In this document: positions 1 to 64,000 of the stretch, piece by piece
How positions within the stretch are numbered: the stretch's first letter is position 1
How the letters are laid out: each line of letters starts with the position of its first letter
From: Methanolinea sp.
GTDB lineage: Archaea > Halobacteriota > Methanomicrobia > Methanomicrobiales > Methanospirillaceae
Direction: 5' to 3'
Assembly (NCBI GenBank): GCA_018262855.1
Contig: JADFDO010000007.1
Location: 1-64,000, forward strand
Length of the DNA stretch: 64,000 nucleotides
The notes under the pieces: generated by a model
The model's database searches: none
What the model saw: the letters and a program-made list of their open reading frames with translations, nothing else
Told to the model about the DNA's origin: nothing
Made by a program: the position numbers and the translations under genes

Positions 1-350
1 GCGTGGTTCTGGCAATTCGGAGATGGTACGACCTCTGCTCTGCAGAACCCGACCCACACCTACTCCGCTCTCGGCGACTACAACGTGACGCTCACTGCCT
101 CCAATGCAGGAGGATCGAGTTCTGTTTCAAAGACCGTGCATATCGCTCCGTGTCCCCCGGTGGTGAACTTCAACTTCGTGACACAGTGCCCCAACCCGCT
201 GAACGTCCAGTTCACTGACACCTCGTCCACGATTCTCACCGAGAAACCCACCGCGTGGTTCTGGCAATTCGGAGATGGTACGACCTCTGCTCTGCAGAAC
301 CCGACCCACACCTACTCCGCTCTCGGCGATTACAACGTGACGCTCACTGC
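1..350 (+). repeat. Near-identical PKD-coding DNA repeat, period 252 nt
   Basis: Bases 1-98 and 253-350 are nearly identical at DNA level, including synonymous positions, and both encode the WFWQFGDG-type PKD core. This indicates expansion or homogenisation of PKD units within the gene. Confidence 0.8.
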
Positions 351-1176
351 GTCCAATGCTGCTGGATCAAGTACCATATCGAAGACCGTGCATATCGCTC
401 CATGTCCCCCGGTGGTGAACTTTGAGTGGGTCTCTGAATGCCCGAACCCCCTCGATGTCCAGTTTACTGATACCTCTTCCACGATTATCACAGAGCGGCC
501 GACTTCATGGTCATGGAACTTTGGTGACGGAGCTACCTCAACGTTCCAGAACCCGGCTCACACCTATGCAGCATATGGTGATTACAACGTCACCCTGACT
601 GCATCCAATGCAGCCGGATCGAGGTCCATCTCAAAGACCGTGCATATCACAGTCTGCCCAGATCCGCCCATAGCCTGTTTCTGGACGTATCCACAATCAG
701 GAACTGCACCGCTGGAAGTGGAGTTCTGTGATTGCTCGAAGACCGACATTCTCACCTGGTTCTGGGACTTCGGAGACGGAAACACCTCAACATTGAGCCA
801 GCCCACCCACATCTATTACCAACCAGGTTCATACACGGTGAGCCTGACTGTGACCAACGCCACAGGAACGGATACTGAAGTCCAGCCAGACTATATCCAG
901 GTGACTTCTCCACCACCATCACCCCCAAGGGCTTACTTCACGACGAACCACGCCATCGGTCCGGTTCCCCTCACCATCGTATTCACTGATCTCTCTTCGG
1001 GGATTCCTGATTCCTGGCTCTGGAATTTCGGTGACGGGGCTACCTCAACCGAAAGGAACCCGACCCATGTCTACACACAGCCGAGTTACTACACCGTAAG
1101 CCTCGAGGTGAAGAACTCAAAGGGATCATCTACGTACACGACTGCGCCAGGATATATCAAAGCCCTCTCCGGGTAA
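1..1176 (+). CDS. PKD-repeat surface protein, 3' part only
   Basis: The reading frame is open from base 1, so the gene starts outside the window. The 391 visible codons are a chain of PKD domains (beta-sandwich adhesion or spacer modules) with the hallmark FGDG core: one partial domain at codons 1-45, two at about 50-215, one starting near codon 222 and a last one near codon 310. It ends directly after the last PKD domain, with no transmembrane segment, poly-Gly tract or sorting motif, so retention at the surface, if any, must rely on the missing N-terminal part. DNA at 1-98 is almost identical to 253-350 (period 252 nt, 84 codons), which suggests recent duplication or gene conversion. Its domains resemble those of the next gene, probably a related surface protein. 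Exact ligand is unknown. Confidence 0.85.
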   Translation, partial: AWFWQFGDGTTSALQNPTHTYSALGDYNVTLTASNAGGSSSVSKTVHIAPCPPVVNFNFVTQCPNPLNVQFTDTSSTILTEKPTAWFWQFGDGTTSALQNPTHTYSALGDYNVTLTASNAAGSSTISKTVHIAPCPPVVNFEWVSECPNPLDVQFTDTSSTIITERPTSWSWNFGDGATSTFQNPAHTYAAYGDYNVTLTASNAAGSRSISKTVHITVCPDPPIACFWTYPQSGTAPLEVEFCDCSKTDILTWFWDFGDGNTSTLSQPTHIYYQPGSYTVSLTVTNATGTDTEVQPDYIQVTSPPPSPPRAYFTTNHAIGPVPLTIVFTDLSSGIPDSWLWNFGDGATSTERNPTHVYTQPSYYTVSLEVKNSKGSSTYTTAPGYIKALSG

Positions 1177-1665
1177 AAAAAATACAATCAAGGGTGAAAT
1201 CCTGGATATCCCGGGATCTTACCCCCCACCATATGCTCCATTATTTTCAGGAATGATTCCTCAATCCTATGAATCCTGCCGGAAACCATGTTTCACAAAA
1301 AATTCAATGAACGTTGGTTGATACCTGGAATCAGAGGTGTCTCGAACCTGAAACCGGTTCAGCCCTCAATGAAATCTCCCACTTTTTACAGGTCATAAAC
1401 CTCCCATGGTACATCATGATTGTAAACCCGGACAATACTAGGAAAAGTCCGGGAGAAAAGATTGTGATTTTTTTTATCCAGATTCCAGCAATGGAGAAAA
1501 AAAACTTCCTGAACGGGTAAAATGCAAGAATGCGCCTTCAGCGTTCCACGCATGCGTTAAGGTCTGTTTTTCTTGTGCCAATCGTAAAAATAAGTCTTAA
1601 TTACTCATTTTTACCACTAAATTTATATAGGGTGACTTACTTCACATCAAAGTACAGGGTATTTT
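1177..1665. other. Intergenic region with a promoter at its 3' end
   Basis: 489 bases separate two surface protein genes. I see an A-run just after the stop at 1176, several T-rich tracts (for example 1468-1477), and the TATA element of the next gene near 1622. Short ORFs here have no recognisable protein features. No tRNA or repeat family member is visible. Confidence 0.6.
1615..1640 (+). promoter_or_regulatory. TATA-box promoter of the beta-propeller/PKD gene
   Basis: TTTATATA at about 1622-1628 follows an A-rich stretch and lies about 40 bases before the ATG at 1666, the spacing expected for an archaeal TATA box with a short leader. Confidence 0.6.
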
Positions 1666-4600
1666 ATGAGGAGCAAGGTGCGTGTGTGGCTGAGTGTACT
1701 CGTTATTCTCGCCATTTCCGGTGTATCCCTCACATCAGGTTCATCATGCTTGGGTATCCACAATGATGGATCTGTCCATGGTGTTCAAAGCCCGGATATC
1801 ACAGGGATTTTTTCCGGTGACGGGATCGATGGAGTTCAGGGACAATTGACAGCGATACCCCTTCAGTTTATTGAGAATGCAGGGCAGAGCGAAGATGCGG
1901 TACGGTTCATGATCATCTCTGACGGAGCGTCCGTCTTTTTCACTCCTGAAGGGCTTACGTTCAAGGGTATTTCGGGCGAGGGAGACGCTGCTGTTCCATA
2001 TTATTCCGGATACCGGTTCTTAGGTGCAAATCCTGCCCTTGAGATCAAAGGTCTCGACCATGGTGATGGGTGTGTGAATTTCCTGGTAGGGGATGATCCA
2101 TCTGAATGGGTGACGGGCGTCCCGGTCTACAGGGAGATCGAATACCTGGATATCTATCCGGGAATAGACCTCACATATGAAGGGACGGCAGACGGGCTGA
2201 AAAGTACTTTCAGTGTCGCCCCCGGCGTATCTCCTGGCAATATCATACTTGAATATCAGGGGATCGGGGACATCGCCATTGGGCCTGACGGAGCACTTCG
2301 CGTAAGCACCTCTGCCGGGGAGATGATCGAACTTCCCCCGGTATGTTACCAGGAAACAGGGAGCGGGAGAGTCGAAATACAATCATCTTACCTCCTTCTT
2401 GGCAACAACAGGGTAGGCTTTTCAGTGGGTCCCTATGACAGCAGGATTCCCCTCATCATAGATCCTGTCATGAAATACGGTGTATACCTGAAAGGGATCG
2501 GGATAGCCTATGGAAGAGCGATTGATGTTGATTCCGCCCGGAACGCCTATGTAACGGGCGAAACATTCCCTGCCCCCTATACCATGGCAGAGGGTTCCTT
2601 TGGCGTGAGCGGTCAGGGTACCGATGTGGTGGTCGCCAAGATCAATGCCGACGGAACTGCTCCTGTCTACATCACGTATTTCGGGGGAAGTGGGAACGAA
2701 GCCGGGAAAGGGATCAGTGTTGACGCAACAGGGCATGCAATTGTCACAGGACAGACCGATTCACCGGATTTTCCGGTCGATCTCGTATTTGCCATCGATG
2801 ACTCGTTGGGTGGAGGGACAGACGCATTCGTCGCGAAACTGTCCCCAGACGGATCGACACTCCTCTTTTCATCCTACCTGGGAGGATCAAAAGATGATTC
2901 GGGAAATGCTGTGGCACTCGACAGTGCGGGTGATATCTACCTGACTGGAAGCACCTGGTCTCCTGAATTCCCCTCTGCAGGCTTCCCTCACACCAGCACA
3001 TTCGGGGGAACCCAGGACGCATTTATTCTGAAGATGAGCGGAGATGGATCCAGGATAATCTTCTCTGAGTTCATCGGCGGTTCCCTTATGGAGTCCGGAA
3101 ATGGAGTTGCCGTGGATTCTGCGGGGAACTCGTATATCACCGGGATTACCTATTCGACAAACTTCCCGGTCAAGAATGCAGTCCAGCCTTCCCTGGCAGG
3201 GGGACTCTGGACCGATGCATTCGTCACAAAAGTCAGCCCCTCTGGGAACAATATAATTTTTTCAACCTTCCTTGGAGGTCCCCTTTCTGATACAGGAAAC
3301 GCGATTGCCGTCGACGGACAGGGTCGCGCTCATGTGACAGGAACAACACTCTCAGGAGTATTTCCAACGCAAAATGCATTCCAGGCATATATTGCCGGCT
3401 GCCATGATGCGTTCTACACACGGTTTTCCCCGGATGGCAGCTCTCTCGAATACTCGACCTACATCGGAGGGATAAACAACGAGGAAGGAAATAGTATCGC
3501 CGTGGACGATTGCGGCATTACGTATATCACAGGGTTCACGCAGTCATACGATCTCCCGGTGATCAACCCCGTCCAGCAGTATTTCCTGGGCGGTATCAAT
3601 GATGCATTCGTGGTAAAGTTCGTGCCATGGGATTCAACACCAGAATACCTCACGTTCCTGGGCGGGAACGGGAAGGACGTGGGTGCAGCGATTGCCGTCA
3701 ATCCACGCACCTGTGTGAATTGCTCCGATGAAAAGACCTGTGCTTATGTGACAGGGTATACCGACTCCTCCAATTTCCCCTCGTCCGATCCCTACCCTGC
3801 TCCGTTTGAGCCGCGTGGTCAGGGCGGTTTTCTCGTAACCCTGTGTGATGATACGGAATCCCCGGCATCACCGATCGCGAACTACACGTATCGCTCCGAA
3901 TGCCCTAACCCGCTCTTCGTACAGTTCACCGATACCTCACTGAACAATCCTACCTCGTGGTCATGGTATTTCGGGGACGGGACCACTTCGACTCTCCAGA
4001 ACCCATCCCATACCTATCATGCCTACGGCAGTTACAATGTCACCCTGACGGTCGCCAATATATGCGGCACTTCCACTATCACCAGGACCCTGAATATATC
4101 AGAGTGCCCTCCTCCGGTTGATCCCCCGGTTGCGAACTTCACACACCTCTCCGAATGCCCGAATCCGCTCTTTGTACAGTTCACCGATACCTCACTGAAC
4201 AATCCCACCTCGTGGTCATGGTCGTTCGGTGACGGAGCCAGCTCTCTTCTCCAGAACCCGAACCATACGTACTCCGCATACGGCGGATACAATGTTACCC
4301 TGACGGTCGCAAACGAGGGCGGATCGAATTCAACGACACACATTATTTGTCTCACAGAATGTCCGCCACCGGTCGATCCCCCGGTCGCGAACTTCACCTA
4401 CCTCTCCGAATGCCCGAATCCGCTCTTCGTCCAGTTCACCGATACCTCCCTGAACAATCCCACCTCGTGGTCATGGTCGTTCGGGGACGGAGCAAGTTCT
4501 CCTCTCCAGAACCCGAACCACACTTACACGGCTTATGGAGGATACAACGTCACCCTTACAGTCACCAACTCTGCCGGGTCCAATTCAACCACCCAGATCA

Positions 4601-6918
4601 TCTGCCTGTATGTATGCCCCCCACCGGTCGATCCCCCGGTCGCGAACTTCACCTACCTCTCCGAATGCCCGAATCCGCTCTTCGTCCAGTTTACCGATAC
4701 CTCCCTGAACAATCCCACCTCGTGGTTATGGTCGTTCGGTGACGGAGCGACCTCTCCTCTCCAGAACCCGAACCACACTTACATGGCTTATGGAGGATAC
4801 AACGTCACCCTGACCGCGTCCAATTCAGCTGGGACTAATTCTACCACCCAGATCGTCTGCCTGTATGTATGCCCCCCACCGGTCGATCCCCCGGTCGCGA
4901 ACTTCACCTACCTCTCCGAATGCCCGAATCCGCTCTTCGTACAGTTCACGGATACATCAACCAATATTCCAAATTCATGGTCGTGGTCATTCGGGGATGG
5001 AAACACCTCGACTGTCCAGCACCCGACCCACACCTACTCCGCTCTCGGTAACTACAACATCACCCTGACCGCATCCAATGAAGCCGGATCCGGTACAGTC
5101 TCCCGGATGGTCCAGATCACTTCCTGCCAGGAACTGCCAGTTGCATGTTTCTACACAAACCTGCCCGCCCCACCCTCCGGACCAGCTCCCCTCGCTCTGG
5201 AGTTCCATGACTGTTCGGACAGTGCCATCCTCACCTGGAACTGGGACTTTGGCGATGGCAACACTTCAACTGTTCAGTCGCCTTCGCACGTGTACAATCA
5301 GGTTGGAACCTATACTGTCAGCCTCACAGTGACCAATGCCACAGGTTCAGATACTGAAATTAAGGAGGGGTATGTTCACGTCGTATCTCCAGAACCATTG
5401 CCCCCCACGGCGTATTTTTCCACGAACCTGACATCCGGTTTTGTTCCTTTCGAAGTTTCCTTCACTGACCAGTCTTCAGGCTTCCCGGACACCTGGCTGT
5501 GGACTTTTGGCGATGGGACGAACTCAACGGAACGGAACCCGGTCCATCTCTATACACAGCCTGGTTTTTACACAATCAGTCTCACAGCATCGAACTCTGC
5601 AGGATCCTCGACGTACACGAGACCAGATTATATCGAGGGTATGAGCGAGATTGGCGGGGATAAGGGGTACTTCCTGGTGCACTCCAACGTAAATGGAGCT
5701 TCAGTCTCCTTTAACGGCGCAGGGAAGGGCCTCATCGAGAACGGAACCCTGCTGGTGACAGTAGACCTCACAGGGACCCCGTATACCGAATTCACGGTCG
5801 CAAAAGAAGGCTACTATCCCTGCAGCCAGCCGATCACATCATACCCGTCCAAGGACCAGACAATAGACCTCTATGCTACCCTTGCCCCGCTTCCCGGGAC
5901 CCATATCATCAACGCGACTGCGGGTTCCCACGGGACCATAGTGCCTTCGGGTGATGTCTCCGTGCAGGCAGGTGGGTCGGCCTCGTTCTCTGTCACTCCT
6001 GCACAGGGGTACAGGATTGCAGATGTGAAAGTTGACAGCCTGTCGGTAGGCACACCTGCCCTCTATGTCTTCTCCAATGTCACCTCGAACCACACCATCA
6101 GCGCCGAATTCCAGAAAGTCAACTTCACCATCACAGCGATTCCTTCAGAAAATGGGACAATCATCCCTGCCGGGATCACAGAAGTCCCGTATATGGAAAG
6201 CCCCTCTTTCCAGATCGTTCCGAACGATGGATTCTTCATTGCAGGATTGTTCGTTGACGGAGTGAGTGTGACCCCGGTCGATCTGTATACCTTCTCATCG
6301 GTGGTCGCAGATCACAATATCTCGGCAGTCTTCCTCCCCAGCGGGTCCATCACGTTCTCCATCAATGCGGTGGCAACGAGCGGGGGGACGATCAATCCAT
6401 CCGGTACCGTGAATGTCCCTGCAGGAGGAAATATCACATTCACAATGACTGCAACATCTGGGAACGTGCTCAGGAACGTGATGGTGGACGGTAACAGCAA
6501 AGGTGCCCTCCCGACGTACACATTCTCCAATGTGATTGCGAACCACACCATCGGCGCCACCTTCGGACCGACTGGCGGCGGCGGAGGCGGTGGTGGTGGC
6601 GGAGGTGGCGGTGGATATGTAGTCACCACCACAGCACCGACCACGGTTCCCACGACCCAGGCGGGGGATACCGAAGGGTTCGAGAGCGGTAAAGGCAATG
6701 TGACAGAAACCCCCACGCCGACCCCCACGATCACTCCGGAAGAGTCCGGCACCATGGTTGCGGTTGTTTCAACGACCGTCCCCCCCGCACAGCCATTCGG
6801 GAGCCACTTCTCGCTCTATTGGCTTGTCCCGCTTCTCGTTGCGATCCTCATACTGGCAGCCATCGCATATTACTACTGGAAGAAGAAACAGCAGCAGGAA
6901 GTGTTATTCGAAGAATAA
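1666..6918 (+). CDS. Giant beta-propeller / PKD / InlB-repeat surface protein with C-terminal membrane anchor
   Basis: 1750 residues. A signal peptide (about 1-30) is followed by a DUF7948-like domain (about 65-270, with FIENAGQ), then SBBP-type beta-propeller repeats (about 270-730; recurring ITG.T.S..FP and FVTK motifs), seven PKD domains (about 736-1325), a PEGA-like domain (1329-1405), three InlB_B-like repeats (1409-1636; GSHGTIVPSG, ENGTIIPAG), a run of 14 glycines (about 1637-1650), a Thr/Pro-rich linker and one transmembrane helix (about 1718-1740) ending in a Lys-rich tail. It is therefore predicted to be exported and anchored with a very long extracellular stalk. PKD units 3 to 5 repeat with a 255-nt period. 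The ATG at 1666 was chosen because it begins the signal peptide and follows the TATA box. A role in adhesion or cell envelope structure is inferred from domains only. Confidence 0.9.
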   Translation: MRSKVRVWLSVLVILAISGVSLTSGSSCLGIHNDGSVHGVQSPDITGIFSGDGIDGVQGQLTAIPLQFIENAGQSEDAVRFMIISDGASVFFTPEGLTFKGISGEGDAAVPYYSGYRFLGANPALEIKGLDHGDGCVNFLVGDDPSEWVTGVPVYREIEYLDIYPGIDLTYEGTADGLKSTFSVAPGVSPGNIILEYQGIGDIAIGPDGALRVSTSAGEMIELPPVCYQETGSGRVEIQSSYLLLGNNRVGFSVGPYDSRIPLIIDPVMKYGVYLKGIGIAYGRAIDVDSARNAYVTGETFPAPYTMAEGSFGVSGQGTDVVVAKINADGTAPVYITYFGGSGNEAGKGISVDATGHAIVTGQTDSPDFPVDLVFAIDDSLGGGTDAFVAKLSPDGSTLLFSSYLGGSKDDSGNAVALDSAGDIYLTGSTWSPEFPSAGFPHTSTFGGTQDAFILKMSGDGSRIIFSEFIGGSLMESGNGVAVDSAGNSYITGITYSTNFPVKNAVQPSLAGGLWTDAFVTKVSPSGNNIIFSTFLGGPLSDTGNAIAVDGQGRAHVTGTTLSGVFPTQNAFQAYIAGCHDAFYTRFSPDGSSLEYSTYIGGINNEEGNSIAVDDCGITYITGFTQSYDLPVINPVQQYFLGGINDAFVVKFVPWDSTPEYLTFLGGNGKDVGAAIAVNPRTCVNCSDEKTCAYVTGYTDSSNFPSSDPYPAPFEPRGQGGFLVTLCDDTESPASPIANYTYRSECPNPLFVQFTDTSLNNPTSWSWYFGDGTTSTLQNPSHTYHAYGSYNVTLTVANICGTSTITRTLNISECPPPVDPPVANFTHLSECPNPLFVQFTDTSLNNPTSWSWSFGDGASSLLQNPNHTYSAYGGYNVTLTVANEGGSNSTTHIICLTECPPPVDPPVANFTYLSECPNPLFVQFTDTSLNNPTSWSWSFGDGASSPLQNPNHTYTAYGGYNVTLTVTNSAGSNSTTQIICLYVCPPPVDPPVANFTYLSECPNPLFVQFTDTSLNNPTSWLWSFGDGATSPLQNPNHTYMAYGGYNVTLTASNSAGTNSTTQIVCLYVCPPPVDPPVANFTYLSECPNPLFVQFTDTSTNIPNSWSWSFGDGNTSTVQHPTHTYSALGNYNITLTASNEAGSGTVSRMVQITSCQELPVACFYTNLPAPPSGPAPLALEFHDCSDSAILTWNWDFGDGNTSTVQSPSHVYNQVGTYTVSLTVTNATGSDTEIKEGYVHVVSPEPLPPTAYFSTNLTSGFVPFEVSFTDQSSGFPDTWLWTFGDGTNSTERNPVHLYTQPGFYTISLTASNSAGSSTYTRPDYIEGMSEIGGDKGYFLVHSNVNGASVSFNGAGKGLIENGTLLVTVDLTGTPYTEFTVAKEGYYPCSQPITSYPSKDQTIDLYATLAPLPGTHIINATAGSHGTIVPSGDVSVQAGGSASFSVTPAQGYRIADVKVDSLSVGTPALYVFSNVTSNHTISAEFQKVNFTITAIPSENGTIIPAGITEVPYMESPSFQIVPNDGFFIAGLFVDGVSVTPVDLYTFSSVVADHNISAVFLPSGSITFSINAVATSGGTINPSGTVNVPAGGNITFTMTATSGNVLRNVMVDGNSKGALPTYTFSNVIANHTIGATFGPTGGGGGGGGGGGGGGYVVTTTAPTTVPTTQAGDTEGFESGKGNVTETPTPTPTITPEESGTMVAVVSTTVPPAQPFGSHFSLYWLVPLLVAILILAAIAYYYWKKKQQQEVLFEE
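4366..4960 (+). repeat. Tandem PKD-coding DNA repeats, period 255 nt
   Basis: The same segment starts at 4366, 4621 and 4876, exactly 255 nt (85 codons) apart. About 84 bases around 4602-4685 recur without change 255 nt later. Synonymous sites are conserved, which points to recent duplication or gene conversion rather than protein-level selection alone. Confidence 0.85.
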
Positions 6919-6950
6919 TTTTTCCGGATCCCCCATCTTTTTTCTCTCTT
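6919..6950 (+). terminator. T-rich termination region
   Basis: Two pyrimidine-rich tracts (6919-6924 and about 6937-6950) directly follow the stop codon. Archaeal 3' ends form at U-rich tracts, often with aCPSF1, which is encoded at 50518 in this window. Confidence 0.45.
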
Positions 6951-7065
6951 CCGCTCTATTGGATCCAGAGATCCCTGTAACACACCCGGCCGCATTATCA
7001 TTGCCATCCTAATAATTTTTGATAAAACCTTTTTCATTGAAAAAGGGGGTAGTGAAAATTTTGCG

Positions 7066-7426
7066 ACCGACCTTTTTATCAAACGGTGAATATCTTCGCG
7101 TTCCGTTGAGGTGGGTTTCCATGTTGTTTTGTGGGTATCAGACGATAATTCCGTTTTCAAGGACAATGTAAATAGTTGTTGAATCGCCGCCGCCCTCGGT
7201 GACACAACTCATACCAGATTACCTATAATGATGGTGAATCTGAAGGTGACCGCAGGTCGCCCCGGGTCGAGGGCGGAAACCCAGCGGTATTTTCGGGGGC
7301 GGCGGGGTCAATCACATTTGCGAAGTGAGACCGACAACCTGTACTTATTTCCCCCGGATTTTTTAAAACTGGATTTTCCTTAATTCCTCATCGTGATTTA
7401 TGAGTGAGATTGGTGGTAATAATGAC
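7066..7426 (+). repeat. Dispersed intergenic element, copy A
   Basis: This block of about 360 bases is clearly homologous to 53627-53984 (copy B) and shares its core with 32938-33120 (C) and 39128-39409 (D). It contains CGCCGCCGCC at 7185-7194 that can pair with CGGGGGCGGCGGGG at 7294-7307, and an internal hairpin at 7245-7261 (GGTGACC-GCA-GGTCGCC). It starts about 150 bases after the stop of the upstream surface protein gene. The rest of the 6919-7581 gap (about 660 bases) holds T-rich tracts and A-rich sequence before rfcS; no ORF there looks real. Confidence 0.8.
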
Positions 7427-7581
7427 CCTATTCACTAAAAAAAATCTCAATCCATTTCCTTGAGTGGCCTGAGAAAAAATTTACCCGATCGACCAAAGCA
7501 CAACACATTTCTCCTTCACCCCCCGATATTCTGGAGATAAGAAACCAGTTCTCTCAAGACTTGGAGGAGGCAAACGAAAGG

Positions 7582-8550
7582 ATGGAGGATACCACGATGA
7601 TCTGGATTGAGAAGTACCGGCCGGTCACGCTCGGGGATATCGTGGGCCAGGACGATATCGTGGAGCGGCTTCAGTCATACGTGAAGACAGGGAACCTCCC
7701 CCACCTGCTCTTCACGGGGAGCGCGGGGGTTGGGAAGACGACGGCAGCTGTTGCACTGGCGCGGGAATTTTTCAGGGATTCCTGGAACCTGAACTTCCGG
7801 GAACTGAATGCTTCTGATGAGAGAGGGATCGATGTCGTCAGGAACCAGATCAAGCAGTTTGCCCGGACTTCACCCCTAGGGGGGGCGACATTCAAGATCC
7901 TCTTCCTCGACGAGGCTGATGCCCTCACACCTGATGCACAGGCTGCGCTCCGGCGGACCATGGAGAGTTATGCAACGACGTGCAGGTTTATCCTGTCCTG
8001 CAACTATTCCTCGAAGATCATCGATCCCATCCAGAGCCGGTGCGCCATTTACCGTTTCAGGAGCCTCTCTGAAGAGGCAATCACGAGAGAGATCCTCAGA
8101 ATTGCAGAGAAAGAGAAGATCGATGTCAGGGAGGATGCGATAAGGGCGATTGTCTATATCGCGCAGGGGGATATGCGGAAAGCCATCAATGCTCTCCAGG
8201 GCGCTGCCATCCTGACACCAACCATCGATGCCGGGATGATCTATGCAATCACTGCAACAGCACGTCCGGATGAGATAGAGGATCTCCTGGCAACCTCACT
8301 CTCAGGCGACTTCGAAGGTGCAGAGTCAATTCTTCACACTCTCCTCCATGACAGGGGTATCGCACCGAATGAGCTGATCAACCAGTGCTACAGGGCTATT
8401 GTGAGGCGGGACATGGCCACAGAACTCAGGGTGGCCCTCATCGACCAGCTGGGGACGACCGACTTCCGCCTTTCCGAAGGGGCAAGCACGGAGATCCAGA
8501 TGGAAGCCCTCATAGCACAGTTCGTGCTCCAGGCAAAGAACCATGGTTAA
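7582..8550 (+). CDS. rfcS: Replication factor C small subunit
   Basis: RFC small subunits with the large subunit form the clamp loader that opens the PCNA ring on primed DNA. The 322-residue product has the family start WIEKYRP, Walker [10 protein letters not shown], Walker [11 protein letters not shown] (a complete DEAD box) and the SRC arginine-finger motif in [10 protein letters not shown], then the C-terminal collar domain. Three starts are possible: TTG 7561, ATG 7582 and ATG 7597. I chose 7582 because a GGAGG lies upstream and homologues have a short extension before WIEKYRP; 7597 also has a GGAGG eight bases upstream. No intein is present. It overlaps mcm by 8 nt, so the clamp loader and helicase are co-translated. 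A second, divergent small subunit lies at 17047. Confidence 0.95.
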
Positions 8551-10684
8551 ACACGAGGAGATCCCTGCCGGCGAAAACGGGGCCGAGATTGTTGACCGCG
8601 ATGCGGACTGGAGCAGGTTCCTTAAAACGCGGTACAAGAAGCAACTCTCTCTCCTTTCACGAGAATATCCCTACACGCGTTCCATCGAGATAGATTACCA
8701 CGAACTGGAGAGTTACGGCAAAACAGGTCTCAGGATGGCTGACGAGCTCCTCGATAACCCCGGAAAGGTGATCGAGGATGTGCGCAATGCGATAAAAAAC
8801 CACCAGCTCGTGAAGGGAAAAGACGGAAAGGCAACCGGTGACGTGAATGTCAGGTTCATCAACCTCCCGAGGAAGATTGCCATCAGGCAGATCCGGGCCG
8901 ATCATATCAACCGCTTCATAAGCGTCGAGGGCATCCTCCGGAAAACCACCGAGGTACGTCCCCGTATTGTGCAGGCTGTCTTCAGGTGTCCCGGAGGGCA
9001 TATCACGATCAAGGAGCAGGGATACGGCAGATTCAAGGAACCTGAAGGGTGTGGCACGGACGGCTGCACATTCAAGAAACTCGACCTGATACCCCGGCGT
9101 TCTCGCTTTGTAGATTCGCAGAAACTCCGGATCCAGGAATCGCCGGAAGGGCTCCGGGGCGGCGAGCAGCCCCAGACCCTCGATGTTGACGTGACCGACG
9201 ATACGACCGGGAGGGTGGCGCCAGGCGACCGTGTGGTAATCAACGGGATACTCCGGTCGATGCAGAGGGTTACCCACGGCGAAAAGAATACCCTCTTCGA
9301 CATTTACCTGGAATGTAACTCCATCGAGATCGCCGAGAAAGAGTTCGAGGAGGTCCAGATCGACGAGAAGGATGAGGAGGATATCCTCGCTCTCTCAAAT
9401 GATCCAAATGTATACAGGAAGATCATCCATTCCATCGCTCCCACCATCTACGGGAACGATGATGTCAAAGAGGCGATCGCACTCCAGATCTTCGGGGGCA
9501 TCAGCAAGGAGATGCCAGACGGGAGCCACCTCCGCGGTGACATCCACGTCCTCCTTATCGGGGATCCGGGGATAGCAAAAAGCCAGTTGCTCCGATACGT
9601 GGTGAAACTCTCTCCCCGTGCGATTTACACGAGCGGCCAGTCCTCCACATCAGCCGGCCTCACCGCGACCGCCGTCAAGGACGAGTTCGGGGACGGGAGG
9701 TGGACACTCGAGGCCGGGGCACTCGTGCTCGCAGACATGGGGATCGCAGCGGTGGACGAGATGGATAAGATGCAGAAGGAGGATCGCTCAGCCCTGCACG
9801 AGGCGATGGAGCAGCAGTCAATCAGCGTGGCAAAAGCGGGGATTACCGCCACCCTCAAATCTCGATGTGCCCTCCTGGGTGCGGCAAACCCCAAACTGGG
9901 TCGTTTCGATGCGTACCTGCCGATCCAGGACCAGATCAACATGCCGGGATCCCTCCTCTCCCGTTTTGATCTCATCTTCAAGATGAGCGACATCCCCGAT
10001 CATACGAGGGACAGCGCCATCGCTGCCCATATTCTCAAGGCACATAGTATCGGCGAGACCATCGCCCAGCATAAGAGAAGCCCTATCCCCGGAGTAGATG
10101 AAAAATACATCGAGGAACAGCTCAAACCGGTGACTCCTGATATCGAGCCTGCGCTTTTCAGAAAATATGTTGCGTATGCCCGCCGCACCTGCTACCCCAG
10201 GCTCAACGATCCCGCGCGGGAAGCGCTCTCAGGCTATTACATGCAGCTCCGAGATCTCGCTGCAGGGTCCGACAAGCCAGTTCCTGTCACCGCAAGGCAA
10301 CTCGAGGCTCTTGTCCGCCTTGCCGAGGCCAGTGCACGCATCCGCCTCTCGCCGGAAATTGAGATCCAGGATGCTGAACGGGTGATCAAGATTGTCGACA
10401 CCTGCCTCCGGGAGGTGGCTTACGATGCAAAGACGGGATCGTTTGACATCGACCGGGTTGTCACCGGGATCTCAAAGGGAAAGAGGGATCTCATACGGGT
10501 GATCAAACAGACGATACGGCAGGTGCAGAAGGATACCGGGAACGATCGGATTGCGGTCGCGGAACTCATTGACCTGCTCACCCCTCAGGGATTCTCCCGC
10601 GATGAGATCAAGAAGCAGATCGAGGTATTCCTCCGTGAGGGTGAGGCGATGGAACCGAAGGGAGGTTTCATCAAGCTGATCTGA
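8543..10684 (+). CDS. mcm: Replicative helicase MCM
   Basis: 713 residues, normal length for an archaeal MCM, the homohexameric 3'-5' replicative helicase. The N-terminal domain has a zinc-binding segment (Cys at CPGG and at CGTDGC, about residues 149-178). The AAA+ core has Walker [10 protein letters not shown], Walker B VDEMDKM and the arginine-finger region [11 protein letters not shown]-terminal winged-helix region follows (about 640-713). The start ATG at 8543 lies inside the 3' end of rfcS (8-nt overlap), indicating translational coupling. No intein or frameshift is visible. The identification is secure. Confidence 0.97.
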
Positions 10685-10784
10685 AGCCTCCCCGCACACT
10701 AAAGTGCTTCACGCAGCTCTCCTGTATTCCATTCTTTGAAGACAATACCGGTGTTTTTTACCAAGAGAGTCTACAGGTACAGAC

Positions 10785-11108
10785 ATGCATACCGCGCGGG
10801 AACAGGCCATATTCGAGGCGGGGATCAAGCTGGGCGCACTGTATCACCAGTGGGTCGGGACCCCGGTGTCTCCGGAAATTGCCTCATCACTCGAATCTGC
10901 AATACAGAAGAGTGTGAAACTCCAGCCTCATGTTGAGAAGATCAGGGTACGTCTTGACCGGTCGCTGATGGAACCGAATGTCTTCGGGTACTCAGAACTG
11001 CGGGGGCTCATGTTCGATGTCGAGATCACCACGCGTGTTGAAGAGGAGTCCTGCAGGGCACGGTTGATCAGGAAAGATGAGTATCCGATGATGGAGATCG
11101 TGGAGTAG
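10785..11108 (+). CDS. mptD: 7,8-dihydroneopterin aldolase, MptD type
   Basis: The 107-residue product matches the archaeal MptD family (formerly DUF372), which cleaves 7,8-dihydroneopterin to 6-hydroxymethyl-dihydropterin in the path to tetrahydromethanopterin, the C1 carrier of methanogenesis. Visible family traits are an N-terminal EQAIFEAGIKLGALYHQWVGTP helix region (shared by position, about residues 6-27), the conserved stretch after VEKIRVRLDR and a compact C-terminal strand. It is unrelated in sequence to bacterial FolB. The ATG at 10785 has AGGTA about 8 bases upstream. It abuts the next gene without a gap. Confidence 0.8.
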   Translation: MHTAREQAIFEAGIKLGALYHQWVGTPVSPEIASSLESAIQKSVKLQPHVEKIRVRLDRSLMEPNVFGYSELRGLMFDVEITTRVEEESCRARLIRKDEYPMMEIVE

Positions 11109-11936
11109 ATGAGAAGTCCAGATTATCCAATCACCGATCATCATATCCATATCGATCCCAGGAACGGAAGGGGAATCGAAGCGGCAAAGGACTTCCAGAG
11201 GTCGGGGGGCACTCACCTTTTCCTGGTGAGCAAGCCCACCAGCTCGTTTGGCATCTTCCCTAAAAATGGCGATGACTTTCTGCCGGTGTTCCAGGAGACG
11301 CTGTCAGTATCCAGGATGATCTCAGACCTTGGCATTCATGTGTATCCGATTCTCGGTGTTCATCCTGCCGAAATCACCAGGCTTCTTGAATCATTCCCCC
11401 TCGGCAGGGTGGTGGAGATCATGAAGGAAGGATTGTCACTCGCATCAAGGTTCGTTGCCGATGGCAGCGCTGTGGGATTGAAGAGCGGAAGGCCACACTA
11501 CGAGGTCTCGCAGGATATATGGGACGCGGCAAATGATGTCCTCTCTTTTTCTTTCCAGCTGGCGGCTGAATGCGGATGTGCAGTCCAGGTCCATGCAGAG
11601 AGCGGCCCCTGTGCCGATATGCTTGAGATGGCGAGCGCTGCAGGGCTCTCGCCCGATCGGGTTGTCAAGCATTACGCCATCCCGGACACCCCCCTTGTTC
11701 CGTCATTCCTCGCAACGCACCCTGCGATCCCGGACTTCGCAAGAGCGGGTCATGCTTTTCTTATGGAGAGCGATTACATGGACGAGCTGTCCCGGCCCGG
11801 CGCGGTCATCGGGCCACGCTCGGTCCCAAGAATGACAAGAAAACTATTGGAGAGCGGGGAGATCGATGAGAGTGCTGTTGAGAGGATCCACGTGCTGACC
11901 CCGCAAAGGGTCTACGGCATCGAGGTCTCCCTCTGA
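11109..11936 (+). CDS. TatD-related metal-dependent hydrolase (COG1831 type)
   Basis: 275 residues with a TIM-barrel amidohydrolase pattern: an N-terminal HHIHID metal site (about residues 11-16), GVHP (about 83-86), QVHAESG (about 159-165), KHY near residue 187 and a late SD in LMESDYMD. This matches the archaeal branch of the TatD superfamily (COG1831), predicted metal-dependent hydrolases of unknown substrate. It begins one base after the mptD stop, so the two are co-transcribed, but I know of no established link to pterin synthesis. Confidence 0.75.
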   Translation: MRSPDYPITDHHIHIDPRNGRGIEAAKDFQRSGGTHLFLVSKPTSSFGIFPKNGDDFLPVFQETLSVSRMISDLGIHVYPILGVHPAEITRLLESFPLGRVVEIMKEGLSLASRFVADGSAVGLKSGRPHYEVSQDIWDAANDVLSFSFQLAAECGCAVQVHAESGPCADMLEMASAAGLSPDRVVKHYAIPDTPLVPSFLATHPAIPDFARAGHAFLMESDYMDELSRPGAVIGPRSVPRMTRKLLESGEIDESAVERIHVLTPQRVYGIEVSL

Positions 11937-11985
11937 AGGGAGATCAGTCGCAATTTAATAAGGATCCTTCACCACATGTGCTATC

Positions 11986-12279
11986 ATGTATCTCAAAATT
12001 CACCGTACCCCTGCAGGCGATGAGGTGGTGGCGGTGTGTGACCGGGAACTTATGGATACCACGATCACGGGTGACGAATTGGAGATCACCATCAGGGAAT
12101 CTTTCTATGGGACATCCCTTGCGAATCCCGATGAAGTGAGATCTGTCCTCTCGAAGGCAGGGAATGCAAACCTCATAGGGGAGCGTACTATATCCCTCGC
12201 CGTTGAGATGGGCTTGATAAATAGGTCCTCCTGCCTGATGCTCGGGAAAGTCCCCCACGCACAGTTTTTCAGGATCTGA
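11986..12279 (+). CDS. DUF424 family protein
   Basis: 97 residues with the family features of archaeal DUF424: MYLKIHRTPAGDEVVAVCD at the start and ANLIGERTISLAVEMGLI in the second half. The function is not established. A TATA-like CAATTTAATAAGG at 11951-11963 lies about 30 bases before the ATG, so the mRNA may be leaderless. The stop is one base before the nmd3 start, and genes on both sides of nmd3 act on RNA or translation, which suggests a translation-related role by association only. Confidence 0.75.
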   Translation: MYLKIHRTPAGDEVVAVCDRELMDTTITGDELEITIRESFYGTSLANPDEVRSVLSKAGNANLIGERTISLAVEMGLINRSSCLMLGKVPHAQFFRI

Positions 12280-12280
12280 C

Positions 12281-13321
12281 ATGAGTATTCTTGAGACGAT
12301 CTGCCCCCTCTGCGGAAATCCTTCCCTACGAGGCGAGGTCTGCGGCCGTTGCAGGGCAAAAGAGACGCGCTGGATCGAATGCCCCGATCGCATAAGGATT
12401 GTGATATGCCCGACTTGTGGTGCCAGGAGAGAGGCTGGAACCTGGTCAGATTTTACATCCAGCCGCGATGACCTTGTGGAGGAGCTGACAAGGAGGGCAG
12501 TCCGCCTCAATGAGAACCTGAAAGAGATCGCCATAGAGGTCTCAATCACGGATATCAGTCCCAACCGCAGCAGGGCATACTACCGCGTGACCGGGCTTCT
12601 CTATGCTGTCCCGGTAGAGGGATCCTGCACGGTGGAGATCGAATGGAAAAAAGAGCAGTGCGACCGGTGCAGCAGGATCTCGGGAAGTTATTACGAGGGA
12701 GTTGTCCAGATTCGCGCTCAGGGAAGGAGAGCGACAGAGAGAGAGATCAGCGAGGCTGCGAGGATTGCCCATGAGGTGGAAGATGCCATGATGGCCTCCG
12801 GCGAACGACTCTCCTTCATCTCTGATATTGAGGAACACCGGGACGGACTGGACATCACGGTTGGATCACAGCGGCTGGGCCAGGAGATCGCAGCCGCGAT
12901 CACGAGGGAGCTTGGCGGCCGGTTCACCACTCATCCGAAACTCATCGGCGAGAAAGCCGGAAAGCAGATCTTCCGCATCACGTACTCGCTGCGTCTCCCG
13001 CGGTATTCCAGGGGAGACATCGTCGTGGTATCCGGTCGGTATGCAGAGGTACTCAGGATAGAAGCAAAGACCATACGGTACCTTGATCTTGAATCGGGTC
13101 TCCCAAAATCCGTTGGCGAACAGCAGGTCGAGAGAAGGGCCGGTCACAAATCGGAGGCCAAAACCTGGATGGTCGCATACCGTGACGGGGATCTCCTTGG
13201 TATACTCGACCCTGAAACAGGAATCACTCGGGAGACCGTCGCACCCAGGTGGAAGGATATCCCTGCCGGGGATAGCGTCAGGGTCATCGAGGACGGCGAG
13301 CACCTTGTGGTGCTCGGGTGA
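12281..13321 (+). CDS. NMD3 family protein
   Basis: 346 residues. The N-terminal part has the paired zinc knuckles typical of NMD3 (CPLCGNPSLRGEVCGRC, then CPTCGARREAGTW) and a further CDRC at about residue 127. In eukaryotes NMD3 is the adaptor that exports the 60S subunit; archaeal members lack the nuclear shuttling tail and are thought to act on the large ribosomal subunit. Length fits the archaeal form. The gene follows DUF424 by 1 nt and precedes taw2 by 6 nt. Confidence 0.85.
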   Translation: MSILETICPLCGNPSLRGEVCGRCRAKETRWIECPDRIRIVICPTCGARREAGTWSDFTSSRDDLVEELTRRAVRLNENLKEIAIEVSITDISPNRSRAYYRVTGLLYAVPVEGSCTVEIEWKKEQCDRCSRISGSYYEGVVQIRAQGRRATEREISEAARIAHEVEDAMMASGERLSFISDIEEHRDGLDITVGSQRLGQEIAAAITRELGGRFTTHPKLIGEKAGKQIFRITYSLRLPRYSRGDIVVVSGRYAEVLRIEAKTIRYLDLESGLPKSVGEQQVERRAGHKSEAKTWMVAYRDGDLLGILDPETGITRETVAPRWKDIPAGDSVRVIEDGEHLVVLG

Positions 13322-13327
13322 TCTGCA

Positions 13328-14197
13328 ATGAAGGTTAGGGTCGTACCGGCGGGGGAACTCAGGTTTCTGGGTGATGTCGAATGGATCGACAGGACAAGGC
13401 GTCCTTTCGTTGAGGGTGGCACCGCGTACGTGCCCGTGAAGGACGGTTATCCCTTCACCACCACACTTCACCGGAGAAACCGCTATGCAGGCAGGGGGTA
13501 TTACATGCTCGGCGATGTGGCCATCGTTCACGGGAGGCGTCCCTCTCCTGAGGAGGTCAGTTCCATCATGGCCTGGAAGAGACCCAAGGGAGTACTGTGG
13601 GTTGAGGGGTCCCATGGGATCACAAGGACCCCCCGGACCGAGGTCATGGCCGGGGCCGTCCATGAGGTGGCCCACAGGGAGGGCGGGATCACCTACCTGC
13701 TCGATCCTGCCCGGATCATGTTCGCGATGGGAAACCGCGGCGAGAAAGAACGTATCGGCAGATTGGTTCGCCGTGGAGAGCGTATCGCGGATATGTACGC
13801 GGGGATCGGGTACTTCACGCTTCCCGTCGCCCGCGCCGGTGCACAGGTTCATGCGATGGAGATCAATCCTCTCGCCTTCTCATACCTCGAGAAGAATATC
13901 AGGTTGAACGGTGTCGACCATCTTGTCAGCGCAGCACTGGGGGACTGCCGTGAGCATCTCGCAGGGATCTATGACAGGATCATCATGGGTCACTTCTCGT
14001 CGCTGGATCGGCTTTCCGATGCCCTCTCCCACGCAGGGCCGGGGACTATCCTTCACGTTCATTCCGCAGGCATTGCAAAGCACGCGATTGGAACTATCCT
14101 TGATGAGATGGGAATCCATGGTTCGATCACGATCCATAAGGTAAAGAAAGTAGGTGCCCATACCTGGCATTACGTGCAGGACGTGACCCTCGAATGA
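13328..14197 (+). CDS. taw2: tRNA(Phe) wybutosine pathway transferase Taw2 (TYW2/Trm5 family)
   Basis: 289 residues with a Rossmann-fold methyltransferase-like core; SAM motif I is DMYAGIGYFTLP at about residues 155-166, followed by the acidic EINP loop. The position where Trm5 has an NPPx motif reads IMGHFSSLDRL, which fits the TYW2 branch that transfers the 3-amino-3-carboxypropyl group of SAM to 4-demethylwyosine at position 37 of tRNA(Phe). A Trm5-type m1G37 methyltransferase is the alternative. It overlaps coaBC by 4 nt (ATGA). Confidence 0.75.
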   Translation: MKVRVVPAGELRFLGDVEWIDRTRRPFVEGGTAYVPVKDGYPFTTTLHRRNRYAGRGYYMLGDVAIVHGRRPSPEEVSSIMAWKRPKGVLWVEGSHGITRTPRTEVMAGAVHEVAHREGGITYLLDPARIMFAMGNRGEKERIGRLVRRGERIADMYAGIGYFTLPVARAGAQVHAMEINPLAFSYLEKNIRLNGVDHLVSAALGDCREHLAGIYDRIIMGHFSSLDRLSDALSHAGPGTILHVHSAGIAKHAIGTILDEMGIHGSITIHKVKKVGAHTWHYVQDVTLE

Positions 14198-15372
14198 CGG
14201 ACTACCTGACACTGAAAAACCGCAGGATTGTACTTGCGGTAACCGGGAGTATCGCTGCAGTGGATACCGTCCGGCTTGCGCATGCGCTCCGGAGAAGGGG
14301 TGCAGAGGTTCAGGCCGTGATGAGCAGGGCAGCCTGTGGCATCATCCACCCCGATGCGCTCACGTATGCCACGGGCCGGCCGGCGATCACTTCCATCACA
14401 GGACTCGTGGAACATGTGACATTCTGCGGTGAGGGAGGTTCCGCAGATCTCCTGCTGATCGCACCTGCTACGGCAAACAGTCTCTGCAAGATTGCGTCGG
14501 GTATCGATGACACTCCGGTGACAACCTTTGCCACCACTGCGATCGGGAGGGGAATGCCTGTCGTGGTTGCTCCTGCGATGCACGTGAGCATGTTCCATCA
14601 TCCCGGTGTCGCACGATGCCTCGAGACCCTGCATTCCTGGGGCATCGCAGTCGCCGGTCCGAAGATCGAGGAGGATAAGGCAAAGATCGCTGATATCGAT
14701 GAGATCGTTCTCACCTGCGAACGGGAACTTTTTGGAAAACCACTCGGGGGCCTTCATATCCTGATCACAAGCGGCCCCTGCCGGGAGCCTGTCGACGATG
14801 TCCGCACCCTGACCACCCGCTCAAGCGGGCTGATGGGACGGGCACTGGCCATGCAGGCATACAGAATGGGAGCCAGGGTTACTGTCGTACATTCGGATCA
14901 TTTCCCGATTGTAGAGAATGTCAATGCCGAGAGTTCAGGGGTTATGATGGATGAAGTGCTCCGTATCTGCAGCACCGATCCGGTGGATCTCTTCGTATCA
15001 GCAGCAGCGGTGTCAGATTTCCGGCCTGAACGCTACCACGGGAAGATTCCGAGTGGTGCAGGCACTACCATACGTCTCGATCCTCTCCCAAAGATCATCA
15101 ATGAGGTGGTGGACCGTTACCATATTCCAACAATAGCCTTCAAGGTAGCACGCGATCCCGTACCCCCGGGGAAGGCCCTTATCAGAGATAGTATCGGACT
15201 CGTGGTCGCCAATGATCCTTCAGTCATGGGAGAGACAGAAACAAGGGTCACTTTGCTCGGGAGATCGGGCTTCTCAAGGGAACTGGCAGGCTCCAAGGAA
15301 GAAGTCGCAGCAGAGATCCTCTCGTGCGCCATGGAAGTCTTTTCCCTGGCCGGCAAATACACCCGGGAGTGA
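14194..15372 (+). CDS. coaBC: Bifunctional phosphopantothenoylcysteine decarboxylase / phosphopantothenate-cysteine ligase
   Basis: 392 residues. The N-terminal flavoprotein half (CoaC, about 1-180) shows TGSIAAVDTVRLA, the substrate motif APATANSLCKIASG and the PAMHVSMF motif. The C-terminal half (CoaB, about 185-390) has ITSGPCREPVDDVR and SSGLMG for nucleotide binding. It makes 4'-phosphopantetheine from 4'-phosphopantothenate and cysteine. Pantoate kinase and phosphopantothenate synthetase lie just downstream, so three consecutive CoA steps sit together. Its start overlaps the taw2 stop. Confidence 0.92.
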   Translation: MTDYLTLKNRRIVLAVTGSIAAVDTVRLAHALRRRGAEVQAVMSRAACGIIHPDALTYATGRPAITSITGLVEHVTFCGEGGSADLLLIAPATANSLCKIASGIDDTPVTTFATTAIGRGMPVVVAPAMHVSMFHHPGVARCLETLHSWGIAVAGPKIEEDKAKIADIDEIVLTCERELFGKPLGGLHILITSGPCREPVDDVRTLTTRSSGLMGRALAMQAYRMGARVTVVHSDHFPIVENVNAESSGVMMDEVLRICSTDPVDLFVSAAAVSDFRPERYHGKIPSGAGTTIRLDPLPKIINEVVDRYHIPTIAFKVARDPVPPGKALIRDSIGLVVANDPSVMGETETRVTLLGRSGFSRELAGSKEEVAAEILSCAMEVFSLAGKYTRE

Positions 15373-15465
15373 TTCGCATTCCTCCACTATCCGACAGGAC
15401 ACTTTCTTAAGCTTCGAACACGAATCTGCTGGAAGAATATCCCCTTCATCAATCAGGTGAACCCC

Positions 15466-16332
15466 ATGTCTGCGTGCGCTACCGCGTTCTGTCCCGGCCA
15501 TCTTTCAGGATATTTCAGACCGGTCTATGGAAGTGATCCGGGCAGGTGCGGAAGCCTAGGTGCAGGAATTGTTATCCGTGAAGGAGTCACCACTACCGTC
15601 CGGCCCGCTGACGCTATTGATATCACCGTGGAGCGCCGTGATCCAGTGACCGGTGCTGTCCTGGAGGTGCTCACGAGTGCCCCCCCGATCGAGTACCTGC
15701 TGGTGCAGATGGGGGTGACTGTGAAGGTAAAGACAGAATGCACACTCCCTATAGGTGCGGGATTCGGCCTCTCGGCTGCAGCCCTGCTTTCCACAGCCAC
15801 CGCGGTGAATCAACTCTTTTCGCTCTTTCTTTCGCCTTTCGAATGCGGGGAACTCGCCCACGAGGCAGAGATTGTCCATAAAACCGGTCTTGGTGACGTT
15901 GCTGCCTGCATGGGCGGTGGAAGGGATTGCAGAAAGGATGCCGGGATAGGGGCGGAAATCGACCGGAACTATGACATTCCGGATACGCTCTGTGCTGTCG
16001 TGTTCGGGCCGCTCCCCTCACCCCGGGTGCTCGGTTCACCGGATGCCATGGAACGCGTGATAAGGGCATTCCCCGGGCGCTGTCCACGGGATAGCGGGGA
16101 TTTCTTCCGCCTCGCACGGAAGTTCGCGATCGACAGCGGTCTTGCAACCACGGAGGTTCTCCACGCACTCACCGCATGTGACGAGGCAGGCATCCCTGCA
16201 ACCATGACGATGCTCGGGAACGGGGTGTTTGCCTGTGGAAAGAAGGCTTTCAAGGTCCTCTCGAGCCTTGGAGACACCTTTATCCTCCACCCGGCAGAGA
16301 CCGGGGTCCGCCTTGTCGAGGCGAGAGGATGA
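15466..16332 (+). CDS. Pantoate kinase (archaeal GHMP type)
   Basis: 288 residues from ATG 15466. An upstream in-frame GTG at 15457 is possible, but CAGGTGA at 15454-15460 fits better as ribosome binding site for 15466. The protein shows the GHMP-kinase glycine-rich loop LPIGAGFGLSAAAL (about residues 86-99) and an N-terminal CPGHLSGYF segment. Archaeal pantoate kinase phosphorylates pantoate before condensation with beta-alanine, replacing the bacterial pantothenate synthetase and kinase order. The next gene encodes its partner enzyme and overlaps by 4 nt. Confidence 0.9.
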   Translation: MSACATAFCPGHLSGYFRPVYGSDPGRCGSLGAGIVIREGVTTTVRPADAIDITVERRDPVTGAVLEVLTSAPPIEYLLVQMGVTVKVKTECTLPIGAGFGLSAAALLSTATAVNQLFSLFLSPFECGELAHEAEIVHKTGLGDVAACMGGGRDCRKDAGIGAEIDRNYDIPDTLCAVVFGPLPSPRVLGSPDAMERVIRAFPGRCPRDSGDFFRLARKFAIDSGLATTEVLHALTACDEAGIPATMTMLGNGVFACGKKAFKVLSSLGDTFILHPAETGVRLVEARG

Positions 16333-17060
16333 TTCCAAGCGACCATCCCAGGTACCGGTCCCTCGTAGCAAGGGAGAGGCTTGCACGGTATGCAGCCGAA
16401 GGAATAGTCTCACTCGAAGGTCTCTCCGCTCATGGCCGGGGCGAGGCATTCGATTACCTCCTCGGTGAGAAGACGACGGAGAGTGCGCTTTTTGCGGAAA
16501 AGATCGCTTCAGCGTTGCTCCTCTGTGCAAAATCGCCGGTAATATCTGTGAATGGAAATACCGCGGCGCTCGCTGCCGATCTTATCAAAGATCTCCAGGA
16601 GAAATCCCGGGCCAGGGTCGAGGTGAACCTGTTCCACAGAACCGGGGAGCGGATGGAGAAGATCACCCGCCTGCTCAACGATCATGGTGTCCGTGTCGAG
16701 ACCGGGAACGCCGAGAGGCTCCTCCCGCTCTCGCATGACCGGGCTTTCTGCCTTCGATCTGGCATATTTGCCGCCGATGTCATCCTCGTACCACTTGAGG
16801 ACGGTGATCGGTGCCAGGCACTGCGCGGGATGGGAAAGACTGTGATCACCATCGATCTCAATCCACTCTCAAGAACTGCGAGGAGTGCAAGCCTTACCAT
16901 AGTCGACGAGCTTACCAGGGCGCTGCCGAATATCACCTCTTTCTGTTCCATTCTTGGGAGGCAAGAGGCAGAACTGCTCTCCATAACAGTCCCAGGCAAC
17001 CGGTTTCTTGCAGATGCACGCGAACAGATGAAGCAGGTGCTTTCCCATGCTCTGGATTGA
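16329..17060 (+). CDS. 4-phosphopantoate--beta-alanine ligase (phosphopantothenate synthetase)
   Basis: 243 residues matching the archaeal family COG1701: the start HPRYRSLVARERL, the conserved SVNGNTAAL segment (about 74-82), EVNLFHRT (about 98-105) and the C-terminal TIDLNPLSRTA. It joins 4-phosphopantoate with beta-alanine. It overlaps pantoate kinase by 4 nt and the second RFC small-subunit gene by 14 nt, an odd coupling of CoA synthesis with a clamp-loader gene that is probably incidental to gene packing. Confidence 0.92.
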   Translation: MIPSDHPRYRSLVARERLARYAAEGIVSLEGLSAHGRGEAFDYLLGEKTTESALFAEKIASALLLCAKSPVISVNGNTAALAADLIKDLQEKSRARVEVNLFHRTGERMEKITRLLNDHGVRVETGNAERLLPLSHDRAFCLRSGIFAADVILVPLEDGDRCQALRGMGKTVITIDLNPLSRTARSASLTIVDELTRALPNITSFCSILGRQEAELLSITVPGNRFLADAREQMKQVLSHALD

Positions 17061-18066
17061 GAAGTACCGTCCAGGATCATTTGGAGAGATAGTCGGGCAG
17101 GAGAAGGCCGTTGAACGATTGACCCAGGCAGCAGCCACCCGGGCTGTACCTCACCTTATCCTCGCCGGTCCTCCGGGGACAGGAAAGAGTGTGAGTGTTG
17201 AGTGCCTCTCCCGGGCTCTCTACCAGGATCATGCCGAGGAGAATCTCACCGTCATTCCAACGAGTGATCTCTTCTCCCTTGGAAAAAAATTCCTCGAATC
17301 CGAGGAGCGGTATGCCCACCTCTACCGGGCAGACGAGAGCGTGCTCTCAAATTTCAAGCGGATTATCCGGGAGTATTCGTCGTTAAAGCCACTGGATGCG
17401 GAATTCAAACTCATGGCCTTTGAAGGGGCCTCATCCCTTCCGAGGGAGGCCCAGCAGGCGCTCCGGCGCATCATGGAGCGATCCTCCCGGACGTGCAGGT
17501 TCATCTACTGCACGAGCCATCCCTCATCCATCATCCCTGCGATTGCGTCCAGATGCCTGCCGGTCTTCTTCCCACCTATCCCGGATTCTCTGGTCGAATC
17601 TCATCTCAGGAACATCTGTTCGCGTGAATGCGCGGCAGGCTGCACTGTCCCGGATGATCAGATCGGGCTCCTGGTCGCAGCTGCAAGAGGGGACCTCCGG
17701 AAAGCAGTCATGCTCCTCCAGGTCGCAGTCGTATCCGGTTCTGGCGAGAACCTCCTCTCCCTCTCAAGGACCGAGACAGGCCAGGTAGCATCGGCCGTGT
17801 TCTCTGCATTGCGAGGGAGCGATTTCCCAGCTGCGACGAGGAGGATTGAGACCCTGATGATAGAATACGGGCTTTCAGGACGGGAAGTGCTTATGGAACT
17901 CCGCGATGTCGTGAAACGGGAGTTCAATGATCCTGCAGTTGCCTGCGCTCTTGCAGAGACCGATTCGATCCTGGGGCACAGCCAGAATGAATATGTCCAG
18001 CTCAATGCACTCATCGCACGACTGGGCAGGCTGTTCCCCCACGAATCCCGCCAGATTTCGCCCTGA
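17047..18066 (+). CDS. Second RFC small subunit with degenerate Walker B
   Basis: 339 residues, beginning MLWIEKYRPGSFGEIVGQ like a canonical RfcS. Walker A is intact (GPPGTGKS) and the SRC motif is kept (IASRCLPVFF), but the Walker B DEAD box is replaced: where rfcS has [10 protein letters not shown] this protein has LMAFEGASSL. A subunit that can bind but hardly hydrolyse ATP is likely. Some Methanomicrobia, for example Methanosarcina acetivorans, are known to have two RFC small subunits plus a large one, and this is the expected counterpart. The large subunit is not in the window. Confidence 0.88.
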   Translation: MLWIEKYRPGSFGEIVGQEKAVERLTQAAATRAVPHLILAGPPGTGKSVSVECLSRALYQDHAEENLTVIPTSDLFSLGKKFLESEERYAHLYRADESVLSNFKRIIREYSSLKPLDAEFKLMAFEGASSLPREAQQALRRIMERSSRTCRFIYCTSHPSSIIPAIASRCLPVFFPPIPDSLVESHLRNICSRECAAGCTVPDDQIGLLVAAARGDLRKAVMLLQVAVVSGSGENLLSLSRTETGQVASAVFSALRGSDFPAATRRIETLMIEYGLSGREVLMELRDVVKREFNDPAVACALAETDSILGHSQNEYVQLNALIARLGRLFPHESRQISP

Positions 18067-18143
18067 AAACAGTGAGGAAGGGAGGGTCCGGCAGACCTGA
18101 CCTTCGTGATGCCAGGGGACGCGTTTTTTGTAAGAGGACTCAG

Positions 18144-19508
18144 TTACCCTGCCTGCTCCTTCCTCCGGAGGCGCCGTATCATCCTTTCTTTCTTCTCAAG
18201 CGCTGCAAGGGCAGCATCCTCGACGGCCCTTTTCATGCGCGTAAAATCCTTCTCTCTCGTATCCACCACCTTTTTTACAGGGGTGTACGCCGCCTCACGG
18301 AAACGCGGGGTGAAGTCATGCAGCCCTTCTTCAGTACGGAGGAATGCTCCAGACTCCCCCGATTCCACGGTGCCGATCTCGTGTATGCGGACCCCTGCAT
18401 CCCGGATTGGATCCATGATGGCGGGAGCATCAGCCGGCCTCGCAGTGATCAACAAAGCATCCAGAGAAACCCCGAGGTAATCGATGGAGAGATGTTCAAG
18501 GAGCTCGTTCACATCTTCCTGGACGAGTCCCTGCACCTTCGCCTCGTCGATAATGACCCTGCACCCGGCTGTTGCGGCCAGTTCATGGGCGTCACCCCGA
18601 AGCCCCCCGTTGGTAACATCGGTCATTGCATGAACTTTCAGGAGCGCAGGGCTTGCCATGAGGGCTTCGCAGGCCTGGAGGAACTGGAGGTTTATCGTCT
18701 GCTCCACGACCTCGGGGAACCCGGAATAGAGGGCCGTAGTGGCGATCGTTCCGCCTCCGGCACCCTCTGTCATCAGGATCACGTCACCCGGCCGGGTTTC
18801 ACGCCGGGCAGTGAGGTGCGAGGCGATTCCGACAGCCCCCACACAGCCTGTCATGCGGGACCCAAGCACCATGTCTCCCCCGATGCGAAGTGTAGAACCG
18901 GATACGAGAGGAACCCCTACAGACTCCCCTACCGCGCAGACCCCGGCAGTATAATCGAATATCTTAGCCACGTCACCGCTATCCGCGACGTGAATATCCG
19001 AGAAGAGGAGTATTGGCCGGGCGCCCATCACGTACACGTCACGCATCGTAGCCCTCGTCACGTGGAATCCTGCGAGAAATGGAAAATCCGAGAGCCTCGA
19101 ATGCATTCCGTCAACCGAGCAGACGACCTTGAGCCCGGTGTCTCCAGCAACGCCGGGAACCTGGGGAACAGGAACCGCGCCCCCGTCATCCATCTCGTCC
19201 ACCCCGACCGTTGCCGCGGTATGCCCGATGATGCGGGCAATCTGCCGGTGCGCGAAGAAATCCCCGGTACCCCGGGAGCCGACACCGAATTCTCCCATGC
19301 TCACACCCGCCTTCCTGTAGGCAAAGAGATCTCCTGAAAGGCCAGTGGTATTCTTCACTTCGGTGATCACCGCCCGCGCAAATGCCTCGATGTAACTGCT
19401 GTCAGCGTCCGGCTTGAACTGCCTGATGCACCGTTCAAGCCTTTTCCTCACAGCCTCCTCGCCCGAACCGCCGGCAAGGGCTTTTCTGGCATACTCCTCC
19501 ACGTCCAT
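18144..19508 (-). CDS. HypE-related AIR synthase-like protein (COG1973 type)
   Basis: 454 residues. The N-terminal region is an extra helical domain (1-70); the rest is an AIR-synthase/HypE ATP-binding fold with SVDGMHSRL, DVYVMGA, GGDMVLGSRMTG and the glycine-rich MTEGAGGGTIATTALY, followed by TDVTNGGLRGDAHELA. The family also includes thiamine-phosphate kinase and selenophosphate synthetase, which bind ATP and a phosphorylated substrate. The archaeal group is called hydrogenase-maturation related, but its substrate is not established. It is convergent with the RFC gene (77-base gap). Confidence 0.75.
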   Translation of the reverse strand: MDVEEYARKALAGGSGEEAVRKRLERCIRQFKPDADSSYIEAFARAVITEVKNTTGLSGDLFAYRKAGVSMGEFGVGSRGTGDFFAHRQIARIIGHTAATVGVDEMDDGGAVPVPQVPGVAGDTGLKVVCSVDGMHSRLSDFPFLAGFHVTRATMRDVYVMGARPILLFSDIHVADSGDVAKIFDYTAGVCAVGESVGVPLVSGSTLRIGGDMVLGSRMTGCVGAVGIASHLTARRETRPGDVILMTEGAGGGTIATTALYSGFPEVVEQTINLQFLQACEALMASPALLKVHAMTDVTNGGLRGDAHELAATAGCRVIIDEAKVQGLVQEDVNELLEHLSIDYLGVSLDALLITARPADAPAIMDPIRDAGVRIHEIGTVESGESGAFLRTEEGLHDFTPRFREAAYTPVKKVVDTREKDFTRMKRAVEDAALAALEKKERMIRRLRRKEQAG

Positions 19509-19595
19509 ACGTGGTGTTATTCTCTGTTCTGGGAGATAATGGGGCGGTATTGATGTCCCAGATTAAAAGAAAAGAAAAAACGGATGGGTCGTGAA

Positions 19596-20090
19596 TTACC
19601 AGGACTTCACAAGAGGTGGAATCTCAAGTGCGTCTGCAAAGGTTTCAACCGATCCGTCCGGGAAGCGTATGGTTGTGATCGCCGGGGAGAGATCGATATT
19701 CACGAGCGGTGCAAACCAGTATGTTTTCAGGATGCGTTCACCCTCTGCAAACGAAAGCCCCGGAGTCCTGAAAGTGGTAATCCCGTCCTTCTCCGTCACT
19801 GATGCAAATGAATCGACTGAAAGGCGGACGTTGTGGTTATTGACAGAGATCACCTCAACAGGTTTATGGAAGTTGGACTCGAGTGCCTTTTTGAGTTCAA
19901 GGGCAGGATCTACCATCCTCAGGTAGACTGCGATATACTCGTACCAGTCAAGTCCATACTTAAACTGGATTTCTGCCTGACCGTTCTGGCTGATACTGAT
20001 ATCCAGGGATTCCGAATTCATGGCAGCCGAGGGAAGAGCCATCATCGCGAGGCAGACCATGGCAGCAATGATGTATGGTATGGTCTTCAT
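19596..20090 (-). CDS. Small secreted protein, unknown function
   Basis: 164 residues from the ATG at 20090. An upstream extension is open but begins without a signal; the chosen start has a strong GGAGGTGA site 8 bases upstream and immediately encodes a signal peptide (MKTIPYIIAAMVCLAMMALP, cleavage after SAA). The mature part is a beta-rich soluble domain with no cysteine and no membrane segment. I do not recognise a family. It is divergent from the MoxR-DUF58 operon (122 bases between starts), so it may share its promoter region. Confidence 0.75.
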   Translation of the reverse strand: MKTIPYIIAAMVCLAMMALPSAAMNSESLDISISQNGQAEIQFKYGLDWYEYIAVYLRMVDPALELKKALESNFHKPVEVISVNNHNVRLSVDSFASVTEKDGITTFRTPGLSFAEGERILKTYWFAPLVNIDLSPAITTIRFPDGSVETFADALEIPPLVKSW

Positions 20091-20212
20091 CTTAGATTCA
20101 CCTCCTCTGGTGTGTGAATATTCAAAGCGCTCCGATAAATGTTTTCTCCCATATTCCGTCCCGCCCGGCGATATCATCTTTACACAGCACATCTATACCC
20201 AGTTCATATCCG

Positions 20213-20473
20213 ATGATGAAGAAACACCTTGCGATCTCAACCCTTGCTGCCTGGGTTATCCTGGTCACAGGGTTCATGATACTCGCGAGAACCATGGATC
20301 TCGAGATATTCTTCGTTCTCTGGCTGATTGGGATCCTGATCATCGTGGAACTTGTGTCTGATCAGATGGCCACGCCGCGGTATCTTGGGGTATTGAAGCT
20401 GGTTATTGCTTCAGGGGTAATCCTCTTTGGCGTGATCGTTGCTCGGAAGATCATGGAGATCCTGGCCCAATGA
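20213..20473 (+). CDS. Small three-helix membrane protein, first gene of the MoxR-DUF58 operon
   Basis: 86 residues from ATG 20213 (a second ATG follows at 20216). Three hydrophobic segments are visible: about residues 5-22, 28-42 and 55-77, with few charged residues between. No family recognised. The upstream in-frame extension has no signal or conserved feature and starts inside the divergent promoter region, so I rejected it. Its last bases overlap the next gene (ATGA), coupling the two. Confidence 0.65.
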   Translation: MMKKHLAISTLAAWVILVTGFMILARTMDLEIFFVLWLIGILIIVELVSDQMATPRYLGVLKLVIASGVILFGVIVARKIMEILAQ

Positions 20474-22251
20474 GGCGGCTGTCTGTGGTGCTGGTCAGTG
20501 CAGCCCTGATCGTTTCATGCCTCTTCCTGATCGCAATGCAATCGGCATCGCCTCTCCTTTACAGTCCGCGCATCGATGCAATCGCGGATGACCATGTCAA
20601 TGCCGGTGCACTTACCAGGGTCACCGGGGATCGGGCAGAACGGGTTCTTCCGCTGGTCTCGGACCTCCTGAACTCACCAGGATCTCTTATCCTCACCATC
20701 AAGGCAAACGATTACGAGAATGTAGCGAGGGAACTGGAGGAATACCGCCAGCTGTCCCGGAACCTGGACAGCCTTGTGATCAATCTTGATATGACCGAGA
20801 GCGAGATTGCAGAATTCAGGAAGGCAAATACTGAGAACCTGCATATCCTCACAGAGCTTTCCAACGGGACTGAACGGTGGGAGGAACTCAAGACCCTCGA
20901 GATCCGGTACAGGGAGGGCGGCGATTCCCAGATGCTCACCAGCATCACCTACGAGGGGGAATCCCTTCAGAGAAAGATCCAGGATCTCTACCGGGACTAT
21001 CTCGATCAGGAAGACGTGATGGTAAAAACCGGTGAAAAATTCAATCTTGACACCTCTTCGTATATAGAGAGCGAGCGCGAGTTTCGGGAGATTGTACATC
21101 AGGTCGAGACCGGGCAGGAGGAGAGGGTCAGCACCGGGGCAGGTGGCGCCAGCACTGGGGACGACCAGTACCAGCTCACCATAGACCTCCTTGATCGCGA
21201 GGTCTCCTATGCGGAGAGAATGCAGGTAGACGGGCTGATCCGGATCCCCGGGGGAGGAAAACCTGAAGACGTGGACATTTTTATAGATTCACAAAAGGCT
21301 GCAAGCGTCCCGACAGGCGTGAACGGGTCTTTTTCTTTCGCCCAAGTGGTGGAACACGAACGTGCAGGGACGCATACCGTGTTCGCAGTCTATTCCGGTT
21401 CGGTATTTTCGGAGATCATGACCTTCGTCGTTGAGACAGAGGATGCTTTGCTCATACTCAAGCCTCCGGAGGTCACTGAAAGTCATGTGGTCTTCAGCGG
21501 AGCGCTGCGCACAGACACTGCCGCTGTCGGGAACGCCCCGGTAGAGATCCTTTCCGATGGAAAACGTGCCTCTACGGTCACCACCGACTCGGGCGGGAAC
21601 TTCCGGGTTTCAGAAAAGATTCCTCCCGGAGACCACACGGTAAAAGCACTCTTTCAGGCTGACTCATACCCGCTCTCCCCTTCAGAAAGCGCCGAATATA
21701 AAATTACGGTTCCCGAACCGGCCCCCTCGATCGAACGGGAATCAGGATTTTTCGCAAATCCGCTCCACATCGGAGTCCTGATCGCCTCTATCTGCGTCTC
21801 GTGCATCGCTGCATTTTTTTATCTTCGCCGCAGGAGACCGGGCTCCATACCGGTATCTCCCATTTTTCATCTTCCGGGTAACGGGTTGCCTGAAGAGAGG
21901 GAGAAAAGGGAGAGAATGCCTATCTCCCCTCTCCCTCGGGAACAGGATGAAATCCCCGGGATTTTGGATGTGCAGGCCGGGCTTGAACCCGGGATGGATC
22001 CGGGCTACCTCTTTTCAACCCTCCGGAAGGCTGTATCCCGGCATCTCTCATTCCTCCACCCTGGCTCTCTTACCCCGAGGGAACTCTGCTCTCTCTGTAA
22101 AAATCTCCCGTTCAGTACCGCTGTCTGCAGGTTTGCGAGGGATTACGAACAGAATGTATATGGAGGGCAGGAGATATCGGGGGACAACCGGGAAACGATT
22201 CTTGCCGCGTATTCCTCTGCCATGGAGAGCCTGGAGGGGATTGACCATTAG
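20470..22251 (+). CDS. Membrane protein with coiled coil, Ig-like domains and DUF4129-like C-terminus
   Basis: 593 residues. An N-terminal membrane anchor or signal (about 5-28) leads to an extracytoplasmic helical, coiled-coil region (about 60-200), two Ig-like or carboxypeptidase-regulatory-like beta domains (about 235-320 and 335-415), one transmembrane helix (about 437-455) with an RRRR stop signal, and a cytoplasmic C-terminal domain (about 505-593). That last domain has the pattern SLTPRELC ... YEQNVYGG ... ILAAYSSAMESL, which resembles DUF4129. DUF4129 proteins commonly neighbour MoxR and DUF58 genes, as here. The function is unknown; it could sense or shape an envelope substrate and signal to the ATPase. 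Confidence 0.75.
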   Translation: MRRLSVVLVSAALIVSCLFLIAMQSASPLLYSPRIDAIADDHVNAGALTRVTGDRAERVLPLVSDLLNSPGSLILTIKANDYENVARELEEYRQLSRNLDSLVINLDMTESEIAEFRKANTENLHILTELSNGTERWEELKTLEIRYREGGDSQMLTSITYEGESLQRKIQDLYRDYLDQEDVMVKTGEKFNLDTSSYIESEREFREIVHQVETGQEERVSTGAGGASTGDDQYQLTIDLLDREVSYAERMQVDGLIRIPGGGKPEDVDIFIDSQKAASVPTGVNGSFSFAQVVEHERAGTHTVFAVYSGSVFSEIMTFVVETEDALLILKPPEVTESHVVFSGALRTDTAAVGNAPVEILSDGKRASTVTTDSGGNFRVSEKIPPGDHTVKALFQADSYPLSPSESAEYKITVPEPAPSIERESGFFANPLHIGVLIASICVSCIAAFFYLRRRRPGSIPVSPIFHLPGNGLPEEREKRERMPISPLPREQDEIPGILDVQAGLEPGMDPGYLFSTLRKAVSRHLSFLHPGSLTPRELCSLCKNLPFSTAVCRFARDYEQNVYGGQEISGDNRETILAAYSSAMESLEGIDH

Positions 22252-23131
22252 CCGTGCCCCATGGCTTGCAGCGCTCCTGATCCTCGCCGGGATTCTCGCA
22301 CTCCTTCTGCACATCTCCGGAACAACGATGGATTACAGCCGGTATAACACGGGGTGGAACGGTACGTCGACACTCTTCCAGGTGATGGACGATCGTGGCG
22401 CAGTAATGCTTGAACGCATGGATGAACTCCCGGATTCCGGGGATTGCCTCCTCATGATACTTGCACCAGGTGGGGAGTATCCGGCAGGAGAGATCTCGCG
22501 TCTCAGCCTTTTCCTTGACAGGGGGAACATTGTCGTGCTTGCGTCTGACCGGGAGGATGAGAACTCGCTCCTCTCAGGTCTGGGAAGCGCCATCAGCATC
22601 CGGAATGAGAACCTTTCCAGTATTGACCGTTACGTTGACCACCCCGCATCCGTGATCGCGTTTCCTTCCGGGGCGGATCCTCTCCGGACAGGAATCTCCC
22701 GGATTCTGCTGAACAATCCGTCCTATGTTGAAGGGGGTTTTCCCGTGTTCGAGACTTCCCTCCTCTCATGGGTTGATAAGGACGGGAATTCCCGTCTGAG
22801 CAGAGGTGAGTCGCTCCAGAAGTTCAGCGTGGTCGCTGCAGAGCGTCATGGAAACGGGACCCTTTATGTGATTGCAGATCCCAGCATCTTCATTAACGTG
22901 ATGCAGGACCCGGGAGAACGTAGTGAAAATGCCGAGTTCAGCAGACGCCTCATGTCACTCAAACCATGCCTGCTGGTTGATCAGGGTCATTCAAGGACCG
23001 CATCCTGCCCCCCGGTGATCAGAGCGGTTAATCTGGTCCGGGAATCTACAGGGTACATGATTGCGATCATAACCCTGATCTTCCTGGCAATCTCGCTCTT
23101 CATCGTGACAAGGAGGAAAGACCATGACTGA
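22241..23131 (+). CDS. DUF4350-like membrane-bound protein
   Basis: The frame is open from 21947, but that part lies inside the previous gene and looks like shadow sequence. I place the start at TTG 22241, preceded by GGAGGGG, giving 296 residues beginning with a membrane anchor (WLAALLILAGILALLLHIS). The central region (about 35-245) has the DUF4350 pattern of a GATase-like sugar-binding fold: NTGWNGTSTLFQVM near its start and LLMILAPGGEYPAGEIS. A second membrane helix (about 270-288) precedes a short cytoplasmic tail. It overlaps both neighbours, so it belongs to the operon. Start position is the main uncertainty. Confidence 0.7.
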   Translation: MTISRAPWLAALLILAGILALLLHISGTTMDYSRYNTGWNGTSTLFQVMDDRGAVMLERMDELPDSGDCLLMILAPGGEYPAGEISRLSLFLDRGNIVVLASDREDENSLLSGLGSAISIRNENLSSIDRYVDHPASVIAFPSGADPLRTGISRILLNNPSYVEGGFPVFETSLLSWVDKDGNSRLSRGESLQKFSVVAAERHGNGTLYVIADPSIFINVMQDPGERSENAEFSRRLMSLKPCLLVDQGHSRTASCPPVIRAVNLVRESTGYMIAIITLIFLAISLFIVTRRKDHD

Positions 23132-24092
23132 CATCAATGAGGATCTCGCCCTGCTTGCCCGGTATTACCGGCAGATCCACGACCGGATGGGTGACTTCAT
23201 CGTTGGAAACGAGGCGCTCGTGGATCTCTGCATGATTGGCCTTCTCTCCGGGGGACACCTCCTGATGGAGGGAACTCCGGGAACTGGTAAAACCTCCATG
23301 GTAAAGGCTCTGGCAAGGCTTACCGGCTGCCAATTCTCACGGTTCCAGTGCGCTGTTGACAGCCAGCCTGCAGATATCCTCGGTGTCCGGATCTTCGAAC
23401 AGTCGAGCAGGGATTTTTCACTGAGGCCAGGCCCGATATTCACCAATTTCCTCCTTATTGACGAGATTAACCGCCTTGCACCAAAGACCCAGAGTGCCTT
23501 TATCGAGGCCATGAGCGAGCGGCAGGCAACCATCGATGGTATCACTATGCCGATCAAACCGCCGTTCATCGTGATTGCAACCCAGAATCCATTCGAGTTC
23601 GAGGGCACCTTCCCGCTTATCGAGGCACAGAAGGATCGCTTCATGTTCTCGATGACCCTTTCTCAGCTCGACAGTGAGAATGAGCTCGAGATCATAAGGA
23701 GGGAGCATTCGGGAAGGCTCGATTGGGACTCTTACTATCTTCACCTTGAACCTGTGATCAACAGCGGATTGATCATGAGGTTCGTCACGACGGTAAACAC
23801 TATGCATGTCGAGGAACAGCTGCTTGCGTATATCAGGGATATCATTATCGCGACCAGGAACCATGGTGACATCCACATCGGGGCGAGTTCCCGCGCTTCG
23901 ATCGCCCTTGTGAGGGGAAGTAAGGCGCTCGCAGCATTGAGGGAGAGATCCTACGTAATCCCCGATGATATCAAGTGGCTTGCCCCGAGAGTCCTTGCCC
24001 ACCGTATCATTCTCACCAGGGAGGCGGAGATCAGCGATATATCCCCGGGCCAGATTGTGGAGGAGATACTGGAACGGGTCGAGGTGCCATGA
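23124..24092 (+). CDS. MoxR family AAA+ ATPase
   Basis: 322 residues with Walker A GTPGTGKTS (about 54-62), Walker B LLIDEINRL (about 111-119), the MoxR signature SERQATIDG, a sensor segment ATQNPFEFEGTFPLIEAQKDRF and the C-terminal lid. MoxR ATPases act as chaperones that assemble or activate protein complexes and are nearly always paired with VWA or DUF58 proteins, as here. It overlaps the upstream gene by 8 nt; the DUF58 gene follows after 3 nt. Confidence 0.95.
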   Translation: MTDINEDLALLARYYRQIHDRMGDFIVGNEALVDLCMIGLLSGGHLLMEGTPGTGKTSMVKALARLTGCQFSRFQCAVDSQPADILGVRIFEQSSRDFSLRPGPIFTNFLLIDEINRLAPKTQSAFIEAMSERQATIDGITMPIKPPFIVIATQNPFEFEGTFPLIEAQKDRFMFSMTLSQLDSENELEIIRREHSGRLDWDSYYLHLEPVINSGLIMRFVTTVNTMHVEEQLLAYIRDIIIATRNHGDIHIGASSRASIALVRGSKALAALRERSYVIPDDIKWLAPRVLAHRIILTREAEISDISPGQIVEEILERVEVP

Positions 24093-24095
24093 CCC

Positions 24096-25391
24096 GTGGA
24101 AGCAACTCGTACTACCATGGGGATCTTTTTTGCGGCGCTCGCAATGCTCCTCTTTGCCTGGTTTTTTGACTCCGTCCCTGCACTGTATGTCTCTGTCGTC
24201 ACAGGCGGGTTCCTTGCATTCCGGGCAATCGCCTTTCTCCGCGATGCTGAAGCCGCAGCTGCAGCACTCTCTCTTTCGAGGGAGGCCACGCCGATCACAC
24301 TCAGACAGGGAGGAATTGTCACGGTGGCAACCACGTTAAAGGTCGCTGTGCCCCGTGGTATGAAAGCCAGGGCTTCCGACATCCCGCCTTCGGGATCGCC
24401 GGTCATCAGGGGACAGGCATCTTCACCGGACCTGGAGCCTGGCGATCATTCGGTCACACTCAGATACGGGATGACCTGTCTCTCGAGTGGCAGTATCAGG
24501 TGGAAAGGTGTTGACCTCCTCCTCAGCGATCCGTTTTACTCACTCACCCTCCCTTTCCGGAGCGATGAATTCCGGGAGCCAGCCATCCATGCAACCCCGG
24601 TCGGAAGATACCATAAGAGAGAGGGTGCGGGGATATACGGTGAGAAAGACCTTGAGAAACTTACTGTCGTGAAAGGATACGGTATCAGGGCATTCCGCGA
24701 TTATATCTCCGGCGACGATCCCCGCTCCATCGACTGGAAACTCTCGGCAAAACACGGAAAACTCTTCGTCCGTGAATACTCTGGTATATCCGGGAAATAC
24801 CCTCTCCTGGTTGTCGATCTCCCGGACAGCGCCGTCTTATGCCCCCAGAACCTCCGGGACCAGGTGCTTGGGGCTGCCCTTGAGGCTGCGAGGGAGATGA
24901 GCACAAGCCCCCAGGGTTGCAGCCTGATGATCATCTCCGGGGCAAATCTGCTTGCATTCCTCCCACACGAGAGGTCCCTGCAGAAGGTTGAGAGTGCCCT
25001 TTTTGAATTTCACTCGCCCCAGAGAACCGTTCAGTGCTACCGGACCCTTGATCCAATTGTCGCCGAGGCACTCCGTGCACGCATTTCAGGAGAAGAGGAT
25101 CTCCAGAGCGATCTCGGGAAGAGGCTTCTTGAGATCTATACCCGCTTCATCCCGGAGATGAAGCCCCTCCCTTTTGATGTCCAGTGTGCACGCGTCTTCT
25201 CACGCCCGAGCGAGACCGCGCTGCACGTGCTCACCACAGGAACAGGGGACATAAGCCACCTTGCAACGCTCGGACTATTTGCGCGGAGGTTGGGAGTGGA
25301 TGCAAGCCTCGGGCTTCCCGAGGATACGGCAAGCCCGCACCTCATGCAGAAACTCCGGGGTGCCGGGTACACCCTCGTTAGGGTGGTATGA
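24096..25391 (+). CDS. DUF58 domain membrane protein, MoxR partner
   Basis: 431 residues from GTG 24096 (GAGGTG at 24080-24085); ATG 24117 is a shorter alternative without a clear ribosome binding site. Two N-terminal membrane helices (about 8-45) anchor a beta domain and then the DUF58 region, whose signature reads SGDDPRSIDWKLSAKHGKLF (about 205-224). The rest has a VWA-like alpha/beta pattern (LLVVDLPDSAVL). Such proteins are typical MoxR partners. The 3' end overlaps the next gene by 4 nt. Confidence 0.9.
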   Translation: MEATRTTMGIFFAALAMLLFAWFFDSVPALYVSVVTGGFLAFRAIAFLRDAEAAAAALSLSREATPITLRQGGIVTVATTLKVAVPRGMKARASDIPPSGSPVIRGQASSPDLEPGDHSVTLRYGMTCLSSGSIRWKGVDLLLSDPFYSLTLPFRSDEFREPAIHATPVGRYHKREGAGIYGEKDLEKLTVVKGYGIRAFRDYISGDDPRSIDWKLSAKHGKLFVREYSGISGKYPLLVVDLPDSAVLCPQNLRDQVLGAALEAAREMSTSPQGCSLMIISGANLLAFLPHERSLQKVESALFEFHSPQRTVQCYRTLDPIVAEALRARISGEEDLQSDLGKRLLEIYTRFIPEMKPLPFDVQCARVFSRPSETALHVLTTGTGDISHLATLGLFARRLGVDASLGLPEDTASPHLMQKLRGAGYTLVRVV

Positions 25392-25858
25392 TGAAACCCG
25401 GAAGAATGCTGTTGATCCTGCTCCTGGTCTGCGCAAGTGTTCCCGCCTCCTTTCTGTATGCCTCACCTGCCTTTCCGGTGGCGGTCATGACAGGGGCGGC
25501 CTGCTCGATCGCAGGGTTCATCATGTTCAGGTATTACCATGCGGACCTGGTACTCTTCCTGGTAGTCCAGCCCTGCATGTTTCTTGCCTGGTTTGTTTCT
25601 CCCATCCTCTCTTTTTCACTCGAAATGATATTCATCGTGGGATTGCTCGCTTCGATAGGGCTCCTGAGCAGGTGGGGAGACCTCATACCACCTGCAATAT
25701 TCCTCATCGGAATGGCAACGATTGCCTTTCTCCTGTCCACAACGAGACACACCACAATTCCAGTATTGCTCTTCATACCTGCTGCAGCACTTGTCTGGCT
25801 TGGAATTCTGGGGCTCGCGTATCGCACCACGGCACGAGCAGGAGGCGGCATGCCGTGA
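25388..25858 (+). CDS. Four-helix membrane protein
   Basis: 156 residues, nearly all hydrophobic. Helices lie at about 6-30, 32-48, 55-90 (one or two segments), 96-113 and 120-145, with short charged loops and a small Gly-rich C-terminus. No family recognised. ATGA overlap with DUF58 and GTGA overlap with the next gene place it inside the operon. It probably forms part of the same membrane complex. Confidence 0.7.
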   Translation: MMKPGRMLLILLLVCASVPASFLYASPAFPVAVMTGAACSIAGFIMFRYYHADLVLFLVVQPCMFLAWFVSPILSFSLEMIFIVGLLASIGLLSRWGDLIPPAIFLIGMATIAFLLSTTRHTTIPVLLFIPAAALVWLGILGLAYRTTARAGGGMP

Positions 25859-26667
25859 AGATACGATCGCAGAATGATTATGTTCTTTCAGGCATCGTGC
25901 TCCTGGCAGCGGCATTCATTCTCCTTGCTGTGGCTACACTCACCGATCGCGGGGATCTGAGCAGCGCTACCCTCTTCCTTTCAGGTGTTGCATGCTTCCT
26001 CACCGCAGTCTTCATGCTGAGCTTTTCCCGTTCCGAACCGGTCGACACGGAGATCGCATCGCTCCTCCCTGTTGCAGGGATGCTGAACCAGTGTCGGATC
26101 TGTGCTGATCTTGGCGTGCGGGGTGATGCGTGGTTCATCCCTGCCCCATCCATCGAAGGGGGGGTCAGGGAATTTATTCCCGTGCAGGGGATTGAGATCC
26201 CGGGATCATTCCCGGACTTCTCCTTCCTCACAGATCCGGGATCGCCCGGGGTTCTTCTTACTCCCGCAGCCTATCCTCTCATCGAATACCTGGAAAGGAA
26301 TGGCGGACTGAATATCCCGGCTGAAGAGGCAGGACTCATCAGCGGACTTCGCGAGATCTGCACTGATGTGCTCGAACTGGCAGAGAAGGTGGATATCGAG
26401 AGGGAAGGGGATACCCTTGTCATGACAGTGCGGGGTTACAGGCTCTATCCGGGGTGCCGCTGCATCGCGGCAGAATCCCCAAAGTGCTGTACCATGCACC
26501 CGTGCGGGATCTGCAGTCTTACTGCCTGCCTGCTCGCCAGGGGACTTTCCAGCCCCTGGAAGATGGAGCATATCCGCTTCGATGAACGGAGAAGCGGGTT
26601 CTCAGTCGTGTTCAGGGGGCTTCCCGCACCTTTACCCACAGGTGAAGGTCGCGATAGCTCAGGTTGA
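25855..26667 (+). CDS. Membrane-anchored protein with a C-terminal cysteine cluster
   Basis: The true start is GTG 25855, nine bases after GGAGG and overlapping the previous stop; the open frame further upstream is shadow. 270 residues: two membrane helices (about 8-30 and 36-56), then a cytoplasmic domain of about 210 residues. Near residues 202-225 it has a dense Cys/His group: YPGCRCIAAE, then PKCCTMHPCGIC, then LTACLL. That is eight cysteines and one histidine in about 25 residues, which suggests zinc or an iron-sulfur cluster. I do not recognise the family. Its last 56 bases overlap the 3' end of the convergent DUF1616 gene. Confidence 0.75.
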   Translation: MKIRSQNDYVLSGIVLLAAAFILLAVATLTDRGDLSSATLFLSGVACFLTAVFMLSFSRSEPVDTEIASLLPVAGMLNQCRICADLGVRGDAWFIPAPSIEGGVREFIPVQGIEIPGSFPDFSFLTDPGSPGVLLTPAAYPLIEYLERNGGLNIPAEEAGLISGLREICTDVLELAEKVDIEREGDTLVMTVRGYRLYPGCRCIAAESPKCCTMHPCGICSLTACLLARGLSSPWKMEHIRFDERRSGFSVVFRGLPAPLPTGEGRDSSG

Positions 26668-27604
26668 TCCGTTCTGCTCCCCACACAGACTCCGGGGGGG
26701 CGCGGTCCTTGAATAGGAGGAACTTGAGCTGATTCTCCCTGGTGGAGTTGACGATGAACGTATGCGGTTCCTGGTAGGTGGTGTTGTGTGCCAACGTGAC
26801 GGGAAACTGCACCAGCCTTTCCATCGAGAGAACCCGGCTCGTGTTCGTGACCGGATCAAACTCCTGGTCCACGGAATGCATTTCCACAATATAGGTTACG
26901 TTCCGGTACTCGTGGTTTCCTATACCTATGATTACAGATGCTGCCTGCCCTGCATGGAGATCGGTGGGGTAATCGGCAGCCTTGCCCTTCTCCCCGAGAA
27001 TGTAAAATTCGGTAAATTTTTCCCCCTCCTTTGGAACCACGATAACGTAGACGGTGGTTGCTACCGCGGCAACAATGGCGAGCACCAGGATTGCAGAGAG
27101 GGCGCGATCGAGCCGGGAACTCCCTGCAGGAAATAATTCAGACCGGAGACCCTCCGCTATCCGCCTGAAGGGGACCGAGAACCGTTCACTTTCAGGGAGA
27201 TCTGCTCTCCTGTACTGGGCGACTGCCGCCATGCACAGGGTAAAGGCAACCAGTGAGATCACGACAGGGTCAAGGCGAATGCCAAAAGGGGTGTAGTTCA
27301 GGACGAGGCCAAGAAGCGGGACTACTGCAATGGAGAGCCCGAATGAAAGGGCTAATCTCTCAAGTCCGTCAATCTCCTCCCTCCCGGGGAAGAGTGCTGC
27401 GATAAGGGCATATCCGGGGAAGAACAGGACCATCGGGAGCGCAAGAATGATGCGGAGAGAACTCTCGTTGATGACCGGTGCATAGATAGCAATGGCCGCA
27501 AGAAGTGCCCAGAGGTATACGATCGCAAGATCCGCGGGCGTGTTCCCGGGGGAGAATGCACTGAACACCCTCCCTATCGGTGGGACGGTCCCCTGCTCGT
27601 CCAT
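26612..27604 (-). CDS. DUF1616 family membrane protein
   Basis: 330 residues with the DUF1616 layout: four membrane helices in the N-terminal half (about 28-45, 50-72, 84-103, 113-131; LPMVLFFPGYALIAALFPG is the family hallmark), a fifth at about 168-190, then an extracytoplasmic beta domain (about 195-330) with several N-glycosylation sequons (NVT, NTS, NTT, NST, NLS). Function unknown; family members often neighbour surface-polysaccharide or surface-protein genes in archaea. It lies 6 bases after the poly-Gly secreted protein gene in the same direction. Confidence 0.85.
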   Translation of the reverse strand: MDEQGTVPPIGRVFSAFSPGNTPADLAIVYLWALLAAIAIYAPVINESSLRIILALPMVLFFPGYALIAALFPGREEIDGLERLALSFGLSIAVVPLLGLVLNYTPFGIRLDPVVISLVAFTLCMAAVAQYRRADLPESERFSVPFRRIAEGLRSELFPAGSSRLDRALSAILVLAIVAAVATTVYVIVVPKEGEKFTEFYILGEKGKAADYPTDLHAGQAASVIIGIGNHEYRNVTYIVEMHSVDQEFDPVTNTSRVLSMERLVQFPVTLAHNTTYQEPHTFIVNSTRENQLKFLLFKDRAPPESVWGAERINLSYRDLHLWVKVREAP

Positions 27605-27610
27605 CCTGGT

Positions 27611-28531
27611 TCAGCGCCTCTTGAAGGTACAGATCATCACAGCAAGGGAAATACTGATGAGAGCGATATGGGCCGGAAGGGGCAACCAGGGAGCAGGTGT
27701 TGGGAGGGTCGCCGGTGTCTCCTGTGCCTGCGTGCGGGTTGGCTCCGCTATGGTCTCCACCGGAAGGGCAACTGAAGTTATTTCCGTCGTTGTGGCTGAT
27801 GTCGGAGATGTCACAGGGATTGTGGTGGCCACGGTGGTCAGGGTTGGGGTGGCAGATGTCGCAGATACATAACCGCCGCCCCCACCGCCGCCGCCTCCCC
27901 CTCCACCGCTGCTGCTGGTATGAGTCGGGGTGACCGTAACAGGGTTTCCAATAATGAGGGTACGGGTGAGGGCAGTCCCGCCGTCAACACCAATAGTGAT
28001 TGCAACACGACCATCCGTGACCCCATCAACAAGAAATGTGATCGCTGAATCGTCCGGTCCTGACTTCTTTCCCTGCAATGTCATGCTGGCGATAATGGCT
28101 GTTGCGCCCGGGGCTGCGGTACCCCCAAGCGAGATGGAATCGTACGTTCCGGCGGGTATTGAACCTGAATCTGTTGTCGAGAAGACTCCGTCCTTGGAGA
28201 CTCCCACCTTCTTCACCTCGGTATCACCCCTCCTCACGATCAGCTGGTTCGTCGCGGTGTTCCGGAGCGTAGCAGAGAGTGAACCATCATTCAGGGCAAA
28301 TGGGAGAACGAGGTTTCTCGTCTCAAATGAAAAAGACCCTCCGGGGGTCGCCGCAAATGTACCCTCGATCTGGAGGGAGAAGGTGCTGTTGTCCGGGAGA
28401 GCCGTAATCGAGATGGTGACCTGATCTCCTTTCTCGATCTGGTCAGGTGCAACCGTCACCGAAAGGGCTGAAACACCCTGTATCAGGAACAGGAACAGGC
28501 AGATGATGCAGTATCGTGATATCTTCACCAT
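27611..28531 (-). CDS. Secreted protein with poly-Gly, Thr/Pro linker and C-terminal membrane helix
   Basis: 306 residues from ATG 28531, chosen because it begins the signal peptide (MVKISRYCIICLFLFLIQGV) and has GGGGG upstream; the longer frame adds 17 unlikely residues. The ectodomain (about 24-205) is beta-rich, with SVTVAPDQIEKGDQVTISI at its start. It is followed by SSS, a run of 12 glycines, a Thr/Ser/Pro-rich linker and one membrane helix at the end (IALISISLAVMICTF) with a KRR tail. Surface exposure is predicted. It probably forms an operon with the DUF1616 gene. Confidence 0.8.
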   Translation of the reverse strand: MVKISRYCIICLFLFLIQGVSALSVTVAPDQIEKGDQVTISITALPDNSTFSLQIEGTFAATPGGSFSFETRNLVLPFALNDGSLSATLRNTATNQLIVRRGDTEVKKVGVSKDGVFSTTDSGSIPAGTYDSISLGGTAAPGATAIIASMTLQGKKSGPDDSAITFLVDGVTDGRVAITIGVDGGTALTRTLIIGNPVTVTPTHTSSSGGGGGGGGGGGGYVSATSATPTLTTVATTIPVTSPTSATTTEITSVALPVETIAEPTRTQAQETPATLPTPAPWLPLPAHIALISISLAVMICTFKRR

Positions 28532-29000
28532 AGAACCCCCAGGGTTTGTGTACTGAAATAGTACGGGCAGCATTAATATCAATTCGGTGCGCGCGCTCCG
28601 GGTCGCACGTATTTTTCAAATCGTGCGCTGATACTGCACTGGAACCTCAATCATTCCAATGGAAATTCTGGTTTTTCCATTTTTGCGTCTTGCATGAACA
28701 TTTCCAAAAATCCTGAAAAAATCAGCTAGATTCCCCTTTAGGTCAAAATTTTAACTCTGTTTTCAAAAGGAAAATCGCGGATTATGACCGCTGCGATTCG
28801 TGGAGTGTGGAAAGGCAGAGGCTGAAAAAGCGTTCTATTGTGAATTGTCCCATGTCGCGGGCAAGAGCCGGACAAGGGGGTGCAGAATGGGCGTTTTTCC
28901 CATACATTTAAATGTAACGTGGCACAAGCACCTTATGTATATAAATCTGCGCATAGGACATTGCGAGATTCTGCAGATCTCATGGAGGGTGGAAAAACAT
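28532..29000. other. Intergenic region between divergent surface protein genes
   Basis: 469 bases, AT-rich in the middle. It contains a TATA element near 28933-28946 for the plus-strand gene and another AT-rich element at about 28901-28913. The minus-strand promoter probably lies in 28555-28600. I see no repeat family member and no RNA gene. Confidence 0.55.
28928..28950 (+). promoter_or_regulatory. TATA-box promoter of the seven-PKD gene
   Basis: TTATGTATATAAAT at 28933-28946 lies about 60 bases before the chosen ATG at 29001 and gives a predicted transcript start near 28970. Confidence 0.5.
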
Positions 29001-32000
29001 ATGCATATAGGAGAGTCTCAAGGAACCCTCATTCTACCGCGGGTTCAGATTCAGGCAAGGAAAAAAACTATTAAACTCCGTTCAGGCAGGACGTTGAGCC
29101 TGGCGTGTGCGCTTACCGCAATTCTACTCATGATTCAGGTCGCTATGGGTGCGCCTCCGTCATTTGCCCGCCTGGACCTGAGCGACACCCAGAATTACCG
29201 GAACCTGACGGTAAGTACCGTAGAATCTATCGACCTGATGAACCTCTCCATCACGAAGGTCACACTCCACTCAACTACAGGAGACGGGTCTGATATCAGG
29301 AACCTTACACTACCAGATACCCGGAATATAAGGAGAATTTTCTCCGGCAGTACTGCGACGTGGTCTGGCAACACCCTCACCATCCTTGGAGATACGGATT
29401 CCACAGTCTCAGGCAGCTCGATGAATAATTACACCCTCTTTATCAAGCCTTACCTGCCGGTGTTCCGGTGCCAGGTTCCCGGGGTGAACGGGACTGTGCT
29501 ATTTACAAAAAGCAATGCAACATCCCGAAATTACAATATTGCATCTCTCATCGAATCGACCGAGCGTGCATATCTCATGCATGATCCCAGGGGAATACTG
29601 GCCATCGAGAGACCCCCTCTCTCAATAGGGACCTATGGATCCTGGAGCCACCCTTCGGATTATAATGAATCCGATTTCGGGTTTACATTCCTTCACAACG
29701 AATTTTCCGTAAATGACTGGACCCTTGACTCAACCTATGCACAATATGTCTCTGACCTTCAAAACCCACCTATTACAGGGAATCCTCCAACCCCTGGTGA
29801 ATATATCTTTTCAGTAACACAGTATGATCCATCATCTGAGAAGGTCACAACCTACTCCTCCTGGCCCGTGGTCATCATGGATGGGGACAATCAGCTGGTC
29901 CTTTCAGGAGAACCTTATCCCTATCTCTATGACAAGAGATCAGGAGCAGACCTGGTCCTCACTTTTACAAACACCGGCCAGATTCATAATCTCAGTTATA
30001 TCCTCGTGAAATCTGGAGAGACTTATGATGCTGACCTGAGAGTGAACATGACCGCGCTTGAGGATGCAGGGGGCAGCGTGAGTCTCGATGTCATCCTCTC
30101 CGGAAATCCTTTCCTCTCGATACTCAGGGATTCGGGACTCGGAATCGAGGATATGAAGAAGATCGTCTCCTATTCCATCTATGCAGTCGGCAATTCCACC
30201 CCGCCGCAGTCGTCCCATTTCTCGAAGATCAACATTACTCCTGGCTTTGGAACATCGGGATACGCCCTCCATGCACACCAGGTCACCATCCCCGCAGGTG
30301 ACCTCCAGGGCCTCCTCTCCGGCTCCTTTACCATCTACGCGCTTGGAGCGGACTCTTCCAACACGATTGTCGCACTCGATGATGATGCACTCTCACTCGG
30401 GTATTCCCCGCTCGCAAATTTCTCTGCAATCCCTACACAGGGCATCGCCCCGCTGACCGTAGCGTTCTCCGATCTCTCCACGGACAACCCCAATTCTTGG
30501 GCATGGGACTTCGGCGATGGCACCTCCAACGGGACCCTACAGAACCCGGGTCATATTTATACGAACCCCGGCCTCTACAACGTCACCCTCACCGCAACCA
30601 ACGCCTTTGGTTCAGGTTCCGCACAGAAGATGGAGTATATCAACGTGACCGGGCCAATTCCACCGGCCCCACCGGTTGCGGAGTTCTCCGGATCCCCGAC
30701 ATCAGGCGAAGCACCTCTCGCGGTATCATTCACCGATCTCTCGACCGGGAATATCACATCGCGTTCCTGGATTTTTGGTGACAGCGGCACGTCTTCGGCA
30801 ACCAACCCCTCCCATTCCTACACGAACCCAGGGACGTACAATGTAAGCCTGACCGTCTCAGGTCCAGGGGGATCTGATACTGAGACCAAGGCGGGATACA
30901 TCACTGTCACTGCGCCGGCCGCACCGGTTGCAGCATTTACCGGATCACCAACCTCGGTGTTCACGAACCAGCCAGTGCAATTCACCGACCAGTCAACAGG
31001 GACCATCACCTTCCGTTCGTGGAACTTTGGTGACAGCGGCACGTCTTCGGCAACCAACCCAAGCCATTCCTACACGAGCCCAGGGCCCTATACTGTTATC
31101 CTGACCGTCACAGGTCCCGGGGGATCTGATACAGAAACAAAACCCGGGTACATCACCGTCACGGTGCCACCCCTCAACGCAGGTTTCACGGCAAATCCCA
31201 CATCAGGATTCGTACCCCTGTTCGTCCAGTTTACCGACACTTCAACAGGGACCATCACGTCACGCTCGTGGAATTTCGGCGATGGCGGCACCTCATCAGC
31301 AACAAACCCGTCACATACCTACACCGCAACAGGGACTTACACAGTAAGGCTGACCGTCACGGGTCCTGCAGGTTCCGACTCGGAAACCGGGACCATCACG
31401 GTATACTCGGTACCCCCTGCACCCTCTGCAAAGTTCACCGCGAATATCACATCCGGCAGAACACCCCTTTCAGTCCAGTTCACCGATCTCTCCACCGAAT
31501 CGCCCTACGACTGGAACTGGTCGTTCGGTGATGCTTCATGGTCGACTGAAAAGAACCCGATCCACGTCTACCAGATCCCGGGGAACCACACAGTATCCCT
31601 CTGGGTCAGGGCGCTTGGCGGCACCGATACCGAGACAAAATTCGAGTTTATCCACGTGATCCCCACCCCGCCTGTCGTGAACTTTACCGCAAACATTACC
31701 TCAGGGGAAGCACCCCTCGCGGTGCAGTTCACCGATCTGTCCACTCATGAGCCGACGATGTGGTCATGGTCATTCGGTGACAGTTCATCCTCGTCCGAGA
31801 GAAATCCCCTGCATGTCTACCAGTATGCAGGGAACTATACGGTCTCCCTTACCGCAGCGAATGACGAGGGAACTGGAAGCCTCGTGAAAATTGCGTATAT
31901 CAACGTTTCAGGAACCCCGCCGCCAGTGCCGGTCCTGAAGGCTGACTTTGTTGGAAGCCCGACATGGGGATACGCCCCGCTCATGGTGCTCTTTGCTGAC

Positions 32001-32912
32001 ATCTCTACTGGAAGTCCGATCTCCTGGAACTGGTCTTTCGGCGATGGAACAATGTCACAGGAACAGAATCCTTCACATAGCTATGCTACCACCGGCGGCT
32101 ACACGGTTTCCCTCACTGTCTCGAACGGGACAGCCTATGATACGATGACAAAGTCCACGTACATCAGCGTCTCCCGCAGGGGCGGCACCGGGGGCGGTGG
32201 AGGAGGGGGAGGAGGCGGTGGAGGGGGCACGTTCCTCGTAACCCCGACGCCCACACCAACCGCCACGGCCACCCCAACACCCACGCCGACGAGCACGGGA
32301 ACCCTTCCGCTCGGCCCCGACAACCGGACCACGCAGCCGGTGACCGTCGGGTCATATGACGGGGTGGCAACCATCTCCATAGGGGCCGGGGTTGCAGTCA
32401 CCTGTGACGACGGGACACCAGTCAGGGATATCAGTATTTCGCCCGTCCCCGAAGGAGGCCTTCCGAGCCTTCCGGGTGAACCGGTCTTCATGGGATATGC
32501 GTACAATATTACTCCCGATTGCGCAACATTCAATCCTGCAGTACTACTGACGTATACCTTCACTCCCGAACAATGGAGTACACTGGCAGGCAGGGACCTC
32601 GTGGTGATGTGGTATGACGCATCAAAAGGCAGCTGGGTGTCGCTCCCGACCTCGGTCGATCAGGCAGGACGGTCTGTGATCACCGGGATCTCCGATGGTG
32701 GGATTTACGGCCTCTTTGCAAAGACACCGGCAACCACCCCTGTCCAGACCGAAGTCCCGGTGACAACCCAGGCACCCTCCGGACCGGAGATCCCATGGGT
32801 GTGGATCCTCGCTGGTGTCGTCGCAGTCGCAGCGATAGGAGGAGGAGCGTACTACTTCCTGAAGAGGCGCTCTGACGAAGGCGAGCCTCCCGGCGGGGAT
32901 GAACTCTCCTGA
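29001..32912 (+). CDS. Seven-PKD surface protein with beta-domain and C-terminal membrane anchor
   Basis: 1303 residues from ATG 29001 (GGAGGG at about 28984); the frame is open from 28800 but that part lies upstream of the TATA box. A signal peptide (about 25-50) is followed by an unrecognised region of about 420 residues with many N-glycosylation sequons, seven PKD domains (starting near residues 471, 558, 641, 725, 808, 891 and 979), a Gly run (about 1062-1077), a PTPTPT linker, a beta-rich domain (about 1114-1242) similar to that of the gene at 37125, and a membrane helix (about 1264-1287) with basic tail. An extended surface adhesin or envelope stalk is the likely role. The exact start is uncertain. 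Confidence 0.88.
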   Translation: MHIGESQGTLILPRVQIQARKKTIKLRSGRTLSLACALTAILLMIQVAMGAPPSFARLDLSDTQNYRNLTVSTVESIDLMNLSITKVTLHSTTGDGSDIRNLTLPDTRNIRRIFSGSTATWSGNTLTILGDTDSTVSGSSMNNYTLFIKPYLPVFRCQVPGVNGTVLFTKSNATSRNYNIASLIESTERAYLMHDPRGILAIERPPLSIGTYGSWSHPSDYNESDFGFTFLHNEFSVNDWTLDSTYAQYVSDLQNPPITGNPPTPGEYIFSVTQYDPSSEKVTTYSSWPVVIMDGDNQLVLSGEPYPYLYDKRSGADLVLTFTNTGQIHNLSYILVKSGETYDADLRVNMTALEDAGGSVSLDVILSGNPFLSILRDSGLGIEDMKKIVSYSIYAVGNSTPPQSSHFSKINITPGFGTSGYALHAHQVTIPAGDLQGLLSGSFTIYALGADSSNTIVALDDDALSLGYSPLANFSAIPTQGIAPLTVAFSDLSTDNPNSWAWDFGDGTSNGTLQNPGHIYTNPGLYNVTLTATNAFGSGSAQKMEYINVTGPIPPAPPVAEFSGSPTSGEAPLAVSFTDLSTGNITSRSWIFGDSGTSSATNPSHSYTNPGTYNVSLTVSGPGGSDTETKAGYITVTAPAAPVAAFTGSPTSVFTNQPVQFTDQSTGTITFRSWNFGDSGTSSATNPSHSYTSPGPYTVILTVTGPGGSDTETKPGYITVTVPPLNAGFTANPTSGFVPLFVQFTDTSTGTITSRSWNFGDGGTSSATNPSHTYTATGTYTVRLTVTGPAGSDSETGTITVYSVPPAPSAKFTANITSGRTPLSVQFTDLSTESPYDWNWSFGDASWSTEKNPIHVYQIPGNHTVSLWVRALGGTDTETKFEFIHVIPTPPVVNFTANITSGEAPLAVQFTDLSTHEPTMWSWSFGDSSSSSERNPLHVYQYAGNYTVSLTAANDEGTGSLVKIAYINVSGTPPPVPVLKADFVGSPTWGYAPLMVLFADISTGSPISWNWSFGDGTMSQEQNPSHSYATTGGYTVSLTVSNGTAYDTMTKSTYISVSRRGGTGGGGGGGGGGGGGTFLVTPTPTPTATATPTPTPTSTGTLPLGPDNRTTQPVTVGSYDGVATISIGAGVAVTCDDGTPVRDISISPVPEGGLPSLPGEPVFMGYAYNITPDCATFNPAVLLTYTFTPEQWSTLAGRDLVVMWYDASKGSWVSLPTSVDQAGRSVITGISDGGIYGLFAKTPATTPVQTEVPVTTQAPSGPEIPWVWILAGVVAVAAIGGGAYYFLKRRSDEGEPPGGDELS

Positions 32913-32925
32913 GAGGGAACACGAT

Positions 32926-32940
32926 AATTTTCCTTTTTTT
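32926..32940 (+). terminator. T-rich terminator after the seven-PKD gene
   Basis: A pyrimidine tract (TTTTCC then seven T) begins 14 bases after the stop codon and precedes repeat copy C. Confidence 0.5.
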
Positions 32941-33120
32941 AGCCACCTTGCTGTTTTATATGGGGAGACTGAATCGAGATTGTTTTATGCATACCAATCC
33001 AGTCCCTGAACCGCCGCCGGGGCGTCCTTCGGGGGCGGCGGCGTGCATCGCATATAGGGGTGCGGGGGTGGACAGCCTCCATAGAATGTATCCGGTTCAT
33101 CAATGCTACCCACACAAAAC
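32938..33120 (+). repeat. Dispersed intergenic element, copy C (compact form)
   Basis: Homologous along its length to 39128-39409 (copy D): both start TTTAGCC and continue through CTGTTTT, GACTGAATC or GATTGAATC, GCATACCAAT, CCGCCGCCG and the distal GTATCCGGTTCATC or GTATTCGGTTCGTC block. Here CCGCCGCC at 33011-33018 can pair with GGCGGCGG at 33034-33041, a tight hairpin with a 15-base loop. It starts about 25 bases after the upstream stop. Confidence 0.8.
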
Positions 33121-33643
33121 AGCGACGAGCCTTTTTTTCAAAAATTGTGCTGCCTATAGAGAACCATGCCTCTTGATATAAAAATGGCGTCGCCATTTTC
33201 ATTGGGTATGCATATATCTCGACAGAAGGATCATATCGGTTTTCCATGATCCGGTTGTGGGGAGCAAAAGGACTCTTATCGATTCTTAATTTCTCCAGAA
33301 TTCGCGTATGTTAAGGGAAAATCAGGTTAATACATGGCGCACGGTCAGAAAAATCCCTGTGTCTTTTCACAAAAATCCAGGAGCCAGGAACATCGCCAGT
33401 CCGGTACCCCCGCGCAAACAAAGCGCATAACGGTCTCCATGCGTGGATCCAAAACCCTGAGATATTCACAAATGCAAAAGACGCCTGCTTCTGCCCCCAT
33501 CCAGTTTCCGCAAAACGTGAAAGAGCCTTTCTTAAAAAAGTTAATATTTAAAGTTATTTTCAATATCCGAGACATTTTCATTATTTTTTTCCTTTCCGAA
33601 AAAACCCCTATCTGACCGTTTTTTCTACAGAAATAATACGCTA
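33121..33643. other. AT-rich intergenic stretch
   Basis: Between repeat copy C and the promoter of the DUF3821 gene. It carries one palindrome (33181-33199), T-rich tracts and A-rich tracts. Short ORFs on both strands here are low-complexity and lack ribosome binding sites, so I call none. Confidence 0.5.
33181..33199. repeat. Short palindrome, ATTTTCAT family, copy 1
   Basis: AAAATGGCG-T-CGCCATTTT is a perfect inverted repeat followed by CATT. It shares the AAAAT/ATTTT outer arms with five other palindromes in this window. Confidence 0.7.
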
Positions 33644-33790
33644 AGTATATATATAAGTTCAAAAAACCGATCTCGCCGAACACACCCTAAAACGGCGGTC
33701 CCGGTATGCTGGGGGGGCGATTTCGCCATCGGAAAAAGAGAAAGTTATATAAACGTCTCCCCCCCAATGCAAGTTATATAAAAGAGTGGA
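33640..33790 (+). promoter_or_regulatory. Multi-TATA promoter region of the DUF3821 surface protein
   Basis: Three TATA-like elements point to the gene at 33848: TATATATATAA at 33646-33656, TTATATAAA at 33745-33753 and TTATATAAAA at 33774-33783. The last two are 29 bases apart with the same flank (AGTTATATAAA). A G7 run at 33711-33717 can pair with a C7 run at 33759-33765. The layout suggests a strong or regulated promoter. Confidence 0.6.
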
Positions 33791-33847
33791 TACCTGCGGT
33801 TCACACCAATGGTTTCATTCTGATATATGCAATCAAGGTGGTGCAAA

Positions 33848-36800
33848 ATGAAGCTTCGACACAAAGTGCTCTTACTGTTAGTATTGGGTATCGCCCTGCT
33901 TACAGTAGCGATGCCTGTTTCGGCACAACTGAATGTTGTTCCCATCAATGGTACGGTCCTCCTCGGGGAGGAGAACCTGGATGTTACCGCTGCCGTGGGA
34001 AGTGCTCCGTATTTAGGCTGGTGGGGTCCCACCTCAAGCCTCAACAACCCGCCCGATAAGGTCATTGACTTGAGTGGGTATATCCTGACCAACTTCAACA
34101 TCGATGACGACCCCTCTTCCCAATTCGTCGGAACTGAAGGCAAGGGATTCTGGTGGCAGATGAGTACCCCGGGCGAGACAAATCCCACGCAGCCCGCCTT
34201 CCAGGTTGTGTTACCTCAGACAGTCCTGAAGATAAGGGATCTCGGGCCAAAGGATGTAAGTTTGAACACCGACGTGACCGACAGTACTGTACTGATAGGA
34301 GATATCCTGGACTTTGAGCTATCCCAATCGACTCTGCATTATATCTTCCTCCGTGACCCCTCGGCAACGAATTTCAACTGCAAGATCGTTGTGAGGAATC
34401 CCTATGGCGTCACGTACTCAAAATTATGGGTTCCTTCTCCCCCCACTCAATCCCAGAAGGACCTGACCTATCTTGAAGTGAACTCCACTCCATGGTACTG
34501 GTCTTCTGGTGATGGTACTGCATCGTATAAGAATTGGGGATGGAAGACTGACGCCATTGACCCGGTCACCGATTTCCCTGTCTACACCCCTGGGGAGTAC
34601 CAGGTCACTGTCCAGTGTAACCAGAATAACCTTGGATATGTGGGGACGACAAAGACCGTGACCCTCGAAGAGGAGCAGCCAACAATCACCGTTGATCCCG
34701 CTTCGCTCATCCGTGGAGGAAAGTTCTACACGACGATCACCGGTATTCCCAACACCTACTATATCCTATGGATCAAGGACTGCGCCGCCTGCCCGAACGG
34801 CTGCTGCGGAGACCGCATGACCGGGGCCTGCTGTGACCAGCCGCCGATGATTGTGCAGGGCCAGGACAATGTGACCTTTTCGTATCAATACGGGCCATTC
34901 GAGGCCTCATGCGATCACGATGAAACGTGCAACTGCAGCCAGTACTCCGACCCGCCATGCGTTGGAATCGACTGCCAGTGTCCATGGTGTGGACAAGGTG
35001 ATGGAGAGAACGGCGGGTATTACACCGTGAATGATACGCTCATTCAATGGTGCGGATGCATGTGTACGAAGACTCTCGGCGGTATAATGCCTGAGGACCC
35101 CGCAATAGCTCAATACTCATTCGCCCTTGTATACCTGGATGAGAATGGGGAAAGGACTGTAGAGTGGCAGACCACGACCTGTACCGCGCCTTCATCCTAT
35201 AAGCTTCACACACAGCGCTGGATAGAGGAAGACGTCTGCGAGCTTGATCTTACGAGGCCGTACGCGGAAGCCTGCGTCAATGTCCAGCAGGGGGTCGTCA
35301 CCATCCACACCGATGTGTGCGATGAGCCAACCGATACCAGCTACCTCGGGGAGACCGTCCACATCTACGGGACCAACACCGATTCGCCGTACACCTACCT
35401 GTTCTTCAAGGGGCCCTGCCAGAGCTGCAGCGGTGAGAATATGACTGCGACCAATGCAGTTGTCACCGGAAATCCCACGACATTCACGAAGGTTAAGGTA
35501 AAATCAGATGGCACCTGGGAGTATTTCTGGTACACAAGGAACCTCCAGATCGATCTGGGACAATTCACCATCTATGCTTCAAGCATGCCAAATGATGCTC
35601 CGTCCCTGGAAGGGGTACCCTGCAATGAATGTGAAGGTGTAGGCGTTTCATGTGCAGCATGGGCCAAAGCTCCGTTCACGTTCCTCGAGCCGACCCTCGT
35701 TGCAGATGTTCACCCGAAGGTTATCCAGATTATCTGCTGTTCCGGTCCGAATATCATGGTCGATGGTGTAGCAATGGGTCTCCGTGGAGAAGCAGTCGGC
35801 CAGGAATACAACACGGTGCCGATCGGCATCTGGGTATTCGGCGAGAACAAGGTCGCAGGTCACAAGTACATCTTTGAACCGGTTGAAGTCGAATGTTCAA
35901 CTGGAGAATTCTCGGTGAATCTCAAGAGTTTCTTCGACACGCTGGACCTTGTGCCCGGAACCTACACTGTCGTAGTCCAGCACCCGATGTACAACCACAG
36001 GCTGGACATCATTCCCGAAGAGCGGATCTGTGACCAGTCCGAATGGTGCCCATGGCTCAGGTTCGACCCGGTCGTTCTGATCGACGAAGTCTGGTACCCC
36101 GATACAAACCGCAAGTTCGTGGCGACCGCGTCCCCGGTCCGCTGGAGCAAGCTCTTCGTGATCGACGGACCTGACCGCCTGGCCGGGACCGCTGCGCTGA
36201 ACGCTCTCATTGCAGGATTCAATGACCCGAACATCGATGACAATATCGCCATCCTGACGTTCAAGGTCGAGAGCAACAACGCCCTCCAGGCAGGATTCTC
36301 GGGAACCCCGACCAGCGGAGCTGCTCCGCTCTCGGTGTTCTTCACCGACATCTCGATCGGATACCCGGAGACCTGGCACTGGGACTTCGGCGACGGATAT
36401 ACCTCTGACCAGCAGAACCCGACCCACATCTATGAGAATGTGGGGACCTACTCAGTCACCCTTACAGTCACCGGAGCTACCGGAAGCTCGTCGGTCACCA
36501 AGAATGCGTACGTCACAGTGACGAGCGGTCCGACCCAGACCGGGACCGTGACCCCAACCCCGACGACTCCGCCGGTGAGCACGATCAACCTGTACTCCGG
36601 CTGGAACTTCGTCTCCACGCCAAAGGCACTTGCTGACGGCCACAACACCGCCAGTACCGTGTTCTCAGGTGTGAACACCGGAGGACACTCGATCTTCACC
36701 TACGATGCAGGTTCGACCTCATGGCAGGCCCTGACCGCGAATTCGACGGTGAAACCGCTCGACGGGATCTGGATCTACTCGACCGCCTCAACCTCGGTCA

Positions 36801-37093
36801 GCCTGACCTACAAGAACGATCCTTTGGCGACTCCGCCCACCAAGGCCATGTATGCCGGCTGGAACTCGATCGGGTTCTCTGATGTGAACCCGGCGGCCGC
36901 GAAGGACACCCTCCAGTCAGTGCAGAGCCAGTGGACCCAGCTGATAGGATACAACGGGGCGTCACAGTACTACGAGACATCCATCATCAAGGGAGGATCT
37001 GGCAGCCACAGCGACACGAACCCCATGAACCCGTTCAAGGGATACTGGCTGTTCATGAACGCACCCGGAACCCTGGCCGCGATCAGTGCCTGA
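33848..37093 (+). CDS. DUF3821 / PKD surface protein, candidate major surface-layer protein
   Basis: 1081 residues from ATG 33848 (AGGTGG at 33836-33841), chosen over ATG 33827 because it starts the signal peptide (MKLRHKVLLLLVLGIALL, cleavage near VSA, residue 26). DUF3821 (about 28-270), a domain of methanogen surface proteins, is followed by a Cys-rich region (about 305-420; CPNGCCGD, CNCSQYSD, CPWCGQGD), further beta-rich sequence, one PKD domain (about 813-893) and a C-terminal module (about 912-1081) with the repeated theme SGWNFVSTP ... IWIYS / AGWNSIGFS ... GYWLF. No C-terminal membrane helix is seen. Strong preference for C-ending codons in the second half and a promoter with several TATA boxes suggest high expression. 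The S-layer role is inferred. Confidence 0.85.
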   Translation: MKLRHKVLLLLVLGIALLTVAMPVSAQLNVVPINGTVLLGEENLDVTAAVGSAPYLGWWGPTSSLNNPPDKVIDLSGYILTNFNIDDDPSSQFVGTEGKGFWWQMSTPGETNPTQPAFQVVLPQTVLKIRDLGPKDVSLNTDVTDSTVLIGDILDFELSQSTLHYIFLRDPSATNFNCKIVVRNPYGVTYSKLWVPSPPTQSQKDLTYLEVNSTPWYWSSGDGTASYKNWGWKTDAIDPVTDFPVYTPGEYQVTVQCNQNNLGYVGTTKTVTLEEEQPTITVDPASLIRGGKFYTTITGIPNTYYILWIKDCAACPNGCCGDRMTGACCDQPPMIVQGQDNVTFSYQYGPFEASCDHDETCNCSQYSDPPCVGIDCQCPWCGQGDGENGGYYTVNDTLIQWCGCMCTKTLGGIMPEDPAIAQYSFALVYLDENGERTVEWQTTTCTAPSSYKLHTQRWIEEDVCELDLTRPYAEACVNVQQGVVTIHTDVCDEPTDTSYLGETVHIYGTNTDSPYTYLFFKGPCQSCSGENMTATNAVVTGNPTTFTKVKVKSDGTWEYFWYTRNLQIDLGQFTIYASSMPNDAPSLEGVPCNECEGVGVSCAAWAKAPFTFLEPTLVADVHPKVIQIICCSGPNIMVDGVAMGLRGEAVGQEYNTVPIGIWVFGENKVAGHKYIFEPVEVECSTGEFSVNLKSFFDTLDLVPGTYTVVVQHPMYNHRLDIIPEERICDQSEWCPWLRFDPVVLIDEVWYPDTNRKFVATASPVRWSKLFVIDGPDRLAGTAALNALIAGFNDPNIDDNIAILTFKVESNNALQAGFSGTPTSGAAPLSVFFTDISIGYPETWHWDFGDGYTSDQQNPTHIYENVGTYSVTLTVTGATGSSSVTKNAYVTVTSGPTQTGTVTPTPTTPPVSTINLYSGWNFVSTPKALADGHNTASTVFSGVNTGGHSIFTYDAGSTSWQALTANSTVKPLDGIWIYSTASTSVSLTYKNDPLATPPTKAMYAGWNSIGFSDVNPAAAKDTLQSVQSQWTQLIGYNGASQYYETSIIKGGSGSHSDTNPMNPFKGYWLFMNAPGTLAAISA

Positions 37094-37124
37094 TCCCGGG
37101 GCCAGGGACCCCACGAGGAGAGCA

Positions 37125-39050
37125 ATGACACGAAAAACAATCATTTTTTTACTCCTGATAGTGCTCATGGTTGGAGTAGCCTCGGCAATTCCGCCCATAC
37201 CATGCACATATAGCGGCACGGTTACTATCAATGGTGCTCCGGCCCCAGTGGGAACCATAATTCAGGTGAAAGTATACGACATACTCCGTCCAGGGGGAGA
37301 AGTAACCGTCACTCAGTCTGGTGTCTACGAATACCTGTCTGCACAGGTGACGGAAGCTGAAAGTGAGTGCGGATGCACCATTCCGGTGAAATTCTACATT
37401 AATGGGTATGAGGCGCCACAGGGCTCAACGTTTACCGCTGGCGGGATAAAAACCGTCAACCTGGCGATCACGGGTATTCCAACAGTAACACCAACACCTA
37501 CCACCAGTCCTACACCTACCACCAGTCCTACACCCACAACCAGTCCTACACCTACCACCAGTCCTACACCCACAACCAGTCCTACACCTACAACCAGTCC
37601 TACACCCACAACCAGTCCTACACCTACCATATCTCCGACTCCAACCCAGAGTCCCACCTCGACAAGCATCCCGATATTCACGCATGAGTTTTACGGAGAA
37701 GTAACCATCCGGGACGGGGTGCCTGCCCCTGAAGGAGCGAGAATAGAGGGGAGGGGTTCAGGAGTTCAGTCAGGAAGTGAGAATCCCCTGATCGTGGCCA
37801 CAGCCGGCCTGTATGGCGGGCCCGGCACGTATGATTCCAAGCTCAGGGTTTTCGGGGACATTCCCCTCGGGACACAGATTGAGTTCTACGTCGACGGTAT
37901 CAAGGCAGAGTGCCAGGATGTCCAGGCTGGCGGGGCATGGGTAAGTTCGGTCCTGTTCCGCCCGGGGAATATCACCCAGCTCAACCTCCGGACCAACATC
38001 ACCATCCCGGTCGTCAACTTCGTGGGAAGCCCGACGTTTGGCACCGAGCCGATGATGGTCACGTTCTTCGACACTTCAACCGGTTACCCGGATCACTGGC
38101 TCTGGGACTTCGGTGATGGGACCTCGTCCGACCTGCAGAACCCGGTCCACCGTTATATGTATGGACGGTATACGGTAAGCCTTACTGCATGGAACATCGC
38201 CGGGACCGGAAATAACACGAAACTCAACTACCTTGACGTCCGCAGCAGCGCGAGCGGCGGTGGAGGTGGCGGTGGTGGAGGCGGCGGTGGTGGAGGAGGA
38301 TACTTCGCGGCCGCAGCCACAACCACTACGGCAACCCCGACACCCACCCCAACAGCGACCCAGGGTGGCGCTCCACTGGGTTCCGGAGGCGTCCTGCCCC
38401 TGAACTCGGCGCTTGCCCTTTCACAGTCGGTCGTCATGGTCTCGGAAGACGGCATGGGATCCATCTCCATGCCAGCCGGCATGAAGCCCCAGGACTCTTC
38501 GGGAGCCCCGCTCCTGAACCTGACCATCCGCAGGATCCCCAACTCAGAGCTTCCCCAGGCACCCACGCCCGGATTCACATTTGCAGGGTTCGCGTATGAC
38601 ATCACACCCTCGGGATCAACCTTTGATCCCTACGTGACGTTTGCCATCACCGTCCCTGAGAACGAATGGGCGGGGCTGCAGGGGAAAGACCTTTCCATCA
38701 AGTGGTACAACCCCACCTCGTCTGCATGGGAAGACCTCCCCACCACAGTAAGCAGTGACACGAGGACGGTCAGTACCAAGATCACCCACACGAGCATATT
38801 TGCCCTGTTTGTGGCAAGTCCAACCATCACCACCACGGTTGCAACGGAACCAATCACGACGGTTGGTACTGCAGTCCCGGTCACTGGTGGGTTACCCCTC
38901 GATATGATCATGAAGATCGTGATCCTGATCATCATCGTAATCGCGGTAATCCTCGTCCTGCTTTACTTCCTGCGGAAGAAAAAGGGCCCTGAAACACAGG
39001 CCCCCGCGGAAGCCCCCTCAGATGAGTGGGACATCAAGGGACTGCAATAA
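37125..39050 (+). CDS. Surface protein with PTPTTS repeats, PKD domain and C-terminal membrane anchor
   Basis: 641 residues from ATG 37125 (GAGGAG at 37115-37120). The longer frame from 37086 overlaps the previous gene and lacks a signal at its start. Signal peptide 1-23; a beta module (24-118, GTVTINGAPAPVGT); a PTPTTS tandem linker (about 121-180); a related second beta module (about 186-290, GEVTIRDGVPAPEGA); one PKD domain (about 296-372); a poly-Gly run (about 378-392); a Thr/Pro linker; a beta-rich domain (about 436-562) that resembles the one at the C-terminus of the gene at 29001; and a membrane helix (about 594-617) with RKKKG. It follows the DUF3821 gene by 31 bases, so the two are likely co-transcribed and might form one envelope complex. 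Confidence 0.88.
   Translation: MTRKTIIFLLLIVLMVGVASAIPPIPCTYSGTVTINGAPAPVGTIIQVKVYDILRPGGEVTVTQSGVYEYLSAQVTEAESECGCTIPVKFYINGYEAPQGSTFTAGGIKTVNLAITGIPTVTPTPTTSPTPTTSPTPTTSPTPTTSPTPTTSPTPTTSPTPTTSPTPTISPTPTQSPTSTSIPIFTHEFYGEVTIRDGVPAPEGARIEGRGSGVQSGSENPLIVATAGLYGGPGTYDSKLRVFGDIPLGTQIEFYVDGIKAECQDVQAGGAWVSSVLFRPGNITQLNLRTNITIPVVNFVGSPTFGTEPMMVTFFDTSTGYPDHWLWDFGDGTSSDLQNPVHRYMYGRYTVSLTAWNIAGTGNNTKLNYLDVRSSASGGGGGGGGGGGGGGGYFAAAATTTTATPTPTPTATQGGAPLGSGGVLPLNSALALSQSVVMVSEDGMGSISMPAGMKPQDSSGAPLLNLTIRRIPNSELPQAPTPGFTFAGFAYDITPSGSTFDPYVTFAITVPENEWAGLQGKDLSIKWYNPTSSAWEDLPTTVSSDTRTVSTKITHTSIFALFVASPTITTTVATEPITTVGTAVPVTGGLPLDMIMKIVILIIIVIAVILVLLYFLRKKKGPETQAPAEAPSDEWDIKGLQ
37489..37635 (+). repeat. 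18-nt tandem repeat encoding PTPTTS
   Basis: About eight in-frame copies of an 18-base unit encode Pro-Thr-Pro-Thr-Thr-Ser, a flexible, probably O-glycosylated linker. Units differ only at synonymous Thr codons (ACC/ACA and CCT/CCC), typical of slippage-prone DNA. Confidence 0.85.
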
Positions 39051-39090
39051 TTATTTTTTTTTCGACGAAAACCGCACACGCGGTTTTCAT
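39051..39090 (+). terminator. T-run and hairpin terminator (palindrome family, copy 2)
   Basis: A T9 run (about 39053-39062) directly after the stop codon is followed by GAAAACCGC-ACAC-GCGGTTTTC at 39067-39088 and CATTTTGTT. The hairpin belongs by its outer arm (GAAAA/TTTTC-AT) to the palindrome family at 33181, 40716, 47013, 47081 and 47146. Confidence 0.6.
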
Positions 39091-39127
39091 TTTGTTGTAA
39101 AGGTGTCCGGACCACGGAATCATGTCA

Positions 39128-39409
39128 TTTTAGCCTCCTCGCTGTTTTGTGTAGTGAGATTGAATCAAGTTTGTTCTCTGCATACCAATTCAGTCACTGA
39201 ACCGCCGCCGTTTTCACGATATGAATCATAGTTCCAAACTCATTCTTACCTCCTCGAAGGCCCTATTGGCGGCCGAAGTGCCGCCTCCAGTTTCGAAAGG
39301 TGGAACCTTCGCGGTAATTTCGGGGGCGGCGGGGTGCATCGCATTTGGGGGAATGGGGGCGGATAGCCCCCATACGATGTATTCGGTTCGTCAACCCTGC
39401 CCGCATCAA
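39128..39409 (+). repeat. Dispersed intergenic element, copy D
   Basis: Homologous to copy C at both ends but with about 100 extra bases between the CCGCCGCCG arm (39202-39210) and the CGGGGGCGGCGGGG arm (39321-39334). The extra part contains GCGGTAATTTC just before the second arm, matching GCGGTATTTTC in copies A and B, so D links the two subtypes. It begins about 77 bases after the upstream stop. The remaining sequence to 39556 shows nothing I recognise besides the start region of the next gene. Confidence 0.8.
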
Positions 39410-39556
39410 AATGCGGTGAACCTAATTGGAAGTTCACCGCTCCTAGTTGGTATTTCCTTTTCAGGATACCCTTGCCCCATTGCTGAAAGGAGTGCTGCTG
39501 TGCCGCGGATATTCCGCGTTCGCAACCTTCATTCGTACCAAGGCTGAACACTCACC

Positions 39557-40078
39557 ATGCTTGGATTCTTGGGCCTTGCGACATGGTCACCCTACATTGT
39601 GGGGGTGGCCATCGGACTCCTCGTCTGCCTCTCACTGGTTGTCTCGGACCGGCCCCTCGGATGTTCCACGGGTTTCGTGAAGACCTGCGGGCTCATCGAG
39701 AGAATATTGCGGGGAAAGAACGTGGAAAAGACGGAATACTACCGCGAAATCCCGCCAAGAGTGGACTGGCAGTTCACGATTCTGCCGGGTATCGTGATAG
39801 GGGCATTCATCTCCTCGATCCTGTCTGGCGTATTTGCCCTTGAATGGATCCCTCCCCTCTGGGCAGCGACGTTCGGGCGGGATATTGGACTGCGAATCGG
39901 GGTTGCCCTCCTGGGCGGCATATTCCTCGCGCTGGGTGCAAGGTGGGCAGGTGGATGTACGAGCGGGCACGGTATCAGCGGGAACCTCCAGCTCTCAGTG
40001 GGGAGCATGGTCTCTTCTGCCTGCTTCTTCATCGGCGGCATCCTGACAGCAATGGGACTCATGTCACTGGGTGGCTGA
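39557..40078 (+). CDS. YeeE/YedE sulfur transporter, N-terminal half
   Basis: 173 residues with about five membrane helices. It carries the two cysteine motifs of the N-terminal half of YeeE/YedE proteins: DRPLGCSTGFVKTCGL near residues 31-46 and GGCTSGHGISG near residues 133-143. The family includes the thiosulfate importer TsuA, where conserved cysteines line the path. The usual single polypeptide is here divided over two genes that overlap by 8 nt. The ATG at 39557 has no strong ribosome binding site, so the start is tentative. Confidence 0.85.
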   Translation: MLGFLGLATWSPYIVGVAIGLLVCLSLVVSDRPLGCSTGFVKTCGLIERILRGKNVEKTEYYREIPPRVDWQFTILPGIVIGAFISSILSGVFALEWIPPLWAATFGRDIGLRIGVALLGGIFLALGARWAGGCTSGHGISGNLQLSVGSMVSSACFFIGGILTAMGLMSLGG

Positions 40079-40643
40079 TATGGTGGACCTTACAGCACTT
40101 CACAAGAATACCCCCGTCCAGGCTCTCCTCGGGCTGCTGATCGGTATCGTATTCGGGTTCCTTCTCCAGAAAGGGGCGGTGACCACCTACGATGTCATCC
40201 TGGGCCAGCTCCTGCTCACAGACTTCACGGTCGTCAAGGTCATGCTCTCGGCGGTATTCACAGGCATGATTGGATTCTACCTCCTGAAGAGGAAAGGCCT
40301 GGTGAGGCGGCATGTCAGAACCGCTTCGCTTGGCTCGAACATGGTGGGGGGACTCATCTTTGGGGTTGGATTTGCCCTCCTCGGGTACTGCCCCGGTACC
40401 GTCGCCGGTGCAGTGGGGCAGGGCAGCCTGGACGCTCTCTTTGGAGGGGTCGTCGGCCTCGTCCTTGGTGCCGGACTCTTCAGCCGCATGTACCCTCAAC
40501 TCTCGCGGGGAGTGCTGCAGAAGGGCAGGTTCCGGTCCCAGACACTCCCCGAACTCCTTCACATGAACGAGGCAACGGTGATTGGCCTCATGGCCATATG
40601 CATGCTGGTCCTGCTGGCGGGACTTGAATTTTTGGGATTCTGA
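40071..40643 (+). CDS. YeeE/YedE sulfur transporter, C-terminal half
   Basis: 190 residues with about five membrane helices and the third cysteine motif of the family, ALLGYCPGTVAGAVGQG (about residues 102-118). With the preceding gene it reconstitutes a complete YeeE/YedE transporter, probably for thiosulfate or another reduced sulfur compound. The 8-nt overlap ensures coupled translation of the two halves. No TusA-like sulfur carrier gene is nearby. Confidence 0.85.
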   Translation: MADMVDLTALHKNTPVQALLGLLIGIVFGFLLQKGAVTTYDVILGQLLLTDFTVVKVMLSAVFTGMIGFYLLKRKGLVRRHVRTASLGSNMVGGLIFGVGFALLGYCPGTVAGAVGQGSLDALFGGVVGLVLGAGLFSRMYPQLSRGVLQKGRFRSQTLPELLHMNEATVIGLMAICMLVLLAGLEFLGF

Positions 40644-40715
40644 CTGCGTCACAGCAGTCCCTGGCCATTTTTTCCAAAAAATCACATGAATCCGAACGAG
40701 ACACAAGCATGCAAA

Positions 40716-40741
40716 ATGAAAATCGCAAATGCGATTTTCAT
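40716..40741. repeat. Short palindrome, ATTTTCAT family, copy 3
   Basis: ATGAAAATCGC-AAAT-GCGATTTTCAT, perfect 11-base arms, preceded by GCATGCAAA. It lies between the convergent YeeE/YedE and ABCE1 genes and may serve as a bidirectional terminator. Confidence 0.75.
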
Positions 40742-40808
40742 CTAAAAAAACATAGGGGGGTTGTTCCGGATTGCGAAAAAGATCGGGCCTCCAACCGGTT
40801 TCCTTCCC

Positions 40809-42587
40809 CTACTCAGCGGCTTCCCGGTCGGTGTAGTAATAATATTCCCCGTTTGCCCTTTGCTCCCGGTCAAGGTAGGACTCCGGCTTATTGATGCGTG
40901 GGCGCCCGGTCTTGTCCCTCCGGAATGTAATGCCGAGGCGGGAGAGGAACCTGTTCATCCCCTCCCTCATGTCGAAGGGACCGATCGCTTGCCCATGGAC
41001 ACCCGGCTCTCCATCAAAGACCAGGATGCGTTCGCTGATCATATCGACGAGATAGATATCGTGGTCAATCACGAGGATCGCAGCCTCCCTCCCGTCAACG
41101 TGATGCCTGAACATCCTGGTGATCTTGACCCTCTGCTCGACATCAAGGTGGGCGCTCGGTTCGTCAAGGATAAAGAGATCTGCGGGGCGGGAGAGGCAGG
41201 CAGCAATCGCAACCCGCTGAAGCTCGCCTCCCGAGAGCGTATCAAGGGGTGCCTGGAGGAGAGGGCGGAGAGTGAGCGGCTCGATGATATCATGCTGGTA
41301 GAGTGAGGTATCGAAGGTGGTGGTGCAGGACCGTAAATAGAATTCGACGGTATCGGAACCTGGCGCCTTGACGTACTGTGGCTTGTAGGAGACCCTGACC
41401 GTGGTTTCGATCGGCCCGCCGTCCGGTTCCAACACACCGGCAAGTAATCCTGCAAAGGTACTCTTGCCGATGCCGTTCGCACCCAGCACACCGAGAACCT
41501 CGCCCGCCTTGATCGATCCGCCGGAGACCTCGAGGGTGAAATGATCGAAGCGTTTTGTCATCGGGGGAAACTCAAAGAGCGTGAGCCGTTCGGTTCCCCC
41601 TGCGTGCGCCCGCTTGTCGAAGAGTACCGGGTGATCCCTGAACCTGACGTTCTCCTCAGGGAGGTATCCCTCGAGGTACTGGTTGATACCGATCCTGACT
41701 CCCTTTGGCTGGGTGATCACTCCAAAGACTGCGGGCTTTCCGTAGGCCACGTGGACAGTATCCGCGAGCATATCAAGGATAGCGAGATCGTGCTCCACGA
41801 TCACGATCGGCCGTCTCAATGCGAGTTCGCGGATGAGGTTTGCGGCTGCCATCCTCTGGTAGATGTCAAGGAAGGGGGTGATCTCATCGAGGAAGTAGAA
41901 GTCCGCCTCCCGCGCAAGGCAGGCTGCGATTGCAACCCGCTGGAGCTCCCCGCCTGACAGTGTTGAGATCTCATGGTCAAGGATCGGTGCAATATTCAGG
42001 GCACCGATATACGACGAGAGGACCCCCCGCTCATCGGTACTTTTCAGGAGGTCACGCGGTGATCCCGAGAAGACCCGCGGGATATAGTCGATGTACTGCG
42101 GTTTTACCGCAACCTTGAGCTTCTTCTGGGAGATTGTCTGCAGGTAATCGAAGAGCTCAGTCCCTGCATATTTCTTCAGGATCTCCTCCCAGTCAATTTC
42201 CCTCTCAAAGAGGCCGAGGTTCGGCTTCAATTGCCCTGAGAGTATCTTTACCGCAGTACTTTTCCCGATACCGTTCGGGCCAAGGATGCCAGTGACCTTG
42301 CCCTCAACGGGGATGGGCAGGCCATACAGTGCAAACCCGTTCTGGCTGTAGCGGTGGGCAGGATTCTCAAGTTCTTCTGGAAGGCTCACGATGTCGAGCG
42401 CCTCGAAGGGGCATTTCTTGACGCAGATTCCGCAGCCGACACATAACTCCTCCGAGATGACCGCTTTTCCCTCCTCCCCGATCACCACCGTCTCGTCACC
42501 GGTACGGACTCGCGGGCAGTAAATGATACACTCAGTGCCGCACTTGCGGGGATGACACCTGTCTTTATGGACGACTGCGATTCGCAT
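40809..42587 (-). CDS. abcE1: Ribosome recycling ATPase ABCE1 (RLI family)
   Basis: 592 residues. The N-terminus has two iron-sulfur motifs (CHPRKCGTECIIYCP and CVGCGICVKKCPFEA) characteristic of ABCE1, then two ABC domains with Walker A GPNGIGKST and GANGIGKST and two LSGGELQRVAIAACL signatures. ABCE1 splits 70S ribosomes together with pelota or aRF1 after termination or stalling. Pelota itself is encoded at 45089. The EMC6-like gene lies 13 bases upstream on the same strand, so both are probably one transcript. Confidence 0.96.
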   Translation of the reverse strand: MRIAVVHKDRCHPRKCGTECIIYCPRVRTGDETVVIGEEGKAVISEELCVGCGICVKKCPFEALDIVSLPEELENPAHRYSQNGFALYGLPIPVEGKVTGILGPNGIGKSTAVKILSGQLKPNLGLFEREIDWEEILKKYAGTELFDYLQTISQKKLKVAVKPQYIDYIPRVFSGSPRDLLKSTDERGVLSSYIGALNIAPILDHEISTLSGGELQRVAIAACLAREADFYFLDEITPFLDIYQRMAAANLIRELALRRPIVIVEHDLAILDMLADTVHVAYGKPAVFGVITQPKGVRIGINQYLEGYLPEENVRFRDHPVLFDKRAHAGGTERLTLFEFPPMTKRFDHFTLEVSGGSIKAGEVLGVLGANGIGKSTFAGLLAGVLEPDGGPIETTVRVSYKPQYVKAPGSDTVEFYLRSCTTTFDTSLYQHDIIEPLTLRPLLQAPLDTLSGGELQRVAIAACLSRPADLFILDEPSAHLDVEQRVKITRMFRHHVDGREAAILVIDHDIYLVDMISERILVFDGEPGVHGQAIGPFDMREGMNRFLSRLGITFRRDKTGRPRINKPESYLDREQRANGEYYYYTDREAAE

Positions 42588-42600
42588 AAAAATAAAAGAT

Positions 42601-43170
42601 TCAGGCTCCTTTCGTGAGGAGGAGTGTCCAGCTGATGAACCAGAATGCGAATGTTATGAAGCCCTGGTAAAGCCAGTCCTTGAATCCCATCTTCTCCGAT
42701 CCGAGCCTGAGCAGGATGAAGATATGGCGCTGGATCACAATTCCTGCGATCATAATGAGGAGTGCAAGGAGGGTATAACTCTGAAGTCCGAGGATCTGGG
42801 CGGGGCTCAATACCAGGTATGAAATAATCCCGGTTGCAATACCAAGTCCGCATGCAACGAGGGTTTTTTCTATCCGGAACAGGTGTTCCTTCTGCTTCTG
42901 CTCAGGTGTCTTTTTCCTGGGTGCCTCCTCTATCTCCGGGGCACTTTCTTCTTCGGATTCCTGTACCGCGGTCTCCCTCAGCTTCTCTTCCCTCTCCTTT
43001 TTCCTTGCGGCATCGTCCTTCATCGCAGCGTGCTTTGCATTCTCCTGCTGCTTTTTGAACTCCCTGTATTGATCCATGAACGACTTTTTCTGCGGGTTCT
43101 TGCCCTTTTTTCCAGAGGGTCCGGGACTCATCGGTACACCAGTAGTCCTATTTTTAGGTGCTCGAGCCAT
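42601..43170 (-). CDS. EMC6-like archaeal membrane protein
   Basis: 189 residues from ATG 43170; a longer frame to 43197 would cross the rqcH start. The N-terminal 100 residues are hydrophilic and strongly charged (Lys/Glu-rich, probably coiled coil). Three membrane helices follow (about 108-127, 132-150, 166-186), with IVIQRHIFILLRLGSEKMGF and GFKDWLYQGFITFAFWFISW between and within them. This resembles the archaeal relatives of EMC6, a subunit of the eukaryotic ER membrane insertase. The long charged N-terminus could contact the ribosome. It is co-directional with abcE1 and its start is only 17 bases from the divergent rqcH start. Confidence 0.65.
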   Translation of the reverse strand: MARAPKNRTTGVPMSPGPSGKKGKNPQKKSFMDQYREFKKQQENAKHAAMKDDAARKKEREEKLRETAVQESEEESAPEIEEAPRKKTPEQKQKEHLFRIEKTLVACGLGIATGIISYLVLSPAQILGLQSYTLLALLIMIAGIVIQRHIFILLRLGSEKMGFKDWLYQGFITFAFWFISWTLLLTKGA

Positions 43171-43187
43171 ATCTAATTTGGTATACC

Positions 43188-45092
43188 ATGGCAACACAGA
43201 GGGGCCTGAGCGGGATCGACGTGCGTTCGCTTGTTACCGAGTGGAACCACCTCCTCCCGCTCTGGATATACAAGGTATACGTGGCCTCCCCGGGGATCAT
43301 GGTCATAAGGCTCCACGGAAAGGAGCATGCACGGCACCAGATGCTGATCGAACCCGGGAGAAGAGCGTATCTCACCGGCCATCCCTTCACCCCTCCCAAA
43401 AATCCGCCCGCGTTTGCCATGCTCCTCCGGAAGCACCTGCAGGGGGGGCGGGTGCTCGGTTTTCGTCAGCACGGCATCCAGCGAATCGTCATCATCGATG
43501 TCGGGAAGCATGACCGTACGTATCATCTTGTTCTCGAGCTCTTTGACCAGGGAAACATCATCCTCTGCGATGAGACCTATAAAATCATCCAGCCTTTCTC
43601 CACCCACCGGTTCAAAGAGAGGGAGGTTATTGCGGGTGCCCGGTATATCCTACCCGCTGAAGGTCCTGCCACCTCCGGACCCGATGCATTCGCAGAATTC
43701 CTTGCACATGAAGAACGGGATATTGTCCGGGCTTTAGCAGTTGGGGCCATGCTTGGCGGGCCATATGCCGAATACCTCTGCAGGAGAGCAGGGATTGAGA
43801 AGAAGTCCCCTGCTCACGGGGTCAACTCCCAAACCCTTTACCAGGAGGTCCTGGATCTCCTGGACAGGGCTGAAGAGAAAATCGAACCCCTGAATACAGG
43901 TTCAGAATGCCTTCCCTTCCCGATCGATACCGATCTCCCTGCTGCAGAAACAGCACCTGGAACATCCTTTAACAGGGCTCTCGATGCCTTTTTCCCTCCC
44001 GTGCCGCAGGAAAAGCCCGGAGTTGTTGAGAAGAGGGAGAAGGTCTCCCGGGAAGCGCGGATCCGTGCCCAGCAGGAGGCATCGATCGGGAAGTTTACCC
44101 GGAATATCGCCCGGTGTGAAAGGGCAGTCGAAGCACTGTACTCCGAATATCAGTTTGTTCAGGATCTCCTCAATACGCTTAATGAGGCGCGCAGGACCCG
44201 TTCCTGGCAGGAGATCGAAGCCATTCTCAAGTCGCAGCAGACAGGACCTGCGACAAAGGTCATTGCGGTGTATCCTGACAGGGGTGCGGTGGACGTCGAC
44301 CTTGGTGAGAGAATTACCCTTGTGGTCGGCGAGAGCGTTGAAGCCAATGCTGCACGGTATTATGAAGAGATGAAAAAATTCCGGAAGAAGATCGCAGGCG
44401 CTTCCGGGGCGATGGAGCGGATAACCGAGAGAAAACCCAAGAAAGTCACGACCCTCCCGATAATGAAGAAACGCTGGTATCACCGGTTCCGGTGGTGTAC
44501 CACCAGCGATGGCGTGCTTGTCGTCGGCGGGAGGGATGCATCGCAGAATGAGGAACTGGTGAAGAAATACATGGAAGGCGGGGATCTCTTCGTCCATGCC
44601 GATGTACACGGCGCTTCAGTCGTGATCGTCAAGGGGACGACAGCGCACATGGAAGAAGTCGCGCAGTTTGCTGCCTCCTTCTCGGGGGCCTGGAGAAGCG
44701 GCCATTTCTCGGCGGATGTATACAGCGTCTTGCCGGGACAGGTGAGTAAGACGCCTGAGTCGGGTGAGTATGTGAGCCGGGGGTCCTTCATCATACGGGG
44801 AGAGCGCACCTACTATAGAGACGTCCCGCTTGGCATTGCGATTGGCTTCCAGCGGTCCCCTGAACTGGGAGTCATAGGGGGTCCACCATCCTGCGTGAAG
44901 TCGAAGACCCCCGATATCGTAGAGTTACGGCCTGGCCGGTTTGAACCAAACGATATCGCCAAGAAAGTCCTGCGTATCCTGAAGGAGAGGCTGCCCCAGG
45001 ACGAACAGAGGAGTTACAAGGGCGTGCTGAACACAGAGTCGGTTGCAGCATTCGTTCCCCCGGGTGGCTCGGATATCCTGGAGGGAGAATGA
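43188..45092 (+). CDS. rqcH: RqcH/NEMF family ribosome quality-control factor
   Basis: 634 residues from ATG 43188. The NFACT-N domain (about 1-180) has RLHGKEHARHQMLIEPGRRAY split over its strand; a coiled-coil stretch (about 275-420) follows, then the NFACT-R domain with KKRWYHRFRWCTTSDGVLVVGGRDASQNEEL (about 425-455) and HADVHGASVVIVK. RqcH binds split 50S subunits carrying stalled nascent chains and adds C-terminal tails in bacteria; archaeal members form the same family. It overlaps pelA by 4 nt, linking ribosome splitting with nascent-chain clearance. The upstream TATA-like CTATTTTTAGG (43147-43157) would give a leaderless mRNA. Confidence 0.9.
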   Translation: MATQRGLSGIDVRSLVTEWNHLLPLWIYKVYVASPGIMVIRLHGKEHARHQMLIEPGRRAYLTGHPFTPPKNPPAFAMLLRKHLQGGRVLGFRQHGIQRIVIIDVGKHDRTYHLVLELFDQGNIILCDETYKIIQPFSTHRFKEREVIAGARYILPAEGPATSGPDAFAEFLAHEERDIVRALAVGAMLGGPYAEYLCRRAGIEKKSPAHGVNSQTLYQEVLDLLDRAEEKIEPLNTGSECLPFPIDTDLPAAETAPGTSFNRALDAFFPPVPQEKPGVVEKREKVSREARIRAQQEASIGKFTRNIARCERAVEALYSEYQFVQDLLNTLNEARRTRSWQEIEAILKSQQTGPATKVIAVYPDRGAVDVDLGERITLVVGESVEANAARYYEEMKKFRKKIAGASGAMERITERKPKKVTTLPIMKKRWYHRFRWCTTSDGVLVVGGRDASQNEELVKKYMEGGDLFVHADVHGASVVIVKGTTAHMEEVAQFAASFSGAWRSGHFSADVYSVLPGQVSKTPESGEYVSRGSFIIRGERTYYRDVPLGIAIGFQRSPELGVIGGPPSCVKSKTPDIVELRPGRFEPNDIAKKVLRILKERLPQDEQRSYKGVLNTESVAAFVPPGGSDILEGE

Positions 45093-46114
45093 AAGCGGAA
45101 TTCTGCGAGATGCAGCGTTCTTTTGGGGAAATCCGCCTCTTCCCCGAGAGCGTTGACGACATCTGGCACCTCTCCCACCTGGTGAGCCCGGGAGATCTCG
45201 TCTTTGCAACCACCCTGCGTACCATTGACTCGGTGCAGGATAAGATCCGGCCCGAAAAACTCGAGAAGAAACCTGTGAGGCTAGGGGTACGCATTGAACG
45301 GGTGGAGCTCCATGCCTTCTCCAACCGCCTGCGAATATCCGGGATCATAGAGCATGGCCTCGATTGTGGGGCACACCATACGCTCAATATCGAACCAGGG
45401 TACGAGATCTCGGTGATCAAACAGTGGAGATCCCACGATCTCGAGCGTATCGATCGTGCCGTGAAGGCGTCGATCCACGAGGTTGTGCACATCCTCACAA
45501 TCGAAGAGGGAGAGGCCGAACTCTTCAGGATGCGCCAGTACGGACCGGAATATGTGACCGCTGTGGCAATGGGGAGCGGGAAGGGGAGTGATCTAGATAC
45601 CCGGCCCGCATTCTTTTCCCGGGTCGCAGATCAACTCACCGAAGTGAAGGGGCCGGTGATCATCGCCGGCCCGGGTTTTGTGAAGGACGACTTTGTCCGG
45701 TTCGTGCGATCGCATCTCCCCGGTATTGCCGGCAAGATACTGGTCGTTGAGACGCGGCGGATTGGAGCGGGGGCTGTCCAGGAAGTGATAGGTCTTGGAA
45801 CTCTCGAGAAGATCCACGAGGACATCCAGCTCGGGTCCGAGGTAAGAGCGATGGATGAACTTCTCCAGCGGATCGCAAAAGATCTCCCCTCGGCATACGG
45901 GAAAGACGAGGTCGGGAAAGCGCTCGGGTATGGTGCAGTCGAGGAGATCCTTGTGCTGGACTCGCTCCTTCGTGACCAGAATATTGTCCCGCTGCTCGAT
46001 GGTGCGGAACTCCAGAAGGCACGGATCGTAGTCCTCTCGAGCGTATTCGACCCGGGAAAGCAACTCGAGGGCCTCGGAGGTATTGCGGCGCTCTTACGAT
46101 ATAAGATACAGTGA
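45089..46114 (+). CDS. pelA: Pelota (Dom34) ribosome rescue factor
   Basis: 341 residues, full length. The N-terminal domain (1-130) begins MKAEFCEMQRSFGEIRLFPE and lacks a GGQ motif, as expected for pelota, which fills the A site of stalled ribosomes with aEF1A and hands over to ABCE1. The central domain includes VAMGSGKGSDLD and the FVKDDFVRFV helix; the C-terminal eRF1-3-like domain ends with GLGGIAALLRYKI. It is translationally coupled to rqcH (ATGA overlap). Confidence 0.95.
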   Translation: MKAEFCEMQRSFGEIRLFPESVDDIWHLSHLVSPGDLVFATTLRTIDSVQDKIRPEKLEKKPVRLGVRIERVELHAFSNRLRISGIIEHGLDCGAHHTLNIEPGYEISVIKQWRSHDLERIDRAVKASIHEVVHILTIEEGEAELFRMRQYGPEYVTAVAMGSGKGSDLDTRPAFFSRVADQLTEVKGPVIIAGPGFVKDDFVRFVRSHLPGIAGKILVVETRRIGAGAVQEVIGLGTLEKIHEDIQLGSEVRAMDELLQRIAKDLPSAYGKDEVGKALGYGAVEEILVLDSLLRDQNIVPLLDGAELQKARIVVLSSVFDPGKQLEGLGGIAALLRYKIQ

Positions 46115-46133
46115 TTTGGACTGGGATTCAGCA

Positions 46134-46178
46134 GACTGGAGGGGTTTCCCCTCCGGACCTCCCACGGGTTCCCTGTAT
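46134..46178 (+). repeat. GC-rich hairpin repeat, copy 1 (diverged)
   Basis: Starts 20 bases after the pelA stop. GGAGGGGTTTCCCCTCC forms a hairpin; the downstream half (GACCTCCCACGGGTTCCC) matches copies 2 and 3 with several changes. Confidence 0.65.
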
Positions 46179-46234
46179 TTCATCTCCCAACTCATAAGAT
46201 CGAGAACAACGGTCGATCGATCTGGTTTTCCTCT

Positions 46235-46294
46235 GACCGGAGGGGTTCCCCCTCCGGGACCTCCCCTTGGTTCCCCGCAGTTGATGGCCTGCGG
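46235..46294 (+). repeat. GC-rich double-hairpin repeat, copy 2
   Basis: 60 bases, identical to copy 3 at 46352-46411. Hairpin one is CCGGAGGGG-TTC-CCCCTCCGG; hairpin two pairs CCGCAG with CTGCGG around TTGATGGC. The 46115-46463 gap (349 bases) consists mainly of these three copies plus an AT-rich tail with a TATA-like element. Confidence 0.85.
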
Positions 46295-46351
46295 TTCCCG
46301 AACATCTCAAAAGAATAAAACCGCGATATCCAATTGAACAGGAAATAAGTA

Positions 46352-46411
46352 GACCGGAGGGGTTCCCCCTCCGGGACCTCCCCTTGGTTCCCCGCAGTTG
46401 ATGGCCTGCGG
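46352..46411 (+). repeat. GC-rich double-hairpin repeat, copy 3
   Basis: Identical over 60 bases to 46235-46294, at a spacing of 117 bases. Perfect identity in non-coding DNA suggests recent duplication or gene conversion. Confidence 0.85.
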
Positions 46412-46425
46412 CCATTCAACTGCTC

Positions 46426-46445
46426 CCAAAACTTTTTAACCACAC
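46426..46445 (+). promoter_or_regulatory. TATA-like element of the 49-residue zinc-ribbon gene
   Basis: ACTTTTTAAC at 46431-46440 lies 24-33 bases before ATG 46464, the distance expected for a leaderless archaeal transcript. Confidence 0.45.
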
Positions 46446-46463
46446 CCTCCACCATACCACCAT

Positions 46464-46613
46464 ATGGTCATGCATGAGTGCGGGTACGAGCAGGAGATCC
46501 TCTGCAGGAGGTGCGGGACACCGGTACTGTTTAAGGAACGGACCGGGCTCTACTGCCCAAAATGCGGCCATGAGGTCACCCTCTTGTGCCCGGCGTGTGG
46601 AAAAAAGTGGTAA
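46464..46613 (+). CDS. 49-residue zinc-ribbon miniprotein
   Basis: The frame from ATG 46464 to TAA 46611-46613 encodes 49 residues with seven cysteines: C6, then the knuckles CRRC (C14-C17), CPKC (C31-C34) and CPAC (C42-C45). This can form a zinc ribbon with an additional knuckle; HxC at H4-C6 may contribute. The product is basic and too short for another domain. A TATA-like element lies about 25-33 bases upstream. It is convergent with the next zinc-ribbon gene (6 bases between ends). Function unknown; small archaeal zinc ribbons often bind RNA, ribosomes or RNA polymerase. Confidence 0.65.
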   Translation: MVMHECGYEQEILCRRCGTPVLFKERTGLYCPKCGHEVTLLCPACGKKW

Positions 46614-46619
46614 GAGAGG

Positions 46620-46886
46620 CTATGCCTTTGTCCTTATCCACTGGGCATATTGTTCCCGAAGTGCCCTGATCTCCTCGGGAGTGAAGTCTTTTTTCTTGTG
46701 GGCATGGAGATATTCCTCGAGCTGCGTGACGATCCGCTCGGCAGCCTGGTATTCGTCCACTTCCACGTAGGCAGGAGCTTCACTGACCTCGATAGCCTCC
46801 CCGCACACCGGGCATAACTTCCACTGCTGGAACCGGTCCACGTAACCGAACGTGCGGCAGCCCGGGCAACGGATGATCAGGTACAT
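46620..46886 (-). CDS. Zinc-ribbon protein of 88 residues
   Basis: Starts at ATG 46886 (a TTG two codons upstream is possible). The N-terminal zinc ribbon has CPGC (about residues 7-10) and CPVC (about 25-28) around an aromatic strand (FGYVDRFQQWKL); the C-terminal half is helical and charged (EYLHAHKKKDFTPEEIRALR). The family resembles the archaeal DUF1922-like zinc ribbons by its RCPGCRTFGY start, but I am not certain. A TATA box at 46912-46924 lies about 26-38 bases upstream, so the mRNA is probably leaderless. Confidence 0.75.
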   Translation of the reverse strand: MYLIIRCPGCRTFGYVDRFQQWKLCPVCGEAIEVSEAPAYVEVDEYQAAERIVTQLEEYLHAHKKKDFTPEEIRALREQYAQWIRTKA

Positions 46887-46906
46887 CGACAAAGGGTGAT
46901 TACGCC

Positions 46907-46926
46907 TTCTCTGCTATATATATATC
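46907..46926 (-). promoter_or_regulatory. TATA box of the 88-residue zinc-ribbon gene
   Basis: ATATATATAT in CTGCTATATATATATCGCC on the plus strand, about 26-38 bases upstream of the minus-strand ATG at 46886. Confidence 0.55.
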
Positions 46927-47012
46927 GCCGGATAATTCTCCTGGTCAGCAATGAATCAAGATCCCTGTGGAATAAGAATAAAACCAACGTGATTACTCAG
47001 GCATGCAGAATG

Positions 47013-47031
47013 AAAATGGCAACGCCATTTT
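47013..47031. repeat. Short palindrome, ATTTTCAT family, copy 4
   Basis: AAAATGGC-AAC-GCCATTTT, preceded by GCATGCAGAATG. The 46887-47191 gap (305 bases) contains this and the next two palindromes and little else. Confidence 0.75.
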
Positions 47032-47080
47032 GAACGGAAAAGAACCTCATAATTCCCTGCTTGAGATTCATGCATGCACA

Positions 47081-47106
47081 ATGAAAATGGCGGAAGCCAT
47101 TTTCAT
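47081..47106. repeat. Short palindrome, ATTTTCAT family, copy 5
   Basis: ATGAAAATGGC-GGAA-GCCATTTTCAT, perfect 11-base arms, preceded by TGCATGCACA. Confidence 0.8.
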
Positions 47107-47145
47107 ATAAACCACTGATGACCGCCATATAGTCGAGCATAAAAT

Positions 47146-47170
47146 ATGAAAATCACGAAGTGATTTTCAT
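47146..47170. repeat. Short palindrome, ATTTTCAT family, copy 6
   Basis: ATGAAAATCAC-GAA-GTGATTTTCAT, perfect 11-base arms, preceded by GAGCATAAAAT. It lies about 20 bases after the stop of the minus-strand Sec61-beta gene. Confidence 0.8.
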
Positions 47171-47191
47171 TCTAAAGAGAATGAGCCCTGA

Positions 47192-47350
47192 TTAATAAAA
47201 CAGGTTCAGTACAAGGATTGCAACCCCGATTGCGGCACATGCGACAATGACCGCGTAGGGGCTGATATGAAATGCCCTTTTATCCTCGCTCTCGTAATAA
47301 TTGACCAATCCCGCCGAAGAGATCAGCCGTCCGCCCGCCTTCTTTGCCAT
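47192..47350 (-). CDS. Preprotein translocase subunit Sec61-beta
   Basis: 52 residues from ATG 47350; the longer open frame upstream runs through the divergent gene and is not real. The sequence starts MAKKAGGRLISSAGLVNYYE, a good match to archaeal Sec61-beta, with a cytoplasmic N-terminus, the ISPYAVI motif and one C-terminal transmembrane helix (about 33-50) ending in LNLFY. It is the small tail-anchored subunit of the SecYE-beta channel. The promoter appears shared with the divergent amidohydrolase gene. Confidence 0.88.
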   Translation of the reverse strand: MAKKAGGRLISSAGLVNYYESEDKRAFHISPYAVIVACAAIGVAILVLNLFY

Positions 47351-47370
47351 ACAAACATATTTCTCATTTT

Positions 47371-47385
47371 CAGTATATAAAAGCC
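47371..47385. promoter_or_regulatory. Shared bidirectional TATA element
   Basis: AGTATATAAAAG at 47372-47383 reads as a TATA box on both strands (CTTTTATATACT on the minus strand). It lies about 28 bases from the Sec61-beta ATG (47350) and about 20 bases from the amidohydrolase ATG (47397), and no second TATA box is seen in the 46-base gap. Confidence 0.55.
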
Positions 47386-47396
47386 TGTCAGCATGC

Positions 47397-48446
47397 ATGG
47401 CCACATCTGAACTCCTGGTTGAAGGGCGGGCGCTTCTTGGGGAATGTCTCGAGGAGACTCCGGTGATGCTTGCCGTGAAGGATGGAATCATCCATCGTAT
47501 CGAACCCCTGACAAAGAGCGCGGAAACAATCCCGTGGATATGCCCTGCCTTTTTTAATGCTCACACCCACCTTGGGGACAGTGTTGCCATGGACGTACCG
47601 GCAAGCGGCAGCCTTGACGAACTCGTCAGGCCGCCGAATGGTCTCAAGCACAGGATCCTGAAGGAGTCAACACGTGAGGACCTGGTAAGGGGAATTCGCC
47701 TCACTCTTAAGACGATGGCGGACTCCGGAACTTCAGGGTGTGCGGACTTCAGGGAGGGAGGAATTGACGGGGTGGAAGCGATCAGGGAAGCCGGGTCAGG
47801 ACTCCCAATCAGGACCATCATCTTTGGCAGGGAGGGAGGAGAGGCTGTCGCCCATGGTCTTGGGATCAGCAGCACAAGGGACGTCCCGGAAGGGCTTGAT
47901 GCGATGGTTGCGGATGCCAGGAAGAGGGGCATCTTCGTGGCATTCCACGCGGGAGAGAAAGACGAAGGCGATGTGGACGCAGCGCTCGACTATGATCCCG
48001 ATCTCCTGATCCACTGCACGCATGCCACCCGTTCACAGATCCGAAGGATCGCCGATCTGGGAATTCCCGTGGCGGTCTGTCCACGGGCGAACTGGAGATT
48101 CGGCGTCACACAGTCTCCTGACCACCCCCCGGTGCAGGCTCTCCTTGATTGTGGATGTCCTGTTGTCCTGGGCACCGATAATGCAATGTTCGTGCAGCCC
48201 GACATGTGGAGGGAAGCTCATTTCCTCTCCACAATCTATCATATCCCCCCGCGTGACGCGCTGAAATCTGCGATACTTGGATCCTCGCTCTTTGCCGATT
48301 CTTTTTTTATAAAAGAGGGGAACAAGGCAAATTTCCTTGTTCTTGACACCCTTTCATCAAACCTTGTGCTCAGCCGCGACATGGTTGGAACCCTTGTAAA
48401 TCGGGCCGGTCCCGGGAATATCGTGAAAAAAGTTATTAATTTGTAA
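47397..48446 (+). CDS. Amidohydrolase family protein (TRZ/ATZ-like)
   Basis: 349 residues from ATG 47397, chosen from the TATA position. Metal-binding motifs are in place: NAHTHLGD (about 56-63), FHAGEK (about 184-189), HCTHATR (about 207-213) and GTDNAMF (about 259-265). The architecture, with an N-terminal beta domain before the TIM barrel, fits the cytosine-deaminase/chlorohydrolase-like group that deaminates purines or pyrimidines or related ring compounds. Substrate cannot be told from the sequence. Confidence 0.85.
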   Translation: MATSELLVEGRALLGECLEETPVMLAVKDGIIHRIEPLTKSAETIPWICPAFFNAHTHLGDSVAMDVPASGSLDELVRPPNGLKHRILKESTREDLVRGIRLTLKTMADSGTSGCADFREGGIDGVEAIREAGSGLPIRTIIFGREGGEAVAHGLGISSTRDVPEGLDAMVADARKRGIFVAFHAGEKDEGDVDAALDYDPDLLIHCTHATRSQIRRIADLGIPVAVCPRANWRFGVTQSPDHPPVQALLDCGCPVVLGTDNAMFVQPDMWREAHFLSTIYHIPPRDALKSAILGSSLFADSFFIKEGNKANFLVLDTLSSNLVLSRDMVGTLVNRAGPGNIVKKVINL

Positions 48447-48483
48447 AATAAATTTGTTAGGCAGACTGTTTTGGAGAGTATCA

Positions 48484-48921
48484 ATGTTCTCAGAGATATT
48501 GGTCGCTGTAGACGGGTCAAAAATAGGGAAACGGGCGCTTGAAATCGCTCTTGAAGAAGCCCGGTTATGGAAAGCGAGGGTCCATGTTGTCTATGTCGTG
48601 GAGACCGGGTTGTTCTCGTCGCTGCCCATGGACAGCACCTGGGAGATAATGTACAGTATGCTTGAGAAGGAGGGCCAGGAAACCATCGCGGCAGCCCAGA
48701 GTATGGCATCCGAGAAAGGTGTCAAGCTCGAGACTCATATTCGACAGGGCCACGCTGGCAATGAGATCGTCAAAGCCTCCCGGGAGCTGGGGGCTGACCT
48801 CATCATCGTGGGATCGCATGGGAAAAGCGAAGTTGACAGGCTTCTCCTGGGCAGCGTGAGTTCATTCGTGGTTGGGAATAGCAGTGTCGCTGTCCTGGTG
48901 GTGAGACCATCGCTGAAATGA
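48484..48921 (+). CDS. Universal stress protein, UspA family
   Basis: 145 residues from ATG 48484 (GGAGAG at 48472-48477). It has ILVAVDGSKIGKRAL at the N-terminus and the ATP-binding signature GSHGKSEVDRLLLGSVSSFV near the end, so an ATP-binding UspA is likely. It overlaps the CBS-domain gene by 4 nt; both domain types bind adenine nucleotides, which suggests an energy- or stress-sensing pair. Confidence 0.9.
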   Translation: MFSEILVAVDGSKIGKRALEIALEEARLWKARVHVVYVVETGLFSSLPMDSTWEIMYSMLEKEGQETIAAAQSMASEKGVKLETHIRQGHAGNEIVKASRELGADLIIVGSHGKSEVDRLLLGSVSSFVVGNSSVAVLVVRPSLK

Positions 48922-49763
48922 AAGTCAGAGATTTCATGACCTCTGACGTGGTGAGCGTGGAAATTCCAGGCAACCGCGACGATGTCCTGAAGATCCTTAA
49001 ACGTACCGGGATTTCCGGGGTCCCTGTCCTGAAAGACGAGAAACTCGTTGGTATCATCACGCGCAAGGATCTCCTCCGGAAAGCAGAAGAGACCCAGCTC
49101 GGGCTCCTGATGACAGGAGATCCGGTCACCATAGGTCCTGATGCCACTATCGAGGAGGCCGCAGCCCAGATCATCAGGTCATCCGTCCGCCGGCTGCCCG
49201 TGGTCGAAGACGGGGCATTGCTCGGGCTGATCTCCGTTGCAGACCTCATTGCTGCCCTCTCCCAGCTCAAGATCAAGGATGAGATAAAGGATACCTTTAC
49301 CAGCCCTACCTTTGCAATCTGGGAGGAGACTCCGCTTCCCCTCGTTGGCAGGATCATGGAGATCTCCGGGTTTGAGGCAATCCCGATCCTCGATGCCGAA
49401 AGCAAGCTCCAGGGTATCATCTCCGAGCGTGATCTCATCCGGAACTCGTCCATCGAGGACATGGTGGAAGTGAGTGACTTCTCGAACGGGACTGATGATG
49501 ATGAATGGACATGGGAGAGCATCCGGGACATGCATACCATCAGCTATGGGATCTCCAAGATCCAGCTCCCCAACCGGCCGGTCAAGACCGCCATGGTCAA
49601 GAGCGTGATCTCAGTTCCCATGAATGCAGAGGTGAGCGAGTGCGCTCTCAAGATGAAGAGGGCACGGGTCGACCAGCTCCCGGTCGTGAACGGGGACAAG
49701 AGGCTTGTCGCGATGCTCTTCGACCGGGATCTCGTGAGAGCGTTGTGCGCTGGAGCCTCCTGA
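48918..49763 (+). CDS. Four-CBS-domain protein
   Basis: 281 residues made up of four CBS motifs in two Bateman modules. The first starts MKVRDFMTSDVVSVEIPGN; later ones show LLMTGDPVTIGPDATIEEAA, SPTFAIWEETPLPLVGRIME and TAMVKSVISVPMNAEVSE. Each has the GxxxxxDLxx end (GIITRKDLLR, GLISVADLIA, GIISERDLIR, AMLFDRDLVR). Such stand-alone proteins bind AMP, ATP, SAM or similar ligands. No catalytic domain is attached. It is coupled to the uspA-like gene upstream (4-nt overlap). Confidence 0.92.
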   Translation: MKVRDFMTSDVVSVEIPGNRDDVLKILKRTGISGVPVLKDEKLVGIITRKDLLRKAEETQLGLLMTGDPVTIGPDATIEEAAAQIIRSSVRRLPVVEDGALLGLISVADLIAALSQLKIKDEIKDTFTSPTFAIWEETPLPLVGRIMEISGFEAIPILDAESKLQGIISERDLIRNSSIEDMVEVSDFSNGTDDDEWTWESIRDMHTISYGISKIQLPNRPVKTAMVKSVISVPMNAEVSECALKMKRARVDQLPVVNGDKRLVAMLFDRDLVRALCAGAS

Positions 49764-49853
49764 TAAAAACTTTTAAATTTTATAAGGACATTGTATTCTC
49801 TGAAGCGCTTTTGAGCATTTTAACGGCGTTTAATATGATTTTGGAGTGTTTAT
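49764..49853 (+). promoter_or_regulatory. Promoter region of the proteasome beta gene
   Basis: AATTTTATAAGG at about 49776-49787 is a plausible TATA box, giving a leader of roughly 40 bases; TTGGAGTG at 49841-49848 is the ribosome binding site for ATG 49854. Confidence 0.5.
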
Positions 49854-50495
49854 ATGAATGAGCAATACCAGGAAGGACTGAAAGGGACCACCACGGTCGG
49901 ACTGGTGTTCCAGGGAGGTGTCGTCCTTGCGTCCGAGATGAGGGCGACCATGGGGTACCTGATCGCCTCCAAGAAAGCGAAGAAGATTTACCAGATCGCT
50001 GACAGGATAGGGATGACCACTGCAGGCGGGGTCGGGGATGCGCAGCAGATCGCACGACTGATGACGGTAGAGTGCAGCCTCTATCAGATCCGGCGGGGCA
50101 GGGCCATGACCGTGGGTGCGGTTGCCACACTGCTCTCGAATATCCTGAACCAGAACCGCTACTATCCCTATTATGTCCAGCTCCTTGTGGGTGGTATGGA
50201 TGAGAGCGGAGCCAAGCTCTATTCTGTGGATGCAATGGGTGGCGCATCCCGGGAAGAAGAGATGGTGGCTACAGGTTCGGGCTCTCCCATGGCCTTCGGT
50301 GTCCTCGAAGACCGTTACAGGAAGGACTTAAATGAAGATGAGGCAGTATCGCTGGCTGTCCGGGCGGTCCGTTCGGCCATGAAGAGAGATGCTGGATCCG
50401 GTGAAGGGATCCATGTGGTGGTCATCACGCAGGATGCGTACCGGGAGATTGGAGACCAGGAAGTCAGAGAGCACTTCCCGGTCCTCCCCGCATAA
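49854..50495 (+). CDS. psmB: Proteasome subunit beta
   Basis: 213 residues. A ten-residue propeptide [11 protein letters not shown] precedes TTTVGL, so autocleavage before Thr would expose the catalytic threonine. The conserved [13 protein letters not shown] segment, the Lys in [11 protein letters not shown] and the [11 protein letters not shown] end are all typical of archaeal 20S beta subunits, which form the two inner rings. The alpha subunit is not in the window. aCPSF1 follows after 22 bases, a pairing that might reflect shared transcription. Confidence 0.95.
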
Positions 50496-50517
50496 ACACT
50501 TTTTTAGGTAGGTTTTG

Positions 50518-52407
50518 ATGCTTATTGAAGAGAGGCTCAAAGAGCTCAAGAACAAGATCAACGAGAAGGTCCCAAAAGGTATCTCCGTCTCGGAGGTTGA
50601 GTTCGAGGGACCTGAACTGGTCATCTATACTGATGACCCCAAGAAGTTCGCGGACCAGGCAGACCTTATCAAGATCCTCGCAAGAGATCTCCGGAAACGG
50701 ATCGTGGTCCGGCCGAACGTGCTGGAGGACCCCGAAAAGGCTATCATTGACATCCGTGCCGTGGTTGCTGAAAATGCCGGTATCACCGATATTTATTTTG
50801 ATGCTGACACCGGCGAAGTCCTTATCGAGGCTGAGAAACCCGGTGTGGTGATAGGGAAAAACGGGGCAACCCTCCGGGAGATCACAAAGCACATCGGGTG
50901 GACACCTAAGGTGGTCAGGACACCCCCGATAGAGAGCGTGACAGTCAAGCAGATCCGCCAGTACCTCCGATCCGTGAACGAGGAGCGAAAAGAATTCCTG
51001 CGGACCATCGGGAGGAGAATACACAGGGATATCATCGCACGCGACCAGTGGGTGAGGGTCACCATGCTCGGATGCTGCCGCGAGGTGGGACGGGCAGCGT
51101 TCCTCGTTTCAACCCCCGAGTCACGAATTCTCATCGATTGCGGGGAGAAGCCTGATAACAATGCAGGAACCCCCTACCTGTATGTCCCCGAGATCAATCC
51201 CCTGAGCCAGCTGGATGCAGTGGTCCTCACCCACGCACACCTGGATCACTGTGCCCTGGTCCCCCTGCTCTACAAGTACGGCTACGACGGCCCGGTCTAC
51301 AGTACGCCGCCCACCCGCGATCTCGCGGCAATGCTCCAGCTCGACTACCTCGACGTGGTCAGCAAGGAAGACCGGAAGATCCCGTACAGCTCGAACGAGG
51401 TCAAGAGCTATATCAAGCACTCGATCACCCTCAATTACGGGAGCGTCACCGATATTGCCCCCGACATCAAGCTGACCTTCCATAATGCAGGGCATATCCT
51501 TGGTTCGGCCATCGCCCACTTCCACATCGGTGACGGCCTCTACAACATAGCCTTTACCGGCGACTTCAATTTCAGCAAGAGCCGGCTCTTCAACCCTGCC
51601 ACCAACTCATTCCCCCGCCTCGAGGCACTCGTGATGGAGAGTACCTACGGAGGAAGCGGGGATGTCCAGCCTTCGAGGGCTGACGCCGAGGAGAAACTGT
51701 ACGAGACCGTGAACACCATCATCAACCGGGGTGGGAAGATCATCATCCCGGCATTTGCCGTTGGCAGGTCTCAGGAGGTCATGCTCGCGCTCGAGGAGGC
51801 GATGAGGAGAGAGAAGATTCCGAGGGTGAAGATATTCCTCGACGGGATGATCAGGGAGGCGACGGCCATCCACACCACCTACCCCGAGTACCTGAACAGC
51901 GACCTCCGCACCCAGATATTCAAGGAGGGACACAATCCATTCCTCGCGGAGTACTTTGTCCAGGTAGACTCACCGGAACTCCGGGAGAAGGTGATCAATG
52001 GTGATCCCTGCGTGATCATCACCACGAGCGGTATGATGAACGGCGGGCCTGTCATGGAATACTTAAGCAATCTCGCATCCGATGAACGGAACGCCCTTGT
52101 ATTCGTTGGTTACCAGGCGGAAGGAACCCTTGGAAGGCGGATCCAGAAGGGCTGGCGAGAGGTGCCCATTGGGCGGAAGGGTACGATTGTGATCAACCTT
52201 GAGATCGTCACCATTGATGGTTTCTCCGGCCACTCTGACCGCAAGCAGTTGATGAACTATATCGCCCACATCCAGCCAAGACCCGAGAAGATCTTCACCG
52301 TTCACGGTGACGAGAATAACACCATTGACCTGGCAAGTTCCCTCTACAAGCGTTACCATATCGAGACCCATTCCCCGATGAACCTGGAAACCTACCGGAT
52401 GGTATGA
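50518..52407 (+). CDS. fttA: KH/beta-CASP ribonuclease aCPSF1 (FttA)
   Basis: 629 residues from ATG 50518; a TTG one codon upstream is less likely because AGGTAGGTT at 50506-50513 fits the ATG. Two KH-like RNA-binding domains form the N-terminus (about 1-145; [14 protein letters not shown]). The metallo-beta-lactamase core has [12 protein letters not shown] (about 239-250) and the beta-CASP part has [18 protein letters not shown] and the final [11 protein letters not shown]. This ribonuclease cleaves at U-rich 3' ends and terminates transcription in archaea. It overlaps the MFS gene by 4 nt. Confidence 0.96.
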
Positions 52408-53507
52408 GAACCCGCCTCCCCCTGTTTGCCGGCGTCTTCATGATTATGGCGCTCTCCAACGCCATCGTCCCGGTGCTTCCTTCCCTTGCACCGGGGACCG
52501 CATTGCAGGGAGCGATCTATGCGGCATATTTTCTCGGTGCCTTTATCCTGGTCCTCCCTGCAGGATTCCTTGCGGACAGGATCGGGGAGATCCCTCTCAT
52601 CAGGGCAGGTCTCCTCTTCACCTGTATCAGCGGGGTCCTTCTTTCCCTGCCTTCATCACCAATGTTCATCCTTGCCGCGAGGATCGTTGAGGGGGTGGGT
52701 GCCGGCCTCTTTGTTCCGGCATCCCTTGCACTCCTCAACTCCATGCCCGGGCACGAGCGGCAGAGCGGGTATTTCATGGCGCTGATGAACCTTGGCCTTC
52801 TCGTCGGACTTCTCTTTACGGGATGGCTGGTGCCGCGATGGATCGGGCCATACTCGGGGATCGTGCTCTTTTCGGTTGCATCATTCGTGCCCCTGGCACT
52901 CTCTCTTGGCATGAATGGAAAGTCTCACGGAAGGCCGGAGGTTACCCCCGAGACTGCTGAAGACACATTTGCACGGATGAAGGCGGTATTTTCTTCAAGT
53001 TTCTGGCTCTGGGTATCGGCCGTCGTGATCATCGGGATCACGGGAGCCCTCACTGCGCTCCATCCGGAATACTCGAACCTGTCCCCGGAGATCGTATCGC
53101 AGGAGATTGCAATGATGAACCTTGCCACCATTGCGGCCGTGATGATCACATCCCATGCAAGGCTCCCACCTGTCCCTGCGATCAGGGCGGCCGCAATAGC
53201 CATGGCTGCCGGCGTGGTGGTCACATTCTTCTCGGTATGGGGATTTTTGATCATCGGCTGGATGGCCGGGATGGTGATGATCTCGCAGCTTGCATATCTT
53301 GCAAACCTCAGTGCCAGGCAGGGAGTCCTGATGGGCCTCTTCAACACCGCGAGTTACGGGGGTATGACACTCCTCCCCTTCCTCTCGGGGCTTATTGCCC
53401 AGCTGGCGGGATTCCCGGCCGCCTTTGCCGCTCTCGCGGTATCCGCCCTGCTCGTCGCCGCGACAATAGGCCGGTGCACGTGCAGTGTGTCGGTGAGATC
53501 TCCCTGA
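52404..53507 (+). CDS. MFS transporter
   Basis: 367 residues with about eleven or twelve membrane helices. The loop between helices 2 and 3 has the MFS motif [18 protein letters not shown], and helix 4 has [19 protein letters not shown]. The two halves are joined by a hydrophilic linker around residues 170-190. Substrate unknown; drug or metabolite export is common in this group. Start overlaps the fttA stop (ATGA). Confidence 0.9.
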
Positions 53508-53626
53508 TGCTGCCACCTTTTTACGTATCCGGATGGGATTCAAAGGGCTTATCTGGCCCGTGACCTTCCGTGCCCTGGTTTGCGCATAAAAAAGATGGTT
53601 ATTCAGGGTATAGTAACAATCTAGCC

Positions 53627-53984
53627 ACCGACCTTTTTATTAAACACTTAATATACCCGCGTTCCATTAAGGCGGGTTTCTCTGTTGCTTTGTGAGTACC
53701 AGATGACATTTTTTTTTAAGGCCAATGTGAATAATGTTTGAATCGCCGCCGTACTTCTTCACATCACTCCTACCAGAATTATTCAGCAATTTCTGAAGAT
53801 ATGGAGGTGACCGCAGGTCGCCCCGGGTCGAGAGCGGAAGTCCCGCGGTATTTTCGGGGGCGGCGGGGTCAATCGCATATGCGAAGTGAGACCGACAACC
53901 CGCACTTCTTTCACCGGTCTTAGGAACTGGATTTTCCGTAATTCATCGTCGTGATTTGTGAGCGAAATTGATGGTAACAATGAC
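53627..53984 (+). repeat. Dispersed intergenic element, copy B
   Basis: Homologous to copy A (7066-7426) over its full length, same orientation. CGCCGCCG at 53744-53751 can pair with CGGGGGCGGCGGGG at 53855-53868, and GGTGACC-GCA-GGTCGCC at 53806-53822 forms the same inner hairpin as in A. It fills most of the 486-base gap between the convergent MFS and ABC permease genes and starts about 120 bases after the MFS stop. Confidence 0.85.
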
Positions 53985-53993
53985 ATTATACCC

Positions 53994-54806
53994 TTATTTA
54001 AAAAATTCCCTTGAGACAAGGAGCGAGCCCGCAAATCCCGCAGTAGCAAGGAGGATAATAGTTGCACCTGAAGGCACATCGAGGAGATAGGAGAGAAACA
54101 AGCCCCCTGTTGAGAAGACCAGGCCAAGAAGGACAGAGACGACCATCATTGACTGAAGTTTTGTGGTGAATTTCCGGGCTGTTGCAGCCGGCAGGGTGAG
54201 AAGCGCAATCACGAGGATAATCCCCACCACCCGGATCAGCATTACCACAGTGACTGCAATGAGTACAAGGAGCAGAATGGAGAGCCATGTAACCGGAAGG
54301 TTCATGACGCGTGCATACTCTTCATCGAATGTAACGGCCTGCAACTGGGTGAAGAGCATGAGGACTACTGCGACTATGAGGATGGAGAGTCCTGCCATCA
54401 TCGAAAGATCAGATGCGGGAACGAGCAGGATATTTCCGAAGAGGTACCCGAACAGGTCAGGAGTATACCCGGGAACAAGGCTGATGGAGATGATTCCAAT
54501 CGCCATGCCGGCAGCCCAGACTGCGCCTACGAGAGTATCAAGGTTCTGTGATGTCTTGTCCTTCAGGATGCCAATTCCCAGGGCAACGAAGATGGTAAAA
54601 AGAAAAGCCCCCGCGATTGGGTTTATTCCCGCAAGGTACCCGAGACCCACTCCACCGAATGCCGCGTGGGATATTCCCCCGGATATCGACACCATCTGCT
54701 TTACGACGACATAACTTCCTATGATTCCACAGACGATGCTTGCGAACACGGCTGCCAGGAGCGCGTTCTGGAAGAAGATATACCCCAGGATCCCCGCTTC
54801 CATCAT
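53994..54806 (-). CDS. Metal ABC transporter permease (ZnuB family)
   Basis: 270 residues with about eight membrane helices. Family signatures include SYVVVKQMVSISGGISHAAFGG (about 31-52), typical of ABC-3 permeases for zinc or manganese, and the late GIILVIALLTLPAATAR. It is the last gene of the regulator-binding protein-ATPase-permease operon and overlaps the ATPase gene by 4 nt. The exact metal is not readable; zinc is most likely from the binding protein. Confidence 0.92.
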   Translation of the reverse strand: MMEAGILGYIFFQNALLAAVFASIVCGIIGSYVVVKQMVSISGGISHAAFGGVGLGYLAGINPIAGAFLFTIFVALGIGILKDKTSQNLDTLVGAVWAAGMAIGIISISLVPGYTPDLFGYLFGNILLVPASDLSMMAGLSILIVAVVLMLFTQLQAVTFDEEYARVMNLPVTWLSILLLVLIAVTVVMLIRVVGIILVIALLTLPAATARKFTTKLQSMMVVSVLLGLVFSTGGLFLSYLLDVPSGATIILLATAGFAGSLLVSREFFK

Positions 54807-55573
54807 GGTTCCTCCCTCCTATGATGTTCCCTGAGTACCCGGTGGGGAAGTCCGTGTGCGATGAGATCCACCGGGCAGCGATAGGTAGCAGCGATCATGT
54901 CCTCGGTGATACCAGGTGTATCATGGGTATGGAGCGTCTGGTTCAGGCACGCAACCTTTGTCACATGCGCTGATATCACCCCTATATCATGGCTTACCAG
55001 GAGGATAGTCATCGAACGTTTCAGGTCCTCAAGGATGTCAAAGAACTGGATCTCGGTAGGGGTATCAACGTAGACCGTAGGTTCGTCGAGAACAAGCAGA
55101 CGGGGCTTTCCGACGAGTGCCCGGGCAAGGATGACCCGCTGCTGCTCTCCTCCGGACAGGTGCGAGAGGGAGTGGCCTGAAAGACGCAGGAGATCGAGTT
55201 TTTCCAGCACTTCGTCTGTCACGTCATAATCTTCTTTGCGGTATCTTCTTGTTGCCCCGCGAATGTAAGAGAGCCTGCCCGAGATGACCATCTCCCTTAC
55301 GGTGATGGGATACCGGAAATCAAACGTCCTGAACTGTGGCACGTACCCTGCCTGGAACCGCCCGATCTCCGGCGGATTGCCGAAGAGGGAAACCTCTCCC
55401 GTGTTCGGGGTGAGAAGGCCGAGAATGATCTTGAGGAGGGTGGTTTTTCCTCCCCCGTTTGGCCCGATTATTGCATACATATCCCCCTCCTGAACCCTGA
55501 AGGATACCCTGTCCAGAATGAGAGTACCATTCCTCCTGTACGATACATCCTTCACTTCAACTGCAGGAATCAT
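54803..55573 (-). CDS. Metal ABC transporter ATPase (ZnuC family)
   Basis: 256 residues: Walker A GPNGGGKTT (about 37-45), Q-loop region, signature LSHLSGGEQQRVILARAL and Walker B LLVLDEPTVYVD with D-loop and switch histidine SHDIG. It overlaps both neighbours by 4 nt. The domain layout and neighbours assign it to the zinc/manganese ABC-3 group. Confidence 0.93.
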   Translation of the reverse strand: MIPAVEVKDVSYRRNGTLILDRVSFRVQEGDMYAIIGPNGGGKTTLLKIILGLLTPNTGEVSLFGNPPEIGRFQAGYVPQFRTFDFRYPITVREMVISGRLSYIRGATRRYRKEDYDVTDEVLEKLDLLRLSGHSLSHLSGGEQQRVILARALVGKPRLLVLDEPTVYVDTPTEIQFFDILEDLKRSMTILLVSHDIGVISAHVTKVACLNQTLHTHDTPGITEDMIAATYRCPVDLIAHGLPHRVLREHHRREEP

Positions 55574-56508
55574 GGAGGAACTCCCGGGGAAGTATTGTGG
55601 TAACTCCTCGCGATATGGCTCGCCGCATCCTCGAGGTTTTGAAGAGTTCCGGGTGAAAGCGGATCAAGAACAACCACCATGCCGTCGATCTCTCCTGCCA
55701 CCACACTGCTCTCCCTGGTGGAATGCTGAGGATCGGCAAAGATGATTTTAATCCCATTCTCCCTGGCAAACGCAACCAGCGTGGAGAGATGTCTTATCCC
55801 GGCCTCCCTGCCACCTTCTTCGACTGCGACCTGAGAAAGCCCATACTCGCGGGCGAAGTATCCCCATGCGGGGTGAAACACCATGAATGAGCGGGTATCC
55901 AGCCCCGAAAGGATACCGCGGATCTTGGTATCGGTAGCGTCGATCTTCGCAAGGTAGGCGGTCTCCCTCTCAGAATACTCTTCCCTGTGGAGCGGATCAG
56001 CCAGTCTGAGGCCTTCCCCGGTATTCTTCGCCATTATCCGGAGGTTCGATGGAGACAGCCAGATATGGGGATCCGTGCCACCGTGACCGGGATCTCCACT
56101 TTCATCTTCTTCCATCCCCTCCTCACCATGAATCAGTTCGATTCCGTCTGAAGTACTGACTATCAGGAGATCGGGATTCAGTTCCCTTAACCGTTCCACG
56201 AGATTGTCCTCAAACGGGAGCAGCCCCGGTCCCAACCGGAAATAGATATCAGACCTTGAGATCTCGAGAATCTGGCCAGCTCCGGGTTCATAGGTATGCG
56301 GTTCCACACCTGGGGGTACAATCACAGTGACGCATACCCTCTCACCGCCTATTTCTCTGGCAATCTCCGATTGTGGAAGGATCGTCACGGTTACGTGGAG
56401 ACGGGAGTCATCACCGGGGTCCTGCTGGAGGCAGCCCATCATACATGCTCCCGCAAGGAGCAGAAGAAAGAACAATGAACCAGATACGGTCCACACCTTT
56501 CGGTTCAC
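55570..56508 (-). CDS. Metal-binding lipoprotein (ZnuA family)
   Basis: 312 residues from GTG 56508, six bases after GGAGGA; the TTG at 56526 is a weaker choice. The N-terminus ends in a lipoprotein-like box (LAGACMMGC), so lipid anchoring is likely. The cluster A-I binding protein fold shows metal-ligand histidines in VEPHTYEP, GTDPHIWLSP and FHPAWGYF, plus an acidic residue in ADPQHSTRES. Between the first two lies a short acidic and His-containing loop (GEEGMEEDESGDPGHGG) typical of zinc-binding ZnuA. The regulator gene ends 30 bases upstream. Confidence 0.9.
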   Translation of the reverse strand: MNRKVWTVSGSLFFLLLLAGACMMGCLQQDPGDDSRLHVTVTILPQSEIAREIGGERVCVTVIVPPGVEPHTYEPGAGQILEISRSDIYFRLGPGLLPFEDNLVERLRELNPDLLIVSTSDGIELIHGEEGMEEDESGDPGHGGTDPHIWLSPSNLRIMAKNTGEGLRLADPLHREEYSERETAYLAKIDATDTKIRGILSGLDTRSFMVFHPAWGYFAREYGLSQVAVEEGGREAGIRHLSTLVAFARENGIKIIFADPQHSTRESSVVAGEIDGMVVVLDPLSPGTLQNLEDAASHIARSYHNTSPGVPP

Positions 56509-56520
56509 GCGTGCTCCTCC

Positions 56521-56538
56521 GTACAATTTGGTACTACC
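56521..56538. promoter_or_regulatory. Candidate metal operator between regulator and znuA
   Basis: GTACAATTTGGTAC at 56521-56534 contains ATTTGGTACT, the reverse complement of AGTACCAAAT found at 57027-57036 upstream of the regulator. A shared 10-base word near both genes suggests an operator, but it overlaps the extreme 5' end of znuA and may be chance. Confidence 0.35.
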
Positions 56539-56985
56539 TCAAACATTCTCTTCTCCGTCATGCAGACTGCAACATCTGCTGTCATGGGTGATTGACCCGC
56601 ATATTCCCCTTGTGGGATGCCCGAGGGAATGGCACATCCTGTTCACAGCGTCCCTCGAAACATAGGACTCGAACCGTTCAACTTCCCTGCACGCTTCCTC
56701 TCCGGAAAGACCGTAGTGGGTGAGGATGAGCCCCAGGATCCGGTGGCGTCTTATCAGGAACTCTGCGCATTCCTGTCCTTCTTCGGTGAGCGTAACACCA
56801 AGATATCGCTGGTGGACGACAAGGCCGGACCTTGCGAGTTCCCCGACCGCCTTGGTGACAGTGGATGGATCGACCGCAAAATGTTCCGCGATCTCTCCTG
56901 TCCTGGCACCACTATTCTTTTCGTGGAGAAATTTCAGGTAGGCCACCTTGCGTGGAGAGAGCGTCAGCACCTCGCGTGGCTGCAT
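56539..56985 (-). CDS. DtxR/MntR-family metal-dependent regulator
   Basis: 148 residues. The N-terminal winged helix (about 10-70) has TGEIAEHFAVDPSTVTKAVGEL as its recognition part and RYLGVTLTEEGQECA after it; the dimerisation region (about 75-125) includes RRHRILGLILTHYGL and EVERFES. Metal ligands can be supplied by E, H and C residues such as CHSLGHP and the C-terminal CGSITHDSRCCSLHDGEE segment, which is more cysteine-rich than usual. It is the first gene of the transporter operon and most likely regulates it in response to zinc or manganese. Confidence 0.88.
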   Translation of the reverse strand: MQPREVLTLSPRKVAYLKFLHEKNSGARTGEIAEHFAVDPSTVTKAVGELARSGLVVHQRYLGVTLTEEGQECAEFLIRRHRILGLILTHYGLSGEEACREVERFESYVSRDAVNRMCHSLGHPTRGICGSITHDSRCCSLHDGEENV

Positions 56986-57004
56986 GCATCAGAGTTTCGC
57001 GTTC

Positions 57005-57045
57005 CCACGAGAAAAAATATTGGGGCAGTACCAAATATGCCCCTG
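57005..57045 (-). promoter_or_regulatory. Regulator promoter with candidate operator
   Basis: An AT-rich TATA-like element (about 57011-57021) lies 26-36 bases upstream of the regulator ATG (56985). Directly upstream are AGTACCAAAT (57027-57036) and an inverted pair GGGGCA (57022-57027) / TGCCCC (57038-57043). Confidence 0.4.
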
Positions 57046-57051
57046 CCATAA

Positions 57052-59190
57052 TCACTGATTCAGCAGGGAGGGAAGAGTGTAGGTTGCGTTCGCCAGGAGA
57101 TCCGGTACGTCGAATCGTGTTGCAGTCGTGTTCACCGAGCGGGTGGTGATTGAGGGTATGGTCAGCGTGAGGGTCTGGTTCTCGGAAGGATATGCCTTGA
57201 TCGGGCCGGAATAGATCAGGAACCCGTCATCCTTCACGCGGATAGTATTGAAGGGCGTTCCCGTCACATACACCGGAACCGTGAGAGTCCCGTTCTGGAT
57301 TGTCCCCTGGAATACATTGTCAAGGTAGATCTGCGCTCCCTCAAGGTTACACTGAACCAGGATGAACCCGATGCTTCCACCTATCGCTGCGTGGCTGACA
57401 TTCACCATCTCTTCCTTTTCCGAGACGGCAGTATCCTGCTCATTGGCAACTGTGAGGCGGACAGTGAATAGTCCCTCACTGGTATAGAGGTGGGCAGGAG
57501 ATCGGTCCTCAGAGTAGTTGCCGTCACCAAAGTCCCAGAGCCATGCATCAGGACTCCCTGTGGAGAGATCTTCAAACTGGACCATCAGGGGGACCTGGCC
57601 AGAGGTCGTGTTTGCCGAGAAATTGGCCACGAGCGGATCCCTCTGCCTGACTGTGATAAGACCTTCGCTGCGGATAGTATCGCAGCCACCGCCTCCACAC
57701 ACGCCGAGGATCACCGTGTAGGTCCCGGCATTATCATATACATGCACGGGAGAGGGATCTCCCGAGCCCGTCCCGTCTCCGAACTCCCATTGATGTACGG
57801 TAATGTCTCCCCTGGACTGGTCCCTGAACCCGACCGTGAGTGGTGCGTAGCCATCGGTCTCATTCGCCGCGAAATAGGCCACGGGTGGCGGTATGGGGGA
57901 GAATGTCCCGCTCAGAACGTGATTTTCAGAGACTGATACGAAGCTGACAAGGAGTGATGGCTCCATTGACACCCCGTCAATCCAGACACTATCAAGGCGG
58001 TACCCTGGATTGGGAGTGAAATAGAACTCGGCATCTTCACCCGCCACTACCTCAACATTCCCTGACGGAAACACGGTCCCGTATGGACCTGCGGATACGC
58101 TGATGACATAGGTGGGTGGTTTTTGCAGGGTGATAGCAGGAAGTGAGAGGGTCTGGCCTGCAATCACCGAGATATTTCCACTCCAGGAGAATCCGTGTTC
58201 GGTGGACAGACTTATCTCATGGATCCCTCCATCAAGGGTGAGGCAGACGGGGGTGATCCCGGACGCCCTTCCATCCACGATGATCCGGGCATTCTGAGGT
58301 AGAGAATCAATGCAGAGTGCCCCCCGGACCGCTGCTGGTGAATCTCTGCCGGCACCGGCATCTGCAGTATCGTCATCCATGACAGGTGTCTGGGTCGGAA
58401 GAGGTGTGGATTCTCCATTCGCCGATCCGGTTTCAACCGGGGTCGGGGAGGGGGTCGGGTCCACGACAGTGGGGACCGGCGTGGTTTCGGTATTGACTGG
58501 TGGAAGTGTGGGAGAGGGAGGAATAACACTGGGAATCGTTGTCGGCTGGGATGTAACAGGGGGGAGAGGTACCGTGGGTATCACAAATGTGGGAACCGGG
58601 GTGGTGATGGAATTGATTGGTGGGAGCGTGGATGTCGGGAGTGCTACTGTGGGAATGGTCGTGACAGGGATGGTCAACGGGACTGGCAAGGTAGGTGTTG
58701 CGGATGCCAGCGGTGTGGTCGAAGCCTCCATCACGGTAAGGGTCCCGTTCCTTCCAGGGATTGAATAGGGAGTCCCGCCTTCATCTTTCACACCTATGAC
58801 CTTGACCTGGATCTCTGAAGTCCCGGGGCTGTCACCCCTTATCGTGAGGGTTCCGAGCACCACTTCCTTATCACCGGGATTAATCCGTTTCCCCGTATCC
58901 ACCGCCTTCAGTATGACGGAATCGGAAGGCACTCCGCTTTTGCTGTTCAATCCTGCCCATGACGGAAACTGAATCCCGGTAATCTCACCAATAGCCCGGT
59001 CCATCAGGAGCACCTGGATCTCAAACTCCGAAAGACCTGCTGAGACCTGGTCAAGGATAATCGCACACTCCCCGGTCTGACCGGGAGAACCTATGGTGCA
59101 TGGTACTGCCCGTATATCGGAACCAGCGACCTGCCCGCACACAATCAGGATCAGAACCAGGATCAGAGTCCTGGCGGACACTCTCCACAT
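57052..59190 (-). CDS. Secreted cohesin-like / PEGA / PKD protein
   Basis: 712 residues. A signal peptide (1-22) precedes a cohesin-like beta domain (about 25-155; CAIILDQVSAGLSEFEIQVL, then VVLGTLTIRGDSPGTSEIQV). A Thr/Pro/Val linker (about 158-275) is followed by a PEGA domain (about 285-350; LCIDSLPQNARIIVDGRASG), an InlB_B-like repeat (about 353-425), two PKD domains (about 430-600; WEFGDGTG, WLWDFGDGN) and a PEGA-like C-terminal domain (about 610-685) that matches residues 1329-1405 of the gene at 1666. No C-terminal anchor is visible, so it may be released or bound through another protein. Function inferred from domains only. Confidence 0.85.
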   Translation of the reverse strand: MWRVSARTLILVLILIVCGQVAGSDIRAVPCTIGSPGQTGECAIILDQVSAGLSEFEIQVLLMDRAIGEITGIQFPSWAGLNSKSGVPSDSVILKAVDTGKRINPGDKEVVLGTLTIRGDSPGTSEIQVKVIGVKDEGGTPYSIPGRNGTLTVMEASTTPLASATPTLPVPLTIPVTTIPTVALPTSTLPPINSITTPVPTFVIPTVPLPPVTSQPTTIPSVIPPSPTLPPVNTETTPVPTVVDPTPSPTPVETGSANGESTPLPTQTPVMDDDTADAGAGRDSPAAVRGALCIDSLPQNARIIVDGRASGITPVCLTLDGGIHEISLSTEHGFSWSGNISVIAGQTLSLPAITLQKPPTYVISVSAGPYGTVFPSGNVEVVAGEDAEFYFTPNPGYRLDSVWIDGVSMEPSLLVSFVSVSENHVLSGTFSPIPPPVAYFAANETDGYAPLTVGFRDQSRGDITVHQWEFGDGTGSGDPSPVHVYDNAGTYTVILGVCGGGGCDTIRSEGLITVRQRDPLVANFSANTTSGQVPLMVQFEDLSTGSPDAWLWDFGDGNYSEDRSPAHLYTSEGLFTVRLTVANEQDTAVSEKEEMVNVSHAAIGGSIGFILVQCNLEGAQIYLDNVFQGTIQNGTLTVPVYVTGTPFNTIRVKDDGFLIYSGPIKAYPSENQTLTLTIPSITTRSVNTTATRFDVPDLLANATYTLPSLLNQ

Positions 59191-59367
59191 CTCTTATTCG
59201 CCTCCCTCCATGCTGTCTGCATGATGAAATCCCCCACCATTCGGCCTTTCCGGCATCTCCTCCCCATGAGACTGATTCCCGGAATCCGTGCAGAATAATG
59301 GTATATTTTCCGATAATCTCTCCGGGTATTTATAATATCTCCTCAAACGGGGAGAGAATAGGTGAGA

Positions 59368-60360
59368 TTACCACCACTGCCGGGTCAGGTGCCCCCTGGC
59401 TGCAGGGGTCGCTTCCCTTCCCTGTGGGGTTCGCTTGATGAACCCTGCCTGGATGAGGTACGGCTCGTGGACTTCCTCGATGGTCCTGGTATCCTCGCCG
59501 ACAGCAATCGCGATGGTCTTGACGCCTACGGGCCCTCCCCCAAATTCCTGCACGATCACCTGGAGTATCCGCCTGTCAAGCTCGTCGAGTCCGAATCTGT
59601 CCACCCCGAGCATCGAGAGCGCGCGGTCGGCCACCTCGCGATCCACGAGACCGCCTCCCCTCACAAGAGCATAGTCCCCCACACGCCGGAGGAGCCGGTT
59701 TGCGATGCGTGGGGTCCCCCTGCTCCTCCCGGCAATCTCGATGCACCCTTCCGGGATGATTGGAATCTTCATGATCGAGGCGCTCCGTTCAATTATCCTC
59801 GCAAGATCATCCGCACTGTAGAGATTCAGACGGGTAACAAGCCCGAAACGGTCACGGAATGGTGATCCGAGCAGGCCGATCCGGGTCGTAGCCCCGACAA
59901 GGGTGAACGGTTCAAGGGTGATCTTGATGGAACGGGCGCTTGGCCCTTCGCCGATCATCACGTCAATCGAAAAATCCTCCATGGCGGGATAGAGAATCTC
60001 CTCGATCACCGTGTGGAGGCGATGGATCTCATCGATGAAGAGGACATCGCCCCGTTTCAGGAGAGTGAGGATCGCAGCCAGGTCACCCGGCTTCTCGAGC
60101 ACCGGGCCGCTCGTGGCATGGAATGCCGACCCCATCTCGCGGGCGATGATATGGGCGAGCGTGGTCTTCCCGAGCCCCGGAGGACCGGAGAACAGGGTAT
60201 GATCGAGAGGCTCCCCTCTTGCTCTGGCCGCTTCAATGGCGATGCTGAGCGTCTCCTTGATGCCTTCCTGCCCGATAAAATCCGAGAACCTGTCCGGCCT
60301 TATTGCCGGATCATCCACCTCGAATTCACCAGAGTCCGGTGAAACTACACCCTCTTCCAT
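59368..60360 (-). CDS. ruvB: Holliday junction helicase RuvB
   Basis: 330 residues with the RuvB set: [18 protein letters not shown], Walker [10 protein letters not shown], Walker [10 protein letters not shown], sensor VGATTRIG, arginine finger GSPFRDRFG and the winged-helix end [17 protein letters not shown]. RuvB drives branch migration with RuvA. It is a bacterial-type enzyme; most archaea rely on Hjc and Hel308 instead. It follows ruvA by 6 bases. Confidence 0.95.
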
Positions 60361-60366
60361 GCAGAC

Positions 60367-60963
60367 TCACCGTTCCCTCATCCGGATCAGTGCGGCCTTA
60401 ATCACGTCCTGCACGGTGGGCTGCGGCATCCCAGATATCACTGCCGAGACTGCATCTCTTGATTCTCGGGAAGAGAACCCGAGTGCGAGGAGCGCACTCT
60501 CGGCGTCACTTCTGAGTGGATCGACCACCGGACCTTTTCCATCGACGAGATGCGCCGCCTTCTTCTTCATTTTGTCCTTCAGTTCCAGGATGATCCGGCC
60601 GGCGTTCTTGGTCCCCACCCCTGATACGCGGGTAAGCGCCTTCTCATCTCCCCCGATAACCGCTGCAGCAAGGTCGGAGACCGTCATCTGGGAGAGGATG
60701 GTTGTTGCAAGGGCGGGACCAACCCTGTTGACGGTGATGAGCAGGCGGAACATCTCAAGTTCTCCCGGGGCCAAAAAACCATAGAGGGCAACGGAGTCTT
60801 CACGCGCCACAAGGTGGGTGAAGAGTATCACCTCGCCCCTGGATGCTGCCGCTTCCCTTGCGAGGGGGAGCGGCATAAAGACGTGGTACCCGACACCGCC
60901 CACGTCGAGGATAACAAAGCCCTCCCCGCTCCCAACGATCATGCCGCGGAGACGGGAGATCAT
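60367..60963 (-). CDS. ruvA: Holliday junction DNA helicase subunit RuvA
   Basis: 198 residues: OB-fold domain at the N-terminus (MISRLRGMIV, LFTHLVAREDSVALYGF), two helix-hairpin-helix motifs (LLITVNRVGPALATTIL; LTRVSGVGTKNAGRIILEL) and the C-terminal domain III that binds RuvB (SALLALGFSSRESRDAV). It overlaps ruvC by 4 nt. Confidence 0.95.
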   Translation of the reverse strand: MISRLRGMIVGSGEGFVILDVGGVGYHVFMPLPLAREAAASRGEVILFTHLVAREDSVALYGFLAPGELEMFRLLITVNRVGPALATTILSQMTVSDLAAAVIGGDEKALTRVSGVGTKNAGRIILELKDKMKKKAAHLVDGKGPVVDPLRSDAESALLALGFSSRESRDAVSAVISGMPQPTVQDVIKAALIRMRER

Positions 60964-61442
60964 CGGGGAATCCTCGCTGTATGTACGTGGCAGAGTGCAA
61001 TCGAGAGACCATCAGCGACATCATCAGGCTTCGGGATGCCCGGGAGCGAGAGGAGGCGGGTGATCATCTGCTGGACCTGTTTCTTATCTGCCTTCCCGGA
61101 CCCGGTCACGGCCTGTTTGACCTGGTTGGGGGTGTACTCGATAACCGGGATACCCCGTTCCCTTGCCGCGAGCATGATCACTCCCCTCACCTCGGCAACG
61201 CCGAGCGCCGATGTCACGTTCCGGGAGAAGAAGAGCTTCTCCATCGCCATGCATTCGGGTGAGTACTCCGTGAGGAGGGCCGATACGGCATCGTAAATGA
61301 CGCCAAGCCGTTCAGGCGTCCCCCCTAGCGACGGCGAGGTGCGGATACACGAGTACGCGAGCGGGATAACCCTGCCGTCCCGCTGCGACAGGATTCCGTA
61401 TCCCACTGTAGCCAGCCCCGGATCGATTCCGATGACAATCAT
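60960..61442 (-). CDS. ruvC: Holliday junction resolvase RuvC
   Basis: 160 residues. Catalytic acids of RuvC are in place: D in VIGIDPGLATVGYG (residue 7), E in CMAMEKLFFSRN (about 68) and the DD pair in PDDVADGLSIALCH (about 141-145). The gene is first in a ruvC-ruvA-ruvB operon. A TATA-like GATTAAAAC about 30 bases upstream of the ATG suggests a leaderless transcript. Bacterial origin is likely, though I cannot see compositional difference from the neighbours. Confidence 0.94.
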   Translation of the reverse strand: MIVIGIDPGLATVGYGILSQRDGRVIPLAYSCIRTSPSLGGTPERLGVIYDAVSALLTEYSPECMAMEKLFFSRNVTSALGVAEVRGVIMLAARERGIPVIEYTPNQVKQAVTGSGKADKKQVQQMITRLLSLPGIPKPDDVADGLSIALCHVHTARIPR

Positions 61443-61636
61443 GATACGTGAAAAGGAAGGAAAATCACCGTTTTAATCATTCTATCAGGGAATGCACCAG
61501 TTATATCTTTCTATTGCCCTGTGAAAGAGAATCCGGGAAATTCGCGTGCGGCATCCATCCTGTGCATCCTTTAGAGGGAGAACTCTCTGATTCCCGCCAT
61601 TTGAGGCCGAAACACTCGCTCCGTAAAACCGGAAAA

Positions 61637-63829
61637 TCAGCCCCTTTCCTGACCTGACTGCCAGCACCCCCTGTGCTCAACGAACCAATTTTGTGCATTG
61701 CAGCCTTTTGCCCCTTCTTTTGGAGAATTCCTAACGTACCTGCCGTCCCGGCACAGCACCGAAGTCTTCTCGGTATCCCTGATATGAACCGGAAGGATAG
61801 TCTCAAGGATCGCTCTTTTGAGGTCGGGATTGTTCACAGGGAAGAGCACCTCAACGCGCCGGTCAAGGTTCCTGGGCATGAGGTCCGCACTGCCGAGATA
61901 CACCTCCTCCATTCCGCCGTTCCTGAAATAGTAGATACGTGCATGCTCGAGGAACCTGCCTACGAGGCTCGTAACAGTGACATTCTCACTTATCTCTGGC
62001 ATACCAGGCCTCAGGCAACAGATTCCCCGTACCTGGAGTATCACCCGGACTCCGGCACGTGATGCACGGTAGAGTGCCATGATGCAGTCACGGTCGACGA
62101 GGGCATTCATCTTGAAGATGATGCACCCGCCTCCCCCTTCCCTGTGCCTGGTGATCTCACGTTCGATCCGGGCAAGGATCTCTTCCCTCATCGACCCTGG
62201 TGCGACCAGCAGAGCCCGGTATCCGGGTACTCTGGCATACCCTGTCAGACTGTTGAAGAGATCGGAGGCATCCTCCGCAAGGACGGAATCTGAGGAAAAA
62301 AAACCAATATCTGTGTAGATGCGGCTGCTGGCCGCATTGTAATTCCCCGTGCTGAGGTGAACGTACCGGACCATCCCGTCCTTCTCCTTCCTGACGACAA
62401 GACAGATCTTGGCGTGAACCTTGAGGCCTGAAACACCGTACACGACGTGAACCCCTGCCCTCTCAAGAGCCCGCGCCCACCCGATATTGTTCTCTTCGTC
62501 AAACCTGGCTTTGAGCTCGATCAGTGCGGCAACCGCCTTCCCATGCTCTCTCGCTTCAAGGAGCGCACTCACCACCGGCGAGTTTGCGCCGACACGATAC
62601 AGGGTCATCTTGATGGCAAGCACCTGCGGATCCCTTGCGGCCTGACGCAGGAACGCCACGACAGGGGTGAAACTCTCGTAGGGATGAAAGACCATCGTGT
62701 CCTTTCTCCTGATGCTCTGGAAGATGACCTCCTCGTTCTGGAGAGATCGCGGAACTGATGGCAGGAATGGAGGATCTTTAAGGTCAGGCCTGTCAAGTGA
62801 GCAGAGTTGCATCAGGTCAGCCACCCCGAGAGGGGCAGTCTGGGAGAAGAACATGTGCTGGGGGATCCCCAGTTTGCGGCCCAGGATAGCCATTGTCTTT
62901 TCTGAGATCTCCGGTACGACCTCGATTCTTACCGGTGATCCTGTCCTTCGCATCTCGACCCCCTCCTCAACTGCGGTAAGGAGGTCGGATGCCTCGTCCT
63001 CCTCGATCTCGAGATCCGCATCCCTTGTTACCCTGAAGGGATACGCTTCTCCCGTATGGAACCCGGGGAACAGGATGCCCAGATGAGCCCCAATCACATC
63101 CTCCAGGAAGACCAGGTCCACCGTCTCATGCGAGGTTCCGGGAGTTTCGAGTCCTGGAATCCGGATGAGCCGCGGGAAGTGGTGAGTGGGGATCTTGATC
63201 CGGGCAAACCCCTCCTCACCGGTTGCCGGATCTTCCACCTCCACGGCAAGCGAGATTGAGAGGTTCGAAATGAACGGGAAGGGGTGTGACCGGTCGAATG
63301 CAAGGGGTGTCAGGACAGGGAAAAGTTCCCGCCGGAAATACTCTTCCAGGTACTTTTTTGCTTTTGAGTCAAGTTCTTCATACCGGTGGATGTGGATGCC
63401 TTCCGAACGGAGGGCAGGGAGGAGATCGTGATTCCAGATATCCATTTGCCGGGCGATCAGCGGGACCAGCGCCTTGTGGATCTCCTGGAGCTGTCTTGAT
63501 GGACTCATTCCATCGGGCGGTGAGGCGAGTTGCCCCATCTCCACCTGGCGTTCCAGCCCTGCAACCCTGATCATGAAAAATTCGTCGAGGTTGTTTGCGA
63601 ATATAGATATGAACTTCACACGTTCAAGAAGAGGATTTCCGGGATCTGCCGCTTCCTCGAGCACTCTCCTGTTGAACTCGATCCATGAAAGCTCGCGGTT
63701 GATGAAAAAACCAGGATCCTCCATGATATCCGGAAGATTTCCCTTATCGGTCTTTTGCATTCCCGAAGAAGGCAGATCTGTCATTATGGATCCATTCCCG
63801 GCTACTGTATCACTGGGTTTCACCTTCAC
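61637..63829 (-). CDS. ppk1: Polyphosphate kinase 1
   Basis: 730 residues, typical length. PPK1 reversibly makes polyphosphate from ATP. Visible motifs: FINRELSWIEFNRRVLEEA (about 42-60), LFPVLTPLAFDRSHPFPFI, ATP/His region LKVHAKICLVVR (catalytic His), VHLSTGNYNAASSRIYTD, and the C-terminal SADLMPRNLDRRVEVLFPV. The extreme C-terminus is Cys/Gly-rich and unusual. The ATG at 63829 lacks a clear ribosome binding site; ATG codons at residues 16 and 24 are alternatives. A lone gene with 194 bases to ruvC. Confidence 0.95.
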   Translation of the reverse strand: MKVKPSDTVAGNGSIMTDLPSSGMQKTDKGNLPDIMEDPGFFINRELSWIEFNRRVLEEAADPGNPLLERVKFISIFANNLDEFFMIRVAGLERQVEMGQLASPPDGMSPSRQLQEIHKALVPLIARQMDIWNHDLLPALRSEGIHIHRYEELDSKAKKYLEEYFRRELFPVLTPLAFDRSHPFPFISNLSISLAVEVEDPATGEEGFARIKIPTHHFPRLIRIPGLETPGTSHETVDLVFLEDVIGAHLGILFPGFHTGEAYPFRVTRDADLEIEEDEASDLLTAVEEGVEMRRTGSPVRIEVVPEISEKTMAILGRKLGIPQHMFFSQTAPLGVADLMQLCSLDRPDLKDPPFLPSVPRSLQNEEVIFQSIRRKDTMVFHPYESFTPVVAFLRQAARDPQVLAIKMTLYRVGANSPVVSALLEAREHGKAVAALIELKARFDEENNIGWARALERAGVHVVYGVSGLKVHAKICLVVRKEKDGMVRYVHLSTGNYNAASSRIYTDIGFFSSDSVLAEDASDLFNSLTGYARVPGYRALLVAPGSMREEILARIEREITRHREGGGGCIIFKMNALVDRDCIMALYRASRAGVRVILQVRGICCLRPGMPEISENVTVTSLVGRFLEHARIYYFRNGGMEEVYLGSADLMPRNLDRRVEVLFPVNNPDLKRAILETILPVHIRDTEKTSVLCRDGRYVRNSPKEGAKGCNAQNWFVEHRGCWQSGQERG

Positions 63830-63952
63830 ATAAGCGTGGCTGTACGGGGGCGGTTGATTCAGGGATCAATCCGCCGCAATCATCGCTCTCCATTCCCGTT
63901 TCACAACTGTTTTACATTACCAGTGTATACCTATCTCATGCTGTGATTCGCC

Positions 63953-64000
63953 ATGGGATCAAACGAAGACATCATGCATGATTTTGTACGGAGAGAGCTC
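63953..64000 (+). CDS. Start of a gene cut by the window end
   Basis: An open frame begins at ATG 63953 and runs to the last base: MGSNEDIMHDFVRREL. It follows an AT-rich stretch (TTTTACATT at about 63910-63918; GTGTATACC at 63923) that could contain the promoter. Too short to identify; it is divergent from ppk1. Confidence 0.35.
   Translation, partial: MGSNEDIMHDFVRREL

Follow-up and report, generated by a model that had tools for sequence, protein, structure and literature searches.

The last gene of a MoxR operon in a Methanolinea sp. genome (assembly GCA_018262855.1) encodes a small membrane protein with an unusually dense cluster of cysteines, and the locus raises the question of whether these cysteines form a metal site and, if so, what such a site does beside a MoxR ATPase. 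Here we report a computational analysis of this gene and its homologues, starting from the first 64,000 nucleotides of contig JADFDO010000007.1 (hereafter the window).

Gene layout and neighbourhood

The gene is a 270-aa open reading frame (25855-26667, plus strand) with a GTG start that overlaps the preceding gene, and it closes a tightly packed run of genes on the same strand that begins at 20114. The open reading frame layout and the translation agree with an earlier reading made from the sequence alone (the sequence-only reading), which had placed the gene last in its operon. The features of the locus are as follows:

20114..20473, plus strand: small membrane-type protein of 119 aa (open reading frame; no Pfam match above cut-off)
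20470..22251, plus strand: protein with Ig-like stretches, its C-terminus weakly matching DUF4129 (PF16640, E 1.9e-07; PF13559, E 0.015; both below cut-off)
22208..23131, plus strand: DUF4350 protein with a provisional start codon (PF14258, E 1.6e-21)
23124..24092, plus strand: MoxR AAA+ ATPase (PF07726, E 1.4e-51)
24096..25391, plus strand: DUF58 (vWA-type) protein (PF01882, E 1.5e-08)
25388..25858, plus strand: membrane-type protein of 156 aa, overlapping the start of the 270-aa gene (open reading frame; no Pfam family)
25855..26667, plus strand: cysteine-cluster membrane protein of 270 aa (translation, homologue searches, AlphaFold models)
26035..26628, plus strand: soluble domain of this protein, residues 61-258, predicted to be V4R/H-NOX/TRAPP-like (pTM 0.75, fold searches, profile comparison)
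26455..26529, plus strand: cysteine cluster, residues 201-225, with the core C201, C212, C217 and C220 (62-sequence alignment)
26612..27604, minus strand: DUF1616 protein, convergent neighbour (PF07760, E 2.4e-109)

No metalloenzyme gene was found among the neighbours scanned at the window locus. The window also holds a 1370-aa open reading frame (28800-32912, plus strand) that includes a poly-glycine run and, at the C-terminus, a hydrophobic segment; its repeated stretches we take to be PKD-like, and its product is presumably a surface protein.

An HMM search, which the sequence-only reading had suggested, returned no Pfam or NCBIfam match above the curated cut-offs for the 25855-26667 product or for ten divergent homologues, and the best hit of a 41-row family profile among PDB sequences had an E value of 0.33. 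A single-sequence search detected homologues in 50 of 61 relatives, and the 41-row profile in 70 of 294 genomes from across the phylum. Their neighbours were counted with profiles built from the window's own neighbour genes at 89 loci, a set without L001-L030 and L081-L110, whose flanks are short and which mostly repeat other loci, and without L073 (no match). MoxR, DUF58 or DUF4350 stands beside the family gene in 72 of the 89 loci, and all three do in 65; many of the listed loci also match the profile of the 119-aa membrane-type protein or, beside the family gene, that of the 156-aa protein. Because such neighbours recur in 72 of 89 loci, the family looks like a regular part of the MoxR/DUF58/DUF4350 system. 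The other 17 loci include some that stop at contig borders near the gene (e.g. L127, L142, L144) and some copies in other surroundings. Distant lineages have another gene order (DUF58 followed by the family gene with MoxR on the opposite strand, or the family gene divergent from DUF4129) and the same company. Across the 61 relatives, the family and DUF4350 occur together in 45 genomes and are both missing from 10, the family occurring alone in five and DUF4350 alone in one. Solely from gene order, we infer that the 270-aa protein may form a physical complex with MoxR.

Nine copies lie away from MoxR (L063, L064, L065, L068, L069, L148, L149, L070, L072) and retain the four core cysteines; seven of them have only a match to the 119-aa membrane protein profile nearby, and two have none.

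Makarova and colleagues predicted a secretion or membrane-remodelling complex from archaeal gene neighbourhoods with DUF4350 (arCOG01314), MoxR, vWA and DUF1616-type genes (PMC5898192). The gene company is as here, with DUF4350, MoxR, vWA-type, DUF1616-type and small membrane proteins; section 3.2 and the tables of that paper describe no cysteine-rich subunit, and the families with two or three transmembrane segments in its tables might include the 270-aa family. The literature covered by our search, which leaves out most subscription journals, contains no description of the four-cysteine site.

Conservation of the cysteine cluster

Residues 201-225 (nucleotides 26455-26529) contain seven of the 11 cysteines of the protein (201, 203, 211, 212, 217, 220, 225) and one histidine (215). 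The dense cluster described in the sequence-only reading is thus present, with seven cysteines in place of the eight counted there. When the residues of the protein were shuffled 200,000 times, 81 of the shuffled sequences had at least seven cysteines within 25 residues; since this length was picked after the cluster had been seen, conservation is the stronger argument.

In an alignment of 62 distinct homologues of the close set, C201, C212 and C217 are cysteine in every sequence and C220 in 61, the sole exception being the close homologue L057 with serine. The sequence-only reading had made its metal site depend on conservation of the cysteines, which holds for these four, partly for C211 (51 of 62) and C225 (44 of 62), and fails for C203 and H215. 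H215, substituted in many homologues, was rejected as a ligand; C47, C80, C83 and C169 (cysteine in 31, 20, 29 and 30 of the 62) were rejected as additional ligands. The core motif reads C-x10-C-x4-C-x2-C, its first spacing being mostly 10, with 8 in L055 and 11 in L061 and L062. L108, the same gene as L055, also keeps the four cysteines, its first spacing of 8 falling outside the search pattern of 10 or 11.

A further 39 homologues were aligned, leaving out two short fragments (L145, L118). The four cysteines are kept in 27 of them and absent in 11, and L127, the one left, is truncated where its contig ends. Of the 27, 15 have a site like that of the close set, and the remaining 12 have C-x3-C-x4-C-x2-C. 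The 11 homologues without the site have none of the four cysteines, and most read FDHPIPS or similar at this place. On L145, a short reading frame (6824-7258, minus strand) resembles the cysteine region of the family and has part of the site; it is possibly a gene remnant.

Predicted fold and related domains

The AlphaFold2 model of the full-length protein (mean pLDDT 68.2, pTM 0.61; one of five models good) has two N-terminal helices, at residues 7-29 and 35-58, in agreement with the two membrane helices of the sequence-only reading. Modelled alone, the soluble domain reached a mean of 74.3 and a pTM of 0.75, with two of five models good. The predicted structure places C201 in a helix (198-207), C211 and C212 in a loop or short helix, C217 in a loop and C220 in the last helix; model confidence is lower in the cysteine stretch than elsewhere (block means 59 to 71). 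The models, which are of moderate confidence, and a weak profile match described below place the soluble domain near the V4R/H-NOX/TRAPP/XylR-sensor fold, and the cysteines close to where its last helix begins. Mean Lys + Arg counts in 90 sequences were 1.5 before, 0.7 between and 1.29 after the helices, with many acidic residues as well, and weakly suggest a cytoplasmic soluble domain; the counts in 11 sequences of the class that has no cysteine site point clearly to neither side.

Many structural matches were to H-NOX, soluble guanylate cyclase, TRAPP subunits, BcsD, MopR/PoxR/DmpR and YslB, and the domain model also matched MJ_1460, titled vinyl-4-reductase family protein; we take all of these to share one fold class. 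The best Foldseek E values were 0.028 for the full-length model (H-NOX) and, for the domain model, 0.015 (a designed protein) and 0.016 (BcsD), none being below 0.001. The best Z score was 8.0, a level rated middling, for BcsD with the full-length model and for MopR with the domain model (110 residues at 3.6 A). Matches to H-NOX and TRAPP (Bet3, TPC6) were many, with Z of about 6 to 8, and the domain differs from these in being preceded by membrane helices. Designed proteins, a proteasome and a collagenase also appeared among the matches and were set aside as generic and outside the V4R-like class.

The V4R domain (PF02830) did not match the window protein at E values up to 1, where three other Pfam families did, nor was it among the 25 families shown of 39 in a Pfam scan of 41 family members. 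Compared with a profile of 49 V4R domains from the phylum, the family profile scored 20.1 (P 0.022), which is only suggestive; with 30 domains the result was too weak (P 0.093). Controls scored at most 18.2 (40 column-shuffled profiles), 13.7 (reversed profile) and at most 14.8 (six neighbour families). The weak match is collinear, goes with a similar predicted fold, and aligns C220 with the V4R cysteine that opens the last helix. V4R domains combine this helix-start cysteine with a C-x7-C pair in the last hairpin, whereas the 270-aa family has three cysteines ahead of the last helix and no conserved hairpin cysteine; the site, if homologous at all, would therefore be a relocated one. The window's own genome has true V4R domains at L156 and L173, one type of which has a DCFEC-like cysteine pair before the helix-start cysteine.

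Two members of this fold class have described cysteine sites. The V4R cysteines C206, C232 and C240 of MsvR form a redox switch (PMC3729527), and the zinc ligands of DmpR are Cys151, Glu172, Cys177 and Cys185 (PMC7264223); by the residue numbers in these sources, the cysteine spacings of 26 and 8 are equal in both proteins. The XylR-type sensors (DmpR, MopR, PoxR) are among the top structural matches, and the cysteine-liganded metal of DmpR lies near the same region as the site considered here. Its zinc is held by a hairpin Glu-Cys-Cys and one further cysteine (PMC7264223), in contrast to four cysteines here, with no conserved cysteine in the hairpin.

Oxygen and the nature of the site

Of the 70 genomes of the phylum that carry the family, 10 have the haem-copper oxidase subunit COX1, and the homologues read in these ten have none of the four cysteines. 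In the other 60 genomes, all 59 readable cases keep the four cysteines, the homologue of G088 being cut by a contig end. McrA was found in 48 of the 60 genomes without COX1 and in none of the ten with it. The window's own genome gave no McrA match despite a completeness rating of 99%, most of its relatives having the gene; an assembly gap is likely.

The oxidases and the large number of TFB genes make it probable that the COX1-bearing class is Halobacteria. With a profile specific to the class, the family was found in 70 of 145 of its genomes, and in the one copy read from each of the 70, no stretch of 25 residues had three or more cysteines (the L303 copy covers just the final portion of the region). 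Fourteen second copies gave the same picture. COX1 is present in all 60 of these 70 genomes that lay outside the first survey. Overall, the site is missing in 70 of 70 oxidase-bearing genomes (one read in part) and present in 59 of 59 readable oxidase-free genomes. In a quick tree of 100 rows with the cysteine columns removed, the group without cysteines falls on one side of a branch with an SH-aLRT value of 99, which requires one state change. This tree lacks L127 (contig end), has a single long branch, that of L131, and is compatible with gain as well as with loss, and the single change means that the pattern is one event, not a replicated test, with oxygen confounded with lineage. The best TFB zinc ribbons from the ten COX1 genomes, taken as a control, retain all four cysteines in nine of nine readable cases, so cysteines are not simply avoided in this class.

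The near-obligatory presence of the four cysteines, the free length of the first loop and the lack of the site in a class with oxidases together suggest one metal centre, which is more likely to be oxygen-sensitive than purely structural. The proposal of an iron-sulfur or zinc site in a MoxR-associated protein, made in the sequence-only reading, thus gains from the near-invariant cysteines, the gene company and an absence confined to oxidase-bearing genomes, and loses its eight-cysteine pattern. The reading that we prefer, tentatively and with somewhat less than even confidence, is a membrane-held redox sensor with an oxygen-sensitive, probably [4Fe-4S], centre that acts on the MoxR-DUF58 machine. 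The 270-aa protein would then serve the archaeal MoxR/DUF58/DUF4350 envelope system as a sensory subunit anchored in the membrane, and the last-helix region of its putatively cytoplasmic, V4R/H-NOX/TRAPP-like domain would carry the four-cysteine site. This site (C-x10-C-x4-C-x2-C, with first spacings of 8 to 11 in close relatives, and C-x3-C-x4-C-x2-C in other lineages) would bind [4Fe-4S], and oxidation or loss of the cluster would alter the domain and hence the activity of the neighbouring MoxR-DUF58 pair. Against this reading it counts that the missing site is one event, that the spacing is no proof of an iron-sulfur cluster, that zinc fits the geometry equally well, that the fold matches are weak, that L057 has serine at C220, that paralogues without MoxR exist and that the V4R hairpin cysteine pair is absent.

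Zinc is the chief rival. Four cysteines with a CxxC are the commonest zinc pattern. A structural zinc would fasten the loop onto the last helix of a V4R-like domain, which would act as a scaffold or bind a ligand and play no part in redox sensing, and the three cysteines and glutamate that hold zinc in DmpR, within the same fold class, favour it (PMC7264223). We nevertheless consider this reading somewhat less likely than the redox sensor, as the site is missing from a whole class that retains the protein and, in nine of nine readable cases, the cysteines of the TFB zinc ribbon. Next in order comes a thiol/disulfide switch without metal, the role proposed for the cysteines in the V4R domain of MsvR (PMC3729527), and the additional, partly conserved C211 and C225 also speak for it; near-invariance of four cysteines together goes beyond what a switch requires, and a switch would be useful to aerobes as well, which leaves it quite improbable. 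A third reading regards the MoxR-DUF58 pair as a cofactor-insertion chaperone, with the 270-aa protein carrying or receiving the metal. NorQ and NorD, a MoxR/VWA pair, are required for insertion of non-haem iron (PMC9976466), and RavA-ViaA works with respiratory complexes (PMC3893208, PMC10585395). These systems share with ours a MoxR ATPase with a vWA-type partner, and have a link to metalloproteins; they differ in that the partner here is DUF58, the locus is of envelope type and the membrane subunit has a cysteine site. With no metalloenzyme gene identified among the scanned neighbours, and a protein that persists without the site in one class, we rate this reading the least probable of the three.

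Returning to the oxygen-sensitive sensor, a more specific version of it is possible, though doubtful: an H-NOX/V4R-type sensory fold with a [4Fe-4S] cluster in place of the haem or zinc site would report oxygen or redox state to the envelope MoxR machine, and archaea with aerobic respiration would have disarmed the sensor and kept the subunit. For the V4R/H-NOX/TRAPP fold class, a metal centre in the 270-aa family would mean one more metal site, in a relocated position. The MoxR/DUF58/DUF4350 system occurs widely in archaea, with its job so far a matter of guesswork; a regular subunit with a probable metal site that family-bearing genomes have where they lack a haem-copper oxidase, and lack where they have one, offers a concrete handle on it.
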